Positions 1-64,000 of a stretch of DNA of 64,000 bases are shown here, piece after piece. The stretch's first letter is position 1; each line of letters opens with the position of its first letter. Source of the DNA: Salinisphaera shabanensis E1L3A (GTDB lineage Bacteria > Pseudomonadota > Gammaproteobacteria > Nevskiales > Salinisphaeraceae); assembly GCF_000215955.2 (NCBI RefSeq), contig NZ_AFNV02000023.1, positions 1 to 64,000 of the forward strand. Direction: 5' to 3'. The notes under the pieces were generated by a model. The model was not told where the DNA came from, made no database searches, and worked only from the letters and a program-made list of their open reading frames with translations. The position numbers were made by a program, and so were the translations under genes.

Positions 1-305
1 CGCTTAAGTGAACGGCATTACGGTTTTACCGGGCCTTTTTTATGCCTCGCGTCTGCGTTTGCTTTCGAGTCGCGGGCATGCAGAACCTTATGTGTCGGCC
101 GTCCATAAGGATGAGTGCGCCCTCTGGCGATTGGCAGCAATGGTTTTTATCGAGTTTTGTTATCGGTAATATATTCGATAAATATCAGTCGCTTAAGATC
201 GATATCTTATAGCCCGTCTATCATTATGGGCGCGATGCGTTGGCATGTTCATGCCTAAACGCCGCATTCAAAACGCATGAATAATACAGAGTAAGTGTAG
301 ACTTT
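1..305. other. Intergenic region downstream of dnaE2
   Basis: No gene is visible in this stretch, which lies past the 3' end of dnaE2. It is markedly more AT-rich than its surroundings between about 130 and 300. Two small inverted repeats can be seen: CCTTATG and CATAAGG at 86-92 and 104-110 (11-base loop), and TAAGAT-CGAT-ATCTTA at 194-209. Either could be a weak terminator or an operator for a gene beyond the left edge. Neither has a clear T-run. Confidence 0.5.
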
Positions 306-3300
306 CTAATGAAAATCTCGTGATCGCACTGTGAGTTCGCCGAGCCGGGCGCTGTCGTCGACGATATGATGCGCGACACAGTGGGTGACCGGCCCTTGAC
401 GTTGCATGACCCCGTTCACACGAAGAAGCCGAGCGCTGGTTACCGCCACGCGATAGCGCGCCAGCAGATCGCGATGCACGACCACATTCACACAGCCGGT
501 TTCGTCTTCGAGCGTGACAAAGGTCGTGCCCTTGGCACTGCCCGGGCGTTGCCGAATCGTAACCAGTCCAGCCACCTGGGCTGGTCGGCTATCGGCCAGC
601 GTGTCGAAATCGCGGGCACAGAGCACGCCCTGACGAGCGAGCTGCGGGCGTAGCAGAGCCAGCGGGTGGCGACGCAGGGTTAGAGCCGTGCTGGCGTAGT
701 CGGCAACGATATCGTGGCCTTCCTCTGGCTCGGGCAGTTCGACTTCGGGCTCGGGGGCGTCGACTTCCGCGAACAGGTCGGTGTGAGCACGGGCGCCAGC
801 GATCTGCCATTGCGCCTGGTGGCGATGGCCTGCCAGCGCGCGTAGCGCGTCGGCCCGAGCCAGCGCGTCACGCGCGCGTCGATCAAGACGAGCGCGATTG
901 ACCAGGTCCGGCACCTGAGCGAAAACGCGGGACTCACGCGCGGCCACGATGCGCTCGCCGGCGTCTTGCGATAGTCCTTTTACCAGCCGTAGACCGAGTC
1001 GCAGCGCGATACGCCCCGATGCCTCGTTTTCGCTTTCAAGCGTGCAATCCCATTGGGAGTGACAGACATCGACAGGGCGCACGGTGACCCCGTGACGCTT
1101 GATATCGGTAACGATCTGGGACGGCGCATAGAAACCCATGGGCTGGCTGTTGATCAGCGCGGCAGCGAAAGCGGCCGGATAATGGCATTTCATATACGAC
1201 GACACATACACCAACAGCGCGAAACTCACCGCATGGGATTCGGGAAAGCCATAGCTGCCGAAGCCCTTGATCTGTTCGAAGATCCGATCGGCGAATTCTT
1301 CGGCATAGCCGTTGGCCCGCATGCCACTCTTGAGGCGTTCGCGCCAGGGCTCGAGCCCGCCTTTTTTCTTCCAGGCGGCCATCGATCGACGCAGGCCATC
1401 GGCTTCGCCGGCAGTGAAATCAGCCGCGACCATGGCGATCTTCATCACCTGTTCCTGAAAAATCGGCACCCCGTGGGTGCGTTCGAGCACGCCGCGCAGC
1501 GCTTCGCTCGGATAGTCGATCTCTTCGCGTTTTTTTTCGCGGTTGAGCAGATAAGGATGGACCATGCCGCCCTGGATAGGGCCGGGGCGCACGATCGCCA
1601 CCTCGACCACCAGATCGAAAAAACGCTGGGGGCGAAGGCGTGGCAGCATGGTCATCTGCGCACGTGATTCGATCTGGAAGACGCCGACGGTGTCGGCAGC
1701 GGAAATCATGTTGTAGGTGGCTTTGTCCTTGCCGGGGATGGTGGCCATGGTCAGCGTGCGGCCGTGATGGCGCACGACGAGATCGAAACAACGGCGCAGG
1801 CAGCTGAGCATGCCGAGTGCGAGCACGTCGATCTTCATCAGCCCGACGGCTTCCAGGTCGTCCTTGTCCCACTGAATGATGGTGCGATCGGGCATGGCCG
1901 CCTTTTCGACCGGTACCAGTTGTTCCAACGGCACTTGGGAAAGTACGAACCCGCCGACATGCTGGGATAGATGCCTGGGGAAACCGATGAGCGTATCCAC
2001 CAGTAGCAGGATGCGCTCGAGATCGTCGGTATCGATATCGATACCGCGCTCATCCAGCTGATCGGCCAGACTGCCGTCGTCGCTGCGCCGCGACAGTGCG
2101 CGGGCGAGGGTGTCGATCTGATCGACGCTCAGCCCCATCGCTCGGCCGACATCGCGCATTGCGCTGCGCGGGCGATAGTGAATGACCGTGGCGGCGAGCG
2201 CGGCTCGCTGGCGACCATACTTGCCATAGATATACTGAATGATTTCTTCGCGCCGTTCGTGCTCGAAGTCGACGTCGATATCGGGTGGCTCGTTACGCTC
2301 GCGCGAGATAAAGCGCTCGAAGAGCATGTCGTGACGCAGCGGGTCGACTTCGGTAATGCCGAGACAGAAACACACCACCGAATTGGCCGCCGAGCCGCGC
2401 CCCTGGCAAAGAATCCCACGCCGGTTGGCTTCTTCGACGATGTCGTGAACGGTTAGAAAATAATGCGGGTATCTTTTTTCTTCGATCAGCTCGAGTTCGG
2501 CTTCGATCTGGCGATGCATGGATTCACTGGTGCCCTTGGGCCAGCGCTTGCGACTGCCTTTGTAGACGAGTTCACGCAGATGTTGGAGCGCGCTTTGGCC
2601 AGCAGGCACGACCTCGGCCGGGTAGTCGTATTCGATATCGCGCAGGCTGAATTGGCAGTCGGCGGCGATCCGTCGCGTCGCTGCCAGGCTATCGGCCGGA
2701 TACAGTGCAGCCAGCGTCGAGCGCGGGCGCAGATAACGTTCACCGTTGGCAAACAGCGCCTGGCCCGCGTGGTGTACCGTCGTGCCCAGACGCAGGGCGG
2801 TAAAGACATCCTGAAGCGCGCGCCGCGACCGGCGATGCATATGCACATCGCCCACGGCCACCAGGGGCAGACCATAGGTCGCGCGTAACCTGTCGAGCCG
2901 GCGGCGATGCGCGATATCGCCGGCCCGTCGATGTAGGGCCAGTGCGATATGGCTCTGGCGTGGATAAGTGGTGGCCAGCCAGCCGAGCAGGCTGTGCAGG
3001 GCGGGCGTAGGCTCGCGATCGGCCTCGGGTAATACCAGTATTCGACAATCGGCGAGGGTATCGGCCTGCAGATCGGCCCGACCGATATGATAATCGCCCT
3101 TGGCCACACGCTGACGAGCATCGGTGATCAAACGGCACAGGCGGGTATAGCCGTCTCGGTTGCGTACCAGCAGGATCACGGTCGTATCGTCATCGAGCGT
3201 GAATCGACTGCCCAGAATCAGTTTGATGCCAGCGGTTTCGGCGCTTTGTAGCGCCCGTACCGCGCCGGCGAGACTGCATTCGTCGGTGAGCGCGATTGCC

Positions 3301-3410
3301 TGGTAGCCGAGTTCAGCGGCACGTGCGACCAGCTCTTCCGGCGTGGAGGCACCACGCTGAAAAGAAAATCCGCTTACACAGCACAGCTCGGCATAGCCGA
3401 GCGCGCTCAT
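306..3410 (-). CDS. dnaE2: Error-prone DNA polymerase DnaE2 (ImuC)
   Basis: This is the catalytic polymerase of the ImuA-ImuB-DnaE2 mutasome, a C-family alpha-subunit paralogue that bypasses lesions during the SOS response. The 1034-residue length is typical. An N-terminal PHP domain (about 1-270) is followed by the polymerase palm. PDIDVDF at 376-382 supplies two catalytic aspartates, and MKIDVLAL with Asp528 the third. A helix-hairpin-helix and OB region follows. The PHP signature near residue 7 reads YAELCCVS where the family usually has YAELHC, so a metal ligand is lost; this fits a non-proofreading enzyme. The start overlaps the imuB stop by 4 bases (ATGA), so translation is probably coupled. 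It is the last gene of the LexA-controlled operon. Confidence 0.96.
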   Translation of the reverse strand: MSALGYAELCCVSGFSFQRGASTPEELVARAAELGYQAIALTDECSLAGAVRALQSAETAGIKLILGSRFTLDDDTTVILLVRNRDGYTRLCRLITDARQRVAKGDYHIGRADLQADTLADCRILVLPEADREPTPALHSLLGWLATTYPRQSHIALALHRRAGDIAHRRRLDRLRATYGLPLVAVGDVHMHRRSRRALQDVFTALRLGTTVHHAGQALFANGERYLRPRSTLAALYPADSLAATRRIAADCQFSLRDIEYDYPAEVVPAGQSALQHLRELVYKGSRKRWPKGTSESMHRQIEAELELIEEKRYPHYFLTVHDIVEEANRRGILCQGRGSAANSVVCFCLGITEVDPLRHDMLFERFISRERNEPPDIDVDFEHERREEIIQYIYGKYGRQRAALAATVIHYRPRSAMRDVGRAMGLSVDQIDTLARALSRRSDDGSLADQLDERGIDIDTDDLERILLLVDTLIGFPRHLSQHVGGFVLSQVPLEQLVPVEKAAMPDRTIIQWDKDDLEAVGLMKIDVLALGMLSCLRRCFDLVVRHHGRTLTMATIPGKDKATYNMISAADTVGVFQIESRAQMTMLPRLRPQRFFDLVVEVAIVRPGPIQGGMVHPYLLNREKKREEIDYPSEALRGVLERTHGVPIFQEQVMKIAMVAADFTAGEADGLRRSMAAWKKKGGLEPWRERLKSGMRANGYAEEFADRIFEQIKGFGSYGFPESHAVSFALLVYVSSYMKCHYPAAFAAALINSQPMGFYAPSQIVTDIKRHGVTVRPVDVCHSQWDCTLESENEASGRIALRLGLRLVKGLSQDAGERIVAARESRVFAQVPDLVNRARLDRRARDALARADALRALAGHRHQAQWQIAGARAHTDLFAEVDAPEPEVELPEPEEGHDIVADYASTALTLRRHPLALLRPQLARQGVLCARDFDTLADSRPAQVAGLVTIRQRPGSAKGTTFVTLEDETGCVNVVVHRDLLARYRVAVTSARLLRVNGVMQRQGPVTHCVAHHIVDDSARLGELTVRSRDFH

Positions 3411-4855
3411 CCGAACAAACCGTGCATGTAATAGACCGGCGTATCGCCGCTCTGGGCGTGGGCCAGGTCGCGATAAACCCAGAGCAGACGGCCCTGACGA
3501 TCACGGGCACGAAAATAATCGCGCCGGATGCTGTGCTGCCACCAGCCGGTTTCGATACGTTCCGGGCCGGTAATCAGGGTCAGATCGGCCGGCGCGCGTT
3601 CGGGTACGTCGAGCAGCCACATCGGGCGTGGCGCGTTGGTGTGCGCGTTTGTCGTTGCTGCAGGTCGGTCGCATCGGGTGCTGGATTGTTCGGGGCGATG
3701 GTCGTCCACGTTGTGCAGCCAGCCGACCGCATCATGGCCCAGTCGTGCGCGCAGGCGATCGAGCACCGCCGGCCATTGCTCGATGCCGGCGTTGTCTGCA
3801 TCGCGCCACAACGGGGTCTGATCGTGTTCGAAGCGACGTAAACGATCGCTGGCTACGGCGATTTCGAGCACGGGCGCGGCCAGTGTGACCCGCGCAAGAC
3901 GTTCGTTGGCAACGCGTTCCAGATGGGTGGCATCGCGCGAGGGCGCGGCCAGACGCAGCATCAAACGCGTGGGCGGCAGATCGTCATGGAACAGTTTGAG
4001 TTGCAGCGTCTGGATGGTGGCATCGGCGCCTTGTAGAAACGCGGCGAGCTCAGCGAACACACGGCGCAGTACGAACACCAGTCCCTGCGTCGTTTCGACC
4101 GCGCCGGTGAGTTCGTGACGGGTACCGTAACGCTGGGGCAGCATGTAGAAATCCAACCCGTGCGGGCGTCGTCCGCGTAGGCGCTCCAGGTCATCCAGCG
4201 TATGTTTGCCATAACGGCGTGCCAGCGTGGCGGGCGGCAAGGCCAGCAGTTCGCCGGTAAGGCGCAGGCCACTCGCCTTGAGCGATAGCGTGGTCTGCGC
4301 ATCGAGATTCAGGCAGGCGAGCGGGAGCCCGGCGAGACCTTGTTTGCGATGTTCCGGCGACGGTGCGCGCGCGAACGCCAGTGCTGCATGCGGGCTGTCT
4401 CCTACGCCCAGCGTATAGCGACACCCCATACGGTCGAGGTCGGCGCGAATACGCGCCAGCAGGCGTTGGCGTCCGCCGAACAGGCGCAGACTGGCACCGA
4501 TTTCGAACACTACGCGTGCACATTCGACCGTTTCGCCGGCGATCGTCTCGCCGGACCGGGCGATATGCACCTGGCTGCTGTAATGCCAGGCCCAGCCGCC
4601 GAGCCGTTCGAGCGCTGCACGTTCGCCGGCGATATGCCGGGCAAGTACCTGCGCATCGGGTGCGCGCATACGGGCATCGGCCAGCAGCATGCCGCGGCGC
4701 ACGCCTTGTTCGAGTGTCGGCGTACCGGCGGCCACAACATGACGCTTGCCGCGCTGTTCGGCGACAACCAGCGCCGGGCTTGTGCTCGGCTGCCGGTCGG
4801 CGCCGGCGGCGCGACTATCGAGCGCCCAATGGGGGAAACGAAGAGCGAGCCACAT
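3407..4855 (-). CDS. imuB: ImuB, Y-family polymerase-like mutasome adaptor
   Basis: This 482-residue Y-family DNA polymerase homologue acts in the family as an adaptor linking DnaE2 and the beta clamp to ImuA; ImuB proteins usually lack the catalytic acidic residues. The chosen start gives MWLALRFPHWALD, the usual beginning of ImuB. An upstream in-frame ATG at 4912 would add 19 residues unlike the family. The region around RYTLGVGDSPHAALAFARA matches the Y-family palm/fingers, and a thumb-like helix-hairpin-helix follows (LPPATLARRYG). The gene overlaps the end of imuA by 41 bases and dnaE2 by 4, so the three genes form one tight operon. No strong ribosome-binding site precedes the chosen start, which again suggests coupling. 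Confidence 0.92.
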   Translation of the reverse strand: MWLALRFPHWALDSRAAGADRQPSTSPALVVAEQRGKRHVVAAGTPTLEQGVRRGMLLADARMRAPDAQVLARHIAGERAALERLGGWAWHYSSQVHIARSGETIAGETVECARVVFEIGASLRLFGGRQRLLARIRADLDRMGCRYTLGVGDSPHAALAFARAPSPEHRKQGLAGLPLACLNLDAQTTLSLKASGLRLTGELLALPPATLARRYGKHTLDDLERLRGRRPHGLDFYMLPQRYGTRHELTGAVETTQGLVFVLRRVFAELAAFLQGADATIQTLQLKLFHDDLPPTRLMLRLAAPSRDATHLERVANERLARVTLAAPVLEIAVASDRLRRFEHDQTPLWRDADNAGIEQWPAVLDRLRARLGHDAVGWLHNVDDHRPEQSSTRCDRPAATTNAHTNAPRPMWLLDVPERAPADLTLITGPERIETGWWQHSIRRDYFRARDRQGRLLWVYRDLAHAQSGDTPVYYMHGLFG

Positions 4856-5609
4856 GGGATACACGGTCGGGTTCGGGAATGTCGTTGCAGGCGGTTGCAC
4901 GCAACGCGTCAAGATCAGGCTCTATGGCGTCGAATTGCCAGACGCACTCGGCGCCGGGTTGTAGGCCGTTGATACGCGCGCCGGCCGGGCCGCGGCATTT
5001 GAGTATTTCGAGGCGCTGACCCGTATTCTGGGCCGTGATCGCCAGACGCAGTGCCGCCGGTGAGCGCTCAGCGGCGGCCCGGATATCGCGATAGACAAAA
5101 ATCGGGCAAACAGCCTTTTCGGCAGCAAGCTGCAGGCGGCGCAGGGCCGTGGTATCGAGTCGATCGCCCCAGACGACGAAACCGGCGAATGCATTCGCTC
5201 GTGCCATTTGTTCGACACACCAGACTTTTTCGCTCTCGTCGCGACAGGTCACGATCGGCACTCGGGCGCAATCGATGCCGGCCTGGGCAAGCGCGGGGGC
5301 ATGCAGCGTAGCCGGCGGTGCGATAAAGGCGAGCTGGCGCCTGGGCTGTTCTGCCATGCGCTGGGCAAGCGCATGCAGCAACAGGCTGAGTTCACCCAGG
5401 CCCGCGCTTTTACACAGCAGTTCGGTAACCGCACCGATTGGATAACCGCCACCGGGTAGTTGCCGGTCCAATCCAAGCCAGCCCGTGGCCATGGCTGGCA
5501 GCTGTGCCTGGCGCGTGGCGCGATGCACACCAAAACGCTGCCAGTAGGCTTCATGTTCGGCCAGGCGATGGCCACGCGAATCGACAGTTGTAGGGTGTTG
5601 TTTGTTCAT
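4815..5609 (-). CDS. imuA: ImuA, RecA-like SOS mutagenesis protein
   Basis: This is the first gene of the SOS mutagenesis operon. ImuA (264 aa here) is a RecA/SulA-like protein that associates with ImuB and DnaE2 and modulates RecA. The region LGLDRQLPGGGYPIGAVTEL (residues about 45-64) is the family signature near the degenerate nucleotide-binding loop, followed by GLGELSLLLHALA. The ATG lies only two bases from a LexA palindrome and has no Shine-Dalgarno sequence. Either the mRNA is leaderless or the real start is internal (for example Met40). The product name is secure; the exact N-terminus is not. Confidence 0.93.
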   Translation of the reverse strand: MNKQHPTTVDSRGHRLAEHEAYWQRFGVHRATRQAQLPAMATGWLGLDRQLPGGGYPIGAVTELLCKSAGLGELSLLLHALAQRMAEQPRRQLAFIAPPATLHAPALAQAGIDCARVPIVTCRDESEKVWCVEQMARANAFAGFVVWGDRLDTTALRRLQLAAEKAVCPIFVYRDIRAAAERSPAALRLAITAQNTGQRLEILKCRGPAGARINGLQPGAECVWQFDAIEPDLDALRATACNDIPEPDRVSHVARSSFPPLGAR

Positions 5610-5611
5610 AA

Positions 5612-5627
5612 CTGTATTTATATACAG
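5612..5627 (-). promoter_or_regulatory. LexA (SOS) box and overlapping -10 of imuA
   Basis: CTGTATTTATATACAG is a perfect CTGT-N8-ACAG LexA palindrome. On the minus strand it contains TATAAAT, a good -10 element, ending 6 bases before the imuA ATG at 5609. LexA bound here would cover the -10 region and repress the whole imuA-imuB-dnaE2 operon. The -35 region upstream is poor, as expected of a tightly regulated SOS promoter. Confidence 0.93.
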
Positions 5628-5742
5628 TTGCCGCGACAGTGGCTACCCCCAATATCGATCCACTGGGATCAAGGCCCGTCAGCAGGCGGTTCGCCGCACG
5701 GAATTTATGCGGCGAATCGCGTAATCCACATCGCTGTCGCGC

Positions 5743-6168
5743 CTAACGCGTGCTGTGACGATGCAGCTGGGCCAGGGTGTGCCCCTGGGAATCGAGCAGC
5801 GACAGAGTGTCGCCGTCGATTTCGGCGTGTTGGGTGCGTTCGAGCGCGTGCGTGAAGGCCTGTTCCATATCCATGCCTTCGGCACAGTAGCGGCGGGTGC
5901 TGGCCAGCGAATCGAAACGCAGGGTGTCATCGTTACCGCTATAGCGGCCGTTGACCCGATTGCAGCCGGTAAAGCCTTCGAGACGCTGGTCGGCGTGCAG
6001 TAACAGATAAGGCATGCGCCGCATGGAGTCGGCATCGATGGCTTGGCCATCGAGTTGCTGGAGTTGCCATTGCGTATCGGCCAGCTGCACGAACGTCGGC
6101 GTGCCAGCACAGCCGCTGAGCACGGCAACCATAAGCAGCCCCAGAACATGAAAACGAATAGCGTGCAT
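5743..6168 (-). CDS. META-domain (HslJ-like) lipoprotein
   Basis: This is a predicted outer- or inner-membrane lipoprotein of 141 aa. An N-terminal signal ends in the lipobox LSGC (residues about 14-17), followed by a META/HslJ domain. The core signature FTGCNRVNGRYS is present, and the spaced cysteines (one in FTGC, one in RRYC) match secreted HslJ-type proteins. The family is linked to envelope stress and heat or novobiocin tolerance, but its molecular role is unknown. The start at 6168 is preferred over a further upstream ATG because GAGGT lies at ribosome-binding distance and the signal peptide begins there. It is divergent from the MATE exporter. Confidence 0.8.
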   Translation of the reverse strand: MHAIRFHVLGLLMVAVLSGCAGTPTFVQLADTQWQLQQLDGQAIDADSMRRMPYLLLHADQRLEGFTGCNRVNGRYSGNDDTLRFDSLASTRRYCAEGMDMEQAFTHALERTQHAEIDGDTLSLLDSQGHTLAQLHRHSTR

Positions 6169-6319
6169 AAGACCTCGTGATGCGGTGTAGAACCTTCCCG
6201 GTTGCAATAGCCTAGCTCTCACGTAGCAGGTATTGCACGCGACTGCGCGAAGACTGCATCGCGCGCGCACGGCATGGCGTAGAATCGCGCGGCATTCTCG
6301 CACCCGCGGATTCTTTGAC

Positions 6320-7696
6320 TTGAGCGATTTTTCTTCCCCTCGCGCGAGCAGCGGCGCGCTGCGTCGGCAGTTGTTCGCCCAGACCTGGCCGATGGCGATC
6401 GGTGTGATGTCGCTGCTGGGCTTTCAGCTGGTCGACTCGGCTTTCGTCGCGCGTCTTGGCACGGTGCCCCTGGCGGCGCAATCGTTCACCTTTCCGATCA
6501 CCTTTCTGATGATCGGCGTTCAGGTCGGCCTGGGCATCGCCATTGCTGCGCTCATCTCGCGTGCGGTCGGCGCTGGTGAGCTCGAACGCGCACGACGTCT
6601 GGGTAGCCTGGTGCTGTTCGGCGGGGCCGTGGTGATCGGTTGTCTTGCGATCGTGCTCTGGGTGTTTCATGTGCCGCTGTTTCGCCAGCTCGGCGCCGAA
6701 GGCGAAGCGCTCGAACTCATAGGCCACTACTGGCCGGTTCAGCTGTTGGCGAACTGGTTCTCTGCGTTGCTGTATTTCGGTTATACCCTGTTCCGGGCGC
6801 ATAACAATACGCGGCTGCCGGGGCTGCTCATGGTGACCACCAGCGCCCTGAATCTCGTGTTCGACCCCTTGCTGATCTTTGGTGTCGGTGGCTGGTCGGG
6901 CCTGGGCTTGCCCGGCGCGGCCTGGGCGACGACGTTGTCGTTCTTGCTGGGCCTGATGTTGTTGGGGTGGCGCCTGAGCGAGCGAGACTGGCTCAGTAGT
7001 GCCGATCTGATAGGCGAAGCGCGCCGCTCGACTGCGCCATTTGCGGTGATCGCGGGTCCGGCCATGCTCAGTCAGCTCATGCCAGCGCTATCGGCGATGG
7101 CGGCTACCGCACTGATCGCATCACTGGGCGAACAGGCCGTGGCGGCCTGGGGGCTGGTCAGCCGGCTGGAAACGGTCTCCCTGATGCTGGTGCTGGGGCT
7201 GACCATGTCATTGCCGCCGTGGCTCGGGCATTGCTACGGCGCCGGCAACTGGCCACGTATTCGCGCGTTGATGTCGATTGCATTCCAGACCGTGATCGTC
7301 TGGCAATTGGTATTGGGTACGGTTCTGGCCCTGGCTGCACCCTGGGTGGCCGGAGCGTTGTCCAGTGACGAGGCCGTACGCGATGGTTTGACCTGGCTGA
7401 TCCGTGCCATGTTGCCCAGCTATGCGTTGCTGGGCTTGTGCATGCTCGTGGTTTCGGCCTCCAACGCGCTGGGCTGGCCGCTGCGCGCAATGATGATCTC
7501 GTTCGCGCGCCTGTTCGTATGCTATTTGCCCTGTATCGCTCTCGGTGTATGGCTGGGTGGAGAGATGCCTTATGTGGGCCTGGGGGCCGCGCTCGGCAAT
7601 GCGTTGGCCGGCAGCATGGCCTGGCTTGTCTTCAGGCGAAGCATGCGTGAAATGCCCGAACAGGCGCGTCCTGGTACAGCAGATACGCCATCATAG
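6320..7696 (+). CDS. MATE-family multidrug/Na+ efflux transporter
   Basis: This is an inner-membrane exporter of the multi-antimicrobial extrusion family (NorM/DinF/MatE type), with about 12 hydrophobic segments in two homologous halves. The first begins RRQLFAQTWPMAIGVMSLLG, with the diagnostic segment FQLVDSAFVARLGTVPLAAQS. It should exchange cations for organic substrates; the substrate cannot be told from sequence. I place the start at the TTG at 6320 (458 aa) because the 29 residues encoded before it from the TTG at 6233 are basic, unlike the family, and overlap a promoter-like stretch. The N-terminus is uncertain. No neighbouring regulator is visible. Confidence 0.88.
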   Translation: MSDFSSPRASSGALRRQLFAQTWPMAIGVMSLLGFQLVDSAFVARLGTVPLAAQSFTFPITFLMIGVQVGLGIAIAALISRAVGAGELERARRLGSLVLFGGAVVIGCLAIVLWVFHVPLFRQLGAEGEALELIGHYWPVQLLANWFSALLYFGYTLFRAHNNTRLPGLLMVTTSALNLVFDPLLIFGVGGWSGLGLPGAAWATTLSFLLGLMLLGWRLSERDWLSSADLIGEARRSTAPFAVIAGPAMLSQLMPALSAMAATALIASLGEQAVAAWGLVSRLETVSLMLVLGLTMSLPPWLGHCYGAGNWPRIRALMSIAFQTVIVWQLVLGTVLALAAPWVAGALSSDEAVRDGLTWLIRAMLPSYALLGLCMLVVSASNALGWPLRAMMISFARLFVCYLPCIALGVWLGGEMPYVGLGAALGNALAGSMAWLVFRRSMREMPEQARPGTADTPS

Positions 7697-7881
7697 AAAG
7701 CCTCGATACAGGTATAGGCATTTGTAATCAAAATGGCGTTAAAAACGACTAAAAAGTCACTAACAAGACTGATTTGCCGCGATCTGAAAAATGTTGCACT
7801 GCAGCGATTGAAAACGCGGCAAGCGCGTCAATTGTCTTCCTCAACAGATTTTGTTTTGTCATTTATCTTTGAGGAAAATCC

Positions 7882-8166
7882 ATGTCCACGACCCGTCGTA
7901 GCCAACGCCGTAACACTTTCGTTGCCGGTATTCTGACGCTGGCCGGCTTTGCCGTGCCGGCGGGCGCCGCCGAGAAGCCGAGCAATTATCAAGACAACAT
8001 CACGCCGATGTCGGCTTCGCAGAGCGCGATGCTGCGCCACGGCGCAGCCGACAATACGACTGCGGCTTCGCCGTCGCATCAGAGCGTGCCGGCCAGCCGC
8101 AGCCAGATTGAAGTGCTCGATCTCAACGGTGTTCATCATGCCCCCATGGCGCTGGCCAGCCACTAG
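7882..8166 (+). CDS. Small exported protein of unknown function
   Basis: I do not recognise this 94-aa protein. It has a basic N-terminus, a hydrophobic stretch and an AGAAE-type signal-peptidase site around residue 30. The mature part of about 64 residues is rich in Ser, Ala, His and Asn and has no Cys. A strong ribosome-binding site (GAGGAAA) lies 6-7 bases upstream and a canonical rho-independent terminator follows the stop codon, so it is very probably expressed as a single-gene transcript. It resembles the next gene in plan (signal peptide plus short polar tail) but not in sequence. Confidence 0.75.
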   Translation: MSTTRRSQRRNTFVAGILTLAGFAVPAGAAEKPSNYQDNITPMSASQSAMLRHGAADNTTAASPSHQSVPASRSQIEVLDLNGVHHAPMALASH

Positions 8167-8188
8167 GTATCGTTCGACAAAGCGCTTG

Positions 8189-8213
8189 AGCCCGGCCAAG
8201 GCCGGGCTTTTTT
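8189..8213 (+). terminator. Rho-independent terminator
   Basis: AGCCCGGC-CAAG-GCCGGGCT forms an 8-bp GC-rich stem followed by TTTTT. It lies 22 bases after the stop codon of the small exported protein. Confidence 0.92.
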
Positions 8214-8373
8214 ATGAGCGTCGTTTAAAGAGTCATATAAAACCGAAAACGCTTGAAGCCGTCGATCGATTGCGCGACATTGAATATTCCCCAAGCGGTC
8301 TTGGCGAACAGGCGCCGCCATAGATGATTCGCCGCCACAACAAAGCCGCGTCATACGAAGGCAAGGAGGAGAG

Positions 8374-8724
8374 ATGTTCGACCCTATTCACACGCTAGTA
8401 CGTGCCGGCCTAGGACTGACCCTGATGGGCTGTGCGTTTGCATTACCGGCGTTTGCAGCCGAGCAGAGCACAGCAGACGATACCGCCATGCCCGCCACCG
8501 AGCATCAAGCTGAAAGCATGCGCAACGTGCCGGATCAGGCCGATGGCACACGCACCGGCGAGCAGGTGCCCCAGACCAGCGACATGCCGGCCACCAAGGC
8601 TCAGAAAGAAGAGCTCAAGGAAAGCGGCCAGATGTCGCACGATAAATCCATGGAGGACACCCCAGCCGATACGGAAGAGGACGCTACCGATAGCGACACG
8701 TCCGAAGGCGCGACCGATCAATAG
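8374..8724 (+). CDS. Small acidic exported protein of unknown function
   Basis: This is an unrecognised 116-aa protein with a clear signal peptide (hydrophobic core GLGLTLMGCAFALPAFA, predicted cleavage after AFA near residue 28). A cysteine in the core could tempt a lipobox call, but the surrounding residues (LMGCAF, then more hydrophobic residues) fit signal peptidase I better. The mature part is low-complexity and very acidic, rich in Asp, Glu, Thr and Ser, and ends in a run of Asp/Ser/Glu. The ribosome-binding site AGGAGGAG is unusually strong and a terminator follows at 8749, which points to high expression. It is probably disordered in the periplasm. No function can be assigned. Confidence 0.75.
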   Translation: MFDPIHTLVRAGLGLTLMGCAFALPAFAAEQSTADDTAMPATEHQAESMRNVPDQADGTRTGEQVPQTSDMPATKAQKEELKESGQMSHDKSMEDTPADTEEDATDSDTSEGATDQ

Positions 8725-8748
8725 CGGGTGTCTATAATCGGCGTTTCG

Positions 8749-8775
8749 ATGCCCGGCTTCGGCCGGGCATTTTAT
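8749..8775 (+). terminator. Rho-independent terminator
   Basis: ATGCCCGGC-TTCG-GCCGGGCAT is a 9-bp stem with a stable TTCG tetraloop followed by a T-rich tail. It lies 25 bases downstream of the acidic exported protein. Confidence 0.9.
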
Positions 8776-8818
8776 TGAACACCCGCAAGGCCTTTACCCA
8801 TCGCTAGGCCATGAAGCC

Positions 8819-9547
8819 ATGAGCGTACTTGCCCATCGAAAATCTCAGAATAACGATCAGCCTTCCGTGTTGCCGCGTCGGCACGGTACGCGGCTGCGTC
8901 ATTACTGGCGCAGCCATGGCTGGGCCTGTCACGACAATATCGATATTGATCTATTGCGCTGGGGGCTAGTCGAAGAAGCCACGGACAGCGCTCAGGCAAG
9001 TTGTTTTCTGCTTACAGATGCCGGGCGGGCGGCATTGGGCGATACCGTGGTACACAATCGCAAGACGCGCAGCCGCCATGCTCAGGTGGTGGAAGGCGTA
9101 GCACGTCATCTTGTCGGTCTCGGGCGGCTGGTATTCACCGAATTGTCGGTGCATACCGTCGATACGAATACCGAGAATGCGCGTTGGGCGCCTTGCAAGC
9201 CAGACGTGTTTTCGCTCACGCGCAGCCTTCGACCCGATCATCTCGCACCACAGGTACATGAGGTCAAGGTGCGCCGCAGCGATCTGTTGGGCGAGCTGCG
9301 ATCGGGTAAGATAGAGCGCTATCGCGAACTGGCTGCCGAAGTGTTTTTCGTCATCGTCGAAGGCATCGCCACAGTAGACGAGATACCCGCCGAGTACGGC
9401 GTGATCGTCTGGCGTGATGACGGCGGCTATACCTTTGCACGTGCGGCCCAGAAGCGGGACTACAATCTGGAAACCCGCCACTGGATGGCTATGGCCCGGG
9501 CACGCCCGTTCATGGCTGACGACGATTCAGTCCAGCTGTCGTTCTGA
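8819..9547 (+). CDS. Predicted PD-(D/E)XK-fold protein, possible nuclease
   Basis: I do not recognise a named family for this 242-aa cytosolic protein. The centre contains KPDVFSL (about residues 126-132), then HEVKVRRSDLLGELRSGK (about 146-163). That is the spaced Asp ... Glu-x-Lys pattern of the PD-(D/E)XK nuclease superfamily, followed by a helix and the strand VFFVIVEG. The N-terminal 80 residues look like a winged-helix-type module (RHYWRSHGW, then LLRWGLVEEA and FLLTDAGRAAL). It resembles MmcB/DUF1052-like repair proteins in general layout only. A restriction- or repair-associated role is possible. The gene stands alone between terminator 8749 and the DedA-type gene. Confidence 0.6.
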   Translation: MSVLAHRKSQNNDQPSVLPRRHGTRLRHYWRSHGWACHDNIDIDLLRWGLVEEATDSAQASCFLLTDAGRAALGDTVVHNRKTRSRHAQVVEGVARHLVGLGRLVFTELSVHTVDTNTENARWAPCKPDVFSLTRSLRPDHLAPQVHEVKVRRSDLLGELRSGKIERYRELAAEVFFVIVEGIATVDEIPAEYGVIVWRDDGGYTFARAAQKRDYNLETRHWMAMARARPFMADDDSVQLSF

Positions 9548-9607
9548 CTACTGCATGACCCAACAATCAATGACGGCTGCTGTACGACCCATGCCTATTT
9601 CGGCTGC

Positions 9608-10192
9608 ATGAGTAGGGCGACCGTATGGACCGAGCGCTTGCTCGACTCGCCTTATGGATTGCTTTGGCTGGGTGTGCTTTCGGCGGCCGAAACTACGGTG
9701 CTGCCGATCCCCATCGAGCTGATCATGGTGCCGTACATGCTCGCGCGGCCGCAGCGGCTATGGCTGATCGCGGCGGTGACGCTGGCCGGCTGTATCGCCG
9801 GCTCTCTGATCGGCTACGCCGTAGGCTTTTTTCTGTTCGATACGGTCGGTCAGACGCTGCTCGGGTGGTTGAACGCCCAAGATGCCTACGAAGGATTCGA
9901 ACAGACGTTCTCGGACAATGGCTTTGTCGCGATTCTGACCATCGGCGTCACGCCGGTACCGTTCCAGGTCGCATTGCTGGCCGCCGGTATTGCCGGCTAT
10001 TCGTTACCGTTATTTCTCGCGGCCGTGGGGCTGGCCCGAGGCCTGCGTTATTTTGGCCTGGCATTGTTGGTGTGGTTATTCGGCGAACGCGCACTCAAAT
10101 TATGGCGACGGCATGCGCTCGCTACCGGTATGGCGGCCTTTATCGTGATCGCCGCGATCTTTATTGCGATACGTTTGCTCGGGGGCCAGTAG
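9608..10192 (+). CDS. DedA/YqaA-family (VTT domain) membrane protein
   Basis: This 194-aa integral inner-membrane protein has about four to five hydrophobic segments. The conserved VTT-type features are the proline-rich re-entrant segment VLPIPIELIMVPYMLARP near residues 31-48, the glycine-rich GCIAGSLIGYAVGFFLF, and the second re-entrant region TIGVTPVPFQVALLAAGIAGY. Members are phospholipid scramblases or flippases (undecaprenyl phosphate and related lipids) or affect membrane potential. Length and pattern fit the short YqaA subfamily. It stands alone on the plus strand with short gaps on both sides. Confidence 0.82.
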   Translation: MSRATVWTERLLDSPYGLLWLGVLSAAETTVLPIPIELIMVPYMLARPQRLWLIAAVTLAGCIAGSLIGYAVGFFLFDTVGQTLLGWLNAQDAYEGFEQTFSDNGFVAILTIGVTPVPFQVALLAAGIAGYSLPLFLAAVGLARGLRYFGLALLVWLFGERALKLWRRHALATGMAAFIVIAAIFIAIRLLGGQ

Positions 10193-10338
10193 CGCGTGTG
10201 CGCTGAGCGATACAGGGATGCATCGCACACAATCAGCTTATTTCGTAGCTTTGTCCGAGCCCGTCCATCATGTCGCAATGTTCTTGTTTGCCGTAAAGTG
10301 CACCTCTTAGCTGTAAAGCGTTCACGGAGTTCGTATTC

Positions 10339-10953
10339 ATGCTGGCCCTGCCTGTGACTTCTTATAAACGTCTGACTGGTCTGTTGATGCTGATCGCACT
10401 GCTGGTTTCACTGACCGGCTGCGGCGTGAACAACATTCCGACATACGACGAACAGGTCAAAGCGGCCTGGGCGCAGGTCGAAAATCAGTACCAGCGGCGT
10501 GCGGATCTGGTGCCGAACCTGGTCGAGACAGTGAAAGGCTTTGCCCAGCAAGAGCGCGAAACACTCACCGCCGTGATCGAAGCGCGCTCGAAGGCGACAT
10601 CGATTCAGGTGGATGAAGATATTCTCAACAACCCGCAGAAACTTCAGCAGTTCCAGCAGGCGCAGGGCGAATTGAGCAGTGCGCTGAGCCGGCTGATGGC
10701 GGTCTCCGAGCGCTATCCCGATCTGAAATCGAACCAGAACTTCCTGGCCCTGCAATCGCAGCTGGAAGGTACGGAAAACCGTATCGCCGTGGCCCGGCGT
10801 GATTTCATTCAGGCCGTACAGCGCTACAACACCGAGCTACGTACATTTCCGGGCCGGATCTGGCATTCGCTGCTGTATGGCGATATGGAGCCGCACGCCA
10901 ACTTCGAGGCCACGGCTGAAAACGCAGACCAGGCGCCCCAGGTTCAGTTCTGA
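10339..10953 (+). CDS. lemA: LemA-family lipoprotein
   Basis: This 204-aa LemA protein has a signal ending in the lipobox LTGC (about residue 29), then the long helical-bundle domain. The hallmark VKAAWAQVENQYQRRADLVPNLVETVKGFAQQE is split across residues about 46-79. LemA proteins are envelope-anchored helical proteins of unclear function that occur beside TPM-domain proteins. Here the stop codon overlaps the next start by one base, so translation is probably coupled. It is the first of three genes forming a LemA-TPM-TPM operon. Confidence 0.92.
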   Translation: MLALPVTSYKRLTGLLMLIALLVSLTGCGVNNIPTYDEQVKAAWAQVENQYQRRADLVPNLVETVKGFAQQERETLTAVIEARSKATSIQVDEDILNNPQKLQQFQQAQGELSSALSRLMAVSERYPDLKSNQNFLALQSQLEGTENRIAVARRDFIQAVQRYNTELRTFPGRIWHSLLYGDMEPHANFEATAENADQAPQVQF

Positions 10954-11723
10954 TGCGTATCGGGCTTGTCGATCCGCGCCGCCAGCTCACGCTGGCGCTT
11001 GTTCTCTGGCTTTGGGCCGCATTGGCCTGGGCAGCGCCTTCGTTTCCCGAACTTACGGGACGGGTCGTCGACAACGCCGACATGATTGATGCGGCCGACG
11101 AGCAAAAGCTCACCGACATGTTGGCCGCGCATGAACAAGCCAGCGGCGAGCAGCTGGTGGTCGTGACTCTGCCCGATCTGGCCGGCGAGACAATCGATGA
11201 CTACGGCTATCAGCTCGGCCGCCACTGGGGTATCGGTCAGGCCGGTGAAGATAATGGCGCATTGCTGACTATTGCCCAGGCCGAGCGCAAGATTCGTATC
11301 GATGCGGGCTATGGCCTCGAAGGCCGGCTGACCGATGCGCAGTCGTCGGTAATCATCAACAACATCATTACGCCGGCCTTTCGGCAGGGCAATTTCAGTC
11401 AGGGTATCGTCGCCGGTACCGAAGCCATCATCCGGGTGCTCGGCGGTGATCCGTTTGCCGAGCCCGAGCAGCGTTCGCGTGGCGAAACGGGGCGGCCATC
11501 CTTGCTGCGCAGCATCGGCTTCTTCGTGCTGCTGGTTGTGATCATTGCACTGTTCGGCAGCGGCGGTGGCGGCGGCCGGGGCGGCAAGCGTCGGCGCGGC
11601 ATGGGCGTGCCAATCCTCATGGGCGGCGGCTTTGGTGGCGGAAGCAGTGGCGGTTTCGGCGGCGGTGGTTTTTCTGGCGGTGGCGGCAGCTTCGGCGGCG
11701 GCGGTGCATCGGGTGGTTGGTAG
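10953..11723 (+). CDS. TPM-domain (YgcG-like) exported protein with glycine-rich tail
   Basis: This 256-aa protein has an N-terminal signal segment (LALVLWLWAALAWA), a periplasmic TPM domain beginning FPELTGRVVDNADMIDAADE, one transmembrane helix (SIGFFVLLVVIIALFG, about residues 188-203) and a long C-terminal tail of Gly/Ser/Phe repeats. TPM domains occur in photosystem II repair and envelope stress proteins; YgcG homologues usually neighbour LemA, as here. The Gly-rich tail is a known trait of this family and explains the GGC-rich repetitive DNA at about 11560-11720. Confidence 0.88.
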   Translation: MRIGLVDPRRQLTLALVLWLWAALAWAAPSFPELTGRVVDNADMIDAADEQKLTDMLAAHEQASGEQLVVVTLPDLAGETIDDYGYQLGRHWGIGQAGEDNGALLTIAQAERKIRIDAGYGLEGRLTDAQSSVIINNIITPAFRQGNFSQGIVAGTEAIIRVLGGDPFAEPEQRSRGETGRPSLLRSIGFFVLLVVIIALFGSGGGGGRGGKRRRGMGVPILMGGGFGGGSSGGFGGGGFSGGGGSFGGGGASGGW

Positions 11724-11729
11724 CGATCA

Positions 11730-12347
11730 ATGACTTTACTCAGTGACAACGAGCGCAAGCAGGTGGCCGAGGCCATTACCGCAGTAGAGCGCAATACCGA
11801 TGCCGAGCTGGTGACCGTGCTGGCCGAGCGCGCCGACGACTATGCCTATATCCCATTGCTGTGGGCCGGTCTCGTGGCGCTTATTCTGCCGGGCGCCTTG
11901 TTGTTCTTCACAACCGCTATCGACGCCCGTCTGCTTTTACTGTTGCAGTGGGGCGTATTCGTGGCGCTGGCCTTGGCGTTTCGCCTGCCGAGCGTAACCA
12001 CGCGCCTGATCCCGCGGCCGATCCGGCATTGGCGTGCGGGCAATCTGGCACGGCGGCAGTTTTTGGAACAGAATCTGCACCATACGGCCGATGCCACCGG
12101 CATGCTGATCTTCGTATCGGAAGCCGAGCGCTATGTCGAAATTATCGTCGATCGCGGTATTTCCGAGCATGTGCCCGACGAAGAGTGGCAGGCCATTGTC
12201 GCAGCCTTTACCGCCCGTGTTCGTATCGGCGAAACGCTGACCGGGTTCACTGAATGCATTGCCGCCTGCGGCGAAAAGCTGGCGCATGCGGTGCCGGCGA
12301 CCCACGAACGCAACGAGCTGCCCAATCATCTGATCGTGCTCGACTGA
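11730..12347 (+). CDS. TPM-domain inner-membrane protein
   Basis: This is the second TPM-domain protein of the operon (205 aa). The order differs from the preceding gene: a short N-terminal part of the domain ([33 protein letters not shown]), two adjacent transmembrane helices (about residues 40-85), then the rest of the domain ([21 protein letters not shown] and [17 protein letters not shown]). This split arrangement is usual for the partner of YgcG in LemA-TPM-TPM sets. It starts 6 bases after the previous stop. The function is unknown; an envelope-stress or membrane-complex role is the general inference. Confidence 0.85.
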
Positions 12348-12429
12348 GTACTTACACGCGGTATACATACCGTCATGCGACTTAGTTGATAGACTAGAGC
12401 GCTTTTCTGCGAGCTGGGCAGGGGGCGAA

Positions 12430-12924
12430 ATGGATAACGACAAGCCGTGTGTCGGCGTCATCATGGGCAGTACGTCGGATTGGGACACCATGAAGGCCGC
12501 GCATGAGGTACTCGACGAGTTCGGCGTGGCCCATGAATGCAAGGTGGTCTCGGCACACCGCACGCCGGACGTGATGCGCGACTATGCGCATACGGCCGAC
12601 CAGCGCGGGCTGGAAATCATCATCGCCGGCGCCGGCGGCGCTGCGCATCTGCCTGGCATGGTCGCTGCCCAGACCCTCGTTCCGGTGCTTGGGGTGCCGG
12701 TGAAAAGCCGTGCCCTCAACGGCCTGGATTCGTTGCTATCGATCGTTCAGATGCCTGGCGGCGTGCCGACTGCGACATTTGCCATCGGCAACGCCGGCGC
12801 GCGTAATGCGGCCTTGTTTGCCGTGGCCATGCTCGCCAATACCCGCCCCGAGCTGCGCAACGCCCTCGCCGAGTTCCGCCAGAAGCAGGCCGAAAAGGTC
12901 GAAAACGACGAGTTGCCGCTATGA
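12430..12924 (+). CDS. purE: N5-carboxyaminoimidazole ribonucleotide mutase PurE
   Basis: This is the class I PurE mutase, which converts N5-CAIR to CAIR in de novo purine synthesis. The 164-aa length is typical. The substrate-binding motif GSTSDWDTM (about 14-22), the SAHRTP loop and the [13 protein letters not shown] segment are all present. A GGGGCGAA-type ribosome-binding site precedes the ATG. The stop overlaps the purK start by 4 bases (ATGA), so the two are co-translated. No PurR-type operator was recognised in the 82-base upstream gap. Confidence 0.97.
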
Positions 12925-14069
12925 GCCGACCGATTCTTCCGGGCGCGACCGTGGGTGTGCTGGGCAGTGGCCAGCTCGGGCGCATGTTTGCGCTGGCTGC
13001 ACGCCGTATGGGCTATCGCGTACATACCTTTTCGCCCGGCGACGATACGCCGATGGGTCAGGTCGCCGATCGTGAAGCCGTGGGTGATTACAACGATCTC
13101 GATGCGGTGGCTGAATTCGCCAGCCGGGTCGATGTGGTGACCTTCGAATTCGAAAATGTACCGTTCGATGCCGCACGTATCGCGAACGAGCATGTGCCGG
13201 TACGACCACGCGGCGAAGTGCTGCATACCGCCCAGCACCGCCAGCGAGAAAAGGATTTTCTACACGGCGCGGGATTTCCCACGGCACCGTTCGAACATGT
13301 GCCCGATCGTGCCGCGCTCGATGCCGCGCTCGAGCGCCTGGGCACACCGGCCGTGCTCAAGACGGCCGGCTTCGGCTACGACGGCAAGGGCCAGGCGGTG
13401 ATTCGTGCGCTGGATGAGGCCGATGAAGCCTGGCAAAGCATTGGTGCCGGCGAGGCGGTACTCGAAGGCTTCGTTGATTTCGAGCGCGAGATTTCGGTGG
13501 TTGCGGCCCGCGGCTGCGACGGCGAGTTCGCGCATTATGGCGTCACCGAGAATCGACACCGCGATCATATCCTCGACGTGTCGATTCCGGACCCGGATAT
13601 CGCCCCCAAAATCACAGCCAACGCGATCGAGATTGCCCGCGGCGTGCTCGAAGCACTCGATGTGGTGGGCGTGCTTTGTGTGGAGTTTTTCTTGAAGCAC
13701 GACGGCGAACTGGTAGTTAACGAGCTTGCACCGCGGCCGCACAACTCCGGCCATTTCAGTTTTGACGCCTGTGTGACCAGCCAGTTCGAGCAGCAGCTGC
13801 GTGCTGTCTGTGCATTGCCGCTGGGCGATACGCGCCGACTGCGCCCATCGGCTATGGTCAATTTGCTGGGCGACTTGTGGGATAACGGCATGCCGGACTG
13901 GCGCGCTGCACTCGCCGACCCGGCGCTCAAGCTGCATCTTTACGGCAAAGCCGAGGCGCGCCCGGGCCGCAAGATGGGCCACATGACGGCGTTCGGCGAC
14001 GACGGCGAGGATGCCGCGCGTCGTGTGATCGCGGCTCGCGACAAGCTTGTGGCCGCTCGCTCGCGCTGA
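12921..14069 (+). CDS. purK: N5-carboxyaminoimidazole ribonucleotide synthase PurK
   Basis: This ATP-grasp enzyme carboxylates AIR with bicarbonate and ATP to give N5-CAIR, the substrate of PurE. The 382-aa length is usual. It opens with the nucleotide-fold glycine motif [19 protein letters not shown]. The ATP-grasp segments [15 protein letters not shown] and [23 protein letters not shown] carry the expected Lys, Glu and Asn ligands. It overlaps purE by 4 bases, and the operon closes with a strong hairpin just after the stop. Confidence 0.97.
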
Positions 14070-14080
14070 AGAGGCCGAAT

Positions 14081-14116
14081 AGCGCCAGCCGGGTGGGCGA
14101 GCGCCCGGCTGGCGCT
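14081..14116. terminator. Strong hairpin between purK and the convergent lipoprotein gene
   Basis: The arms AGCGCCAGCCGGG and CCCGGCTGGCGCT form a 13-bp perfect stem around a 10-base loop, 11 bases after the purK stop and 44 bases from the end of the convergent gene. There is no proper T-run, so it may act as an mRNA 3'-end stabiliser or bidirectional terminator. Confidence 0.6.
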
Positions 14117-14160
14117 GTCGTATAGAGCGCTTTTCCCCGGTGACGCGCTGGGGCGATACG

Positions 14161-17088
14161 TTACCGGATCGCACCCAATGACGGGCCGTTGGCGCACGCG
14201 CCGTCTTCATACTCGCTGTCGACCACATTCTCGATCCATTCGTTGAGCAGTTCGAGTGCTTCGTCGTGAACGACGCTATGAGCGATCGGTGGCATCTTCG
14301 CTTCGACATCGTTGGAGCCCATCCGGAATGGCATGATCGACTCGCTCACGCTGCCCGGCTGGATATCGTGCGGACGGCCATCGGAACCAGCGCCGGCCGC
14401 GGTGGGCGTCTTGCAGATCCCATAGGACGAGTTCACGGCGCGGAAGTAATCCAGATACAGACCGGTATTCGAAGCCGCGCCGCCTTCGTTGTGGCAATGC
14501 GCACAGTTGACTTCGAGATAGCCGCGAATTCGTTGTTCGATATCGGCATCGGAATTCGCTGCGTTGCCGCCATCGCCCGGCACGTTGAAATAGGGAATGC
14601 GCTCGATCTTGGTGGCAATCATCGTATTGGTATCCACGCCCAAATCAGCCGGCGCGCCGGTGAGCAGGTTGTGATCGACCCAGTAGGCGATCTGGTTGGC
14701 CATGCCGGCATCATCGTAGGCATAGGGCTTGTTCAGATTGCGTGGTTTCGGGCCGATCGGGGCCGCGCCGGCCACATTGTGCGTGTTGGCATGGCAGGTC
14801 ACGCATTGCGCTGCGTTGGGGATACGATAACTGTCGGTACTGCCCTGGTGCAGGTTGCCGCTATGATCGTCGGTGTAGTTCCAGGACACGGCTGCCGTGC
14901 CGCCGCCCTTGGATAGCCGGGCAACGCGCTTGCCGTTGCCATCGGTTTGCCAGATATAGGGCAGGCCTTCCCAGACTAGGGTGCCGTCGCTGTCTTCACG
15001 CTTGATCAACAGCCGTGTTTCCACGTGATTGACTGTGCCCGCCCCTTCGTCTTCGAAGGAGAATGTCTTGGCGATGACGGTGCCAACAGGAAAGTCGTAG
15101 GCGGCATTCACGTTTTCGCTTCCGTCGCGGTAGGTTGCGGCCGTGCCTTCGGGCATGAATACAAAGCGATACTTGGTGGCGTAATCTGAAAACAGTTGTG
15201 TGTTCAGGTCGTAGGGCGTGCCGCCGTTGCTGTCGGTACTGGGATCCTGTGGATCGTTGAACAGGTGATAGCTGGCCAGATCAGGGCAGTCGACTTCCGC
15301 GAGGGCGTCCCAGTTGATCTGACCCTCGGTGTCACGAGCGCACATTTGTGCAATCTGTTCTTCGGTGGGCCGGCCATTGCCGCCTTCGGGCAGCGTATAG
15401 GTCGCCAGTTCCACCGCCGGCATGCTCGGTAGGGTTTCGCCGTATTCAAGCTGACATTGATGTGGCGATGAATCGTTATCCGCTGCGAAATCGGGGATAC
15501 CCGCGAGTACGCCGGGGAGATAATTCGGATCGCCGAGCTGGCTCGGATCAAGAACCGCATTGAGCGCTTCGAGACCGGCCAAGCCATGGATGTTGGCGAA
15601 TTCGGGCGCACCCGGGCTGCCGGTGTAGGTGTTGTTTTCGATACAGATCCACATCGACGGTTTCTTGCGCGTGTCGCTGTCGTCGAATTTGTAGGCGTTG
15701 TAGCGATCAGCCACGCCGTTGCCGTCTGCGTCGCCGCAATTGGCCGGTTTGACGTCGGTGCCTTCGAACTGCGGTTTACCACGATCGTTTTTGGGCACAT
15801 CGGGTTTGGCGCAATCGTTGGGGCCGTCGTAGACGCCGTCCCAGATGATGTCTGCGCCCTGACCGCCGTTCTTGAGCGCGATGATGGTCGGTAACGCACT
15901 TGAGACATCGCCCTCGGCCAGTGCCTGCAGGTCGGGTGGCGGCATCGAATAGCCCGAATTGTCGAAGCTGTTGTCGTGAATTGACAGCGCTTCGGTATAG
16001 ACGTCCTGACGCAGATCGCCATCGTCGCCGATCAATTCATAGCTGGTGATCAGAATCGCGCCGGTCTGATGATCGCTGAATTCATTGTGGTCGACTTCGA
16101 CCTGATCGTAGGCCAGCGTGATCAGGCCGCTACCCTTGGGCACCTGCGAAACGATACCGCCGGCCGCGAAGTTGTCGAAGTTGTTGTTGCGCGCCACGTT
16201 GTGATGCATGCGCGCCTGGTAGCCGTACTGGGTGAGATACGGCAGGTCGTAGATGATGTAGCCGACGGTATTGCACTCGGCGATGTTGTCGAACATCTCC
16301 GCGCGCTGCGTATTCTCGAATTCATAGCCGGCAACGTTGTAGAGCGCACGGCTGTTCTTGATGATGATGTCGTCGCTCTGGCCGACGTAGATACCGGCAT
16401 CCGACGCGCCCAGGGATTCGACGTTGTCGAGCAGGACGTTGCTCGCCTGCACGGGATAGATGCCGTAGCGTCCGTTGCCCGAGTCGGGCTGATAAGGGGC
16501 CGGGTTGAGTTCACTGATCGGCTCGGCCGGGCATTCGTAATGGATGGCGGTCTGATAGTTGTCGGCGCCGACCGGCGTATCCGCGCTGGACCACATGGTG
16601 CGCACGTTGCGATAGGTAACGATATCGGAACTCTTGACCTTGATACCGTCACCGGGCGTATCGGTGACGGTCAGGTCGGTCACGACCACGCCGCGTACGT
16701 TGCTGATCAGAAAGCCTTCGGCCGTGTCGCTGTCTTCAAAGGAAAGCACGGTGTTGTTCATGCCGGCGCCCTTGACGGTCACGCCTTCGGTGTTTTGCAT
16801 CACCAGGCCGGTGGTGAAGTCGAAAAAACCGGCCTCGAACTCGATGGTGTCGCCCGGCGCGGCTTCGAAGAAGGCCGCTACGGCATCGGTCGTTGCACTC
16901 TCGCCGGGCGAGATGGTGAAAACGCGTGGCTCGGCTGTTTCGTTGCCCGTGTCCGGCGATTCGTTCGAGCTGCCGTTCGAGGCGACCGTCACGTTGTCGT
17001 TATCGTCGCTACAGCCACTCAGTAGAGTAGAGGCGAAAAAGAGCGCGACCACCGCGCCCCGGACAAAACCTGCTCGACTGTTGATCAT
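14161..17088 (-). CDS. Lipoprotein fusing a parallel beta-helix domain to a diheme c-type cytochrome domain
   Basis: This 975-aa exported protein starts with a lipoprotein signal (LSGC, about residues 24-27), then a Ser/Asn/Asp/Glu-rich linker. Residues about 55-420 are a right-handed parallel beta-helix of Asn-rich turns (for example VRGVVVTDLTVTDTPGDGIK). A middle part has a Ca-binding-like DADGNGVADRY. The C-terminal 350 residues hold two heme c motifs, CVTCH (762-766) and CAHCH (862-866). From memory, these halves match two families usually found as adjacent exported proteins, TIGR03805 (beta-helix) and TIGR03806 (HNE_0200/SO2930-type diheme cytochrome), of unknown function. Here they form one chain. 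Surface electron transfer coupled to polysaccharide binding or cleavage is a guess. A LuxR-type regulator lies just upstream. Confidence 0.85.
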   Translation of the reverse strand: MINSRAGFVRGAVVALFFASTLLSGCSDDNDNVTVASNGSSNESPDTGNETAEPRVFTISPGESATTDAVAAFFEAAPGDTIEFEAGFFDFTTGLVMQNTEGVTVKGAGMNNTVLSFEDSDTAEGFLISNVRGVVVTDLTVTDTPGDGIKVKSSDIVTYRNVRTMWSSADTPVGADNYQTAIHYECPAEPISELNPAPYQPDSGNGRYGIYPVQASNVLLDNVESLGASDAGIYVGQSDDIIIKNSRALYNVAGYEFENTQRAEMFDNIAECNTVGYIIYDLPYLTQYGYQARMHHNVARNNNFDNFAAGGIVSQVPKGSGLITLAYDQVEVDHNEFSDHQTGAILITSYELIGDDGDLRQDVYTEALSIHDNSFDNSGYSMPPPDLQALAEGDVSSALPTIIALKNGGQGADIIWDGVYDGPNDCAKPDVPKNDRGKPQFEGTDVKPANCGDADGNGVADRYNAYKFDDSDTRKKPSMWICIENNTYTGSPGAPEFANIHGLAGLEALNAVLDPSQLGDPNYLPGVLAGIPDFAADNDSSPHQCQLEYGETLPSMPAVELATYTLPEGGNGRPTEEQIAQMCARDTEGQINWDALAEVDCPDLASYHLFNDPQDPSTDSNGGTPYDLNTQLFSDYATKYRFVFMPEGTAATYRDGSENVNAAYDFPVGTVIAKTFSFEDEGAGTVNHVETRLLIKREDSDGTLVWEGLPYIWQTDGNGKRVARLSKGGGTAAVSWNYTDDHSGNLHQGSTDSYRIPNAAQCVTCHANTHNVAGAAPIGPKPRNLNKPYAYDDAGMANQIAYWVDHNLLTGAPADLGVDTNTMIATKIERIPYFNVPGDGGNAANSDADIEQRIRGYLEVNCAHCHNEGGAASNTGLYLDYFRAVNSSYGICKTPTAAGAGSDGRPHDIQPGSVSESIMPFRMGSNDVEAKMPPIAHSVVHDEALELLNEWIENVVDSEYEDGACANGPSLGAIR

Positions 17089-17255
17089 CGCTGTTCCCCC
17101 AAAGAACGGCTGCTGCGTTCAGTGCACCGTCCGTTGGCGTCGGAAGGGCGTAAAAACACGAACCTGTATTCATTGATAGCCGAGCGCAGGCGGCAGGTAC
17201 AGCGATAAGGCAGGTAAATTTATACCGGGCTTCGTGGCCCTGGTAGCGCCGAATG

Positions 17256-18205
17256 CTAAAGCGACGAGCGGTGAATCAGCCGTACAAGGGAGCTGCGGCT
17301 GGTTACCCCCAGCTTTCGATACACGCGGTACAGGCGATTGGAGACCGTGGAAGGCGCCAGATGCAGTTCGCGGCCAATATCCTTGAATGTCATACCGCGA
17401 CAGATGCCGGCGACGATTTCACGATCGCGGCGTTGGAGGGCGTCCAGCGGGCCCGCGTAACGAATCGCGATACAGAACAGATCGCCCAGCGGTTCGTTTT
17501 CGATATGAAGGCCGTTGCATATCACGGATTCGCCGGGCGCAGGCAACGCAAAAGGCAAGTGGGGCTGATGCCAGTTCTCGAACGTGGCTTCTACAAGGTC
17601 GATGAAGCTCGGCTGGGCTTGATAAAGCAGACCATGATCGTCGCAGACGGCCGCATGAATACTGGTATGTGCCAGACGATCCCGCCGGGCGACATGAAAG
17701 AAGAAGGCATGGCTTTCTGCGGCGATCAGGTGATAGGCGACTCGTTCGAACATTGCCCGCTCGTAGTCCGTGAACGCCCGTTCCGCGTCGAAACGATACA
17801 AGCTCAGCAACGTATAAATATGTCTGCGTCCATCGTAGGCGAGATAGCTGATTACCCGCTCGACGCCGTAACGGGAAAAACATTGGCGATAGATCGCGCT
17901 TTGCCGAAACGCCGTGTCGTCGATGATCGAACGCATATCCACGGCATCACCGACGTTGGCCATCAATGCCGGCAACATGGGATTGATGGTTTGGGTCTGT
18001 TCGAGCGCGCGTGAGTAGCCCGGCTCGAGCCGAGGGTCGCCACGCTGTGAAATACGCAGGATGTGTAGTTTCCGCAGCCCCAGAGGGCGCCATCGAAATC
18101 GATGACCGAACTCAGCAGCTGCAGCGCGGTTTCACGAAAGCTGTCGGTACGACAGTGTTCGATCGATTGATAGAGATTGGTGATGAAGACGTCGACTCGA
18201 TCCAT
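17256..18205 (-). pseudogene. LuxR-family transcriptional regulator, interrupted by a -1 frameshift
   Basis: Two overlapping frames together encode one LuxR-type regulator of about 316 aa. The N-terminal part starts at 18205 (MDRVDVFITNLYQSIEHC, with AAGGGG upstream) and runs to about 18030. The rest, from about 18029 to 17256, contains the ligand/PAS-like middle and a C-terminal LuxR helix-turn-helix (EIVAGICRGMTFKDIGRELH, then APSTVSNRLYRVYRKLGV). Adding one C to the GGC at 18029-18031 would restore a continuous frame (VATLG-LEPGYSRALEQ). Either the gene is recently broken or the base is a sequencing error. A shorter start at 17978 could yield a C-terminal fragment that keeps the DNA-binding domain. 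Confidence 0.75.
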
Positions 18206-18409
18206 TCGGGCCCCTTGTTACTCGACGCAGGTGCGTCAAATCGGGTTTTTGTTATTGATCGAATGGATCGAGTATTAGCGGCACGACGCCGCGCTGTAAA
18301 ATCGTATGCGCAACGAGGACACGACCTGTTTGCGACGAAAAATAGAAATTTTCGCAATCAGTCAGCGGTTTAGCCGGTCGTGCAAACCTGAATGCGCCGC
18401 TTGAAAAAA

Positions 18410-19273
18410 CTAGCGGTATTTGTCGTTAAGCGCCCAGAGCCGCGCAACGGTTTCCAGGTCGGGGATGCCGTCGTAGCGCCCGGGGCGAAAATGCATCTGA
18501 AAGGAGACGACGACCGAGTGGGTTGGTTGATCGAGCACGCCGGTGGTGTCGATATCGTAGCCATAGCGTGACAGCGCGGACTGGATGGCAGCGATGCCGG
18601 GCATGGCGTAGCGGAAGCGCTCTCGATAAGCATTGACGGTGGGTTCGTCGGGCCAGGCACCGATGCCTTGCCGATAGAGCTGCTCCCAGGGAAACGCCGG
18701 CCCAGGGTCGATTTTGCGACCGGGTGAAATGTCGGCATGCGCGACGACATTTTCGGGGGCGATGTCATAACGCGCGATAATATCGCGCGCCAGCGTGGTA
18801 ACCGCTTCGATCTGTCCACCGTCAAAACCGCGCCAGACGGTGCCACTGGGCGTATCAACCGGGCCGGGATTGACGATTTCGATACCGATCGAACTGTCGT
18901 TGAGATGGGTTCGGCCGCCCCAGGCACTGCGCCCGGCATGCCAGGCACGCGCGTGCTCGTCGACGAGTTGGTATACCACCGGGTTGCCGCCACGCCGGGG
19001 TGGCTGGTCGGCAACCACGTAATGCGAACTCACGGACGGGCCGGTCAATACCTTGATCGCCCGCGCTTCATCGCCGCCGGTATAGTGCAGCACCAGAAAA
19101 CGCACACGATGATTGAAGGCCTGCGCGGTTTGAGCCTGATCGGCCCAGTAGCCGTTACGTTGCTTGAGCGTGGCGGGCGTACAGCCGGCGATCGCCACGA
19201 CCAGGCCGAGCAGCAGTAACAGCCGGCCCGCACCGGGCTGGCGCGGGCACGGATCGAGTTCGCTCGCGATCAT
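18410..19273 (-). CDS. amiD: AmiD-type N-acetylmuramoyl-L-alanine amidase lipoprotein
   Basis: This 287-aa lipoprotein has a signal ending in IAGC (about residue 31) followed by an amidase_2 (AmpD-like) domain. The zinc-site regions are FLVLHYTG, HAGRSAWGG and VVAHADISPGRKIDPG; the last is the diagnostic H...S.GRK.DPG motif. A C-terminal peptidoglycan-binding-like region follows (IAAIQSALSRYGYDI). AmiD cleaves anhydro- and normal muropeptides from the outer-membrane inner face. The start overlaps the yciA stop by 4 bases (ATGA), so the two are transcribed together. Confidence 0.9.
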   Translation of the reverse strand: MIASELDPCPRQPGAGRLLLLLGLVVAIAGCTPATLKQRNGYWADQAQTAQAFNHRVRFLVLHYTGGDEARAIKVLTGPSVSSHYVVADQPPRRGGNPVVYQLVDEHARAWHAGRSAWGGRTHLNDSSIGIEIVNPGPVDTPSGTVWRGFDGGQIEAVTTLARDIIARYDIAPENVVAHADISPGRKIDPGPAFPWEQLYRQGIGAWPDEPTVNAYRERFRYAMPGIAAIQSALSRYGYDIDTTGVLDQPTHSVVVSFQMHFRPGRYDGIPDLETVARLWALNDKYR

Positions 19274-19677
19274 TCGGCGTCTTCTGCGCCGTCGGCGAAA
19301 CGGTCCTTGATATAGGTGACTTCGGTCTTGCCGTGCGGACGCGGGCGGCCATCTTCGCCCATGCTCACGAACACGATTTTGTCGATTCGCAGGATGCTGC
19401 GGCGCGTGATCTTGTTGCGCACTTCACAACGCATGGTTAGCGAAGTGGTACCAAAACGGGTCGCGGCAATGCCCAACTCGATGATGTCGCCCTGGCGCGC
19501 ACTGGACACGAAATTGATTTCGGACATGTACTTGGTGACGATATGGCGATGATCGAGCTGAACGATCGCGTAGATCGCGGCTTCTTCATCGATCCAGCGC
19601 AGCAGGCTGCCGCCGAACAGAGTGCCGTTCGGATTGAGATCTTCGGGTTTGATCCACTTGCGCGTATGAAAATTCAT
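19270..19677 (-). CDS. yciA: YciA-type acyl-CoA thioesterase
   Basis: This is a hot-dog-fold acyl-CoA thioesterase of 135 aa when started at MNFHTRKWIKPEDLNPNG, the family beginning. The signature NPNGTLFGGSLLRWIDEEAA carries the catalytic Asp/Glu, and the strand MRCEVRNKITRR follows. A longer frame upstream adds 49 unrelated residues and was not used. The YciA family hydrolyses a broad range of acyl-CoAs, releasing CoA. The gene is divergent from hrpA with about 98 bases between, and overlaps amiD at its end. Confidence 0.9.
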   Translation of the reverse strand: MNFHTRKWIKPEDLNPNGTLFGGSLLRWIDEEAAIYAIVQLDHRHIVTKYMSEINFVSSARQGDIIELGIAATRFGTTSLTMRCEVRNKITRRSILRIDKIVFVSMGEDGRPRPHGKTEVTYIKDRFADGAEDAE

Positions 19678-19775
19678 GGTCTGCTTGCCAGTCCTCTGAG
19701 AGGCGCAGGCTAACCGATGCGTGCGTTCGCGGCCATCAACGGTTCGCACAGTTACCGTCGATTCGAGGAAAAAAA

Positions 19776-22700
19776 TTGACCGCAACCGCTCAAACCGATC
19801 ACGTGCTGGGCCACGTGCAAACACGCGATCGACATCGGCTCACACGCCGCTGGCAGCGAGCACGTGACGCCGAGGCGAGGGCGCGCGTCGCTGCCGAAAT
19901 CGAAAAGAGCGCGACGATCACCGAAAGGCGAGCGAGCGCGCGCGGCGAGGTCGAGCTGGTCGAAGGTCTGCCGGTCACTGCACGCGCCGACGAAATCCGC
20001 GCTGCGCTCGAGCGCCATCAGGTGGTAGTCGTCTGCGGCGAAACCGGCTCCGGTAAGACCACGCAATTGCCTAAGATTCTCATGCAGGCGGGCTTTGGCG
20101 CGCGTGGGCTGATCGGCCATACCCAGCCGCGCCGATTGGCCGCGCGCAGTGTCGGCCAGCGTATTGCCGAAGAGCTGGATACATCCTTCGGCGATCTGGT
20201 GGGTTTCCAGACCCGGTTCGAGAAAAAACTCTCGGATGCCACCCAGATCAAACTGATGACCGACGGCATTCTGCTGGCGGAGACCGCACGCGATCGCTTT
20301 CTGAACGCCTATGAAGCGATCGTGATTGACGAGGCCCACGAGCGCACGCTCAACGTCGATTTTCTGCTCGGCTATCTGAAGCAGCTATTGCCCAAGCGCC
20401 CGGATCTGAAAGTCGTCGTTACCTCGGCAACCATCGACCCGGATCGCTTTGCCCGTTTTTTCGACGAGGCACCGGTGATCAACGTAGAAGGGCGCGGTTA
20501 TCCGGTGACGGTTCGCTATCGCCCGCCGGAAGAAAACGACGACGATCTGCCGCAATCCGTGGAGTCGGCCGTGCGCGAGCTCTGGCGGCCAGGTGAGGGC
20601 ACCGGCTCGGGCGATATTTTGGTGTTTCTACCCGGCGAGCGCGATATACGCGACTGCGAGCGACATCTGTCGAAAGCACTGGCGGGCGACAAGTTCACCG
20701 CTGAAATCGTACCGCTTTATGCGCGCCTGACGCGTAGTGCCCAGAACCGGATTTTTTCGGCCAGCAACGGTCGCCGGGTGGTGTTGTCGACCAATGTGGC
20801 CGAAACCTCGCTTACGGTGCCCGGTATTCGTTACGTGATCGATAGCGGGCTGGCGCGAATCAGCCGTTATTCGACCGCGGCCAAGGTGCAGCGTTTGCCC
20901 ATCGAGCCCGTCTCTCAGGCCAGTTGCAACCAGCGTGCCGGGCGCTGCGGGCGCGTCGCGCCGGGTATCTGTATTCGTCTATTCGACGAAGACGATTACG
21001 ACAATCGACCGGCGTTCACCGATCCGGAAATCCGGCGCACCAATCTGGCCAGCGTCTTGTTGACCATGGCCGACCTGAAGCTTGGTGAGATCGAGAATTT
21101 CCCGTTCATCGATCCACCCGAACGGCGCTATATCAACGATGGCCGTAATCTGCTTACCCAGCTACAGGCCATGGAGAACAAGCGCATCACGGCACTTGGC
21201 CGTCAGCTCGCGCGCCTGCCGCTGGATCCGCGTATCGGGCGCATGCTCATCGCGGGTCAGGCGATGGGCGTCGCTACCGCCATGCGGGTACTCGCGGCGG
21301 GGCTGACCATTCAGGACCCGCGCGAGCGCCCGCCGGCCATGCGCGAAGCGGCCGACCAGGCCCAACGTGAGTTCGCCGACGTGCGCTCGGATTTCGTCAG
21401 CCTGTTGAAGCTCTGGGACGCCTTCGCCCAGGCACGGCGCGAGCACAGCGGCAATCAGCTGCGTAAATGGTGTCGCGAGCGCTTCATCAACTTCATGCGT
21501 ATGCGCGAGTGGGAAGATCTGGCGCGTCAGCTGCGCCGTATCGGCGCCGATCTAGGTATCAGTAACGATCCGGCTCAGGGGCGGCTTGCCGAAGTCGACT
21601 TCGTTGCCCTGCATCAGGGGCTTCTGCCGGGTCTGCTCGATCATGTGGGGCAGCTCGAAGAGAAAGGCGAGTATCAGGGCACACGGGGCCGCAAGTTCCG
21701 AATCTTCCCCGGCTCGGGGCTGGCCAAGAAGAATCCGAAATGGATGGTCGCCGGCGAACTGATCGAAACCAGCCGCCTGTTTGCCCATACCGTCGCCGGT
21801 GTCGACCCTAAATGGATTGAAAAAGCGGCCGATCATCTGGTCACCCGTGAACACTACGAACCGCACTGGGAGAAACGTCGCGGGCAGGTGGCCGCACGCG
21901 AACGGGTGAAGCTGTTCGGGCTTACCCTCGCCGACGGGCGCAAGGTGGATTTCGGCCGGATGGAACCGCTCGTCGCCCGCGAAATCTTTATCCGCGACGG
22001 TCTGGTGGCGTTCGCGGTAGCCGACTCACGAGGGCGCGTACCGGAGTTTCTGCAATACAACCAGCTTATCGTCGAGGATATCGCGGCGCAGGAAGCGCGT
22101 TTTCGACGGCGCGATCTGCTGGTCGACGAAACCACGCAGGCGCGCTTCTACGACGAACGCCTGCCGGCCGACGTACGTGATCAGAAAACGCTGCAGAAGT
22201 GGCTCAAGAACAACGACGACAGTGTGCTGCGCTTCGACGAGGACCAGCTGCTACGCCATGCCGGCGTCGATTTACCGGCCGATGCCTATCCGCAAAGCAT
22301 GCGCCTGGGCGATCTGCCGGTCGCGCTCGATTATGCGTTCGAGCCCGGCACCGAAAAAGACGGTGTTACCGCGCGTGTGCCGCTGGCCGCGCTCAAGCAA
22401 ATGCCACCGGAACGCGCGGAATGGCTGGTGCCGGGTCTGCTAGAAGAAAAATATCGTGAATATCTCAAGGCGCTGCCCAAGCGCCTGCGACGCGCGGTGG
22501 TGCCGGTGCCGGATTTTGCCCGTGCGGCCGCCGAGCGCGCTGAATTCGGCCAGGGCGATCCGCTGGATGCGCTACGCGAGGCCATTCATGCCATGACTGG
22601 GCTTCATATTCCGGCCGACGCCTGGGACGGTTTCACCCCGAGCCCGCATCTCAAACTGCGTTTCGAAATCGTCGACGATGACGGCGACGTCGTCGCCACC

Positions 22701-23696
22701 GGTCGTGATCTGGAAAAACTCAGTCGTGACCTGGGCGATCGCGCGCGCGCCGCGGTGGCCCAGGCCAGCGACGATGCCCTGCGCGAAACCGGTCTGACCG
22801 CCTGGCCCGAGCAGGATCTGGCGGACAGCGTCGAACTCAAGCATGCCGGGGTGCGCGTGCAGGCCACGCCGACACTCGTCGATCGGGGTGAGTCGGTCGA
22901 CCTAGAATTACTGGACGATCCGCAGGCGGCTGCTGTGCAGCATCGCTATGGCGTAATTCGGCTCGCGCGTCTGGCCGCGGCCAAACAATGCCGGCTCATT
23001 AAGCGCGATCTGCCCCAGTTCAAGAGTTTTGCGGTGATGCGTTTGCCCACGGCGCCGGTGACGGCGCTGCCAGACCGCGAACGTCAGCGCACGATCGAGC
23101 ACGATAACGAACCGGCCTTGCTCGCCGATCTGCTGACTGCGCTCATCGATACGCATATCGCAACGCCGGTTCGAGACGGGGGCGCGTTCGAAGCACTTGT
23201 GGTCACGCTGCGATCACAGCTGATGGCGGATGCGGTCGCGCTCTGGGAAGACCTCAAACCGGCACTATCGCGGTTAGCCAGCGTGAACAAACGCTTGTCC
23301 AAGAATATCGGCCTGGACTGGATGGCCGCGATCGAGGATATCCGCGATCAACTGGCGCATCTGGTCTATGCCGGTTTTATCGGTGAGCATGCGTACTCGC
23401 GCAGCTTGGCGCGTAACCTGGATCGTTACCTTGCGGCCATTGAACAACGCCTCGACAAGGTGGCCCGCGACGGCGCGAGCGCCGATAAACAGCGCATGCG
23501 CGAGATTCTGCCGTACTGGCAGGCTTACAAGCAGCGCGCAGAACGGGCGGCCGGCAAGCTGCAACGCCCGGCCGGCCTGCACGAACTGCGTTGGATGATC
23601 GAGGAATATCGAGTGCAGGTGTATGCCCAGCCGCTGGGCACGGCCATGAAAGTGTCGGCCAAACGTCTCGATGCGGCGCTTGCCGAACTGCGCTAG
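19776..23696 (+). CDS. hrpA: ATP-dependent RNA helicase HrpA
   Basis: This is a large DEAH-box helicase (1306 aa, full family length) that acts on mRNA and rescues stalled ribosomes in E. coli. It shows Walker A GETGSGKTTQLPK (about 87-99), the DEAH motif in VIDEAHERTLN, motif III SATIDPDRF, and motif VI QRAGRCGRV. The helicase-associated and OB regions and the long DUF3418 C-terminus follow. The start is a TTG preceded by GAGGAA at proper spacing, chosen because no ATG lies in the right place. It is transcribed alone. Confidence 0.96.
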   Translation: MTATAQTDHVLGHVQTRDRHRLTRRWQRARDAEARARVAAEIEKSATITERRASARGEVELVEGLPVTARADEIRAALERHQVVVVCGETGSGKTTQLPKILMQAGFGARGLIGHTQPRRLAARSVGQRIAEELDTSFGDLVGFQTRFEKKLSDATQIKLMTDGILLAETARDRFLNAYEAIVIDEAHERTLNVDFLLGYLKQLLPKRPDLKVVVTSATIDPDRFARFFDEAPVINVEGRGYPVTVRYRPPEENDDDLPQSVESAVRELWRPGEGTGSGDILVFLPGERDIRDCERHLSKALAGDKFTAEIVPLYARLTRSAQNRIFSASNGRRVVLSTNVAETSLTVPGIRYVIDSGLARISRYSTAAKVQRLPIEPVSQASCNQRAGRCGRVAPGICIRLFDEDDYDNRPAFTDPEIRRTNLASVLLTMADLKLGEIENFPFIDPPERRYINDGRNLLTQLQAMENKRITALGRQLARLPLDPRIGRMLIAGQAMGVATAMRVLAAGLTIQDPRERPPAMREAADQAQREFADVRSDFVSLLKLWDAFAQARREHSGNQLRKWCRERFINFMRMREWEDLARQLRRIGADLGISNDPAQGRLAEVDFVALHQGLLPGLLDHVGQLEEKGEYQGTRGRKFRIFPGSGLAKKNPKWMVAGELIETSRLFAHTVAGVDPKWIEKAADHLVTREHYEPHWEKRRGQVAARERVKLFGLTLADGRKVDFGRMEPLVAREIFIRDGLVAFAVADSRGRVPEFLQYNQLIVEDIAAQEARFRRRDLLVDETTQARFYDERLPADVRDQKTLQKWLKNNDDSVLRFDEDQLLRHAGVDLPADAYPQSMRLGDLPVALDYAFEPGTEKDGVTARVPLAALKQMPPERAEWLVPGLLEEKYREYLKALPKRLRRAVVPVPDFARAAAERAEFGQGDPLDALREAIHAMTGLHIPADAWDGFTPSPHLKLRFEIVDDDGDVVATGRDLEKLSRDLGDRARAAVAQASDDALRETGLTAWPEQDLADSVELKHAGVRVQATPTLVDRGESVDLELLDDPQAAAVQHRYGVIRLARLAAAKQCRLIKRDLPQFKSFAVMRLPTAPVTALPDRERQRTIEHDNEPALLADLLTALIDTHIATPVRDGGAFEALVVTLRSQLMADAVALWEDLKPALSRLASVNKRLSKNIGLDWMAAIEDIRDQLAHLVYAGFIGEHAYSRSLARNLDRYLAAIEQRLDKVARDGASADKQRMREILPYWQAYKQRAERAAGKLQRPAGLHELRWMIEEYRVQVYAQPLGTAMKVSAKRLDAALAELR

Positions 23697-23722
23697 AGCC
23701 GGTTAACGCGGGCGTCGCGTTG

Positions 23723-24292
23723 CTACCACCATGCGGCGCGGCCGAGCAGCTGGTAGGCGAAGAGTTTCATCGCTTCGCTACGTCGGCGCTTGGCCGTCAG
23801 CGGCACCGGTGCGGGCGCTGAACAGATTTCGGTTTGCCCGCATTGTGCGCGAGCAGTCAGATAGGCGCGATAGCTGTGGTGCTGATCGGTGACGATTACC
23901 AGCCGCTGGGCGTCGCGTACGCCGGGCAGGGCACAGCTGTTGGCCAGATTTTCGTAGGTCGAGCGCGCAGCACGTTCGACGATCACGTTTGTGTCCGGCA
24001 CCCCAAGACGAACCGCTTCGCGCGCGAGTCTGACCGCCGAGTCGCCGCCGTGACCCGCGCCGGAAAACACGATCCGGTCGACTTGCCCGGCTTCGAAAAG
24101 ACCGACCGCACGCCGGGTGCGCCGGTAGTCCGGACCGCCGCTGAGTACGATCGCCGTGGTATTGACCGTTTTCACGGGGTCGCAGGGCGCAGGCGTGCTG
24201 CCGATCCAGACATAATCCAGCGTCGCCCGGGCCAAGAGGGCGATGGCGAACGCCGCGGCCGTCGCCAAGCCCAGATGTCTAAGTCGCGGCAT
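23723..24292 (-). CDS. YdcF-like DUF218 membrane-anchored protein
   Basis: This 189-aa protein has one N-terminal transmembrane helix (LGLATAAAFAIALLA) and a DUF218 domain. The signature AIVLSGGPDYRRTRRAV is followed by DRIVFSGAGHGGD, RSTYENLANS and LVIVTDQHHSYRA. Family members bind S-adenosylmethionine or act in envelope polysaccharide and vancomycin-tolerance contexts (SanA/ElyC/YdcF); the role is not settled. The start at 24292 (MPRLRHLG) puts the membrane helix near the N-terminus. It is convergent with hrpA and divergent from the IalB-like gene. Confidence 0.82.
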   Translation of the reverse strand: MPRLRHLGLATAAAFAIALLARATLDYVWIGSTPAPCDPVKTVNTTAIVLSGGPDYRRTRRAVGLFEAGQVDRIVFSGAGHGGDSAVRLAREAVRLGVPDTNVIVERAARSTYENLANSCALPGVRDAQRLVIVTDQHHSYRAYLTARAQCGQTEICSAPAPVPLTAKRRRSEAMKLFAYQLLGRAAWW

Positions 24293-24411
24293 GGCGATTG
24301 CACTGTCCCTTGCATGAGTACGAGCGTCAGCAGCAGAACCAAGATGGCATGCCACGGTCGATGTATTGTCTAGTAAAGTACCGACAAACACATGCCCCGG
24401 GGCCAGAATCT

Positions 24412-24918
24412 ATGTCACCACGTTTCGTCTTGCCGATGCGCGCCGTTTTGTTTGCGCTCGCTATGCTTTTTATGTCGACAGCCGCTTCTGCCCAGGATTC
24501 CGGCAAGGTCGAGACCTTCCAGGATTGGGAAGTACGCTGTCCAGAACAGGGCGCAGGCGCGTGCGAAATGACCCAACTGGTCGATAGCCCTGAAAATGGC
24601 AAGCCGATTTTACGCGTGGTGATGGGTTATCCGCCGGAAGTCGACACCGCCGCGATGGTATTCATTCTGCCACTGGGTACACGGCTGGCGCCGGGCGTGC
24701 AGTTCCAGGTCGACGGCGACCAGCCGCGCCGGTTTCCGTTCCAGATCTGCCTGGAGCAAGGCTGCCGTGCCGATTTCCCCGTGGATGATGCACTACGTAA
24801 CAAGTTGCGTAGTGGCACCCAAGCAACGGTCAGCCTGATCGGCCCGCGCGGCGATCGGATCGACCTGAAAGTGTCTCTTCAGGGCTTTACCAACGCCGAT
24901 AATCGTATTCGTAACTAA
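24412..24918 (+). CDS. IalB-like exported protein
   Basis: This exported protein has 168 aa. A signal peptide cleaved after ASA (residue about 26) leads to the domain with FQDWEVRCPE, a Cys pair (RCPEQGAGACEM) and a second pair (CLEQGCRADFPV), as in the invasion-associated locus B family. IalB-type proteins are periplasmic or surface proteins, common in alpha- and some gammaproteobacteria. The name reflects Bartonella and does not imply invasion here. The start was chosen at MSPRFVLPM, where the signal peptide begins; upstream in-frame ATGs would add a polar tail. Confidence 0.83.
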   Translation: MSPRFVLPMRAVLFALAMLFMSTAASAQDSGKVETFQDWEVRCPEQGAGACEMTQLVDSPENGKPILRVVMGYPPEVDTAAMVFILPLGTRLAPGVQFQVDGDQPRRFPFQICLEQGCRADFPVDDALRNKLRSGTQATVSLIGPRGDRIDLKVSLQGFTNADNRIRN

Positions 24919-24987
24919 CCGGTCGCATTGAAAAGCTGACAGGGTCGACTGTGTTCGTGCTCGATCGATAATAAAAAAGGTAACGAT

Positions 24988-25590
24988 ATGGCCGAGGATC
25001 CGAAACCGAGCCCGGAGTCGCGCGAAGATTATTCCTATGAAGCGTTCGGGCGCGATTTCTTCGAACATGCGGTGACCGTTGAACGTGTCGAACAGGCGCT
25101 GGCGAATCTGACCGGCAACGAGGTGAATTTCGGCCCACGCTATGTCGGGCCGGGTGGATTGGCGAGCATCAAGGCCGAAGGCAGCATTCGCGAGCCCTCC
25201 GTCACGCGGCGTGAGGGCGATCTGATCGAGTTCGCGTTGATGATTCCGATCGATCTGGAACTTTCGGTACGCCTGGCGGCACACGATCATCGCTTCAAAA
25301 CCGAGCTGCGTGCGCATTTGCGGCTGACCGCACGCGCCAAGGCGCCGTTGCATATTTTTATCGATGTGCCCGCGCCGAGCGAAAACGATATCGATGTCAA
25401 GGTGAACGCCCAGGGACTACGCGCTTCGGTGCTCGATTTGGTGGCCGACGTCGAGGGCGAACTCAAGCGCTATGTCGCACGCTATGTCGGCAAGCAGATC
25501 GACAAGCCCGAGATACGGCGCATGCGCGATATCGACGTGCGTCGGCGACTGGAAAGCAATGCGCCGGAACAGCAAGCCAAGAACGCTTGA
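24988..25590 (+). CDS. Hypothetical protein, unrecognised
   Basis: I do not recognise this 200-aa soluble protein. It has no signal or membrane segment. The N-terminus is acidic and the middle is predicted alpha/beta (IEFALMIPIDLELSVRLAAHDHRFKTE, shared over two strands). The C-terminus is helical, ending in Arg-rich RRMRDIDVRRRLES. AAGGT upstream of the ATG supports the start. It follows the IalB-like gene by 69 bases and ends 20 bases before the IS481 target duplication. The codon use looks like its neighbours, so it is probably a resident gene. Confidence 0.65.
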   Translation: MAEDPKPSPESREDYSYEAFGRDFFEHAVTVERVEQALANLTGNEVNFGPRYVGPGGLASIKAEGSIREPSVTRREGDLIEFALMIPIDLELSVRLAAHDHRFKTELRAHLRLTARAKAPLHIFIDVPAPSENDIDVKVNAQGLRASVLDLVADVEGELKRYVARYVGKQIDKPEIRRMRDIDVRRRLESNAPEQQAKNA

Positions 25591-25609
25591 AAGCGCCGTC
25601 GTATGCGGC

Positions 25610-25615
25610 TCTAGG
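25610..25615. repeat. Left target-site duplication of the IS481-family element
   Basis: TCTAGG here matches TCTAGG at 26649-26654 on the other side of the element. The core CTAG is the known IS481-type target (NCTAGN). The TAG read on the minus strand at 25613-25611 is the stop codon of the transposase. Confidence 0.88.
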
Positions 25616-26561
25616 TGTGTAAACCCACCACATTGTTCACGGATAAGCCCAGGCGGCTGATCGGTGGTTTGTGCTTCAGGCTGGCATGGGGTCGGTGCCA
25701 GTTGTAGTCATGCAGCCAGTACGGCAGATAGGCCGCGCGCTCGTCGGCGTTCTGATAGACATGGGCATACGCCCATTCGTTTAGCGCGGTCTGGATCCAG
25801 CGTTCGGCCTTTCCGTTGGTACGCGGCCGGTAGGGCTGCGTGCGCCTGTGCTTGAGTCCGAGTCGGCGGCAGGCCTTGGCAAAACAGCGGGACCGATAAC
25901 AGGCCCCGTTGTCGGTCAGCACGGCTTTGAAGCGCACGCCCAGACGGCGGTAGTAACGCAAGGCCGCCATTAGCGCTCGGACCGCGCTGGCCGCGGTTTC
26001 GTCCGGCCAGATCGTGGCGTGCGCGACCCGGCTGTGGTCATCGATGGCCATATGGACATAGTCCCAGCCGGCACCGCGGGACTTGCCGCGTCGATCGCCT
26101 GTGACGCGATGGCCGGGGCGCGTAAAACGATTCACTTTCTTGATATCCAGGTGCAATAGATCGCCCGGCGCGGCGTGTTCGTAGCGCTGCGCAGGCTGTG
26201 AGGGTTCAAGCGCCGATAATCGATTCAAGCCGGCGCGTTGAAGCACGCGCGCAACCGTCGCGCGGGGCACGCCAGTCTGACGCACGATCGCGCGATAAAT
26301 AAGCCGTTGTCGGCGCAACCGGATAATACGGGTGCGCTGCGCTTGGCTCAGCCGGTGCGGACACCGTCGCGGTCGACAGCTCCGGTTGGCCAACCCGGCC
26401 CAGCCTTCGCGTCGATAGCGATCCAACCATTTGTAGACGGTGCGTGGACTCACGGCCATGGCCTGGGCGACATCAACGGGTCTGAGTCCTTGTTCGATCA
26501 CGCGCCGCACCAGCACCTGTCGACTGTGCGTCGTGAGTCGCGCATTCTTGTGCGTGTTCAT
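25611..26561 (-). CDS. IS481-family DDE transposase
   Basis: This is a full-length 316-aa transposase. An N-terminal helix-turn-helix region (VRRVIEQGLRPVDVAQAMAVS, residues about 18-38) is followed by a second HTH-like segment. The rve-type DDE integrase core has the first Asp in HLDIKK, the second in LTDNGACYRSR and the Glu in TNGKAERWIQTALNEW, followed by the family ending NWHRPHASL. The reading frame is intact, so the element could be active. The stop codon TAG is supplied by the duplicated CTAG target, outside the element proper. Confidence 0.94.
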   Translation of the reverse strand: MNTHKNARLTTHSRQVLVRRVIEQGLRPVDVAQAMAVSPRTVYKWLDRYRREGWAGLANRSCRPRRCPHRLSQAQRTRIIRLRRQRLIYRAIVRQTGVPRATVARVLQRAGLNRLSALEPSQPAQRYEHAAPGDLLHLDIKKVNRFTRPGHRVTGDRRGKSRGAGWDYVHMAIDDHSRVAHATIWPDETAASAVRALMAALRYYRRLGVRFKAVLTDNGACYRSRCFAKACRRLGLKHRRTQPYRPRTNGKAERWIQTALNEWAYAHVYQNADERAAYLPYWLHDYNWHRPHASLKHKPPISRLGLSVNNVVGLHT

Positions 26562-26648
26562 CCGGGTCGCTCCTTAGGTCTGACGGATTTCAGCACCCAT
26601 CAGCTTCAAGGCTTGCGGCTCGGATGAACAATCTACTGAGAGGTCACA
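25616..26648. mobile_element. Complete IS481-family insertion sequence
   Basis: The 1033-bp element is bounded by 6-bp TCTAGG duplications and imperfect terminal inverted repeats. The left end starts TGTGTAAACC, the right end read inward starts TGTGACCTCT, and both share an inner ATTGTTCA at the same distance (about 16 of 25 positions match). It holds one transposase gene on the minus strand. It lies exactly between the hypothetical gene ending at 25590 and acpH, in an intergenic position, so no gene is split. Intact ends, an open frame and matching duplications suggest a recent insertion. Confidence 0.92.
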
Positions 26649-26654
26649 TCTAGG
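26649..26654. repeat. Right target-site duplication of the IS481-family element
   Basis: TCTAGG is the second copy of the target. The CTAG within it also provides the TAG stop codon of acpH (26652-26650 on the minus strand). Confidence 0.88.
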
Positions 26655-27240
26655 GCTTGACTCGCGTATCGTTATCGATACGCGCAACCACTGCCTCGAG
26701 GTCGTTCATGATCGGCACGATTTCCTGCGCGAACGCCGCTGCGTGCATTTGCAGCGCAGGTAACGCGTTGGCGACCGGGTTGTCGCGGCGTAAACGTGCG
26801 GCAACGGAATCGAGCGCGCGCTGAATACCGGGCGGCTCGCGATAGCCGATCAAAATCGTTTCCATCCAGCGCAATCGTGTTTTGCCGAACGGCGCCATGG
26901 CGGGCCACTCCGCGATTACGCGGTGTTGTGCACGGTGGGCAAACTGTTCCAGCGTTTGCTCGTGAAAACACGCCCACGCCCGGGCCAGCGCGTGGTCGAA
27001 ACCGATATCCACCAAGATGCCGGCATAACGGCGCAGCGGCGCATCGAACAGATTACGCAGGCGCCGATGACTGCTATGCGCATCGCTATGCCCATCGATT
27101 GCGCGATGTAGGCGAATACCGTGGCGTATCGTGGGAGAAAAACGGTCGTCCAGTCGCCCCTTGATTTCGTCGCCCAGAATCTGGCCGGCAAAAGAAGTGC
27201 CCGTACGCTCGGCGAGTAGCAGATGAGCGAGCAGGTTCAT
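26650..27240 (-). CDS. acpH: Acyl carrier protein phosphodiesterase AcpH
   Basis: This 196-aa enzyme removes the 4'-phosphopantetheine arm from holo-ACP. The family start MNLLAHLLLAERTG and the following GQILGDEIKGRL are typical, with HD-type residues in GIRLHRAIDGHSDAHSSHRRLR and the segment IGFDHALARAW. The start at 27240 is chosen because homologues begin at MNLLAH; a longer upstream frame adds 12 unrelated residues. The stop codon lies in the right copy of the IS481 target, so the insertion left the protein unchanged but replaced its 3' flank with the element. Confidence 0.9.
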   Translation of the reverse strand: MNLLAHLLLAERTGTSFAGQILGDEIKGRLDDRFSPTIRHGIRLHRAIDGHSDAHSSHRRLRNLFDAPLRRYAGILVDIGFDHALARAWACFHEQTLEQFAHRAQHRVIAEWPAMAPFGKTRLRWMETILIGYREPPGIQRALDSVAARLRRDNPVANALPALQMHAAAFAQEIVPIMNDLEAVVARIDNDTRVKP

Positions 27241-27380
27241 GAAGGATATACAGGTCGCACGTCGTACAGCATACACTCAGCATATGACTGCGGCCTAGAA
27301 TACCTTCCGCCCGGCTGCTTGTTCATATTCGTTTTATGCGACAGTAGCCGCCTGAAGGCAGAAAACACAGGATATTTACC

Positions 27381-28508
27381 ATGACGCAGGCGCGCTCATC
27401 CGTAGACCCCGATGGCTTGCTGGAATATTCGGTTGTCTATACCGATCGTTCCCTCAATCATATGTCGTCGCGTTTCAAACACGTGCTTACCAGTGTGTCG
27501 GGCGTGCTCAAGCAGGTCTATAACGCACATTCAGCCGTGATCGTGCCGGGTAGCGGTACGTTCGGCATGGAAGCGGTGGCGCGCCAGTTTGCCCAGCAAA
27601 AGCATTGCCTTGTCATTCGAAACGGCTGGTTCAGCTATCGCTGGACCCAGATTCTGGAAATGGGGGCGATTCCAGACGCCACGACCGTGCTAAGCGCGCG
27701 GCGCGAAGGGGATTCCGCACAGGCGCCGTTTGCACCGGCACCGATTGCGAAAGTCGTGGAAACGATCAACACCGAGCGTCCGGCGGTGGTGTTCGCGCCG
27801 CATGTCGAAACCTCGGCCGGCATGCTTTTGCCGGAGGATTATCTGCGGGCGGTGGCCGATGCCGTACACGCCTATGGGGGCTTGTTCGTGCTCGATTGTA
27901 TTGCCTCGGGCACGCACTGGATCGATATGCAGGCCTGCGGTATCGATATCCTCATCAGTGCGCCACAGAAGGGGTGGAGTGCATCGCCGTGCTGCGCCAT
28001 GGTCATGCTCAGCGAACGGGCTCGTGAGCGTATCGAATCCACCACTAGCAGCAGCTACGCCTGTGATCTGCGCAAATGGCTGCAGATCATGGAGACTTAC
28101 GAGGCCGGGGGGCACGCGTATCATGCCACCATGCCGACCGATGGGCTTACGCGGCTGCTGGCAATGATGGAAGAGACCCGGGCGTTGGGTTTCGATACCG
28201 CGCGCGAACGTCAGTTCGCGCTCGGCCACACGGTACGTGATGCACTCCAGGCACGCGGATTCGAGAGCGTCGCGGCACCTGGCTTTCAAGCCTCGGGCGT
28301 CGTCGTAAGCTATACCCGCGATCCGAAGATTCAGTCAGGCGCGCGATTCGTCGACGCGGGGGTACAGATCGCGGCCGGCGTGCCCTTGATGTGCGGAGAA
28401 GGCGACGACTTTCAGTCGTTCCGAGTTGGATTGTTCGGCCTCGATAAGCTCTATGATGTCGAACGCTGCGTGTCGCGTTTTGTCGAGGCGCTCGACGAAG
28501 TTCGTTAA
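27381..28508 (+). CDS. Class V PLP-dependent aminotransferase (alanine-glyoxylate/serine-pyruvate type)
   Basis: This 375-aa fold-type I PLP enzyme has the glycine-rich PLP phosphate region VPGSGTFGMEAVARQF (about 55-70). The aspartate that binds the pyridine nitrogen is in LFVLDCIASGTH, and the Schiff-base lysine is in ISAPQKGWSASPCC. It resembles alanine-glyoxylate or serine-pyruvate aminotransferases; the substrate pair cannot be fixed from sequence. It is transcribed alone, divergent from acpH and convergent with the carbonic anhydrase. A glyoxylate-to-glycine role would fit the nearby glycine riboswitch, but that link is speculative. Confidence 0.87.
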   Translation: MTQARSSVDPDGLLEYSVVYTDRSLNHMSSRFKHVLTSVSGVLKQVYNAHSAVIVPGSGTFGMEAVARQFAQQKHCLVIRNGWFSYRWTQILEMGAIPDATTVLSARREGDSAQAPFAPAPIAKVVETINTERPAVVFAPHVETSAGMLLPEDYLRAVADAVHAYGGLFVLDCIASGTHWIDMQACGIDILISAPQKGWSASPCCAMVMLSERARERIESTTSSSYACDLRKWLQIMETYEAGGHAYHATMPTDGLTRLLAMMEETRALGFDTARERQFALGHTVRDALQARGFESVAAPGFQASGVVVSYTRDPKIQSGARFVDAGVQIAAGVPLMCGEGDDFQSFRVGLFGLDKLYDVERCVSRFVEALDEVR

Positions 28509-28571
28509 GCCGCTTTCGACGCTCTGGCGAACTGACCGGTCGGCGACTTATTCATCGGCTTTGAATCACGT

Positions 28572-28589
28572 GCGCGGCAAATGCCGCGC
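28572..28589. terminator. Hairpin between convergent aminotransferase and carbonic anhydrase genes
   Basis: GCGCGGCA-AA-TGCCGCGC is an 8-bp GC-rich inverted repeat in the 102-base gap between convergent genes. It has no T-run, so its terminator function is tentative. Confidence 0.4.
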
Positions 28590-28610
28590 GCATGGTCAGC
28601 GTGTGTCGGT

Positions 28611-29237
28611 TTATTCGGGCACGATTTCGTCCAGAAATGTCACTTTGCCGGTCTCGATCGCATATTCGGCGCCCACGATTTTGAGTTGGTCTTCGCCAAT
28701 GAGCTGCTCGAGAATATCCGAGCCGTGCCAGAGCCGTTGCACCGAGCGGGCGACATTCGCTCTTACCGCGGCGTGAATGAGCGCGTGCCGGTCTCCGGCG
28801 AGATCGCTTTTGAGCAGTTTTTCCACCGACGGGCGCACCCGGTCGACAATCGAACGCAGGTTGCGGGACTGGTTCTCTGTCGGCTGCTGCAATTCATCCA
28901 GGGTCGTCGTGACTGCGCCGCATTGGGTATGGCCGAGTACAACGACCAGCGGCGTTCCGAACTGGGCCGCGGCGAACTCGATACTGCCGATTTGTGAAGG
29001 CGCGACCACATTCCCGGCAACGCGAATCACGAACAGATCGCCGAGCCCCTGATTGAACACGATCTCGGCCGGTACACGTGCATCGGAGCAGCCTAGGATG
29101 ATTGCAAACGGCATCTGTTCGGCGACCAGTTCGGCCGGTCGGGCATGTTTGCTGAGCGTTTCTTCGTTCTGAATATTATCTACGAACTGCCGGTTACCCA
29201 GTTTGAGGCGTTCGAGGGCTTCGTCGGCGGTAATCAT
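28611..29237 (-). CDS. Beta-class carbonic anhydrase
   Basis: This 208-aa zinc enzyme interconverts CO2 and bicarbonate. The zinc-site motifs are LGCSDARVPAE (Cys, Asp, Arg) and VLGHTQCGAV (His, Cys), with the spacing of the prokaryotic beta class. The start at 29237 (MITADEALERL) has AAGGA about 12 bases upstream; a longer frame of 45 residues upstream is Arg/Ser-rich and not family-like. Bicarbonate supply for PurK and fatty acid synthesis is a general role. Confidence 0.95.
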   Translation of the reverse strand: MITADEALERLKLGNRQFVDNIQNEETLSKHARPAELVAEQMPFAIILGCSDARVPAEIVFNQGLGDLFVIRVAGNVVAPSQIGSIEFAAAQFGTPLVVVLGHTQCGAVTTTLDELQQPTENQSRNLRSIVDRVRPSVEKLLKSDLAGDRHALIHAAVRANVARSVQRLWHGSDILEQLIGEDQLKIVGAEYAIETGKVTFLDEIVPE

Positions 29238-29790
29238 TGGTTCCGGTAATCCTTTTGATCGGTAAGCGCGTGTCGATGCTGCCAAACTTACACCATGCGC
29301 GTGGCTATGGCATGGGTAACTCGGTTGGCGGCGTGTTCGGCAGGTCCAGCGCTCGGTTCCAGTAACGCACACGTACGCCCCGGCGAACGACTATGGGCCG
29401 TTGTTATGTGTATACGGCAGGCGATCGGGCAGTGTGTTTAGCGCGTAATGGGCGATGTCGTGTAGGCGTCGTGCGATGGTTGGGGTCATCGGTTATAGAT
29501 ATATGCGGTTGGGCCGATAGCCAGCACCAGAAGTGTTTTTCGATATGCGCTGGATCATCGACACGGGGCGCGTTTCAATTTATAACGAGGGCGGGTTTCC
29601 TGTGGCCGAACACGCACGATTACGGGAAGATTTTTAATGCTAGGGGGGCGTGTGGCATACGCTGTCGCTGCACGTCGAGTGCGCGGCATAGCGACTGTGT
29701 GCACGGTAAGGGCATGAATAACTGGTCTGAAGAGAGGGCAATTCCTCACCCCGGCGCGTGCGTAAAAGCTCCAGTGTCGCGGCACGCCCG
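29238..29790. other. Long intergenic region upstream of the diguanylate cyclase
   Basis: About 550 bases carry no supported gene. A 133-codon plus-strand frame runs through it, but it is Cys/Arg/Gly-rich without a ribosome-binding site or recognisable domain. Promoter-like AT-rich patches occur near 29490-29510 (TTATAGATATATG) and 29575-29590. The size leaves room for an sRNA or a long leader of the cyclase, but no specific structure was recognised. Confidence 0.4.
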
Positions 29791-30822
29791 ATGAAAAATT
29801 TTTTTCCGAAGCGCGATCGTTTCACCGAAGTCAGACCGTACCAACAGACCGTATTGACTGCGCTGCTCTGGTTTACGTGCTCGGCCGTGCTCTGCTATGC
29901 CTCGCTGCATTTCTATTTGGGCGCGCGTTGGCTGGCCGTGGCCGAGCTGTGCTTGGTGGCCTATGCTGCCTTGTTGCTGTACGTACTCCACGAGACAGGA
30001 CGTGCACCGGCCAGCAACCTGATGTTCGTGTTGCCGTTTTTCTGCGTCATGATGCTTTCTCTATGGACGGAAAAGACCGGTGTCATGGTTTTCGTCTGGG
30101 TGTTTCTGGTGCCGTTGCTTTCGCATCTGCTGCTCGGGCGCTGGCAGGGCCTATGGGTCGCGCTTGTATTCATCGGCTGTGCCGGCGCGATTTTTGTCTA
30201 TAAGTACGGGATTTGGGGCGGGTGGATCGGCTATGTCAGTGTGGCCAACGTGCTGCTCTGTACGGCGTCGATTCTCGGTTTTTCCTATATTTACGAGACC
30301 AGCCGCGAAAAGACCGAGAGCGAGCTGCGGGCGCTGGCACTTGCCGATCCGCTGACGGGGCTGGCCAATCGTTCGCGTTTTCGCGACGTGTTCGCTCGAG
30401 AGCGACAGCGCTACCTGCGCAATGAAACACCGTTGGCGATGCTGGTCGTCGATCTCGACCATTTCAAGCGCGTGAACGACGACTACGGTCACGACGCCGG
30501 GGACATGGCGCTATGCTTCGTCGCCGAACTGCTCGCTTCGCGGATTCGTCAGACTGATGTTGCAGGCCGCCTGGGCGGCGAGGAGTTCGGGATCCTGCTG
30601 TCAGACGTAGATCTCGTCCACGCTCGTCAGATTGCCGAGGACCTGCGCGATCTTATCCAGGATCGCGCGTTTCGCTATCGCGGCAAGGATATCCCGCTAT
30701 CGGCGAGCATCGGCATTGCGGAATTGGGGCGTGATGGTATGGATTTCAGAACGTTGTTCTCGAAAGCTGATCGTCGCCTCTACCAGGCCAAGGCGGAAGG
30801 ACGAAATCGCGTCGTCGGCTAG
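29791..30822 (+). CDS. Membrane-bound GGDEF diguanylate cyclase
   Basis: This 343-aa protein has about six transmembrane helices in residues 20-168 (a MASE-like sensor) and then a GGDEF domain. The domain has DPLTGLANRSRF, DLDHFKRVNDDYGH and the active-site GGEEF at 262-266. An inhibitory I-site RQTD lies at 253-256, five residues before GGEEF, as in product-inhibited cyclases. It should make c-di-GMP. I chose the ATG at 29791; an upstream GTG would add 11 residues, and neither has an obvious ribosome-binding site. Two PilZ proteins are encoded elsewhere in the window. Confidence 0.9.
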   Translation: MKNFFPKRDRFTEVRPYQQTVLTALLWFTCSAVLCYASLHFYLGARWLAVAELCLVAYAALLLYVLHETGRAPASNLMFVLPFFCVMMLSLWTEKTGVMVFVWVFLVPLLSHLLLGRWQGLWVALVFIGCAGAIFVYKYGIWGGWIGYVSVANVLLCTASILGFSYIYETSREKTESELRALALADPLTGLANRSRFRDVFARERQRYLRNETPLAMLVVDLDHFKRVNDDYGHDAGDMALCFVAELLASRIRQTDVAGRLGGEEFGILLSDVDLVHARQIAEDLRDLIQDRAFRYRGKDIPLSASIGIAELGRDGMDFRTLFSKADRRLYQAKAEGRNRVVG

Positions 30823-30874
30823 ACTGTGCTGGACGGGGCTCGCGGGGTCGGCCCCAACAAGCGAGCTTGTCGTT

Positions 30875-31273
30875 TCAATCGAGGGCTTCGTAGCAGGCCG
30901 GCTCGAAGCGCGGCGTGCAGATGGCGTAGAAAAGCAGCTCGTCGTCGCCTGTATTGATAATGCGTTGCGCCGCGTCCGGCGGAATCCATACGACATCGCC
31001 TGCGGTGACAGTGTCACGCAGATCGTTGCCGACTTCGACGATCCCCTCGCCCGAGATGATCAGATAACGCTCGGCTGTGCCGTGGAGCCGATGCCAGGCT
31101 GTCGTGACACCAGCCGCGACGCGGGCGCGTGCGATCGAAACGGCCGAGTCGTCGACGCTGTTCGAGACTTCGAGTATCGCGCAGCGCTCGGCGGTATCGA
31201 ACTCCGTGGCATCGGTTGCGCGGCGCACGGTGGGTGGTATTGGCATGACCATTGCTCGTGGTATCTTGGACAT
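30875..31273 (-). CDS. Cupin-domain protein
   Basis: This is a small cytosolic beta-barrel protein of 132 aa. The cupin core shows the first motif GVTTAWHRLHGTAERYLIISGEG (spread over residues about 56-79), with two His and one Glu as likely metal ligands, then the second motif DVVWIPPDAAQRIINTGD. The function is unknown; such single-domain cupins can be isomerases, dioxygenases or binding proteins. The start at 31273 (MSKIPRAM) avoids a basic extension. It is divergent from the riboswitch-controlled oxidoreductase. Confidence 0.8.
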   Translation of the reverse strand: MSKIPRAMVMPIPPTVRRATDATEFDTAERCAILEVSNSVDDSAVSIARARVAAGVTTAWHRLHGTAERYLIISGEGIVEVGNDLRDTVTAGDVVWIPPDAAQRIINTGDDELLFYAICTPRFEPACYEALD

Positions 31274-31360
31274 AAACACGGCTCGATCATGAACACCGCG
31301 ATACGCGTTGTCATATCGATGCACGGGATTGATTCAATAGTTCGCCATATCTACGCGATA

Positions 31361-31550
31361 GCGGGAGAGACCGGCCCACGGGCCGGCGCCGAAGGAGCAA
31401 CCGCCCCGGAAACTCTCAGGCACCAGGGACCGTTATCGTGGCCATATCCGAAGAGTCGCGCGGGCGCCAGGCTCGTGTGCACCGAAGGAGCAAACGCACG
31501 GTGGTTCCGCCGTGGGTGAATCTCTCAGGTTCAGTGACGGAAGGGGCGGC
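31361..31550 (+). promoter_or_regulatory. Tandem glycine riboswitch
   Basis: Two consecutive glycine aptamers are visible. The first has GGGAGAG at 31363, the conserved GCCGAAGGAGCAA at 31388-31400 and CTCTCAGG at 31413-31420. The second has CCGAAGGAGCAA at 31482-31493 and CTCTCAGG at 31522-31529, after a short linker. The closing AGTGACGGAAGGGGC is typical of aptamer 2. A small hairpin CCTGC-N6-GCAGG at 31554-31569 may be part of the expression platform. The downstream gene at 31603 is a DadA-like FAD enzyme, so glycine probably induces a glycine- or amino-acid-oxidising step. Confidence 0.95.
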
Positions 31551-31602
31551 GCGCCTGCATGACAGCAGGTTGTTCACGCACGACACGATCGGATAGACGC
31601 TC

Positions 31603-32865
31603 ATGAACCATATTGCAATCATCGGCGGCGGCATCACTGGGGTGACCACCGCTTATGCGCTCGTTCGCCGCGGTTACACCGTCACCCTGTTTGACCGCAA
31701 TCGCTATGCTGCGATGGAGACCTCATTTGCCAACGGTGGCCAGCTATCGGCTTCGAACGCCGAGGTCTGGAATCATTGGCCTATGGTCTTCAAGGGCATG
31801 AAATGGATGTTTCACAGCGATGCCCCGTTGTTGGTCAACCCAAAGCCCTCCTGGCACAAGCTGTCGTGGTTTTTGGAGTTCGTGGCGGCCATTCCACAGT
31901 ATGGTCGCAACACCACCGAAACCGCACGTATGGCCATTGAGGCCCGTGAGTACCTGTTTTCCTGGGCCGAACGCGAGAATATCGATTTCGACGTCAAGCG
32001 TAAGGGCATCCTGCATATCTATCGCAACCGTGCCGGCTATCGCCATGCCGAAAAAGTCTCGCGGCTGCTGGCCGACGGGGGACTTGAGCGCCGTCCGGTT
32101 ACGCCCGAGGAAATGCGGGCTATCGAACCGACGCTTGCCGGCGAATACTACGGCGGCTTCTTTACCGAAAGCGATTCCAGTGGCGATATTCACAAATTCA
32201 CGCAAGGCCTTGCTCGGGCAGCGCATGAACAGGGCGTGCAGTTTCGCTACAACCATACCGTCGAGAGCGTCAAAACAGATGGGCGCCAGGTGACGATCGC
32301 GGCTTGCGATAACGACACGCCCGAAGACCGGGTGACGCTGGATTTCGATGGCGTGGTGGTCTGTGCCGGAACCGGCAGCCGCGACGTCGCGTCACAGCTG
32401 GGGGACCGGGTCAACGTTTATCCTGTAAAGGGTTATTCCATAACCGTCGATCTGGAAGACGAAGTCTCGAAACAGGCAGCGCCCGAAGTCAGTCTATTGG
32501 ACGATGAGACCAAGCTTGTGTGCGCGCGGCTGGGTGAAGATCGCCTGCGTGTTGCCGGAACGGCCGAGTTCAACGGCTTTAACCGGGACATACGCGCTGA
32601 TCGTATTACGCCGCTGGTCGAATGGGTGAAGCAGTGTTTTCCGGATGTAAAGACGCGCCAAGTCGTGCCTTGGGCCGGGCTGCGTCCGATGATGCCGAAC
32701 ATGATGCCGCGGGTCGGCGCCGGGCGCGCGCCCAATGTTTTCTATAACACCGGTCACGGCCATCTGGGCTGGACGCTATCGGCGCTGACCGCAGATTCGA
32801 TTGCGGCGATCATCGACGATGCGGCAACCGAAAAACAGGGACCGACAACAGTGAATAACGGGTAG
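31603..32865 (+). CDS. DadA-like FAD-dependent D-amino acid/glycine dehydrogenase
   Basis: This 420-aa flavoprotein is of the DAO/DadA family, which oxidises D-amino acids or glycine and passes electrons to the quinone pool. The dinucleotide-binding motif IIGGGITGVTTAYALVRRG sits at residues 5-23, followed by ETSFANGGQLSASNAEVW, the DadA signature. The C-terminal FAD contacts include WAGLRPMMPNMMPRVG and NTGHGHLGWTLS. The gene lies 53 bases downstream of the glycine riboswitch, which suggests the natural substrate or inducer is glycine and not D-alanine. This is inference; dadA of E. coli is not riboswitch-controlled. Confidence 0.9.
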   Translation: MNHIAIIGGGITGVTTAYALVRRGYTVTLFDRNRYAAMETSFANGGQLSASNAEVWNHWPMVFKGMKWMFHSDAPLLVNPKPSWHKLSWFLEFVAAIPQYGRNTTETARMAIEAREYLFSWAERENIDFDVKRKGILHIYRNRAGYRHAEKVSRLLADGGLERRPVTPEEMRAIEPTLAGEYYGGFFTESDSSGDIHKFTQGLARAAHEQGVQFRYNHTVESVKTDGRQVTIAACDNDTPEDRVTLDFDGVVVCAGTGSRDVASQLGDRVNVYPVKGYSITVDLEDEVSKQAAPEVSLLDDETKLVCARLGEDRLRVAGTAEFNGFNRDIRADRITPLVEWVKQCFPDVKTRQVVPWAGLRPMMPNMMPRVGAGRAPNVFYNTGHGHLGWTLSALTADSIAAIIDDAATEKQGPTTVNNG

Positions 32866-32937
32866 AATAGGTGCCCGCGCTGTTCTGGCGCAGTGTTTCT
32901 TCGGGCGCGCGTTCGCGCCCGTGCCTTCAGGCTTTGC

Positions 32938-34767
32938 ATGTCCGCCCCTACTGAAAACGAATCCCCGCAGGTCGCGTTTAGCGATCTGGCTTTATCCGAT
33001 GCCGTAATGGCAGCCTTGGCCGATGTCGGCTACGAAACGCCGTCGCCGATTCAGGCGGCCACGATTCCGCCGCTGCTCGACGGCAAGGACGTGTTGGGCC
33101 AAGCTCAGACGGGTACCGGCAAAACGGCAGCCTTTGCGCTGCCGATTCTTTCCGGCCTGCCCGACCGTGGCAAAGGCGGCAAGGGGCCGCAGGCGCTCGT
33201 ACTCACGCCCACCCGTGAGTTGACGATCCAGGTCGCCGAGGCCTTCCAGCGCTACGCGTCGCATATACCCGGATTTCACGTGCTGCCGATTTATGGTGGC
33301 CAGGGCTACGGCCCGCAGCTGGCCGCACTCAAGCGCGGCGTGAACGTGGTCGTAGGCACGCCCGGGCGAGTGATGGATCATCTCAAGCGTGGCACGCTCA
33401 AGCTCGACGCGCTCGATTGGATGGTGCTCGACGAAGCGGATGAAATGCTGCGCATGGGCTTCATCGAAGACGTGGAATGGATCTTCGAGCACACACCCCC
33501 GCAGCGCCAGGTCGCGTTGTTTTCGGCGACCATGCCCAGCGCGATTCGGCGGATCGCCAAGACCCACCTGCGCGAGCCGCAGGAAATCACCATTCAGACG
33601 AAGACGACCACGGCGATCAATATCCGCCAGCGTTACTGGATCGTCGGCGGCGGCACGAGCAAGCTCGATGCGCTCACGCGTCTGCTCGAAGCCGAGCCTT
33701 TCGACGCGATGATCGTGTTCGCACGTACCAAGAAGTCGACCGACGAACTCGCCGAACGTCTATCGGCGCGTGGCTATGCCTGTGCCGCACTCAATGGCGA
33801 CATTGTGCAGGCCCAGCGTGAGCGTACGGTGGCCAAGCTCAAGAACGGCCAGCTCGATATCATCGTGGCGACCGATGTGGCCGCGCGTGGGCTTGATGTG
33901 GAACGCATCAGCCACGTGATCAATTTCGATATTCCGCACGATACCGAGGCCTATGTGCACCGGATTGGACGCACGGGGCGTGCCGGGCGCGAGGGCGACG
34001 CAATCCTGTTCGTCACCATGCGCGAAAAACGCCTGTTCAAGGCAATTGAGCGCGCCACACGGCAGGCGATCGAGCCGATGGACTTGCCGAGCATCGCCGA
34101 GGTCAACGAGCAGCGTGTCGCACGCTTCAAACAGCGTATTTCGGTGGCGCTGGCCGAGGGCAAGCTCAAGCCGTTTCGCGAACTGCTCGACGAATACCGC
34201 GCCGAGCACAATGTCGATCCCGAAGAACTCGCAGCTGCGCTGGCGTATCTGGCGCAGGGCGACGAACCGTTGATGCTTTCGCCGGGCAAGGCCGATCGCG
34301 GCGATCGCAGTGCAGGCCCGCGCGATATGGGGGCACAAACACCTAAGAGTGCGAACAAGAGCAAGGCGCGTCAGCAGTCGTTCGGCGACGGCGATCTCGA
34401 AACGTTCCGTATCGAGGTGGGGCGCACGCATGGTGTGGAGCCGCGTAACATCGTTGGCGCGATCGCCAATGAGGCCGGCGTCGACAGTGCGCATATCGGT
34501 CGGATCGATATCCGTGACGATTTCAGCCTCGTCGATCTGCCCAAGGGCATGCCCGAAGATATCTTTGCCCATCTCAAGACAGTCTGGGTGGCCGGTCGTC
34601 AGCTGGAGATCCAGCGCGAGGACGGCGCACCGCCTGCGCCAGCGGCCGGGCGACGCGGTAAACCCGGCCCCAAGCCCAAGTCGAAAAGCAAGAAACCGGG
34701 CAAGGCCAAGGCCAAGCCCGGGAAGGCGAAGCCTGGCAAGAAGCGGGCGAAACCGAAGAGCGAATAA
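32938..34767 (+). CDS. deaD: DEAD-box RNA helicase DeaD (CsdA)
   Basis: This 609-aa helicase assists ribosome biogenesis and mRNA decay, notably at low temperature. It shows a Q-motif region (ALADVGYETPSPIQ), Walker A AQTGTGKTAAF, the DEAD motif LDEADEML, SAT in FSATMPSAI, and motif VI HRIGRTGRAGR. A C-terminal DbpA-like RNA-binding domain (about residues 480-560) and a tail of Lys/Pro/Gly repeats complete the CsdA layout. The ATG at 32938 is chosen as the family start; an in-frame upstream extension is Arg-rich. The cold-shock gene at 39844 is not linked. Confidence 0.95.
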   Translation: MSAPTENESPQVAFSDLALSDAVMAALADVGYETPSPIQAATIPPLLDGKDVLGQAQTGTGKTAAFALPILSGLPDRGKGGKGPQALVLTPTRELTIQVAEAFQRYASHIPGFHVLPIYGGQGYGPQLAALKRGVNVVVGTPGRVMDHLKRGTLKLDALDWMVLDEADEMLRMGFIEDVEWIFEHTPPQRQVALFSATMPSAIRRIAKTHLREPQEITIQTKTTTAINIRQRYWIVGGGTSKLDALTRLLEAEPFDAMIVFARTKKSTDELAERLSARGYACAALNGDIVQAQRERTVAKLKNGQLDIIVATDVAARGLDVERISHVINFDIPHDTEAYVHRIGRTGRAGREGDAILFVTMREKRLFKAIERATRQAIEPMDLPSIAEVNEQRVARFKQRISVALAEGKLKPFRELLDEYRAEHNVDPEELAAALAYLAQGDEPLMLSPGKADRGDRSAGPRDMGAQTPKSANKSKARQQSFGDGDLETFRIEVGRTHGVEPRNIVGAIANEAGVDSAHIGRIDIRDDFSLVDLPKGMPEDIFAHLKTVWVAGRQLEIQREDGAPPAPAAGRRGKPGPKPKSKSKKPGKAKAKPGKAKPGKKRAKPKSE

Positions 34768-34775
34768 GCGGCGAG

Positions 34776-34794
34776 GCGCCCGATAAGGGCGCTT
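34776..34794 (+). terminator. Putative terminator after deaD
   Basis: GCGCCC-GATAA-GGGCGC forms a 6-bp stem followed by a short TT, 8 bases past the deaD stop. The T-run is weak. Confidence 0.45.
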
Positions 34795-34859
34795 GCCCGC
34801 GCGCGTATCATGACTGCATCATTCGAAAGCGCCCGTGGCGCCTCCGAGCCAATACGCCC

Positions 34860-35147
34860 ATGACTTCGAATACACCAACGCATATCGATATCGGCGGCAT
34901 AGCACTGCCGCGCGAGGAACTGGCGCAAGTGTTGCCGGACATCGAACGCTTTGAACGGCATCTGCCGGATGCGCTGGCTGTGGATCGCGACATGCAAGCC
35001 AGCGAAGGTGCGGTGCCGGATTACGTGCGCGAATGGCCGCAGGCGCGGATCGACGCTGTGGTGCGCACGCTCAAGGAAGTGGGCAGCCTGCGGGAGCAAA
35101 CCAGCGAGCAGATGAAAACATCGGGTGCCGGCCACAGCCGGCACTGA
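34860..35147 (+). CDS. Small hypothetical protein
   Basis: This is an unrecognised 95-aa acidic soluble protein without signal peptide or membrane helix. It is predicted mainly helical, with ELAQVLPDIERFERHLPDAL and a second helix ARIDAVVRTLKEVGSL. No clear ribosome-binding site precedes the ATG, but the frame shows the third-position GC bias of its neighbours. It lies between deaD and the sigma-54 promoter of the eut genes. It is not obviously part of either operon. Confidence 0.5.
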   Translation: MTSNTPTHIDIGGIALPREELAQVLPDIERFERHLPDALAVDRDMQASEGAVPDYVREWPQARIDAVVRTLKEVGSLREQTSEQMKTSGAGHSRH

Positions 35148-35214
35148 GCGTTACCGGATCAAGCGCGCCGCACCGTCTCGCGACTTGGGACGGCGTCCAA
35201 TTCGCCTTTCAAGT

Positions 35215-35230
35215 TGGAACACATCTTGCT
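35215..35230 (+). promoter_or_regulatory. Sigma-54 (-24/-12) promoter of the eut operon
   Basis: TGGAACACATCTTGCT matches the -24/-12 consensus, with GG and GC exactly ten bases apart. It lies 125 bases upstream of the eutB ATG. A perfect inverted repeat CATAGG-N6-CCTATG (35234-35251) lies just downstream, near the expected start site, and GGACG-G-CGTCC (35188-35198) just upstream. In Pseudomonas the ethanolamine operon is driven by the sigma-54 activator EatR; no such regulator gene lies in this window. Confidence 0.75.
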
Positions 35231-35354
35231 ATGCATAGGCCATGACCTATGTCATATTCAAATCGGGCATCGAAGCTCAACTTGGGCCGAGACACGCTGA
35301 TCGTAAAAGTACTCGACATCATGGCGTCTGCGCCGGAAAAGAGGTACGAGCGAG

Positions 35355-36702
35355 ATGAGTGGCAGCTACCACTATACGCTAGGCGAGCGAACCTATCGCT
35401 TTGACAGCCTGGCCGAGGTCATGGCCAAGGCGACCCCGGCCCGTTCCGGCGATCGCCTGGCCGGCGTCATCGCCGACTCGGCCGAAGAGCGCGTCGTGGC
35501 CCAGATGGTGCTCGCGGAATTACCGCTGAAGCTATTCCTCGAAGACCTCCTCGTCCCCTACGAGGACGACGAGATCACCCGCCTGATCGTCGACAGTCAC
35601 GATCGCGAGGCGTTTGAAACCATTTCCCATTTCACCGTCGGCGATCTTCGCAACTGGCTGCTATCCGACGAAGCCAGCGACGAGGTGCTTGAACGACTGC
35701 GGCCGGGTATTACGCCTGAAATGGCCGCGGCCGTATGCAAGGTTATGCAACCAGGATCTGATTCTCGTTGCACGCAAATGCCGCGTGACCAGCGCTTTTC
35801 GCAATACGATCGGTCTGCCCGGCCATCTGTCGACACGGTTGCAGCCCAATCATCCAACCGTTGATCTTACCGGCATCGCCGCCAGCATCTTCGACGGACT
35901 GCTCTACGGCAACGGTGATGCTGTCATCGGCATCAATCCCGCGACCGATAACGTGGCTCAATCGGTCAAGCTCATGCGCATGCTCGACGAGGTGATTCGC
36001 AAATACAAGATCCCCACCCAGTCCTGTGTCCTCACGCATGTCACCAATACACTGGAAGCGATCGAGCAGGGCGCGCCGGTAGATCTGGTGTTCCAGTCGA
36101 TAGGGGGCACGGAGGCGACCAATCGCGGTTTCGGGTTTGGTCTTGCAGAACTGGCAGAAGCACGCGATGCCGCGCTATCGCTCAAGCGTGGCAGTGTGGG
36201 CAATAACGTGATGTATTTCGAAACCGGCCAAGGCAGTTCGCTGTCGGCGGATGCCCATCACGGGCTCGATCAACAGACCTGCGAAGCCCGCGCTTATGCG
36301 GTCGCGCGCCAGTTCAAACCGTTGCTGGTGAATACGGTGGTAGGTTTTATTGGTCCCGAGTATCTGTTCGACGGCAAGGAAATCATCCGCGCCGGCCTGG
36401 AGGATCACTTCTGCGGCAAGCTGCTGGGCGTGCCGATGGGCTGCGACGTGTGCTACACAAACCACGCGGAAGCCGATCAGAACGATATGGACAATCTGCT
36501 CACACTGTTGGGCGTGGCGGGCTGCAATTTCGTGATGGGCATTCCGGGTTCCGACGATATCATGCTCAATTACCAGACCACGTCGTTCCATGACGCGCTC
36601 TATGCACGGCGCGCGCTCGGCCTCAAGCCAGCGCCCGAATTCGACGAGTGGCTGACCCGGATGGAGATCGTCCGCGACGGTGATTCACATCGTCTGGCTT
36701 AG
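35355..36702 (+). pseudogene. eutB: Ethanolamine ammonia-lyase large subunit EutB, interrupted by a +1 frameshift
   Basis: Two frames together make a full EutB of about 448 aa. The first (35355 to about 35745) covers the N-terminal domain up to AAAVCKVMQ. The second continues from about 35747 with NQDLILVARKCRVTS through the TIM barrel to 36702. The substrate and cobalamin regions are intact: RLQPNHP, IGINPATDN, FETGQGSSLSA and GCDVCYTNHAEADQ. One extra base near 35745-35748 accounts for the break. EutB with EutC is the B12-dependent lyase turning ethanolamine into acetaldehyde and ammonia. As read, no full-length subunit can form. A sequencing error is possible because everything else in the frame is well conserved. 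Confidence 0.85.
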
Positions 36703-36755
36703 CAGTTGCCGCAGTCTTTTGCCAGGTCTCTGGAACGTCTGCCGGCAGACGCGAC

Positions 36756-37622
36756 ATGAGCGAGCACAAGCCCGCGTCGTCATCGCCGACCGAAGCGCCG
36801 TCGCAAGATGAACAGATCGGCGTCGTCCATAATCCGTGGCGCGACCTGCGCGCCTTCACTGCAGCCCGTATCGGCCTGGGCCGCGCCGGTATCAGCCTGC
36901 CGACCGCCCGTTTGTTGGAGTTCCAGCTAGCCCACGCCCAAGCCAAGGACGCGGTGCACTGGCCGCTCGACGTCGAAGCACTCAGTGGGCGCCTTACCGA
37001 GGCGTTGGCCACGGATGCACCGATACAGCTGCACAGTCAGGCCAGCGATCGGACCATCTACCTCCAGCGTCCAGATCTCGGCAGGCTACTGGACGATACA
37101 TCCCAAGAGCGACTCGAAGCGCAAGGCCGAAGTGAGGGCTCACAGGTCGATCTCGCGCTCGTGATGGTGGATGGCTTGTCCGCGCGTGCGATCGAGTCTC
37201 ATGCCGTTGAGTTCATCGAAGCGTTGCATGCCGAGCTCGACGCCGACGAGCACGATTGGCAATGCGCACCGCTTACGATCGTGGAACAAGGGCGTGTGGC
37301 GATCGGCGACGAAGTGGGCGAAGCGCTCAATGCCCGTGCCGTTCTGGTCTTGATCGGTGAACGTCCCGGATTGAGCTCCCCCGACAGTCTGGGACTGTAT
37401 CTGACTTGGGCGCCGCGCCGCGGTGTGTCGGATGCCGAGCGCAACTGTATCTCCAACGTGTGTCCAGAAGGGTTGAAGATCAATGCGGCGGCCGGGCGGG
37501 CGCTCTATTTATTGCGAGAAGCGCGTCGCCTCGAACTTTCGGGTGTGAAGCTCAAGGACCGTAGCGAAGACGACGTCATCGAACACGACGATAACGGACC
37601 GGGCAACTTTCTGACTTCCTGA
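36756..37622 (+). CDS. eutC: Ethanolamine ammonia-lyase small subunit EutC
   Basis: This intact 288-aa EutC completes the active site and B12-binding site of ethanolamine ammonia-lyase. Family features include NPWRDLRAFTAARIGLGRAG near residues 27-46, AHAQAKDAVHWPL, VMVDGLSA, and the C-terminal LIGERPGLSSPDSLGLYLTW. It begins 53 bases after eutB and is followed 25 bases later by the permease, so the three genes form one operon. That eutC stays intact between two frameshifted genes argues either for very recent decay or for assembly errors. Confidence 0.93.
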   Translation: MSEHKPASSSPTEAPSQDEQIGVVHNPWRDLRAFTAARIGLGRAGISLPTARLLEFQLAHAQAKDAVHWPLDVEALSGRLTEALATDAPIQLHSQASDRTIYLQRPDLGRLLDDTSQERLEAQGRSEGSQVDLALVMVDGLSARAIESHAVEFIEALHAELDADEHDWQCAPLTIVEQGRVAIGDEVGEALNARAVLVLIGERPGLSSPDSLGLYLTWAPRRGVSDAERNCISNVCPEGLKINAAAGRALYLLREARRLELSGVKLKDRSEDDVIEHDDNGPGNFLTS

Positions 37623-37647
37623 TTTTTAATGCAACGGGGGTGACATC

Positions 37648-39065
37648 ATGGCGGGCCAGACACCGAACGATGATTATCTGGCGAAACGCCAGCTCAAACG
37701 CGGGACTGCGGGGTGGCTGCTACTGGCCGGGCTCGGAGTGTCGTATGTCATCTCCGGCGATTTCGCCGGTTGGAATTTTGGTATCGCGGAAGCCGGCTGG
37801 GGCGGTTTTGCGATTGCGGCCGCGCTTATGGCGGTGATGTACTTCACGCTGGTACTCGCACTCGCTGAAATGTCGGCAGCCATTCCGGCCGCGGGCGGTG
37901 GCTACAGTTTCGCGCGCCAGGCCATGGGCCCCGCCGGGGGATATCTGACTGGCCTGGCGGTGCTCATCGAATACGCATTGGCGCGGGCCGCCATCGTTAT
38001 CTTCATCGGGGCGGCCGTGGAAGAACTGCTCGGCTTCAACGGCCCCGTCGTCTATGCAGTGTTTTATGCGGTATTTATCGGCATCCATCTGGCCGGTGTG
38101 GGCGAAGCGCTGAAGGTCATGATGGTCATCAGCGGGTTAGCGGTTTTTGCCATCCTCGCGACGGCGGCTGCACTGATCGGCGATTTCGCGCCGGCCAATC
38201 TATTCGATATCGAGCCGACCGATGCGGTCGGCGCGTCATCGTTTCTACCGCTCGGTTTCTACGGAATCTGGGCCGCGCTGCCGTTCGGCATGTGGCTGTT
38301 TTGGCTGTCGAAGGCGTGCCCCTGGCTGCCGAGGAGGCCAAGAATCCAGCCCGCGATGTACCGAAAGGCATTATCGCGGCGATGATCTTTTTGTTGGGTA
38401 CCGCGGTGCTCGTCGTGTTTCTGTTGGCCGGTGCAGTCGGCGCCGAAGCAATCGGCGACAGCGGCGTGCCGCTGGTGACCGCGCTCAAGAACAGCGGCAG
38501 CGAAACGCTGGGCACCATTGTCAATGTGCTGGGCCTCGCTGGTCTGATTGCGTCATTCTTCTCGATTATCTTTGGCTACAGCCGGCTCGTTTTCGCGCTA
38601 TCGCGGGCCGGCTATCTTCCGAAGTTCATGTCATTGACCAGTAGCCGCAAGGCGCCGACCTGGGCATTGGTGGTGCCGGGCGTGCTGGGCTTCATCGTAT
38701 CGCTAAGCGGTGCGGGTGATCTGATCCTCGGCATGGCGGTTGTGGGCGCCACGCTCTCGTACGCGCTCATGGCACTCAGCCATATTTTATTGCGCGTCAA
38801 ACAGCCGAACCTCGAAAGGCCTTATCGCACGCCGGGTGGGATGGTTACCTCCGGTATCGGACTCGTGCTGTCGCTGATCGCATTGACCGGCGTCTATGCG
38901 TTCGATCCCCGGGCCTTCGCTTACACGATCGTGCTGTTCGTGCTGGGCGCGGCATATTTCTTCGTATTCAGGCGGCATCAGCTGGTGGCAAAAAATGCCG
39001 ACGAGGAATTCGCGTTATTGGCTCAGGCAGAGTCCGACCTGGACGCGGGCGAGGCGCGCGGATGA
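37648..39065 (+). pseudogene. Ethanolamine permease (APC family), interrupted by a -1 frameshift
   Basis: Two frames make one APC-type permease of about 472 aa with 12 expected membrane helices. The first starts at 37648 (MAGQTPNDDYLAKRQLKRG) and reaches LPFGMWLF. The second, in phase from 38292, resumes LAVEGVPLAAEEAKNP and runs to 39065. A single missing T in the TTTT run at 38299-38302 would give a continuous frame. The signature GWLLLAGLGVSYVISGDFAGWNFG (spread over residues 20-43) and the EutB-EutC neighbours support ethanolamine uptake. A homopolymer miscall is a likely explanation, but a real pseudogene is possible. Confidence 0.83.
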
Positions 39066-39108
39066 TCATACGAGTTTAATCGGTGGTCGAACGACGTGCG
39101 CTTTCGAG

Positions 39109-39570
39109 TTAGTGCTGTGGACGTTGTTCGGAGAGCAGCCGATCGAGTTGTTTGGCGAAGGCGTGCCGGTCGTTCTGATTGAATGGGGGCGGGGCGCCGG
39201 TATCCACGCCGGCCCCGCGTAAGCCGTCCATGAAGTCACGTACGCTCAGACGCGCACGAATATTGTCACGCGTATAGAGTTCGCCGCGTGGATTGAGAGC
39301 GATCGCCTTCTTCGCTATGGCCTCGCCGGCCAGCGGTATGTCGGCGGTAATCACAAGATCGCCCGGCTCCGCGCGTTTGACGATTTCATTATCGGCAACA
39401 TCGAAACCGGCACCGACCTGCAGCGTCGATATCGTCGGCGAGCGCGGAACCCGAATGGGCTGGTTTGCGACCAGCGTAAGCGTGACCCCCGTACGCCGGC
39501 TAGCGCGAAAAAGGATCTCCTTGATCACGACCGGGCAGGCGTCGGCATCGACCCATATAGTCATCGACAT
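39109..39570 (-). CDS. yaiI: YaiI/YqxD-family protein (DUF188)
   Basis: This 153-aa protein has the family start [17 protein letters not shown], followed by [49 protein letters not shown] and [10 protein letters not shown]. It has a PIN-like fold; the biological role is unknown. A start four codons into the family pattern (39570, MSMTIWV) was chosen over an upstream extension of 31 residues. It is convergent with the permease gene. Confidence 0.9.
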
Positions 39571-39843
39571 AGGCAATCGATTGTTATCCGGGCGGGCGCC
39601 ACCAGGCAGTGGCATTTCGCTAAAAGCGAACTCAAAGGGCTTATAGGTAGCCCTAAACGACAAATCGGACAGCCTCCACGCAAAACCGATTACTCGGTAT
39701 CGACGTAGTGGCTATCCGATATGACGGTTTCGGTCCGAGAGGACCGATCCGGCGTTGTATCGGTTCAGTTTATCTTCAACCTCAATCACGCCCTCAGGCA
39801 GATTGGATGCAGATTGCCCGAACCGATACAGGGTGCCGTATCT

Positions 39844-40050
39844 TTAGACCGCGACGACCTTGTTGGCGCACGGTCCTTTTTTGCCTTCACCGACTTCGAA
39901 TTCGACCGCCTGGCCGTCTTCGAGGGTGGCAAAGCCGCCGCCGTTCTTGATCTCGGAGTGGTGCACGAAAAGGTCCTTGCTGCCATCTTCAGGGGCGATG
40001 AAGCCGTAACCCTTTTCGGAACTGAACCACTTAACGGTGCCTTTGGCCAT
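39844..40050 (-). CDS. CspA-family cold-shock protein
   Basis: This is a 68-aa single-domain nucleic-acid chaperone. It has RNP1 KGYGFI and RNP2 LFVHHS, with the aromatic residues for RNA stacking (W8, F15-type positions). The start MAKGTVKWF is standard and AAGAG lies just upstream. The preceding ~350 bases on the minus-strand side are strongly AT-rich, as in the long 5' leaders of cold-inducible csp mRNAs. Whether this copy is cold-induced or constitutive cannot be told from sequence. Confidence 0.95.
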
Positions 40051-40452
40051 AATTTTCTCTTACTTAATCGGAACTGATTGTATGCAGGCTTGCTGCAGCG
40101 CCAGTGTAACGGTTCAGCACTCAAATACTACGGGGTTGAGCAAATATTTTTATTCCGCGGTCGTTCTATCGCATTGAAAGAACGTATATTGCGAATATAT
40201 TTCTCGCTTTAAAACGTTATAAGTTCGTATTTTTTATAAGATAGTCCGCTATCGCGAAATTTCTGTTGTGCTCAATTGGTGTCGCGTAGTCGATTCTCGC
40301 GAGATCGGCTGACGACAGTCATAATAGACGCGCTACGATAGATATTTGCGCGATAATGGCGTTTTAAGACCTCGATTGTTCAACTCAAGCGAGCTGATTT
40401 ACGGCCGATAGATGGGCAACGGTATGGCCCGCATTTCCAGGAACCATGATTC
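40051..40452. other. AT-rich intergenic region: csp leader and divergent promoters
   Basis: This 402-base gap separates the divergent csp and PilZ genes. It is far richer in A and T than the rest of the window, especially 40130-40260. An inverted repeat CGTTCT-N11-AGAACG lies at 40162-40184. The csp-proximal half probably encodes a structured 5' leader; the other half holds the promoter of the PilZ gene. No gene is seen. Confidence 0.55.
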
Positions 40453-41235
40453 ATGACGACTAGCCCCCGCTATGCCGAGATCGATACTCCCCAGGCGGTG
40501 GCCGATACATTCGTCGAACTGACATGGAATACGCACGAAGTCACGATTCGGTTCGACGGAACGATGATTCAGTATCCGGCGACCGTCGTATCCGTAGATC
40601 GCACCCTCGGACGCTGCGTGCTGGATATGACCGGTACGGCAGATATCGAACAGCTCCTCAAGGCGAAGCAGAGTTTCGTGCTGTACGCGCGTCAGCACTC
40701 CGCCGCGCTGCAGAGTGGTGCGATGCACTGTATCGGGGTGGCCCAGAGCAGTGCGCGCCTGAGTGTGTGTGCGTCGCTTCCGGATAGCGTTGCGCTGCTC
40801 AAAAGACGAGGCCAGTTCAGGGCGGCTCTGAACGACAGTATGGCGGTGATAGTGTTGCTCGCCTCGCCGACAGGGCGTGAATGGCAGACAACGCTACGAG
40901 ATCTCTCGGCTGGCGGCTGCCTTTTGAGCCTTCCGCAAGACGAGCAGGACGGACTTGAGGTCGGGGTCGACGGCTATAGTGTTCAGGCACTTTTCCCGAA
41001 CGGCGAGACGTTCGAAGTCCTTGGCCACGTCAGCCATCGATACGTAAATACCGAAACGCAACAGTGTTATCTCGGTATGGCGTTCGATATTCGAGTAGAT
41101 AAGGCGGCCCGAGAGGTCTGGCGCTATGTGCGTGAGGTCGAACGCGAGGTCGCGCGCCAGACGTCACCCCGCTCGGAAATGCGCCCACTTGCGCCATCCC
41201 CGTTGTTCACCACACCCACGAAGACCGCCAAGTAG
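40453..41235 (+). CDS. YcgR-like PilZ-domain c-di-GMP receptor
   Basis: This 260-aa cytosolic protein has an N-terminal YcgR-type barrel (about residues 20-105) and a C-terminal PilZ domain. The c-di-GMP-binding residues are present: RxxxR as R119-GQF-R123, and DxSxxG as D150-LS-AGG. It should bind c-di-GMP and act on motility or secretion; no flagellar genes lie in the window. It is monocistronic and ends about 200 bases before a bidirectional terminator shared with acnA. The membrane cyclase at 29791 could supply its ligand. Confidence 0.85.
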   Translation: MTTSPRYAEIDTPQAVADTFVELTWNTHEVTIRFDGTMIQYPATVVSVDRTLGRCVLDMTGTADIEQLLKAKQSFVLYARQHSAALQSGAMHCIGVAQSSARLSVCASLPDSVALLKRRGQFRAALNDSMAVIVLLASPTGREWQTTLRDLSAGGCLLSLPQDEQDGLEVGVDGYSVQALFPNGETFEVLGHVSHRYVNTETQQCYLGMAFDIRVDKAAREVWRYVREVEREVARQTSPRSEMRPLAPSPLFTTPTKTAK

Positions 41236-41428
41236 GCGCCAATACGCTGGCTGGCGCTGTGCAGGGCGCGGTTCGTGATGCTTACGTACTTCAACGTGCG
41301 GCTCCGAGCAAACAAGCCCCGCTGATATTCAGAGGCCTGTACTGTTTTGCATCAGCGAGCTTTTGGCGGCGCGCTGTGTCTACGGGCATGGATTAGTAAG
41401 ACGCCGTCAATTAAAAAGCAGCGCGCAT

Positions 41429-41458
41429 AAAAAAGCCCCGCCGAAGCGGGGCTTTTTT
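41429..41458. terminator. Bidirectional rho-independent terminator
   Basis: A-run, GCCCCGC-CGAA-GCGGGGC, T-run: a 7-bp GC stem extended by six A-T pairs. It serves the minus-strand acnA (ends at 41490) and can also stop plus-strand transcripts. Confidence 0.92.
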
Positions 41459-41489
41459 ACGACCGCAAAGGTCGATGCGAGAGCGGGCT

Positions 41490-44237
41490 CTAGGCCGCTT
41501 TGGCGAGCTGGCGCAGCACGTAGTGCAGAATGCCGCCGTTCTGGTAGTAGTCCCATTCCTTGGGCGTATCGATACGCACCTTGGCGGTGAACTCGCTGGT
41601 GTCGCCGCTTTCCTTGGTCGCCTTGACGGTGACTTCGGTCGCGCCGGACTCGAGACCTTCGATATCGAAGGTCTCGGTGCCGTCCAGGCCCAGGGACTCA
41701 GCGTTTTCGCCTTCCTTGAACTGCAGCGGCAGTACGCCCATGCCAACCAGGTTCGAACGATGAATACGCTCGAAGGACTGGGCGATGACGGTCTTGACGC
41801 CGAGCAGCAGGGTGCCCTTGGCTGCCCAGTCACGCGACGAGCCGGTGCCATATTCCTTGCCGGCAAGCACGACCAACGGGGTCTTGTCGTCGGCGTACTT
41901 CATGGCGGCGTCGTAGATGAACATCTCGTCGCCGGAGGGCTGATGACGCGTCCAGCCACCTTCGGTGCCCGGTGCCAGCAGATTGCGCAGGCGCACGTTG
42001 GCGAAGGTGCCGCGCATCATCACTTCGTGGTTGCCGCGACGCGAGCCGTAGCTGTTGAAGTCCGACGGCGAGACGCCTTTTTCCTGCAGGTACTGACCCG
42101 CGGGCGAATCCTTGGTGATCGCACCGGCCGGCGAAATGTGATCGGTGGTGATCGAATCACCCAGCAGGGCCAGGCAACGCGCCCCCTGGATCGTTGGGAT
42201 ATCGGCCACGTCGACCGACATGCCTTCGAAGTAGGGCGGGTTCTGTACGTAGGTGCTGGTTTCGTCCCAGTCGAAAATCTCGCCTTCCGGCACGTCCAGC
42301 CCTTTCCAGCGGGAGTCGCCGGCAAACACGTCGCCGTAGCTGTCCTTGAACATCTCGGAGTTCAGCGAGGTGCCGATGGTGTCGTAGATTTCCTTCTGCG
42401 ACGGCCAGATATCGCGCAGATAGACATCGTTGCCGTCGGCGTCCTGGCCGAGCGGATCGTTGTTCATGTCGATATCGATCGAGCCCGACAGCGCATAGGC
42501 CACGACCAGCGGCGGGCTGGCCAGGAAGTTCATGCGCACATCGCCGTGCACACGGCCTTCGAAGTTGCGGTTGCCCGACAATACCGAAGCGACGTTGAGG
42601 TTGTGCTCGCGCACGGCTTCGCCGATCGGCTCCGGCAGCGGACCGGAGTTGCCGATACAGGTGGTGCAGCCGTAGCCGACCAGTTGAAAGCCGAGCTTGT
42701 CGAGATCGACGTTCAGGCCGGCCTTTTCCAGATATTCGGTGACGACCTTGGAGCCCGGCGCCAGCGAGGTCTTGACCCAGGGCTTGACCTGTAGGCCTCT
42801 CTGGATCGCGTTACGCGCCAGCAGGCCGGCACCGATCATCACGGCCGGGTTCGAGGTGTTGGTGCAGGAGGTGATCGCAGCGATCACGACCGAACCGTCG
42901 TGCAGGTCGAACTCGGTTTCCTTGTAGGAGACCGGTGCATGCACCGGGCCGCCGATGTCGTCGGACGTCAGGCCGGCTTCGCTTTGCTGCTTGGCCTCAG
43001 CCATGCTCTTGTCTTCGGGGTCGGCTTTTTCCGCGCGCGCCTTGATGAACGGCTCGACTTCGCGGCGATAGGTCTTTTGCATGTCGGCCAGCAGCACGCG
43101 GTCCTGCGGGCGTTTCGGCCCGGCCAGCGACGGCTGCACGGTGGACATGTCGAGTTCGAGCACGTCGGTGTAGTCGGCGTCGGGCTCACCTTCCTCACGC
43201 CACAGGCCCTGGGCCTTGGCATAGGCTTCGACCAGTTCCAGCTGCTCGGCGGGACGACCGGTGAGTTCCATGTAGCGAATGGTTTCGCCGTCGACCGGGA
43301 AGATGCCGCAGGTGGCGCCGTATTCGGGCGCCATGTTGGCGATCGTCGCGCGATCGGCCAGCGGCAGGTCGGCGAGGCCGTCGCCGAAGAATTCCACAAA
43401 CTTGCCGACCACGCCCTTGGCGCGCAGCATTTCGGTGACCGTGAGCACCAAATCGGTGGCGGTGCAGCCTTCGGCGAGCTTGCCAGTGAGCTTGAAGCCC
43501 ACGACTTGCGGAATGAGCATGGTGATCGGCTGGCCGAGCATCGCCGCTTCGGCTTCGATACCGCCGACGCCCCAGCCGAGCACGCCCACGCCGTTGATCA
43601 TGGTGGTGTGGCTGTCGGTGCCGACCAGCGTATCCGGATAGGCCAGATTGGTGTCTTCGTTACCGAAGACCACACGGGCCAGATATTCCAGGTTGACCTG
43701 ATGCACGATGCCGGTATCGGGCGGCACGACCTTGAAGTTGTCGAACGCGCCCTGACCCCAGCGCAGAAACGCATAGCGTTCCTTGTTGCGGTTGAATTCA
43801 AGCTTGGCGTTCAGATCGAACGCCTTGTCGGTGCCGTATTCGTCGACCATGACCGAATGGTCGATCACGAGTTCGGCCGGCGACAGCGGGTTGATCTTGT
43901 CGGGGCTGCCGCCGAGGTTGGCCATGGCATCGCGCATGGCGGCCAGGTCGACCACAGCCGGCACGCCGGTGAAGTCCTGCAGGACCACACGGGCCGGGGT
44001 GAACGCGATTTCGGTATCCGGCTCGGCCTTGGCATCCCAGTTGGCCAGGGCCTTGATATCGTCGGCATCGACGTTGGAACCGTCCTCATGGCGGAGCAGG
44101 TTCTCGAGCAGGATCTTCTGCGCGTAAGGCAGCTTCGCGATGCCCGGAAACTGCTCTTGCAGCTTGGGCAAACTGAAATAGTCGAAGCTGCGATCACCGG
44201 CAGTGAACTGCGCACGTGTATTGAAACTGTCCGTCAT
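41490..44237 (-). CDS. acnA: Aconitate hydratase AcnA
   Basis: This monomeric aconitase has 915 aa and interconverts citrate and isocitrate in the TCA cycle, with a [4Fe-4S] cluster. Cluster ligands appear in [14 protein letters not shown] and [12 protein letters not shown]. The C-terminal swivel domain has [14 protein letters not shown] and [16 protein letters not shown], as in AcnA/IRP1. The length and the start [14 protein letters not shown] are typical. It has its own 160-base upstream region and a bidirectional terminator downstream, so it is a single-gene unit. Confidence 0.97.
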
Positions 44238-44399
44238 AGGTTTTGTTCTCCAAAGACACTCGGTGGATCTTCGGTCCGGTAATTATCCGGACACTTAAAA
44301 GCGCCGCGTAGTATAGCTTTTTCGCGGCATTGGCTGCAGGCAAAAGCACTTGGCGATCATGTCGCACGGCGCCTGCAGCGTGATTCGTGGCTGTTTCAA

Positions 44400-45029
44400 C
44401 TAGCGCACCGGCGCGCGCGGGCCAATGTTTTCGAGCGATTTCAGCAGCGCCTTGCGGCGGAAAAACAGCGAAATAAAACCGCCACCGCACTGTCGCCACA
44501 TGATCGCGCAGCGCACAGCGGCCATCAGCTGGGTGCGTGCGCGTGCCTGGATCGCTTCGTTCTGAAGATAGGTTGGATGGCCATGCAGCATGATGCGCGG
44601 CTTCGCCGGGCTGATGCTGTCCCGATAGGCATCGTCGAGAATGGTGGGAACTTCGGCCGGCTCAGCCAGGCGAGCACGGTCGATGGCGCCGCGCAGACGT
44701 TTGAGTGCCGCGTCATCCTTGATCAATGCGCCCGACAGGCGCAGAAGCTGGCCGATATAGCGGGCGATGAGTGCTGATTTCTGATCGGGCTTTTCACCGG
44801 CGAGCTGGCGCTTCAGGTAGGCGATGCCATCACCCACACTGGATAGGTCGCCGTAGACTTCGATCACGCTGTTCGGGTCGGTACAGAAGATCGCGTGCTT
44901 GGCAATTCCCAGCCGCTGGGGCGTGTCGCGCCCGTCGGCTGCGAGTTCGTGCGCATAGAGCGCAAACTGGGCAACGCCGGCCAGGGATAGCGCCTGGTCG
45001 CGCAGTGTGTGCGTGGATTGTTCGCTCAT
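44400..45029 (-). CDS. hflD: HflD, high-frequency lysogenisation protein
   Basis: This 209-aa helical, membrane-associated protein was first known for regulating lambda lysogeny in E. coli through the CII protein. The family pattern is clear: RDQALSLAGVAQFALYAHELA near residues 10-30, DLSSVGDGIAYLKRQL, and HGHPTYLQNEAIQARAR near the end. The start overlaps the mnmA stop by 4 bases (ATGA). mnmA-hflD adjacency is characteristic of gammaproteobacteria; its cellular function is unclear. Confidence 0.93.
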   Translation of the reverse strand: MSEQSTHTLRDQALSLAGVAQFALYAHELAADGRDTPQRLGIAKHAIFCTDPNSVIEVYGDLSSVGDGIAYLKRQLAGEKPDQKSALIARYIGQLLRLSGALIKDDAALKRLRGAIDRARLAEPAEVPTILDDAYRDSISPAKPRIMLHGHPTYLQNEAIQARARTQLMAAVRCAIMWRQCGGGFISLFFRRKALLKSLENIGPRAPVR

Positions 45030-46186
45030 GCGCTGGCAGGAATCTCGAGTTCTGAATGGCCGGCTGCGACGATCTCGGCGCTACCGAGGCAATGGTCGCC
45101 ATCATAGAAAACCGCATATTGGCCGGGCGCGATCGCTCGTGGCGGTCGATCGAAGTGTACTGTCAGGCCGCCATCGGGGCCTGGGTCGATACGGCAGTCG
45201 ATCGCACGTTGACGATAGCGTACCTGAGCCGTGCAGCGGCGCGGCAATTGCGGCGGCTCGATCAGCCAGTGTGGGGTTGAGGTGGTCAACGACATACGCG
45301 CAAGCTCTGGATGATCGTGATCTTGTGTTACCCAGAGCGTATCCGTGTTCAGATCCTTGGCGGCAACGAACCAAGGCGCCTGGGATGCCCCCTTGACGCC
45401 GCCGAGCCCAAGCCCGCGTCGCTGACCGATCGTGTAATAGATCAACCCCGCGTGCTCGGCGATGGTTTTGCCGTCCAGCGGTCCGCCGGATACGCGTACC
45501 GGACCGGCTTTTCCGGACAGGTACTGGCGCAGAAATCCCTCGAAATCACGCTCGCCGATGAAACATACGCCGGTGCTGTCCGGTTTGTCGTGGATCGGCA
45601 GGCCGGCGTCGCGAGCGATGGCACGCACATCGGCTTTATAGGTGTCGCCCAGCGGAAATAAGGTGCGTTCGAGTGCGGCCATGGGGACGGCTGACAGGAA
45701 ATACGACTGATCCTTGCCGGGGTCGGCACCGCGCAAAAGCCGCGTGCCGGACTCATCGTGTACCAGCCGGGCATAGTGGCCGGTCGCGATCGCATCGGCA
45801 CCCAGGCGTTCGGCGTGATGCAGGAACGCATCGAACTTGATCTCGCGGTTGCAGAGTACATCCGGGTTGGGTGTGCGGCCGGCGGCATAGCTGTCGAGAA
45901 AATAACGGAACACGCGCGCCTTGTACTCACGCGAAAAATCGGCGCGATGCAGTGGTATGTCGAGCACCTCGCATACCGCGGCCGCGTCGTCGAAATCGTC
46001 GGCGGCCTGGCAGCGTCCGGCTTCGTCCTCGCTCCAGTTGAACATGAACAGGCCTTCAACCTGGTAACCGGCTTCGACAAGGCGCAGGGCGGTCACCGAT
46101 GAGTCCACGCCGCCGGATAAGCCGACGATGATGCGCGTGTCCTGTGGCGCTCGCTGCCAGAACGCGGACGTCGTTTTAGCGGCCAT
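45026..46186 (-). CDS. mnmA: tRNA 2-thiouridylase MnmA
   Basis: This 386-aa ATP pyrophosphatase adds the 2-thio group to the wobble uridine of tRNA Lys, Glu and Gln. It has the PP-loop SGGVDSSVTALRL, the catalytic cysteine in NPDVLCNREIKFDAF, and the second in STGVCFIGERDF. The start at 46186 (MAAKTTSAFWQ) overlaps the end of nudJ by 11 bases; the longer frame upstream is Ser/Ile-rich and overlaps more. It is the middle gene of nudJ-mnmA-hflD. Confidence 0.96.
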   Translation of the reverse strand: MAAKTTSAFWQRAPQDTRIIVGLSGGVDSSVTALRLVEAGYQVEGLFMFNWSEDEAGRCQAADDFDDAAAVCEVLDIPLHRADFSREYKARVFRYFLDSYAAGRTPNPDVLCNREIKFDAFLHHAERLGADAIATGHYARLVHDESGTRLLRGADPGKDQSYFLSAVPMAALERTLFPLGDTYKADVRAIARDAGLPIHDKPDSTGVCFIGERDFEGFLRQYLSGKAGPVRVSGGPLDGKTIAEHAGLIYYTIGQRRGLGLGGVKGASQAPWFVAAKDLNTDTLWVTQDHDHPELARMSLTTSTPHWLIEPPQLPRRCTAQVRYRQRAIDCRIDPGPDGGLTVHFDRPPRAIAPGQYAVFYDGDHCLGSAEIVAAGHSELEIPASA

Positions 46187-46619
46187 GAATATGCTTGACC
46201 CGATCCAGCGACAAGGCTTCGAGATCGTTGTAATCGGCGATCGACTGAAGGACCAGCGGGCTGCGCAGATCGTCACGCGCGCTCAATTGTTCGGCACTGA
46301 GCCAATGCGCGGCGATAATACCGTCGTCCAGTGGCTGATCCGGCGCGTGCTGGCCTACCTCGCCACAGAAGGCGAACCGCAACGTGGTTCGGCCGTCCTC
46401 GTGCGGCCAGTGATACATGCCCACGAGTCCGGTCGGCGTAAAACGCCACGCGGTTTCCTCAAAGGTTTCGCGAACGACCGCGTCAAGCAGCGTCTCGCCG
46501 GTCTCGACATGACCGGCGGGTTGATTAATGACGCGCTTGCCGTGGGCGAATTCTTCGACCACCAAAAACCGGTTGTCGATACACACAACCGCGGCCACGG
46601 TGAGTTCGGCGTGGACCAA
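46176..46619 (-). CDS. nudJ: Nudix hydrolase NudJ
   Basis: This 147-aa Nudix-fold phosphatase hydrolyses nucleoside phosphates and thiamine precursors (HMP-PP) in E. coli. The Nudix box reads GHVETGETLLDAVVRETFEE, with the expected G-x5-E-x7-RE-x2-EE pattern. VGMYHWPHEDGRTTLRFAF follows. The conserved mnmA neighbourhood supports NudJ over other Nudix types. It is the first gene of the operon and overlaps mnmA by 11 bases. Confidence 0.9.
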   Translation of the reverse strand: MVHAELTVAAVVCIDNRFLVVEEFAHGKRVINQPAGHVETGETLLDAVVRETFEETAWRFTPTGLVGMYHWPHEDGRTTLRFAFCGEVGQHAPDQPLDDGIIAAHWLSAEQLSARDDLRSPLVLQSIADYNDLEALSLDRVKHIHGR

Positions 46620-46738
46620 AACAGCCTCCGCGTGATGCTCTCAATTCAAAGTATGGATTCTAGCAAACCGGCTTTTCACGTGGCCAAGCGGTTTTCGGGT
46701 GGGTATGATGCCGCCATCGTTTGATCACGACCTTTTCT

Positions 46739-47698
46739 ATGTCGCGTTTGGGGATGATTTTTCCCGGGCAGGGGGCTCAGTCGGTGGGCATGCTTGCAGC
46801 GCTCGCCGAACGGTATCCGGTAGTCGCCGAGACCTATGCCGAAGCCAGCGATGCGTTGGGCTACGACATGGCGGCTCTCATCAAGGAAGGTCCGGCCGAC
46901 AGGCTGGATCAAACCGAATTCACGCAACCAGCGCTGGTGGCAGCCGGCGTGGCCGTATGGCGCGTTTGGCAAAGTCGCAACGGAAGAACGCCGGAATTTC
47001 TGGCCGGCCATAGCCTGGGCGAATACACCGCGCTCGTGGCTGCCGAAGCGCTCGACTTCGGTGACGCACTGCGTTTGACGCAAATGCGTGGCAAAGCGAT
47101 GCAGAATGCCGTGGCGCCCGGAGAAGGGGCCATGGCAGCCGTGATCGGTCTCGAAGACGACGCCGTACGCGAAGTGTGCAAGGCAGCCGAGCAGAGTCAC
47201 GCAGGCGATGCGTTGGTCGTATCAGCGGCTAACTTCAACGCGCCGTTGCAGGTGGTGATCGCCGGTCACGCAGAAGCGGTGGCCACGGCCAGCCGGCTCG
47301 CCAAGGAAAAGGGCGCGAAGCTGGTCAAGCCGTTGGCGGTCAGTGTGCCGTCGCACTGCGCGCTCATGCAGCCGGCCGCCGAGCGCTTGCAATCGCATCT
47401 GCTCGAGATCCCGTTACGCCAGCCCAAACTGACGGTGCTGCATAACGTCGATGCGCAGCCGCGCGAAGATGTCGATGGCATCCGCAAGGCGCTGGTGCGC
47501 CAGCTCGCGCAGTCGGTACTGTGGGCGGATACGATTCGTACCATGCGCGCTGCCAATTGCGCGCTGTTTCTCGAATGCGGGCCGGGCAAGGTCCTGACCG
47601 GGTTGAACAAGCGCATCGACAAGAGCGCGACATCGCTGGCGTTGTCAGATGCCGAGAGCCTGCGCCAGGCGCTCAGCGCAACCGAAGAACAACAATAG
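46739..47698 (+). CDS. fabD: Malonyl-CoA:ACP transacylase FabD
   Basis: This 319-aa enzyme transfers the malonyl group from CoA to ACP, the first committed step of elongation. The start MSRLGMIFPGQGAQSVGM is the family start; a TTG six codons earlier is less likely. The active serine is in AGHSLGEYTALVAA, and the partner His is in VPSHCALM. The gene opens the fatty-acid cluster. plsX, rpmF and fabH, which usually precede it in gammaproteobacteria, are absent; nudJ lies divergent 119 bases upstream. Confidence 0.97.
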   Translation: MSRLGMIFPGQGAQSVGMLAALAERYPVVAETYAEASDALGYDMAALIKEGPADRLDQTEFTQPALVAAGVAVWRVWQSRNGRTPEFLAGHSLGEYTALVAAEALDFGDALRLTQMRGKAMQNAVAPGEGAMAAVIGLEDDAVREVCKAAEQSHAGDALVVSAANFNAPLQVVIAGHAEAVATASRLAKEKGAKLVKPLAVSVPSHCALMQPAAERLQSHLLEIPLRQPKLTVLHNVDAQPREDVDGIRKALVRQLAQSVLWADTIRTMRAANCALFLECGPGKVLTGLNKRIDKSATSLALSDAESLRQALSATEEQQ

Positions 47699-47739
47699 AA
47701 CGCGCCGCATCCAGTATGCGAGCGTAAGTTAGGAGAGTC

Positions 47740-48495
47740 ATGAAAGACGCCAATCTCAGCGGCCAGGTCGCAGTGGTCACGGGTGCTTCACGTGGCATCG
47801 GCGCGGCAATCGCCGATCGGCTGGCGGCCGATGGCGCGGTCGTGATCGGTACTGCGACCACCGACGAAGGTGCGCAACGTATTGATGAGCGTTTGAGCGT
47901 CACATCGCCCTCGGGCGCTGGTCGTCGTCTCGACGTAACCGACGATGAAGACGTCACTGGCCTGCTCAAGGAAATCACCAAGACGTTCGGTGCGCCGACC
48001 ATCGTTGTGAACAACGCCGCGATCACCCGCGATACGTTGTTGATGCGCATGAAAGAGTCGGATTGGCAAAGCGTGCTCGATGCCAATCTGTCGGGCGTAT
48101 TTCGTGTTACGAAGGCCGCGCTGCGCGGCATGATGAAAGCCCGGGGTGGGCGTATCGTCAACGTGGCGTCCGTGGTCGGGCTGATGGGCAATGCCGGTCA
48201 GACGAACTACAGCGCCGCCAAGGCAGGACTGCTCGGTTTCACCCGCTCGCTTGCACGCGAGGTCGGTTCGCGTCAGATTACGGTCAATGCCATCGCACCT
48301 GGCTTCATCGAAACTGACATGACCCGCGACCTGGACGACAAAACCCGTGAAACGATGCTCGCGCAGATTCCGCTGCAGCGGCTGGGTAATGTCGACGACA
48401 TCGCAGCGAGTGTCGCGTTCCTCGTGTCAGATGCTGCGGCGTACATCACCGGCGAGACGCTCAGCGTCAACGGCGGTTTATACATGGGAGCGTGA
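47740..48495 (+). CDS. fabG: 3-oxoacyl-ACP reductase FabG
   Basis: This 251-aa short-chain dehydrogenase reduces 3-oxoacyl-ACP with NADPH. It has the nucleotide motif VTGASRGIGAAIADRLA, NNAAITRD, and the catalytic Ser-Tyr-Lys as NVASVVGLMG ... TNYSAAKAGLLG. The C-terminus INGGLYMG-type ending (SVNGGLYMGA) is typical. AGGAG precedes the ATG. It follows fabD by 41 bases. Confidence 0.97.
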   Translation: MKDANLSGQVAVVTGASRGIGAAIADRLAADGAVVIGTATTDEGAQRIDERLSVTSPSGAGRRLDVTDDEDVTGLLKEITKTFGAPTIVVNNAAITRDTLLMRMKESDWQSVLDANLSGVFRVTKAALRGMMKARGGRIVNVASVVGLMGNAGQTNYSAAKAGLLGFTRSLAREVGSRQITVNAIAPGFIETDMTRDLDDKTRETMLAQIPLQRLGNVDDIAASVAFLVSDAAAYITGETLSVNGGLYMGA

Positions 48496-48621
48496 GCAAC
48501 CTCCGATGGGTCTTGCGAAAATCTGGCGAGGCCCACCCTTTTTCCATAGAATGGCGCGCGGTTCGCGAAGGCGAATGCGTGCGCTAGACGCGTAAACCAT
48601 AGTCAATCAGGAGAGAGTCCG

Positions 48622-48861
48622 ATGAGTAGCGTTGAAGAACGAGTACAGAAGATCATTGCCGAACAGCTTTCGGTCAGCGAAGACCAGGTGACCTCGGAAG
48701 CGTCGTTCGTCGACGATCTGGGTGCGGACTCGCTGGATACGGTCGAGCTGGTCATGGCGCTCGAAGAGGAATTCGAGATCGATATCCCCGACGAGGAAGC
48801 CGAGAAGATCGTCAACGTCAAGGACGCCGTGGACTACATCAAGTCCCACGCCGAGGGCTGA
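48622..48861 (+). CDS. acpP: Acyl carrier protein AcpP
   Basis: This 79-aa acidic four-helix carrier has the phosphopantetheine attachment site [15 protein letters not shown], with Ser37. AGGAGAG lies just upstream. The gap of 126 bases to fabG could hold its own promoter, since ACP is made in excess of the enzymes. It is the substrate of AcpH encoded at 26650. Confidence 0.98.
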
Positions 48862-48959
48862 TCGCTTTCTATCTGCTCGACCGGAGGCGATACACGACGC
48901 CGGTCGAGGCGACTGAATCCGCCGCTATACGCGGCTTCACGAGCAACTAGGGGGCTGCG

Positions 48960-50201
48960 TTGAGACAGCGTCGCGTAGTAGTCACCGGCATGGGGTTGAT
49001 TTCTCCGGTCGGTCTGAATGTCGCATCGAGTTGGTCCGCGATTCTCGACGGGCGCAGCGGTATCTCGACCATCGACAGTTTCGATGTGTCGGACTACCCG
49101 ACGCGTTTCGGCGGCCCCATCCGTGATTTCGATGTCGGTCAGTACATGTCGAAGAAGGAGGCCAAGCGCTACGATCCGTTCGTGCACTACGGCGTCGCTG
49201 CTTCGGTACAGGCTTTCAACGATAGCGGTCTGGAACTCGATGACGAATACAACGACCGGGTCGGTGTAGCCGTTGGTTCCGGTATCGGCGGAATCGGCAC
49301 CATTCTTAAGACCTGTGTCGGATTCCATGAATCCGGTTATAGCGCGAAGAAGGTTTCGCCGTTTTTCATTCCCAGCAGTATTGCGAATATGGCAGCCGGG
49401 CAGGTTTCCATTCAGTTGAATCTGCATGGGCCCAATATTGCTGCCGTATCGGCGTGTACCACAGGTGTGCATAACATCGGCCTGGCGGCCCGTCTGATCG
49501 CTGCTGGCGATGCGGATGCCATGTTGGCCGGTGGCTGCGAAATGGCGGTCAATCCGATCGGTCTGGCCGGCTTTTGTGCCGCCAGAGCACTGTCGAGCCG
49601 TAACGATGACCCGCAGGCGGCCAGCCGTCCGTGGGATGTCGATCGCGACGGCTTCGTACTATCCGACGGCGCGGGCGTGCTCATGCTCGAAGAGTACGAG
49701 CAGGCTAAAAAGCGCGGCGCCAATATCTATGGCGAAGTGGTCGGTTTCGGTATGAGTGGCGATGCCCACCATATTACCCAGCCCAGCGGGCGCGGCGCGC
49801 GCCAATGTATGGCGAACGCGCTCCACGATGCCCAGCTCAATGCCGACGAGCTGCAATACGTGAATGCGCATGGCACATCCACAAGCGTGGGTGACGTCTC
49901 TGAAAGCCAATCGATCGAGGCGGTCCTGGGCGATGCTGCAAAAAACGTGGCGGTGAGTTCGACCAAGTCGATGACCGGGCATATGCTCGGCGCGGCCGGT
50001 TCGGCCGAGGCGATCTTCACCTTGCTTGCAATTCGCGATCAGGTCGCCCCACCGACGATCAATCTCGATAACCCGGCCGAAGGCTGCAATCTCGATTATG
50101 TCCCACACGAGGCGCGCTCCATGCGTATCGATGCGGCATTGTCGAACTCCTTCGGCTTCGGCGGTACCAACGGTTCGCTGATCTTCAAGCGTCTCGACTG
50201 A
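48960..50201 (+). CDS. fabF: 3-oxoacyl-ACP synthase II FabF
   Basis: This 413-aa condensing enzyme elongates acyl-ACP with malonyl-ACP. The Cys-His-His triad is seen in [23 protein letters not shown] and [12 protein letters not shown]. It starts at a TTG with AGGGGG seven bases upstream; no ATG is available in the right frame near the family start [12 protein letters not shown]. Its place after acpP is standard. Confidence 0.97.
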
Positions 50202-50230
50202 GGCGCGTAACGCGCGATAGCCGGCTGGTC

Positions 50231-51595
50231 GTGCGCGAGTCCGAACACGGCGATCTTCGGATCGTCGAAATAGACGCCACTAACCCCCCGGACCTCGCTC
50301 GGCTGGCGGCGATGGCGCCGAGCCGCTATCCGTTTCTTCTGGAAAGCAGCGCGGGTGCAGCGGCACAAAGCCGCTACGATCTGTTGCTTGCGTACCCGGC
50401 AGAGACGATTTCTGTCACTGCTGACGATCACCAGACCGATTTTTTTGCGGCACTCGACCGGGCGGCGGCAAATCAAGGCCGGGCGCGCGTTCCGGGCCTG
50501 CCATTCGTGGGTGGCTGGTTCATTTATCTTGGCTACGAAATGGCCGGCCGGGTTGAGCCAAGTCTGCGGCTACAGCCGCCGACCGGCAGCTCTTTACCCG
50601 ACGCGCTCGCGGTGCGTTGCCCGGCGGCTTTCGTACACGATCGCCGCGCCCAAAAGTTGTTCCTGATCGCCGAACAAGGCCACGCATCGGCGATTGACGA
50701 CATGCGCGCCGACTTGCTCAAAAGTGCGGACGTGCCGCTGGCAACGCGAGCGCTTGCTGCGCGCTGGCAAGCGCAACCAGCCGCGGACTATATCGATCAG
50801 GTCATGCGCGCCCGCGAACTGATTCACGCCGGCGATGTATTTCAGACGAATCTATCGCGCGCCTGGCATGGCCGGCTGGAACATCAAGCGACGCCGGCAC
50901 GGGTCTATGCGGCGCTCAGGCAAGCGAATCCGGCCCCTTTTTCCGGGCTTATGCAATGGGGCGATGCAGCGCTGGTATGTTCGTCGCCGGAGCGGCTCGT
51001 ATCCATCGACAACGGTATTGCCCAGACGCGTCCGATCGCGGGAACGCGTATGCGTAGCGCCGGGACCGACGCCGATATGGCCGACGAGCTGATCAGCCAC
51101 CCCAAGGAACGCGCCGAGCACGTGATGCTCATAGACCTCGAACGCAACGATCTCGGGCGTGTGTGCAGGGCGGGCACCATCAGCGTGGATGAACTCATGT
51201 GTGTTGAGTCCTATGCACACGTGCACCATATCGTTTCCAATATCCGCGGCACGCTGGCGCCGGGTGTCGGCCCGGGCGGTACGCTGCGGGCCGTATTTCC
51301 CGGCGGCACGATTACCGGCTGTCCGAAGGTGCGGTGTATGGAAATCATCGCCGAGCTGGAGCGAGAAGGCCGTGGCGCCTATACCGGCAGCTTCGGGTAC
51401 CTGAGCCGCTGCGGCCGCCTGGATACCAATATCGTCATTCGCTCGCTCACGCAGTCCGGGCGCGATCTGACCCTAAGAACCGGCGCCGGGATAGTGGCCG
51501 ACTCGATCGCTGGCAATGAACTCGAGGAAACCCGGGTCAAAGCACGTGGGGTGTTGCGCAGTTTCGTTGATGCCGGCGGTCGCCCGCATGGATGA
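50231..51595 (+). CDS. pabB: Aminodeoxychorismate synthase component I PabB
   Basis: This 454-aa chorismate-utilising enzyme makes 4-amino-4-deoxychorismate for folate. The C-terminal chorismate-binding domain shows QTNLSRAW, PIAGTRMRSAG, ERAEHVMLIDLERNDLGRV (in two parts), and the ending GITGCPKVRCMEI-type GGTITGCPKV followed by GSFGYLS and TGAGIVADS. It begins with GTG. It overlaps pabC by 8 bases. pabB is inserted between fabF and pabC, unlike the Pseudomonas order, where fabF is followed directly by pabC. Confidence 0.94.
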   Translation: MRESEHGDLRIVEIDATNPPDLARLAAMAPSRYPFLLESSAGAAAQSRYDLLLAYPAETISVTADDHQTDFFAALDRAAANQGRARVPGLPFVGGWFIYLGYEMAGRVEPSLRLQPPTGSSLPDALAVRCPAAFVHDRRAQKLFLIAEQGHASAIDDMRADLLKSADVPLATRALAARWQAQPAADYIDQVMRARELIHAGDVFQTNLSRAWHGRLEHQATPARVYAALRQANPAPFSGLMQWGDAALVCSSPERLVSIDNGIAQTRPIAGTRMRSAGTDADMADELISHPKERAEHVMLIDLERNDLGRVCRAGTISVDELMCVESYAHVHHIVSNIRGTLAPGVGPGGTLRAVFPGGTITGCPKVRCMEIIAELEREGRGAYTGSFGYLSRCGRLDTNIVIRSLTQSGRDLTLRTGAGIVADSIAGNELEETRVKARGVLRSFVDAGGRPHG

Positions 51596-52448
51596 GTGTG
51601 TGCGCGTCGATGGCCGGCCCGTTGCCGAAATTCCCGTCGGCGATCGTGGTCTGGCCTACGGGGACGGTATTTTTCGGACCATAAGAATCGAATCGGGGCG
51701 GCCCCTGGCGTGGTCCGAACAGTGGCGGCGGCTGGTACACGACTGTACGGCGCTTGGTTTGGGGACACCGCTCGAAGCCGAGATCAGGGCCGATATCGAA
51801 GCGCTGTTCGATAACGCGACGCACGGCGTGTGCAAGATCATGATTACGCGCGGTAGTGGCGGGCGTGGGTATATGCCGCCGCGAACGCCGACGCCGCGAC
51901 GTATCGTGAGCGCACACGAGCTTCCGGTGCATGCATACGGCACGCCGGAGCCGATCGCACTCGCGCGTTCATCGGTGGCGCTGGCCATTCAGCCGCGCTT
52001 GGCCGGCATCAAGCATCTGAACCGTCTGGAGCAGGTGCTGGCGCGCACGGAATGCGATAATCGAGGTCTTGCCGATGCCTGGATGGCGGATAGCCACGGC
52101 TTTGTAATTGCCACGACCATGCGCAATCTGTTCTTCGTCGATAGCCGCGGGCGTTGGCTTACCCCGAGCCTTACGCGGGCAGGTATCATCGGTGCTACAC
52201 GTCAATGCTTGTGGCGCGCGCTCGACGGTGCCGGCGAGGCCGTGGCGGAAAGCGACATTCGACCGCATGCGCTGACCGACTGTCGTGGCGCGATCGCCTG
52301 CAACAGCGTGGGCGGTGTAGTCGCGGTTTCGCATTTCGATGGCGTGGCGCTCGCGGATAGTGAAACGCTGGCGCGCTACGCGTGCAAATTATTGATGGAC
52401 ATGGAATCGCGCGAACCAACGCAGCGATATCAACGACAAGGCAGGTAG
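51588..52448 (+). CDS. pabC: Aminodeoxychorismate lyase PabC
   Basis: This 286-aa fold-type IV PLP enzyme releases pyruvate from 4-amino-4-deoxychorismate to give 4-aminobenzoate. Conserved segments are GDRGLAYGDGIFRTIRIESG, the catalytic lysine in AGIKHLNRLEQVLAR, and the PLP-contacting AWMADSHGFVIATTMRNLFFV. The start at 51588 lies inside pabB and suits homologues; an in-frame ATG at 51516 would add 24 unrelated residues. Confidence 0.94.
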   Translation: MDECVRVDGRPVAEIPVGDRGLAYGDGIFRTIRIESGRPLAWSEQWRRLVHDCTALGLGTPLEAEIRADIEALFDNATHGVCKIMITRGSGGRGYMPPRTPTPRRIVSAHELPVHAYGTPEPIALARSSVALAIQPRLAGIKHLNRLEQVLARTECDNRGLADAWMADSHGFVIATTMRNLFFVDSRGRWLTPSLTRAGIIGATRQCLWRALDGAGEAVAESDIRPHALTDCRGAIACNSVGGVVAVSHFDGVALADSETLARYACKLLMDMESREPTQRYQRQGR

Positions 52449-52450
52449 CG

Positions 52451-53452
52451 GTGATTAAACGCGTTCTCTGGGTTCTGATCGGCATCGGGCTGCTGGCTTG
52501 CGCAGCACTCGCTATCGATACAGCCCGGTTTTTCAATTCGCCGCTCGAAAATACGTCCGGCAAGCTGCTCACGGTCGATAACGGGATGAGCTTCAATGCG
52601 ATCACCGAGCGGCTCGTGGCCGAAGACATCATCAGTCACCCGCGCGATGCCAAGTATCTGTCGCTCTATGCGCGTTACGAGGGTGTTGCGGGTGATATCA
52701 AGGCCGGCGAGTACGTCGTACCTGCGCGTCAGACGCCGGCGCACTTGCTCGAACTGCTGGTGTCGGGCAAGACACGTCAATATCGGCTCACGCTGGTCGA
52801 GGGCTGGCGCTTTTCCGAATTTCGCAAGCTCATGGCCGACAACGAGGCTCTTGACCACAAGCTCACCGGCAAAAGCGACGAAGAAGTCATGGCGGCGATC
52901 GGCCATCCGGATGAAAATCCGGAAGGGCGGTTCATGCCGGACACTTATCTGTTCCCGCGTGGCATGACCGATATCGCCTTTCTCAAACGCGCCTACGATG
53001 CGATGCAGCGCTACCTCGATGCGCAATGGGCGGAACGGGCCGACGACACGGCGGTCGACACACCCTATGAGGCGTTGATTCTTGCCTCGATCGTTGAAAA
53101 AGAAACCGCGGTGCCAGAAGAGCGCGGGCGTATCGCAGGCGTGTTCACGCGTCGCCTGGAAAAAGGTATGCGCCTGCAGACCGACCCCACCGTGATCTAC
53201 GGGATCGAGGACTATGACGGCAATATCCGACGGTCCGACCTGCGCCGCGATACCCCCTACAACACCTACACGCGTGCCGGTCTGCCGCCGACACCTATTG
53301 CCATGCCCTCGCGGGCGGCGATCAAAGCAGCGTTGAACCCCACACCGGGCACCGCGATTTATTTTGTCTCCCGTGGCGATGGCAGCCACGTGTTCTCGGA
53401 TACGCTCGCCGAGCACAACCGTGCCGTTAACGAGTACCAGCGCGGGTCGTGA
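52451..53452 (+). CDS. mltG: Endolytic murein transglycosylase MltG
   Basis: This 333-aa inner-membrane lytic transglycosylase terminates nascent glycan strands. One N-terminal membrane helix (VLWVLIGIGLLACAALAI) is followed by a LysM-like part and the YceG domain with catalytic Glu in LILASIVEKETAVPEERG. The C-terminus has TDPTVIYGI and YNTYTRAGLPPTPIAMPS. A GTG two bases after the pabC stop is used as start, with GGTAG before it. It overlaps tmk by 4 bases. Confidence 0.95.
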   Translation: MIKRVLWVLIGIGLLACAALAIDTARFFNSPLENTSGKLLTVDNGMSFNAITERLVAEDIISHPRDAKYLSLYARYEGVAGDIKAGEYVVPARQTPAHLLELLVSGKTRQYRLTLVEGWRFSEFRKLMADNEALDHKLTGKSDEEVMAAIGHPDENPEGRFMPDTYLFPRGMTDIAFLKRAYDAMQRYLDAQWAERADDTAVDTPYEALILASIVEKETAVPEERGRIAGVFTRRLEKGMRLQTDPTVIYGIEDYDGNIRRSDLRRDTPYNTYTRAGLPPTPIAMPSRAAIKAALNPTPGTAIYFVSRGDGSHVFSDTLAEHNRAVNEYQRGS

Positions 53453-54087
53453 GCGTGGCCCAGTCGAACAGTGCCGCCCGGTTCATTGCTTTTGAAGGCG
53501 GTGAAGGGGCAGGCAAGAGTACCCAGATTGAAGCGGTCGCCGATCTGTTGCGCGCAGCCGGGCATGAAGTCGTATGCACGCGCGAGCCGGGCGGCACGGC
53601 GCTCGGCGAGGCGATACGCGGCGTGTTGATGAATGACTACGACCGTCCCATGCCCGCCATGAGCGAACTTCTGCTCGTGTTCGCGGCCCGCGCGGCGCAT
53701 TTGGCCGAGGTGATTGAGCCGGCCCTGGCTCGCGGCGCGTGGGTGCTGACAGATCGCTTCACAGACGCTAGCTACGCTTATCAAGGTGCCGCTCGAGGTC
53801 TGGGCGACGACGCGATCGCAACACTTGAAACCCTGGTACAGGGCGAACGCCGGCCGGATCGTGTATTGCTGTTCGATCTGCCGGTCGCCCAAGGCCTGGC
53901 GCGTGCCGGCAAACGCGGCGAAGGCAATCGATTCGACCGAGAGACGCTCGCTTTTCACGAACAGGTGCGTGCGGCGTATCTGGCCCGTGCCGGCTCAATG
54001 CCTGAGCGCTATCGCGTGGTCGATGCGAGCGACGATATGGACGGGGTGCGCGTGCAAATCGAGCGCGCGCTGGCCGATCTGGTATGA
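53449..54087 (+). CDS. tmk: Thymidylate kinase Tmk
   Basis: This 212-aa kinase phosphorylates dTMP to dTDP for DNA synthesis. It has P-loop FEGGEGAGKSTQIE, the DR(Y/F) motif in LTDRFTDASYAYQGAARG, and the LID region ARAGKRGEGNRFDRE. It starts with GTG overlapping mltG, and its stop overlaps holB by 4 bases, so the three genes are translationally linked. Confidence 0.96.
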   Translation: MSVAQSNSAARFIAFEGGEGAGKSTQIEAVADLLRAAGHEVVCTREPGGTALGEAIRGVLMNDYDRPMPAMSELLLVFAARAAHLAEVIEPALARGAWVLTDRFTDASYAYQGAARGLGDDAIATLETLVQGERRPDRVLLFDLPVAQGLARAGKRGEGNRFDRETLAFHEQVRAAYLARAGSMPERYRVVDASDDMDGVRVQIERALADLV

Positions 54088-55091
54088 CAGACGCAAGCGC
54101 TAGCGACATAACCACGCCACCGTGGCATGCCGCGCTCTGGGCGCGTATGGCGCACGCCATCGCATCAGATCGTGTGGCCCACGGTTTGCTCGTATGCGGG
54201 CCGCCCGGGGTCGGCAAACGCGTATTCGCCGACCGTATCGTCGCGGCGCTTCTATGCCGTAACCGCAACGCCGAGGGCGATGCCTGTGGCGAGTGCGCCG
54301 CCTGCCGCCAGCGTATCGCGGCGACCCATCCCGATATTTCCCGCCTCGTGCCGGAAGAAGCCGGGAAGTTGATCAAGGTTGACCAGGTGCGCGCTTTTTC
54401 CCAGCGTCTGCACCTTACCCCGCAATACGATAGCGGCCGGATCGGCTGGATCGATCCAGCCGAGGATTTGTCGCCGAGCGCCGCCAATAGCCTACTCAAG
54501 ACGCTCGAGGAACCGCCGCCGGCCTGTCATATCGTTCTGGTTACCGACAGGGTCTCGGCGTTGATGCCTACAGTGCGCAGTCGTTGCCAGCTTTGGCGGC
54601 TTGCGCCGCCCGCGCCAGATGCGGCGCGCGAGTGGTTGCAGACGAATGGTGTGGATGCGCAAGGCCTCGATGCCGACAGTCTGCGTACGCCGTTCGCCGC
54701 ACTCGATCGCGATGCCCAGGACTATGCGGCATTGGTGAATGGGTGGGACGCAACGCTATCCGACGTTATCCGCAATCGCGAAGATGCCGCCAGCGCCGCC
54801 GACCGGCTGGCGAAACAGCCGGCCGATCTGCTCACCGATTGGCTTTATCGGCGTGCGAGCGCCTTGCTGGCTGTCGCGCTCATGGAAGGCGGCGAAACCC
54901 ACGAGCCCCGCGCCTTGCCGGATAATCTGGCGCGCGTGGCCACGCGTATGGATCCGCACGCGTTTCAGCCGTGGTGCGCGCAGGTCGCCCAGGCGGCACG
55001 GCTGGCGCGAAGCAACGCTGACTGGCAACTGGTGATAGAGTCACTGCTGCTAGACCTTAAAAGCCGTCTCAAGCGCAGGCAGAGTAAATAA
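54084..55091 (+). CDS. holB: DNA polymerase III delta-prime subunit HolB
   Basis: This 335-aa clamp-loader subunit has a P-loop-like VCGPPGVGKRVFADRI, a zinc cluster (ACGECAACRQR with an upstream Cys), and the sensor region AEDLSPSAANSLLKTLEEPPPACHIVLVTD. The C-terminal half is the helical collar. The order mltG-tmk-holB-pilZ is common in gammaproteobacteria such as Pseudomonas. Confidence 0.95.
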   Translation: MTDASASDITTPPWHAALWARMAHAIASDRVAHGLLVCGPPGVGKRVFADRIVAALLCRNRNAEGDACGECAACRQRIAATHPDISRLVPEEAGKLIKVDQVRAFSQRLHLTPQYDSGRIGWIDPAEDLSPSAANSLLKTLEEPPPACHIVLVTDRVSALMPTVRSRCQLWRLAPPAPDAAREWLQTNGVDAQGLDADSLRTPFAALDRDAQDYAALVNGWDATLSDVIRNREDAASAADRLAKQPADLLTDWLYRRASALLAVALMEGGETHEPRALPDNLARVATRMDPHAFQPWCAQVAQAARLARSNADWQLVIESLLLDLKSRLKRRQSK

Positions 55092-55460
55092 ATGTCCGAA
55101 CAAAACCTTGCGATCCAATCCGGAATCGTGCGGTTGGATATCGCCGACCGTGCGGAATTATGTGCCGCGTATATGCCGTTCATTACCAATGGCGGCCTGT
55201 TCGTGAAACAGCAGTACCTGACCAATGCGTATTACGACATGGGCGCCGATGTATTCCTGCTCATGCACCTGGTCGAACAAAACGAACGCATGCCCGTGGC
55301 GGGGAAGGTCGTCTGGGTGACGCCACGCAATACGGGTAGCCCGCGTCCCCCGGGTATCGGCGTACAGTTTGCAGCGCAGGACAACGGCGCCACCCAGCAG
55401 CGTCTGGAAACGCTGCTTGCGGGCATGCTCGAGAACCGGCGTACCAGCTATACCATGTAG
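55092..55460 (+). CDS. pilZ: Type IV pilus PilZ protein (non-canonical)
   Basis: This 122-aa PilZ domain protein is of the type that sits after holB and is required for type IV pilus assembly in Pseudomonas. It lacks the RxxxR arginine pair at its N-terminus (it begins MSEQNLAIQSGIVRLDI). It has YMPFITNGGLFVKQ, MHLVEQNERMPVAGKVVWVTP and GIGVQF. Such PilZ proteins do not bind c-di-GMP by themselves and work with PilB/FimX. It begins directly after the holB stop. tatD, which follows in Pseudomonas, is not present. Confidence 0.9.
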   Translation: MSEQNLAIQSGIVRLDIADRAELCAAYMPFITNGGLFVKQQYLTNAYYDMGADVFLLMHLVEQNERMPVAGKVVWVTPRNTGSPRPPGIGVQFAAQDNGATQQRLETLLAGMLENRRTSYTM

Positions 55461-55508
55461 ATCGACGGCCGCCGCGGGGTTAGCGCGTCAGGCGTAATGC
55501 GTGATCGG

Positions 55509-56198
55509 CTAGCCAGCCGTCGCTGCCTGTTCGCGCAGCCCATGGCGCTCAATCAGTTGCTCGGCAAGAACGGCTTCGCTGGCGATCGCACGCCATACCA
55601 TGTTGAACATGGCGGGCGCTTTCTCGGCAAGCGGCTTCTTGCGTCCACGCAACAGCCACATGGCGACCATACGGTTCGATACACCCCAGATAAAATCCGA
55701 AATCTCGATTTCGTCGACTTCGCTGGTGAGCACGCCACGTTCGCGGCCGTCGTTGATTACCCCCAGAAAGACCGACATCAGCGCAGGCTGGCGGAAGGTT
55801 TCGTCATCGCGCCAAGTGCTGAGATACACAGAACTCAAGATGATCTGGGCGACTTTGGGGTTGCGTTCGAAATAGTCGAGCAACACCCAGAAGACCTTAC
55901 GTAGCCGATCCTCGAAATTTTCGATGCCTTGCAGGTGATCGATCATGCGGTTGGCAAGATCGCCCAGCCAGGTGTCCAGACTTGCGAAAAGCACGGCTTC
56001 CTTGCTGCCGTAATACTTGTAAAGCGTTTGCAGGCTGATCCTCGCCTCGCGTGCAATATTGATCAGCTTCACCCGGTGAAACTCGCGTTCGGAAAACAGA
56101 TCCAACGCTGCCGCCTCGATACGGGCGCGCGTCGCGGGGTCCAGTCGCGAGAGCGTGCGTTCGCGTTCGCTGGTCGTTCTGGGATATCGATCGATCAC
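55509..56198 (-). CDS. TetR-family transcriptional regulator
   Basis: This 229-aa regulator has an N-terminal TetR helix-turn-helix: RIEAAALDLFSEREFHRVKL, then INIAREARISLQTLYKYYGSKE, about residues 26-68. The remaining all-helical ligand domain (including LLDYFERNPKVAQIIL) is typical. It is divergent from a FadE-type acyl-CoA dehydrogenase, with a 277-base gap, and likely controls that gene in response to a fatty acid or acyl-CoA. This is inferred from position only. Confidence 0.87.
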   Translation of the reverse strand: MIDRYPRTTSERERTLSRLDPATRARIEAAALDLFSEREFHRVKLINIAREARISLQTLYKYYGSKEAVLFASLDTWLGDLANRMIDHLQGIENFEDRLRKVFWVLLDYFERNPKVAQIILSSVYLSTWRDDETFRQPALMSVFLGVINDGRERGVLTSEVDEIEISDFIWGVSNRMVAMWLLRGRKKPLAEKAPAMFNMVWRAIASEAVLAEQLIERHGLREQAATAG

Positions 56199-56475
56199 GG
56201 GTAACAGCCATTACACGCCAAGTGATAAGCGACTTTAACAAGCCCGTGCGACGCGCCCAAGTTTGAACAACCGGTTGAAATAATTGCGGGCAACTTGAAA
56301 TGACACAGGGTAATGCGGATATTGAAATCGCAATAAGGCGTGCAAGATAATCGAAATTATCTTTGTGCGCCGCAGTGCCGGCGGGTATAGTCGATTTGAT
56401 ACAACACGCGGCAAATACTTGCTATCGAGTTCTGATTTCGGCCGCGGTCCCAACGCTTCGAGCCACGGAGATGCC

Positions 56476-58728
56476 ATGTTTGCCACCCTTTTGAAAAAGA
56501 TCAACGACGCCAAGCTGTTGCCGAAAATCTCGGACACCGAGCGCCACGCGCTTGAAGCCGGCTCGGTCTGGATCGATGGTGAGTTCTTCAGCGGTAATCC
56601 AGATTTTCGTGCAATCATGGCGGAAGCCTACCCGGGGTTGTCAGAAGAGGAGCAAGCGTTTCTCGATGGCCCGGTGGAAGAACTGTTGCATCGTGTCGAT
56701 GGTTGGAAGCTGCGCGAGACGCGCCGGATTCCCGACGATATCTGGCAGTTTTTGCGTGATAAGGGCTTTTTCGGAATGATCATTCCGAAAGAGTATGGCG
56801 GCTCCGGGTTTTCGGTACTCGCGCGCAGTGCGGTGATGACCAAGACCTCGGGCCTGGGACCGGTCGGTACGCTGATCGTGATACCGAATACGTTAGGCGC
56901 GGCCGAACTGTTGCTCGAATACGGCACCCAGGCACAGAAAGACAAATATCTGCCGGGCCTGGCCAGTGGTGAATATGTTCCGTGTTTCGGGTTGACCGAA
57001 CCCACCGCCGGTTCCGATGCGGCCTCGATCAAGGCCGAAGGTATCGTCTTCAAGGACGAGGACGGCGAAGCCAAGATTCGGCTGAATTTCTCCAAGCGCT
57101 ATATCACGCTTGCGCCGATCGCCAATATCGTCAGTCTCGCCTGTTCCTTGCACGATCCGGACAACATCCTCGGCAAGGGCGAGTTTCCCGGCATCACCGT
57201 GGTCATGCTTGAAAAAGGCATGCCCGGCCTGGAACTCGGCGATCATCATTTGCCGATCGGCGCTTTCGATAATGGCCCGATCTACGGCACCGATGTTGTC
57301 GCACCCGTAGAAAACATCATTGGTGGCGTTGGCGGTGCCGGCCAGGGGTGGCGCATGCTCATGGAACAACTCGGTGGCGGACGTGCGGTTTCGCTGCCGG
57401 CCAGCGGCGTGGCGCTGGCGAAGACGAGCGCAGCAGCGGTGGGCCCCTACAGCATCGTACGTGAGCAGTTCGGTATACCGATCGGCCTCATGGAAGGTGT
57501 GGAAGCGAAAATCGCGCGCATCGCCGCGCTTACCTACACGCTGGAATCGGCGCGTGTTTATGTGTGTGCCGGCGTGGACAGCGGCAATCATCCGCCGGTG
57601 ATCTCGGCGATTCTCAAGCAGCAGACCACCGAGATCGGTCAGCAGCTGATCACCGACGGTATGGATGTGATGGCGGGTGCCGGCGTGATGCAGGGACCGA
57701 ACAATATCCTGGGTGGCGGCTATGTCGGCGCGCCGGTGAGTATTACGGTCGAAGGCGCCAATATCCTCACCCGTACGCTCATGATCTTCGGTCAGGGGGC
57801 GGTGCGCTGTCATCCGTTCGCGCTGGATACGCTCAATGCGGTTCAGGCCGACGATGTGCCTGCTTTCCGCAAGGCCATTCTGGGCTGGACGGGCCACTCG
57901 GTTAAGAATTTCTTCCGGGGTATTGTACGAGGCATCACACGGGGCTGGAGCGTGCGTACGCCAGTCAACGACGAAACCGCGCAGTATTTCCGCAAGCTCG
58001 GCTGGGCTTCGACTCGCTTCGCGTTCCTGACCGATCTGGCGATGTTCTTGATCGGCGGCAAGCTCAAGCAGCGCGGCAAGATTTCGGGCCGTTTCTCGGA
58101 CGCTTTGTCGTGGATGCTATTCGGTGTGACCACGCTGCGTCGGTTCCAGGCCGAGGGCAGCCGTAAGGAAGATCTGCCGATCGTGCACTGGGCGCTGCGT
58201 TACAGCCTGCATCAGGTGCAGCTCGCCTTCGAGGGTATTTATGCCAATTTCGATGTGCCAGTACTGGGCTGGATTCTGCGTTACCCGGGCCGTTTCTGGC
58301 TGAAGATCAACCCGCTGTCCAGCGGTCCGCGCGATTCGATGGATCGTGCGGTCGCGGCCAGCATCCAGGCGCCGGGCGAACAGTACCAGCGTGTTGCAGG
58401 TGGTATGGGTACACCGCGCGACGACGAGCCTGGAATGGGCCGTTTGCTCAATGCCTGGCGGTTGGTCAGTGCGGCGCAGCAGCCTACCCTGAAGGTTCGC
58501 AAGGCACTGCATAAAAAGCAGATCAAGGCAGCGAGCCTGTCGGAAGCTATTGACCCGGCATTGGAAGCGGGTGTGATCACCCAGGACGAGGCCACGCAAA
58601 TCCGCAAGGCCGAAGCCGCGCGCCTCGACGCGATCCAGGTGGATACGTTCTCGTCCGAGGATTATTACAAGGACGAAGTCTCCGACAATATCGAGGAACC
58701 GCCATTGGCCCGGGCAGCCAATCAATAA
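56476..58728 (+). CDS. FadE-type acyl-CoA dehydrogenase
   Basis: This large flavoprotein (750 aa) catalyses the first oxidation of fatty acyl-CoA beta-oxidation. The acyl-CoA dehydrogenase core begins near residue 70 with the motif CFGLTEPTAGSDAAS. Then come the FAD/substrate region NFSKRYITLAPIANIVSLA and QLGGGRAVSLPASGVALAK. The C-terminal ~250 residues are the DUF1974 extension of the FadE subfamily. The ATG at 56476 follows GGAG; the longer upstream frame is not family-like. A terminator follows the stop. A divergent TetR regulator lies just upstream. Confidence 0.93.
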   Translation: MFATLLKKINDAKLLPKISDTERHALEAGSVWIDGEFFSGNPDFRAIMAEAYPGLSEEEQAFLDGPVEELLHRVDGWKLRETRRIPDDIWQFLRDKGFFGMIIPKEYGGSGFSVLARSAVMTKTSGLGPVGTLIVIPNTLGAAELLLEYGTQAQKDKYLPGLASGEYVPCFGLTEPTAGSDAASIKAEGIVFKDEDGEAKIRLNFSKRYITLAPIANIVSLACSLHDPDNILGKGEFPGITVVMLEKGMPGLELGDHHLPIGAFDNGPIYGTDVVAPVENIIGGVGGAGQGWRMLMEQLGGGRAVSLPASGVALAKTSAAAVGPYSIVREQFGIPIGLMEGVEAKIARIAALTYTLESARVYVCAGVDSGNHPPVISAILKQQTTEIGQQLITDGMDVMAGAGVMQGPNNILGGGYVGAPVSITVEGANILTRTLMIFGQGAVRCHPFALDTLNAVQADDVPAFRKAILGWTGHSVKNFFRGIVRGITRGWSVRTPVNDETAQYFRKLGWASTRFAFLTDLAMFLIGGKLKQRGKISGRFSDALSWMLFGVTTLRRFQAEGSRKEDLPIVHWALRYSLHQVQLAFEGIYANFDVPVLGWILRYPGRFWLKINPLSSGPRDSMDRAVAASIQAPGEQYQRVAGGMGTPRDDEPGMGRLLNAWRLVSAAQQPTLKVRKALHKKQIKAASLSEAIDPALEAGVITQDEATQIRKAEAARLDAIQVDTFSSEDYYKDEVSDNIEEPPLARAANQ

Positions 58729-58751
58729 TGCTGCCCGTCTCGCTAAGAGCT

Positions 58752-58777
58752 AAAAAGGCGCCTTCGGGCGCCTTTTT
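58752..58777 (+). terminator. Rho-independent terminator
   Basis: AAAAA-GGCGCC-TTCG-GGCGCC-TTTTT is a 6-bp GC stem extended by five A-T pairs, with a TTCG tetraloop, 23 bases past the acyl-CoA dehydrogenase stop. It is symmetrical, so it can act on both strands. Confidence 0.93.
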
Positions 58778-58880
58778 CTTGATGGCCATATAAATTAAGC
58801 GGGATTACCGGGCGCCGCGGATGAGCGTCGACCTATTGTGATGACCATCGGGGCGGCAAATCGCGTACGAGCGTGGCAGA

Positions 58881-59594
58881 ATGCGCGCCATGAATACGAC
58901 CACTGAATCCCCGATCGCGCCGCGCGTGAACAGTGCCGGCTATACGCTCGGCGAAGAGATTGCCAATGCGATCACCTCCGGTATAGGCACCGCACTTTCG
59001 ATCGCGGGTCTTGTCGTGATGGTGGTGTATGCGGCGCTGGAGGGCACCGTCTGGCACGTGGTCAGCGTGACCATCTTCGGTATTGCGCTCATTCTCAGTC
59101 ATCTGTCGTCTACGCTTTACCACGCGGTGCATCCGCCGCGCGCCAAAAGCGTGCTCAAGGTGTTCGATCATCTCGCGATCTACGTGCTGATTGCAGGCAC
59201 TTATACCCCGTTCACATTGGTGAATCTTCGTGGGTTCTGGGGATGGACGCTCTTCGTGATGATTTGGGCGCTTGCGGTAGGTGGCGTGCTTATCAAACTC
59301 ACGCGTTTGAATGATGTGAAGTATCTTTCGACCGCATTCTATGTGGCGATGGGCTGGACGGTGGTATTGGTCATCGGCCCGGTTTTAGAGAACGTCGCCA
59401 TGGGCGGTGTCTGGCTACTGCTGGCTGGAGGTATCTCCTATACGGCCGGCGTGTTGTTCTATGCTTGGAACAAGATGCCGTACAACCATGCCATCTGGCA
59501 TCTGTTCGTGATCGGCGGCAGCGTTTTCCACTTTTTCGCGGTGCTGTTCTACGTCATCCCGCTAGCGCCCTCGGCGGCGGCACTGCTGCGCTAA
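58881..59594 (+). CDS. TrhA/hemolysin III-family membrane protein
   Basis: This 237-aa membrane protein has seven predicted helices of the hemolysin III/PAQR-like family. The N-terminal motif [19 protein letters not shown] and the metal-site residues [30 protein letters not shown] and [21 protein letters not shown] (in two parts) are present. E. coli TrhA regulates membrane lipid homeostasis; despite the family name it need not be a toxin. The start could also be the next ATG at 58890. recQ begins 2 bases after its stop. Confidence 0.9.
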
Positions 59595-59596
59595 CG

Positions 59597-61411
59597 GTGG
59601 CTGCCCAGCCGGCAACACCGCAGGGTGTCCTGCAGTCGGTTTTTGGTTACGACGCCTTTCGTGGCCGCCAGGCCGAGATCATCGATACCGTCTGCAACGG
59701 CCACGATGCGCTTGTGCTCATGCCGACCGGCGGTGGCAAATCGCTGTGCTACCAGATTCCCGCGCTGGTACGGGATGGCGTGGCGATCGTGGTATCGCCG
59801 CTGATCGCGCTGATGGCCGATCAGGTCGCCGCGCTCGAACAGCTCGGCGTGCGTGCGGCGTACCTGAATTCCACGCTCGCCTTTGACGACCAGGTTGCCA
59901 TCGAACAAGCGATGCGCGCGAATACCATCGACCTGGTTTATGTTGCCCCCGAACGGCTCATGCAGCCGCGCATGCTCGATCTGGTGGCCGATTGTCGGAT
60001 CTCGTTGCTCGCCATCGATGAGGCCCACTGCGTATCGCAATGGGGGCACGATTTTCGCCCGGAGTATCGTGAGCTTGCCGCGCTTGCAGATCGGTTTCCG
60101 AATGTACCGCGTGTCGCGCTTACCGCAACGGCGGATCTACCCACACGCGCAGAAATTATCGAACGGCTACGCCTCGAGCATGCAAATGTCTTTCTGCACA
60201 GCTTCGATCGGCCGAATATTCAGTACCGCGTGGCCGAGCGTGGCAGCGCGAAACAACAGCTGCTCGATTTCATAGAACGCGAACACGAAGGCGATGCCGG
60301 CATCGTCTACTGCCTGTCACGCCGCAAGACCGAAGAAACGGCCGAATGGCTGACTGAGCGCGGCAAGACTGCGTTGGCCTACCACGCGGGCCTACCGGCG
60401 CAACTCCGCCAGACACATCAGGCCCGGTTTCTGAGAGAAGAGGGCGTGATCGTGTGTGCCACGGTGGCGTTCGGCATGGGTATCGACAAGCCGGATGTGC
60501 GCTTCGTCGCGCATGTGGATCTGCCGGCCAGTATCGAGGCTTATTACCAGGAAACCGGACGCGCCGGTCGTGACGGGGCCCCGGCGACTGCCTGGATGCT
60601 CTACGGGTTGAACGATACCGTGCAACGTTCCCGCATGATCGAGCAGGGTAACGCCCCGGAAGAGCGCAAACGTGTGGAGCGGACCAAGCTCGATGCGATG
60701 CTGGCCTATTGCGAACTGGCCAGCTGTCGGCGCGTAAGTCTGCTGGGGTACTTCGGTGAAAAACGCGATGAAGCCTGCGGCAACTGCGACACCTGTCTCA
60801 ATCCGCCCCAGACCTACGATGCGACCCGCTTCGCGCGCATGGCGCTCTCGGCGATTTATCGTACTGGCCAGCGTTTCGGCACCGGCTATGTCATCGATCA
60901 TCTGCGTGGGGCGACCAGTGACCGCGCCGCCGAATTGGGCCACGACAAAGTGTCCACGTTCGGCGTCGGCGAGGATGTCGAAACCAAGGCGTGGCGTTCC
61001 ATTCTGCGCCAGCTCATTGCCCTGGGTTATGTGCGCGTGGACTCGAACTATGGCGGGCTCGGGCTCGGCCCGGATTGCCGTACCTTGCTCAAGGGTGAGG
61101 AGACACTGGAGCTGCGCGTAGATCGCAGCGCCAAGCGCAGCCGTGGGCGCAGTCGCCTGAAAAAAGAACTGCCGCCGATCGAACTGGAAGACGAGCCGCT
61201 CTGGGAAGCCCTGCGTGAGCTGCGGCTACGTCTGGCCAAGGAGCAGGATGTGCCGCCCTATGTGATTTTCCACGATGCGACACTGCGAGAAATGCTGGCA
61301 CGGCGACCAACGTCGACTGCAGAACTCGAGAACGTACCCGGCATTGGCGAGAAGAAGCGCGATGCCTACGGTCGTGAATTCGTGGATGTAATTGCCGAAT
61401 ACGCGCGCTGA
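59597..61411 (+). CDS. recQ: ATP-dependent DNA helicase RecQ
   Basis: This 604-aa RecQ helicase acts in recombination repair and replication restart. It has Walker A PTGGGKS (43-49), the DEAH motif [18 protein letters not shown], motif [11 protein letters not shown], and a zinc cluster (Cys at CRRVSL and CGNCDTC). A winged-helix RQC domain and an HRDC domain ([20 protein letters not shown]) follow. The GTG at 59597 is chosen; the frame continues upstream for 44 residues but overlaps trhA and lacks similarity to RecQ. It is probably translationally coupled to trhA. Confidence 0.95.
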
Positions 61412-61445
61412 CGCGACCGGGCGCCACGGCCGCTACCATGCCGGA

Positions 61446-62153
61446 TCAGGGCAAGTCGCCCCAGCGAAATGCTGGCGCCGTCGCGCCGTAGATGGCATGA
61501 GGTTCGTCGTGCATTGAAGCCCAGAGTTGGTCGCCGAAATCGTAGTGCCACCATTCGCTGGGCAGGTTGACGAAACCGGCATCAAGCATCGCGTGGTAGA
61601 GCATTCGCCGGTTGTCGCGCCAGTGCGTAGCACGCCCCTCGCCGACTGTGGCCTGTTCGAAATAGGCCGTATGTGAAGCGTCGGTCATGGCGTCGAAATC
61701 GCTGCCCATGTCCAGCAGCCGACCACGGTGGTCGGCGATGGATAGATCCACGGCGCCGCCGGTCAGGTGATAGGGCGGGCTATGGGCGAGATCGGGCAGG
61801 GGGCGGGACACGAATTCATCGATATGCGCAAGACCGTCGCTTTGTTCAAGTTCGCACGACACTCGATCGAACAGCCAGCGTTGCAAGGCAAGCGGACGCC
61901 ATGCATCGAAGAGCACCAGCCGATAGCCTTGCGGCAAATCGGCGGCGGCGTTCAGCAACCGATCGAGCACGCTCTCGCGAACGAAACACTCGGCCAGGGC
62001 GCCCGGCAGACCTTCGAGGTGATAGCGCGGGTGCACAAGAATGTGCTCTGGCACGAGGCTGGCCGGCACCAGGGTTTCGCCGTTGTCGACGATGGGCAGA
62101 TGGCGAACGCGGCCTGTATCGATGGCCTCGGTGAGGGGGACTGGGCGTTGCAT
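61446..62153 (-). CDS. D-alanyl-D-alanine dipeptidase (VanX/DdpX family)
   Basis: This 235-aa zinc dipeptidase of family M15D hydrolyses D-Ala-D-Ala. The zinc-binding H...D is seen in YHLTGGAVDLSI, and the Glu-x-x-His in SEWWHYDFGDQLW. The arginine in LVLFDAWRPLALQ fits the substrate-binding region. It has no signal peptide, so it works on cytosolic dipeptide, for example as a carbon source. The start overlaps the permease stop by one base (TAATG), suggesting uptake and hydrolysis as one unit. Resistance to vancomycin is not implied in a Gram-negative. Confidence 0.9.
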   Translation of the reverse strand: MQRPVPLTEAIDTGRVRHLPIVDNGETLVPASLVPEHILVHPRYHLEGLPGALAECFVRESVLDRLLNAAADLPQGYRLVLFDAWRPLALQRWLFDRVSCELEQSDGLAHIDEFVSRPLPDLAHSPPYHLTGGAVDLSIADHRGRLLDMGSDFDAMTDASHTAYFEQATVGEGRATHWRDNRRMLYHAMLDAGFVNLPSEWWHYDFGDQLWASMHDEPHAIYGATAPAFRWGDLP

Positions 62154-63589
62154 TATCGACTGTTCACTTGGCGGGTTTCGGATGAGTCCTCGCGTGTCGT
62201 GGTCGTGCCGACCAACGCGCGCAGGGCATCTTCATGGGTCATTGCACGGGGCGCAAGCCAATAGATGATGGCGCCGAGAGCGAGCCAGGCTAAGAGAATC
62301 ATGTATTCGTGCGGCCAGAGCAGCGACATGCCCGTGCCAGGCAATAGGGTCGCGATAATGATGGCCGTGGCCGCCAGCGCGCCGATCACGGGCAAGAATA
62401 TCCAGCGCACGCGATAGGGGGCTACGGCGTCGGGTTCTTGTGTGCGAATGCGGTAGAGGCTGGCCACGGCGAGCAACCAGGCCAAACCAATATAGATGCC
62501 GCCGGTATCCAGAAACCACGTCAATGCCGCTTCGCCCAGCCAGCCGAGCGCCAGTACGAGTACTAACGTGAACAGGAGCGCCGTGTCGGGCGTGTCGCGT
62601 TTCGCGTCGATCCTGGCAAACACGCGCGGGAAGATGCCGGCACGGGCCAGCGCCAGCATCACGCGTGAGCTGGCTACAAACAACGCAATAAAGCTGGTCA
62701 GCAACCCAAGTAACGCGATGGTATAGGCGCCCCAGGCCAGAAACGGGAAACCGGCGATACGATAGGCGTCGATCGTGCCCTGTTCGAGCGTGGCAGTACG
62801 CTGCCAGGGAATAACCCATGCTGACGCGGTCAGCACCACGACATAGAAGACGCCCGCAAGCAGTACCGTGGTAACGACAGCAATGCCGATACGTCGCGCA
62901 GATAGACGGGCGTCTTCGGCGAGCATGCCGACCAGGGAGAACCCGGTAAGAAACGTCATCGCCGGCAACACAAAGCGCAGCGTATCGGCCACCGGCGCGC
63001 TGTCGGGCGCGTAGGCTGGCCAGAAATTTTCGAGTTGGCCGTGACCGAAACCAGCGATCGTCAACCCAAGCCCGATCAGCATCATCGCCACGAACAGAAG
63101 GATCTGGACGCCGCCACCCAAGCGCAAACCGGCACGGTTGATGGCATACACCGTGATGGCGAGCACTGCGCCAACGATCAGCACAGGCGCATATATGGTT
63201 TCGCCGGCCAGCGCATAAACCGCGCCCGTTTCGATCGAGGGAAAAAGCCGTGTGAGCAAGCCGCCGGCTGCAGCGACGTAGAAGGCCAGCGAACTGACGT
63301 AGGCACCGATCAGCAGCCAGCCGGCCACGAAAGCCGTGGGTCGACCAAAGGCGACGAAGGCATAGACGATTTCGCCACCGGCGCGCGGGTAGCGCGAAGC
63401 CAGTTCGGCGTACGCCGAGGCAACGCAGGCGGCCAGTACGGCACCCAGAATCAGCCCGAATATTTCGCCACCGGCGCCATAGGCAGCAAAGAACTCACCG
63501 TTGGTATAGATCCAGCTCGTGCCGAGCACGCCGGCTGCGCCCATGGCGATCAGTCCGAACATGCCCAGGCTCTTGTTCAACTCGCTCAT
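62153..63589 (-). CDS. APC-family amino acid permease
   Basis: This 478-aa inner-membrane permease has about 12 helices. The N-terminal pattern FGLIAMGAAGVLGTSWIYTNGEFF holds the family's unwound helix-1 glycines, and the region ASAYAELASRYPRAGGEIVYAF follows. It belongs to the amino acid/polyamine/organocation superfamily. The substrate is unknown; its coupling to a D-Ala-D-Ala dipeptidase suggests D-alanine or its dipeptide. That is inference from the one-base gene overlap only. Confidence 0.85.
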   Translation of the reverse strand: MSELNKSLGMFGLIAMGAAGVLGTSWIYTNGEFFAAYGAGGEIFGLILGAVLAACVASAYAELASRYPRAGGEIVYAFVAFGRPTAFVAGWLLIGAYVSSLAFYVAAAGGLLTRLFPSIETGAVYALAGETIYAPVLIVGAVLAITVYAINRAGLRLGGGVQILLFVAMMLIGLGLTIAGFGHGQLENFWPAYAPDSAPVADTLRFVLPAMTFLTGFSLVGMLAEDARLSARRIGIAVVTTVLLAGVFYVVVLTASAWVIPWQRTATLEQGTIDAYRIAGFPFLAWGAYTIALLGLLTSFIALFVASSRVMLALARAGIFPRVFARIDAKRDTPDTALLFTLVLVLALGWLGEAALTWFLDTGGIYIGLAWLLAVASLYRIRTQEPDAVAPYRVRWIFLPVIGALAATAIIIATLLPGTGMSLLWPHEYMILLAWLALGAIIYWLAPRAMTHEDALRALVGTTTTREDSSETRQVNSR

Positions 63590-63950
63590 TACGCTTATCC
63601 GTACGGGTTATGCTGTCGATTCCGTCGCGCACCGGCTTTTCGTCCCATAGCCTACGCCGCAAGATACGTGCGTAGGATCTACGTATTGCCTTGCTTAAGA
63701 CACCCGCCTCCAACCTCATGAGAGGTGCTGTATGCGATGCAGTGGCGTCATGGGCTCGATCAGGAGAGCCGCTGCGGCATCGACGTGTACCGACAGCACG
63801 TCTCACGGGCGTAACCGTTACCTAACGTATCGTATATTCAAGTCGACGTTGCTCAGTTGAAGAGCATTAAACGTGCCAGAGACGGGATAACCGCGCGGCG
63901 CACGTGTGGGTATGCATGTGCCCGCGTCCGTACCTTGGGTGCGTTGCGGC
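63590..63950. other. Intergenic region upstream of the permease
   Basis: This 361-base gap lies between the permease start and the tail of the next minus-strand gene. I see no gene, terminator hairpin or known riboswitch. It should hold the permease promoter; AT-rich patches occur at about 63820-63880. Confidence 0.4.
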
Positions 63951-64000
63951 TCAGAGTCCGGCAGCCAGCTCGGCCGCTTCGCGAATCGCGCGCTTGGCAT
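63951..64000 (-). CDS. C-terminal fragment of an unidentified gene, cut by the window edge
   Basis: The last 50 bases read on the minus strand give the end of a protein, AKRAIREAAELAAGL followed by a TGA stop at 63951. The helical, Ala/Glu/Arg-rich ending looks like a genuine protein C-terminus but is too short to identify. The rest of the gene lies beyond the right edge. A competing frame in the same bases is less likely. Confidence 0.45.
   Translation of the reverse strand, partial: AKRAIREAAELAAGL

Follow-up and report, generated by a model that had tools for sequence, protein, structure and literature searches.

A fused beta-helix/diheme cytochrome lipoprotein of Salinisphaera shabanensis with a P460/cytochrome c'-beta-like heme domain

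The gene and its product

The window analyzed here is a stretch of 64,000 nucleotides from Salinisphaera shabanensis E1L3A (contig NZ_AFNV02000023.1, positions 1 to 64,000). Positions 14161-17088 form one unbroken open reading frame (ORF) of 975 codons with an ATG start on the minus strand (17088..14161); on the plus strand of the same interval the reading frame is interrupted by stops. A sequence-only reading of this DNA had described the product as a fusion of a beta-helix and a diheme cytochrome, and both this composition and its coordinates proved exact, the strand having been left unstated. The features are listed below, with residue numbers of the 975-amino acid (aa) protein and the basis of each assignment.

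14161..17088, minus strand: fused beta-helix/diheme cytochrome lipoprotein gene, 975 aa (ORF, NCBIfam matches)
17095..17100, minus strand: ribosome-binding-like GGGGGA, just 5' of the ATG (read in the sequence)
17011..17088, minus strand: signal peptide with lipobox LSGC and Cys26, residues 1-26 (sequence, Cys26 conservation)
15439..16926, minus strand: right-handed parallel beta-helix, TIGR03805, residues 55-550 (NCBIfam, Pfam, model, structural matches)
16312..16467, minus strand: invariant beta-helix patch Y208, D230, Y234, E256, E258 and N259, residues 208-259 (87-domain alignment)
15298..15438, minus strand: linker from beta-helix to cytochrome, residues 551-597 (models)
14665..15297, minus strand: P460/c'-beta-like heme-1 domain, residues 598-808 (VIA-align, hhalign, Pfam below threshold)
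15067..15069, minus strand: K674, aligned with the P460 heme-crosslinking lysine (alignment, Table 2 of PMC11928373)
14791..14805, minus strand: heme 1 attachment site CVTCH, residues 762-766 (sequence, alignment)
14218..14550, minus strand: class-I-like cytochrome c domain of heme 2, residues 847-957 (Pfam Cytochrom_C over domain residues 288-383, models)
14491..14505, minus strand: heme 2 attachment site CAHCH, residues 862-866 (sequence, alignment)
14293..14295, minus strand: M932, presumed distal ligand of heme 2 (invariant in 96/96 sequences)

The N-terminus carries the lipoprotein signal MINSRAGFVRGAVVALFFASTLLSGC-SDD, in which LSGC-S (residues 23-27) provides the lipobox Cys with no Asp at +2, as in outer-membrane lipoproteins, and Cys26 is almost invariant in the alignment of 50 fused relatives. 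The anchor is a lipid, so the earlier suggestion of anchoring to a surface polysaccharide went too far, and the protein may or may not bind a polysaccharide. The N-terminal half scored 277.9 bits against TIGR03805 in NCBIfam, above the cut-off of 141.5. The C-terminal half matched positions 2-313 of the 314-position TIGR03806 (SO2930) model with 298.8 bits, slightly under the curated cut-off of 313.3, and contains the two CxxCH sites that had been noticed before; when the residues were shuffled 100,000 times, at least two such motifs arose in 3 cases. By tree and motifs this half is classed as a TIGR03806 relative, not as a member by the formal cut-off. Pfam matches in the whole protein were Beta_helix, NosD and Cytochrom_C.

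The full-chain AlphaFold2 prediction from 50 aligned fused sequences, a check that had been proposed together with the two HMM searches, gave a confident two-domain model (mean pLDDT 84.9, pTM 0.85) in which a right-handed beta-helix extends to around residue 550 and the cytochrome part comes after it; the cytochrome part modelled alone reached pLDDT 94.1 and pTM 0.91. A search of solved structures with the single 975-aa sequence returned no match, the fusion profile detected phage preneck appendage beta-helices alone and weakly, and the cytochrome profile found weak cytochrome-type matches only among PDB sequences (best 9l08). Taken together, the domain assignments are well supported.

In structural alignment (VIA-align) the beta-helix half was closest to alginate C5-epimerases (8ja4, Z 32.4; AlgE4, Z 30.3; AlgE6, Z 29.7), with the RbmB lyase (Z 30.1) and NosD (Z 27.3) close behind, which bears out the prediction of a fold shared with polysaccharide-acting beta-helices. 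The likeness to AlgE4, AlgE6 and the epimerase/lyase 8ja4 extends over about 300 residues (Z 30-32), but at 17-18% identity. The catalytic residues of AlgE4 (His154, His196, Asp152 and Asp178) have no counterpart in the aligned half except for D178, which aligns with the invariant E258; the places of D152, H154 and H196 are occupied by Tyr, Val/Gly and Val/Gly. Because His and Asp are missing at these three places, the half is considered to have the epimerase fold and groove position without the epimerase mechanism, and an epimerase or lyase function was rejected. Membership in the NosD family was likewise rejected (TIGR04247, 14 bits against a cut-off of 300). The six residues of the listed patch are among the positions invariant in 87/87 beta-helix domains of all three architectures, and in the same 87 domains there is no invariant Cys/His/Met site.

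The gene lies near purEK, a LuxR-type gene, an amidase and a thioesterase. No neighbour is conserved in the host's order beyond the sister species; therefore no function can be read from the host neighbours, and the substrate is unguided by them in this order. Cytochrom_C matches number 20 in the host genome, which also encodes a type II secretin that could assist surface placement of the protein.

Distribution, fusion history and linkage to c-type heme

Within the host's order, TIGR03806 matches were found in 58 of 85 genomes, most of them in frames some 1000 aa long. The continuous fusion is present in 50 further ORFs, those of Shewanella included. Among 398 Pseudomonadota genomes a strong TIGR03806 match occurs in 42, with TIGR03805 adjacent in 32 and fused in 7, the remaining 3 being fusions to a glucose/sorbosone dehydrogenase (GSDH) domain; the two halves are thus separate neighbouring genes in 32 of the 39 genomes with both families, which agrees with the sequence-only reading that this is their usual state. 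Fused and paired forms have the two domains in identical order, a lipoprotein signal and two CxxCH sites, and fall in one tree, but the host-order fusion is about 100 aa longer and under the TIGR03806 cut-off. A tree of 96 cytochrome domains places every fused domain (51/51) in one starred group that also includes Shewanella second copies, and the fused and paired labels require two changes, a pattern that would fit a single fusion followed by duplication and loss. Fused genes of Limnobacter (beta-proteobacteria) nest within the host order's group, which suggests horizontal transfer. Since the fusion occurs across the host's order and in Shewanella, and the TIGRFAM descriptions of TIGR03805 and TIGR03806 reportedly already mention a possible fusion of the pair, the fusion as such is neither new nor rare; it is ordinary.

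Three Shewanella loci (L034, L035, L111) have a second SO2930-type gene after the fused one. In open Shewanella papers SO_2931 is listed as a diheme lipoprotein among five outer-membrane cytochromes of Shewanella (PMC12175506, PMC5357785), with SO_2930 listed beside it, and judged from gene layout the fused genes of these loci probably correspond to SO_2931 of Shewanella oneidensis. Such cytochrome lists were the one place in the open full-text literature where the SO2930/beta-helix family was mentioned.

TIGR03805 was above cut-off in 45 of the 398 Pseudomonadota genomes and was linked to a c-type heme in all of them (45/45), through a neighbouring SO2930 gene (32 genomes), through fusion (7) or through a C-terminal monoheme domain of its own (6); the claim that the two halves work as a unit is upheld. 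In the six genomes without TIGR03806 (L122-L127) the C-terminus of the beta-helix protein has one CxxCH domain with an MP motif downstream, and the same arrangement is present in Ruegeria pomeroyi (L070, outside the 398-genome sample). Because these proteins have their own monoheme domain, the TIGR03805 family is joined to c-type heme in two ways. The gene order in L122, L123, L125 and L127 is TonB receptor, AraC, diheme cytochrome c, MauG/MbnH-like diheme enzyme and beta-helix with monoheme domain; in L124 the receptor is reversed and such an AraC gene is absent, L126 has the MauG-like gene only, and in R. pomeroyi the order is AraC, cytochrome c, peroxidase, TPR and beta-helix. These clusters are a second type that pairs the TIGR03805 family with c-type hemes, but they contain a different diheme enzyme, and the class-I-like heme is the beta-helix protein's own. 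One Bacteroidota plasmid relative (L071) has neither a partner nor CxxCH, so the heme-linkage rule is stated for Pseudomonadota.

Among the paired genes, those at L069, L105-L107, L110, L117 and L128 have a TonB-dependent receptor next to them, and an AraC-type neighbour occurs at L034, L035, L039, L106-L108 and L111, the best profile names of the AraC neighbours being GliR, QhpR and CypR. A Novosphingobium pair lies amid TonB receptors, alcohol and aldehyde dehydrogenases and a PQQ-dependent dehydrogenase. In six further loci (L063, L064, L067, L134, L135, L136) the TIGR03806 domain is C-terminal to a GSDH domain, some of these proteins also having carbohydrate-binding or F5/8 domains, and the six form one starred group in the 96-domain tree. 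The diheme module is in this way reused with PQQ-type dehydrogenases. GSDH-cytochrome-CBM proteins of Teredinibacter (T. turnerae) have been likened to AA12 quinohemoproteins (PMC12055684). Compared with the AA12 PQQ-dependent pyranose dehydrogenases and bacterial GSDH-cytochrome fusions, the present protein shares a diheme module whose homologues are fused C-terminally to GSDH, but has a beta-helix in place of the PQQ propeller.

The two heme domains

Foldseek gave nothing significant for the cytochrome domain. When 999 chains were realigned with VIA-align, the top 16 were all cytochrome c'-beta or P460, matching about residues 590-810 with the heme-1 CxxCH included, at Z 6.8-4.7, although values below 8 can reflect a shared arrangement only; for this reason the likeness was tested with sequence profiles. 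In hhalign the SO2930 profile up to heme 1 scored 32.7 (E 1.3e-4) against members of PF16694, compared with a mean of 12.5 and a maximum of 21.4 for 150 column-shuffled P460 profiles and 18.6 for the reversed profile. Because two unrelated heme families reached about 30 through CxxCH alone, a control with CxxCH removed was needed: the P460 score remained at 32.1 over 74 columns, the best of 37 natural families reached 20.4, and the two heme families dropped to 15.5 and 10.3. The Pfam match to PF16694 was 13 bits for the 975-aa protein, below the gathering score of 27, and the P460 match of a paired homologue (L102) was 16.1 bits, also below threshold, over profile positions 17-118 of 125.

The heme-1 domain resembles the P460/c'-beta superfamily (PF16694) in its predicted fold, and shares with it a Lys at the crosslinking place and the motif order Arg, P-x-G-x(4)-Lys, a strand ending in Lys, Trp and CxxCH. 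It differs in staying under the Pfam gathering score, in having Arg at the distal carboxylate position, and in being preceded by a beta-helix and followed by a second, His/Met heme domain. The heme-1 half is P460/c'-beta-like, and its resemblance to cytochrome P460, an unusual enzyme, suggests that the protein is a redox enzyme of the surface, not a plain electron wire. A review of the P460/c'-beta superfamily (PMC11928373) mentions neither diheme nor fused relatives, and a combined literature search found none; as far as the literature searched shows, the relation is undescribed.

Lys78 of McP460 (Methylococcus) and Lys106 of NsP460 form the heme crosslink (PMC11928373, Table 2). K674, within F-P-V-G-T-V-I-A-K, aligns with these residues (PDGAILVK78 and RDGTVIVK106) and is Lys in 96/96 sequences, GSDH fusions included; the position is Leu in the NsP460 K106L mutant chain and Phe61 in c'-beta. 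The Lys that separates P460 from c'-beta is thus present, and a covalent crosslink between K674 and the heme is predicted from the alignment. E690 is invariant (96/96), R641 and R692 are each conserved in 95/96, and R641 corresponds in the alignment to the McP460 capping residue Arg50. The distal carboxylate position, four residues before the strand-end Lys (Glu96 in NeP460, Asp102 in McP460), is occupied by Arg692, Glu690 being two residues earlier. The distal Glu/Asp of the hydroxylamine-oxidizing P460s is therefore replaced, and hydroxylamine oxidation is not predicted.

Among the 96 sequences there is no invariant His or Met for heme 1 besides H766. H866 and M932 are the invariant residues of heme 2, M932 being the sole invariant His or Met outside the CxxCH motifs. 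Since only heme 2 has an invariant candidate for a second ligand, heme 1 is probably reactive and five-coordinate, and heme 2 is probably a His/Met electron-transfer heme. The sequence-only reading had left the choice between a redox enzyme and an electron shuttle; the location of heme 1 in a P460/c'-beta-like domain favours the enzyme, and the shuttle has become the less favoured of the two.

Proposed function and alternatives

We propose, at a probability of roughly 45%, that the protein is a lipid-anchored oxidoreductase of three modules, probably of the outer membrane. A substrate would be held along the invariant Asp/Tyr/Glu face of the beta-helix, the likeliest candidate being a carbohydrate or some other extended molecule; heme 1, within its P460/c'-beta-like beta-sheet domain with K674 at the crosslinking position, would be the reactive heme with an open distal side; and heme 2, as an ordinary His/Met cytochrome c, would pass electrons to the soluble cytochrome pool of the periplasm. 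As a counterpoint, beta-helices also serve as mere binding or scaffold modules. The potential of the P460 heme is low, about -300 to -424 mV (PMC11928373), which would make it an odd acceptor for a PQQ dehydrogenase; in the GSDH fusions heme 1 may therefore act differently or be uncrosslinked.

The listing of the probable counterpart SO_2931 with the Shewanella outer-membrane cytochromes would also suit a plain cell-surface electron conduit, in which the hemes would do no more than relay electrons, with the beta-helix serving as a stalk or docking scaffold. We regard this as rather unlikely: two hemes are too few to span far, heme 1 occupies a ligand-binding fold that has an invariant lysine and lacks an invariant second His/Met, the invariant beta-helix face exceeds what a scaffold needs, and the cathodic current fell by 95.7% on deletion of all outer-membrane multiheme cytochromes, deletion of MtrC and OmcA alone giving 88.2%. 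By analogy with the AA12-type quinohemoproteins and the six GSDH fusions, in which the diheme module sits C-terminal to the dehydrogenase, the beta-helix itself might be the oxidizing catalyst and the diheme module merely its electron acceptor. This appears improbable, as no organic redox cofactor was detected, parallel beta-helices of this fold are not known to carry one, and heme 1 has reactive-heme features of its own.

More improbable again is a role in copper or iron handling, by which a NosD-like beta-helix would bind the metal and the cytochrome would set its redox state for uptake with a neighbouring TonB receptor. The Pfam NosD match (E 2.4e-7), the structural match to NosD, the TonB siderophore-type receptors that adjoin many pairs and the MbnH/MauG-like enzyme of the second operon type speak for it, but NosD ranks under the epimerases and is unspecific at that level, the beta-helix lacks an invariant metal site of Cys, His or Met, and the profile names of the AraC neighbours are not those of metal regulators. 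Most genomes encode the halves as two genes, which might also have pointed to an artefactual joining through a missed stop or frameshift, an outcome that the earlier reading had named as decisive against the fusion; the chance of this is negligible and it was ruled out, since the frame is continuous here and in the 50 relatives, which group together, and since comparison with a sister of 78% identity gives a dN/dS of about 0.11 for either half, as expected under purifying selection. The other refuting outcome named in that reading, a failure of both HMMs, did not occur either, as both matched.

The three-module oxidoreductase may, more tentatively and in our estimate somewhat against the odds, represent a class of surface-anchored P460-type enzymes that is widespread but has not been described, in which the SO2930 module would supply a Lys-crosslinked reactive heme and an exit heme, the substrate would be held on the linked beta-helix (in paralogues, on the PQQ-dehydrogenase domain), and P460 chemistry would reach beyond nitrogen compounds. 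SO2930 cytochromes are common, as the 42 of 398 Pseudomonadota genomes indicate, and have so far had no function assigned. The P460/c'-beta placement and the invariant Lys lead to a specific and cheap test, namely an absorption band shifted towards 440-460 nm that is lost on changing one lysine. The result is also relevant to SO_2931, which has long been listed as an outer-membrane cytochrome in a model organism and has no function assigned in the papers found, and if the proposal is true, P460-type hemes would extend to surface enzymes linked with carbohydrate-type beta-helices.

Neighbouring genes and the sister locus

Directly upstream of the fused beta-helix/diheme gene, on the same strand and separated from it by a gap of 167 nt, lies a gene for a LuxR-type regulator, and this adjacency is kept only in the sister species (locus L032, NZ_JAGHQU010000002.1), whose fused gene is 79% identical to that of the window. 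The L032 record was deposited under the name 'Endozoicomonas sp. G2_2', which looks doubtful. The neighbours in the window are as follows:

12430-14069 (+), purE-purK, ordinary neighbours, convergent with the fused gene
17256-17978 (-), LuxR-type regulator gene, 240 aa, GerE domain
18410-19273 (-), Amidase_2/PG_binding gene, an ordinary neighbour of the fused gene

Other settings of the two modules

At L068 (G057:C1), a fused gene lies less than 8 kb from a divergent SO2930-type gene, next to which there is a cytochrome gene. At L063, L064, L067, L134, L135 and L136, GSDH (PQQ sugar dehydrogenase) domains are followed by the SO2930 diheme module in one protein; these fusions reach 2369 aa and can also include CBM26, PKD, F5/8 and planctomycete-type cytochrome domains. 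A second cluster type (L122-L127 and L070) comprises genes for a TonB receptor, AraC, a diheme cytochrome c, a MauG/MbnH-like diheme enzyme, and a beta-helix protein bearing its own C-terminal monoheme domain.

The fused form in Limnobacter

The long fused form is also present in Limnobacter (beta-proteobacteria; L033 and L044); at L033, the start of a ZrgA zinc-uptake-type gene is located at the stop codon. Since both Limnobacter genes are nested within the group of the host's order, their position suggests horizontal transfer.
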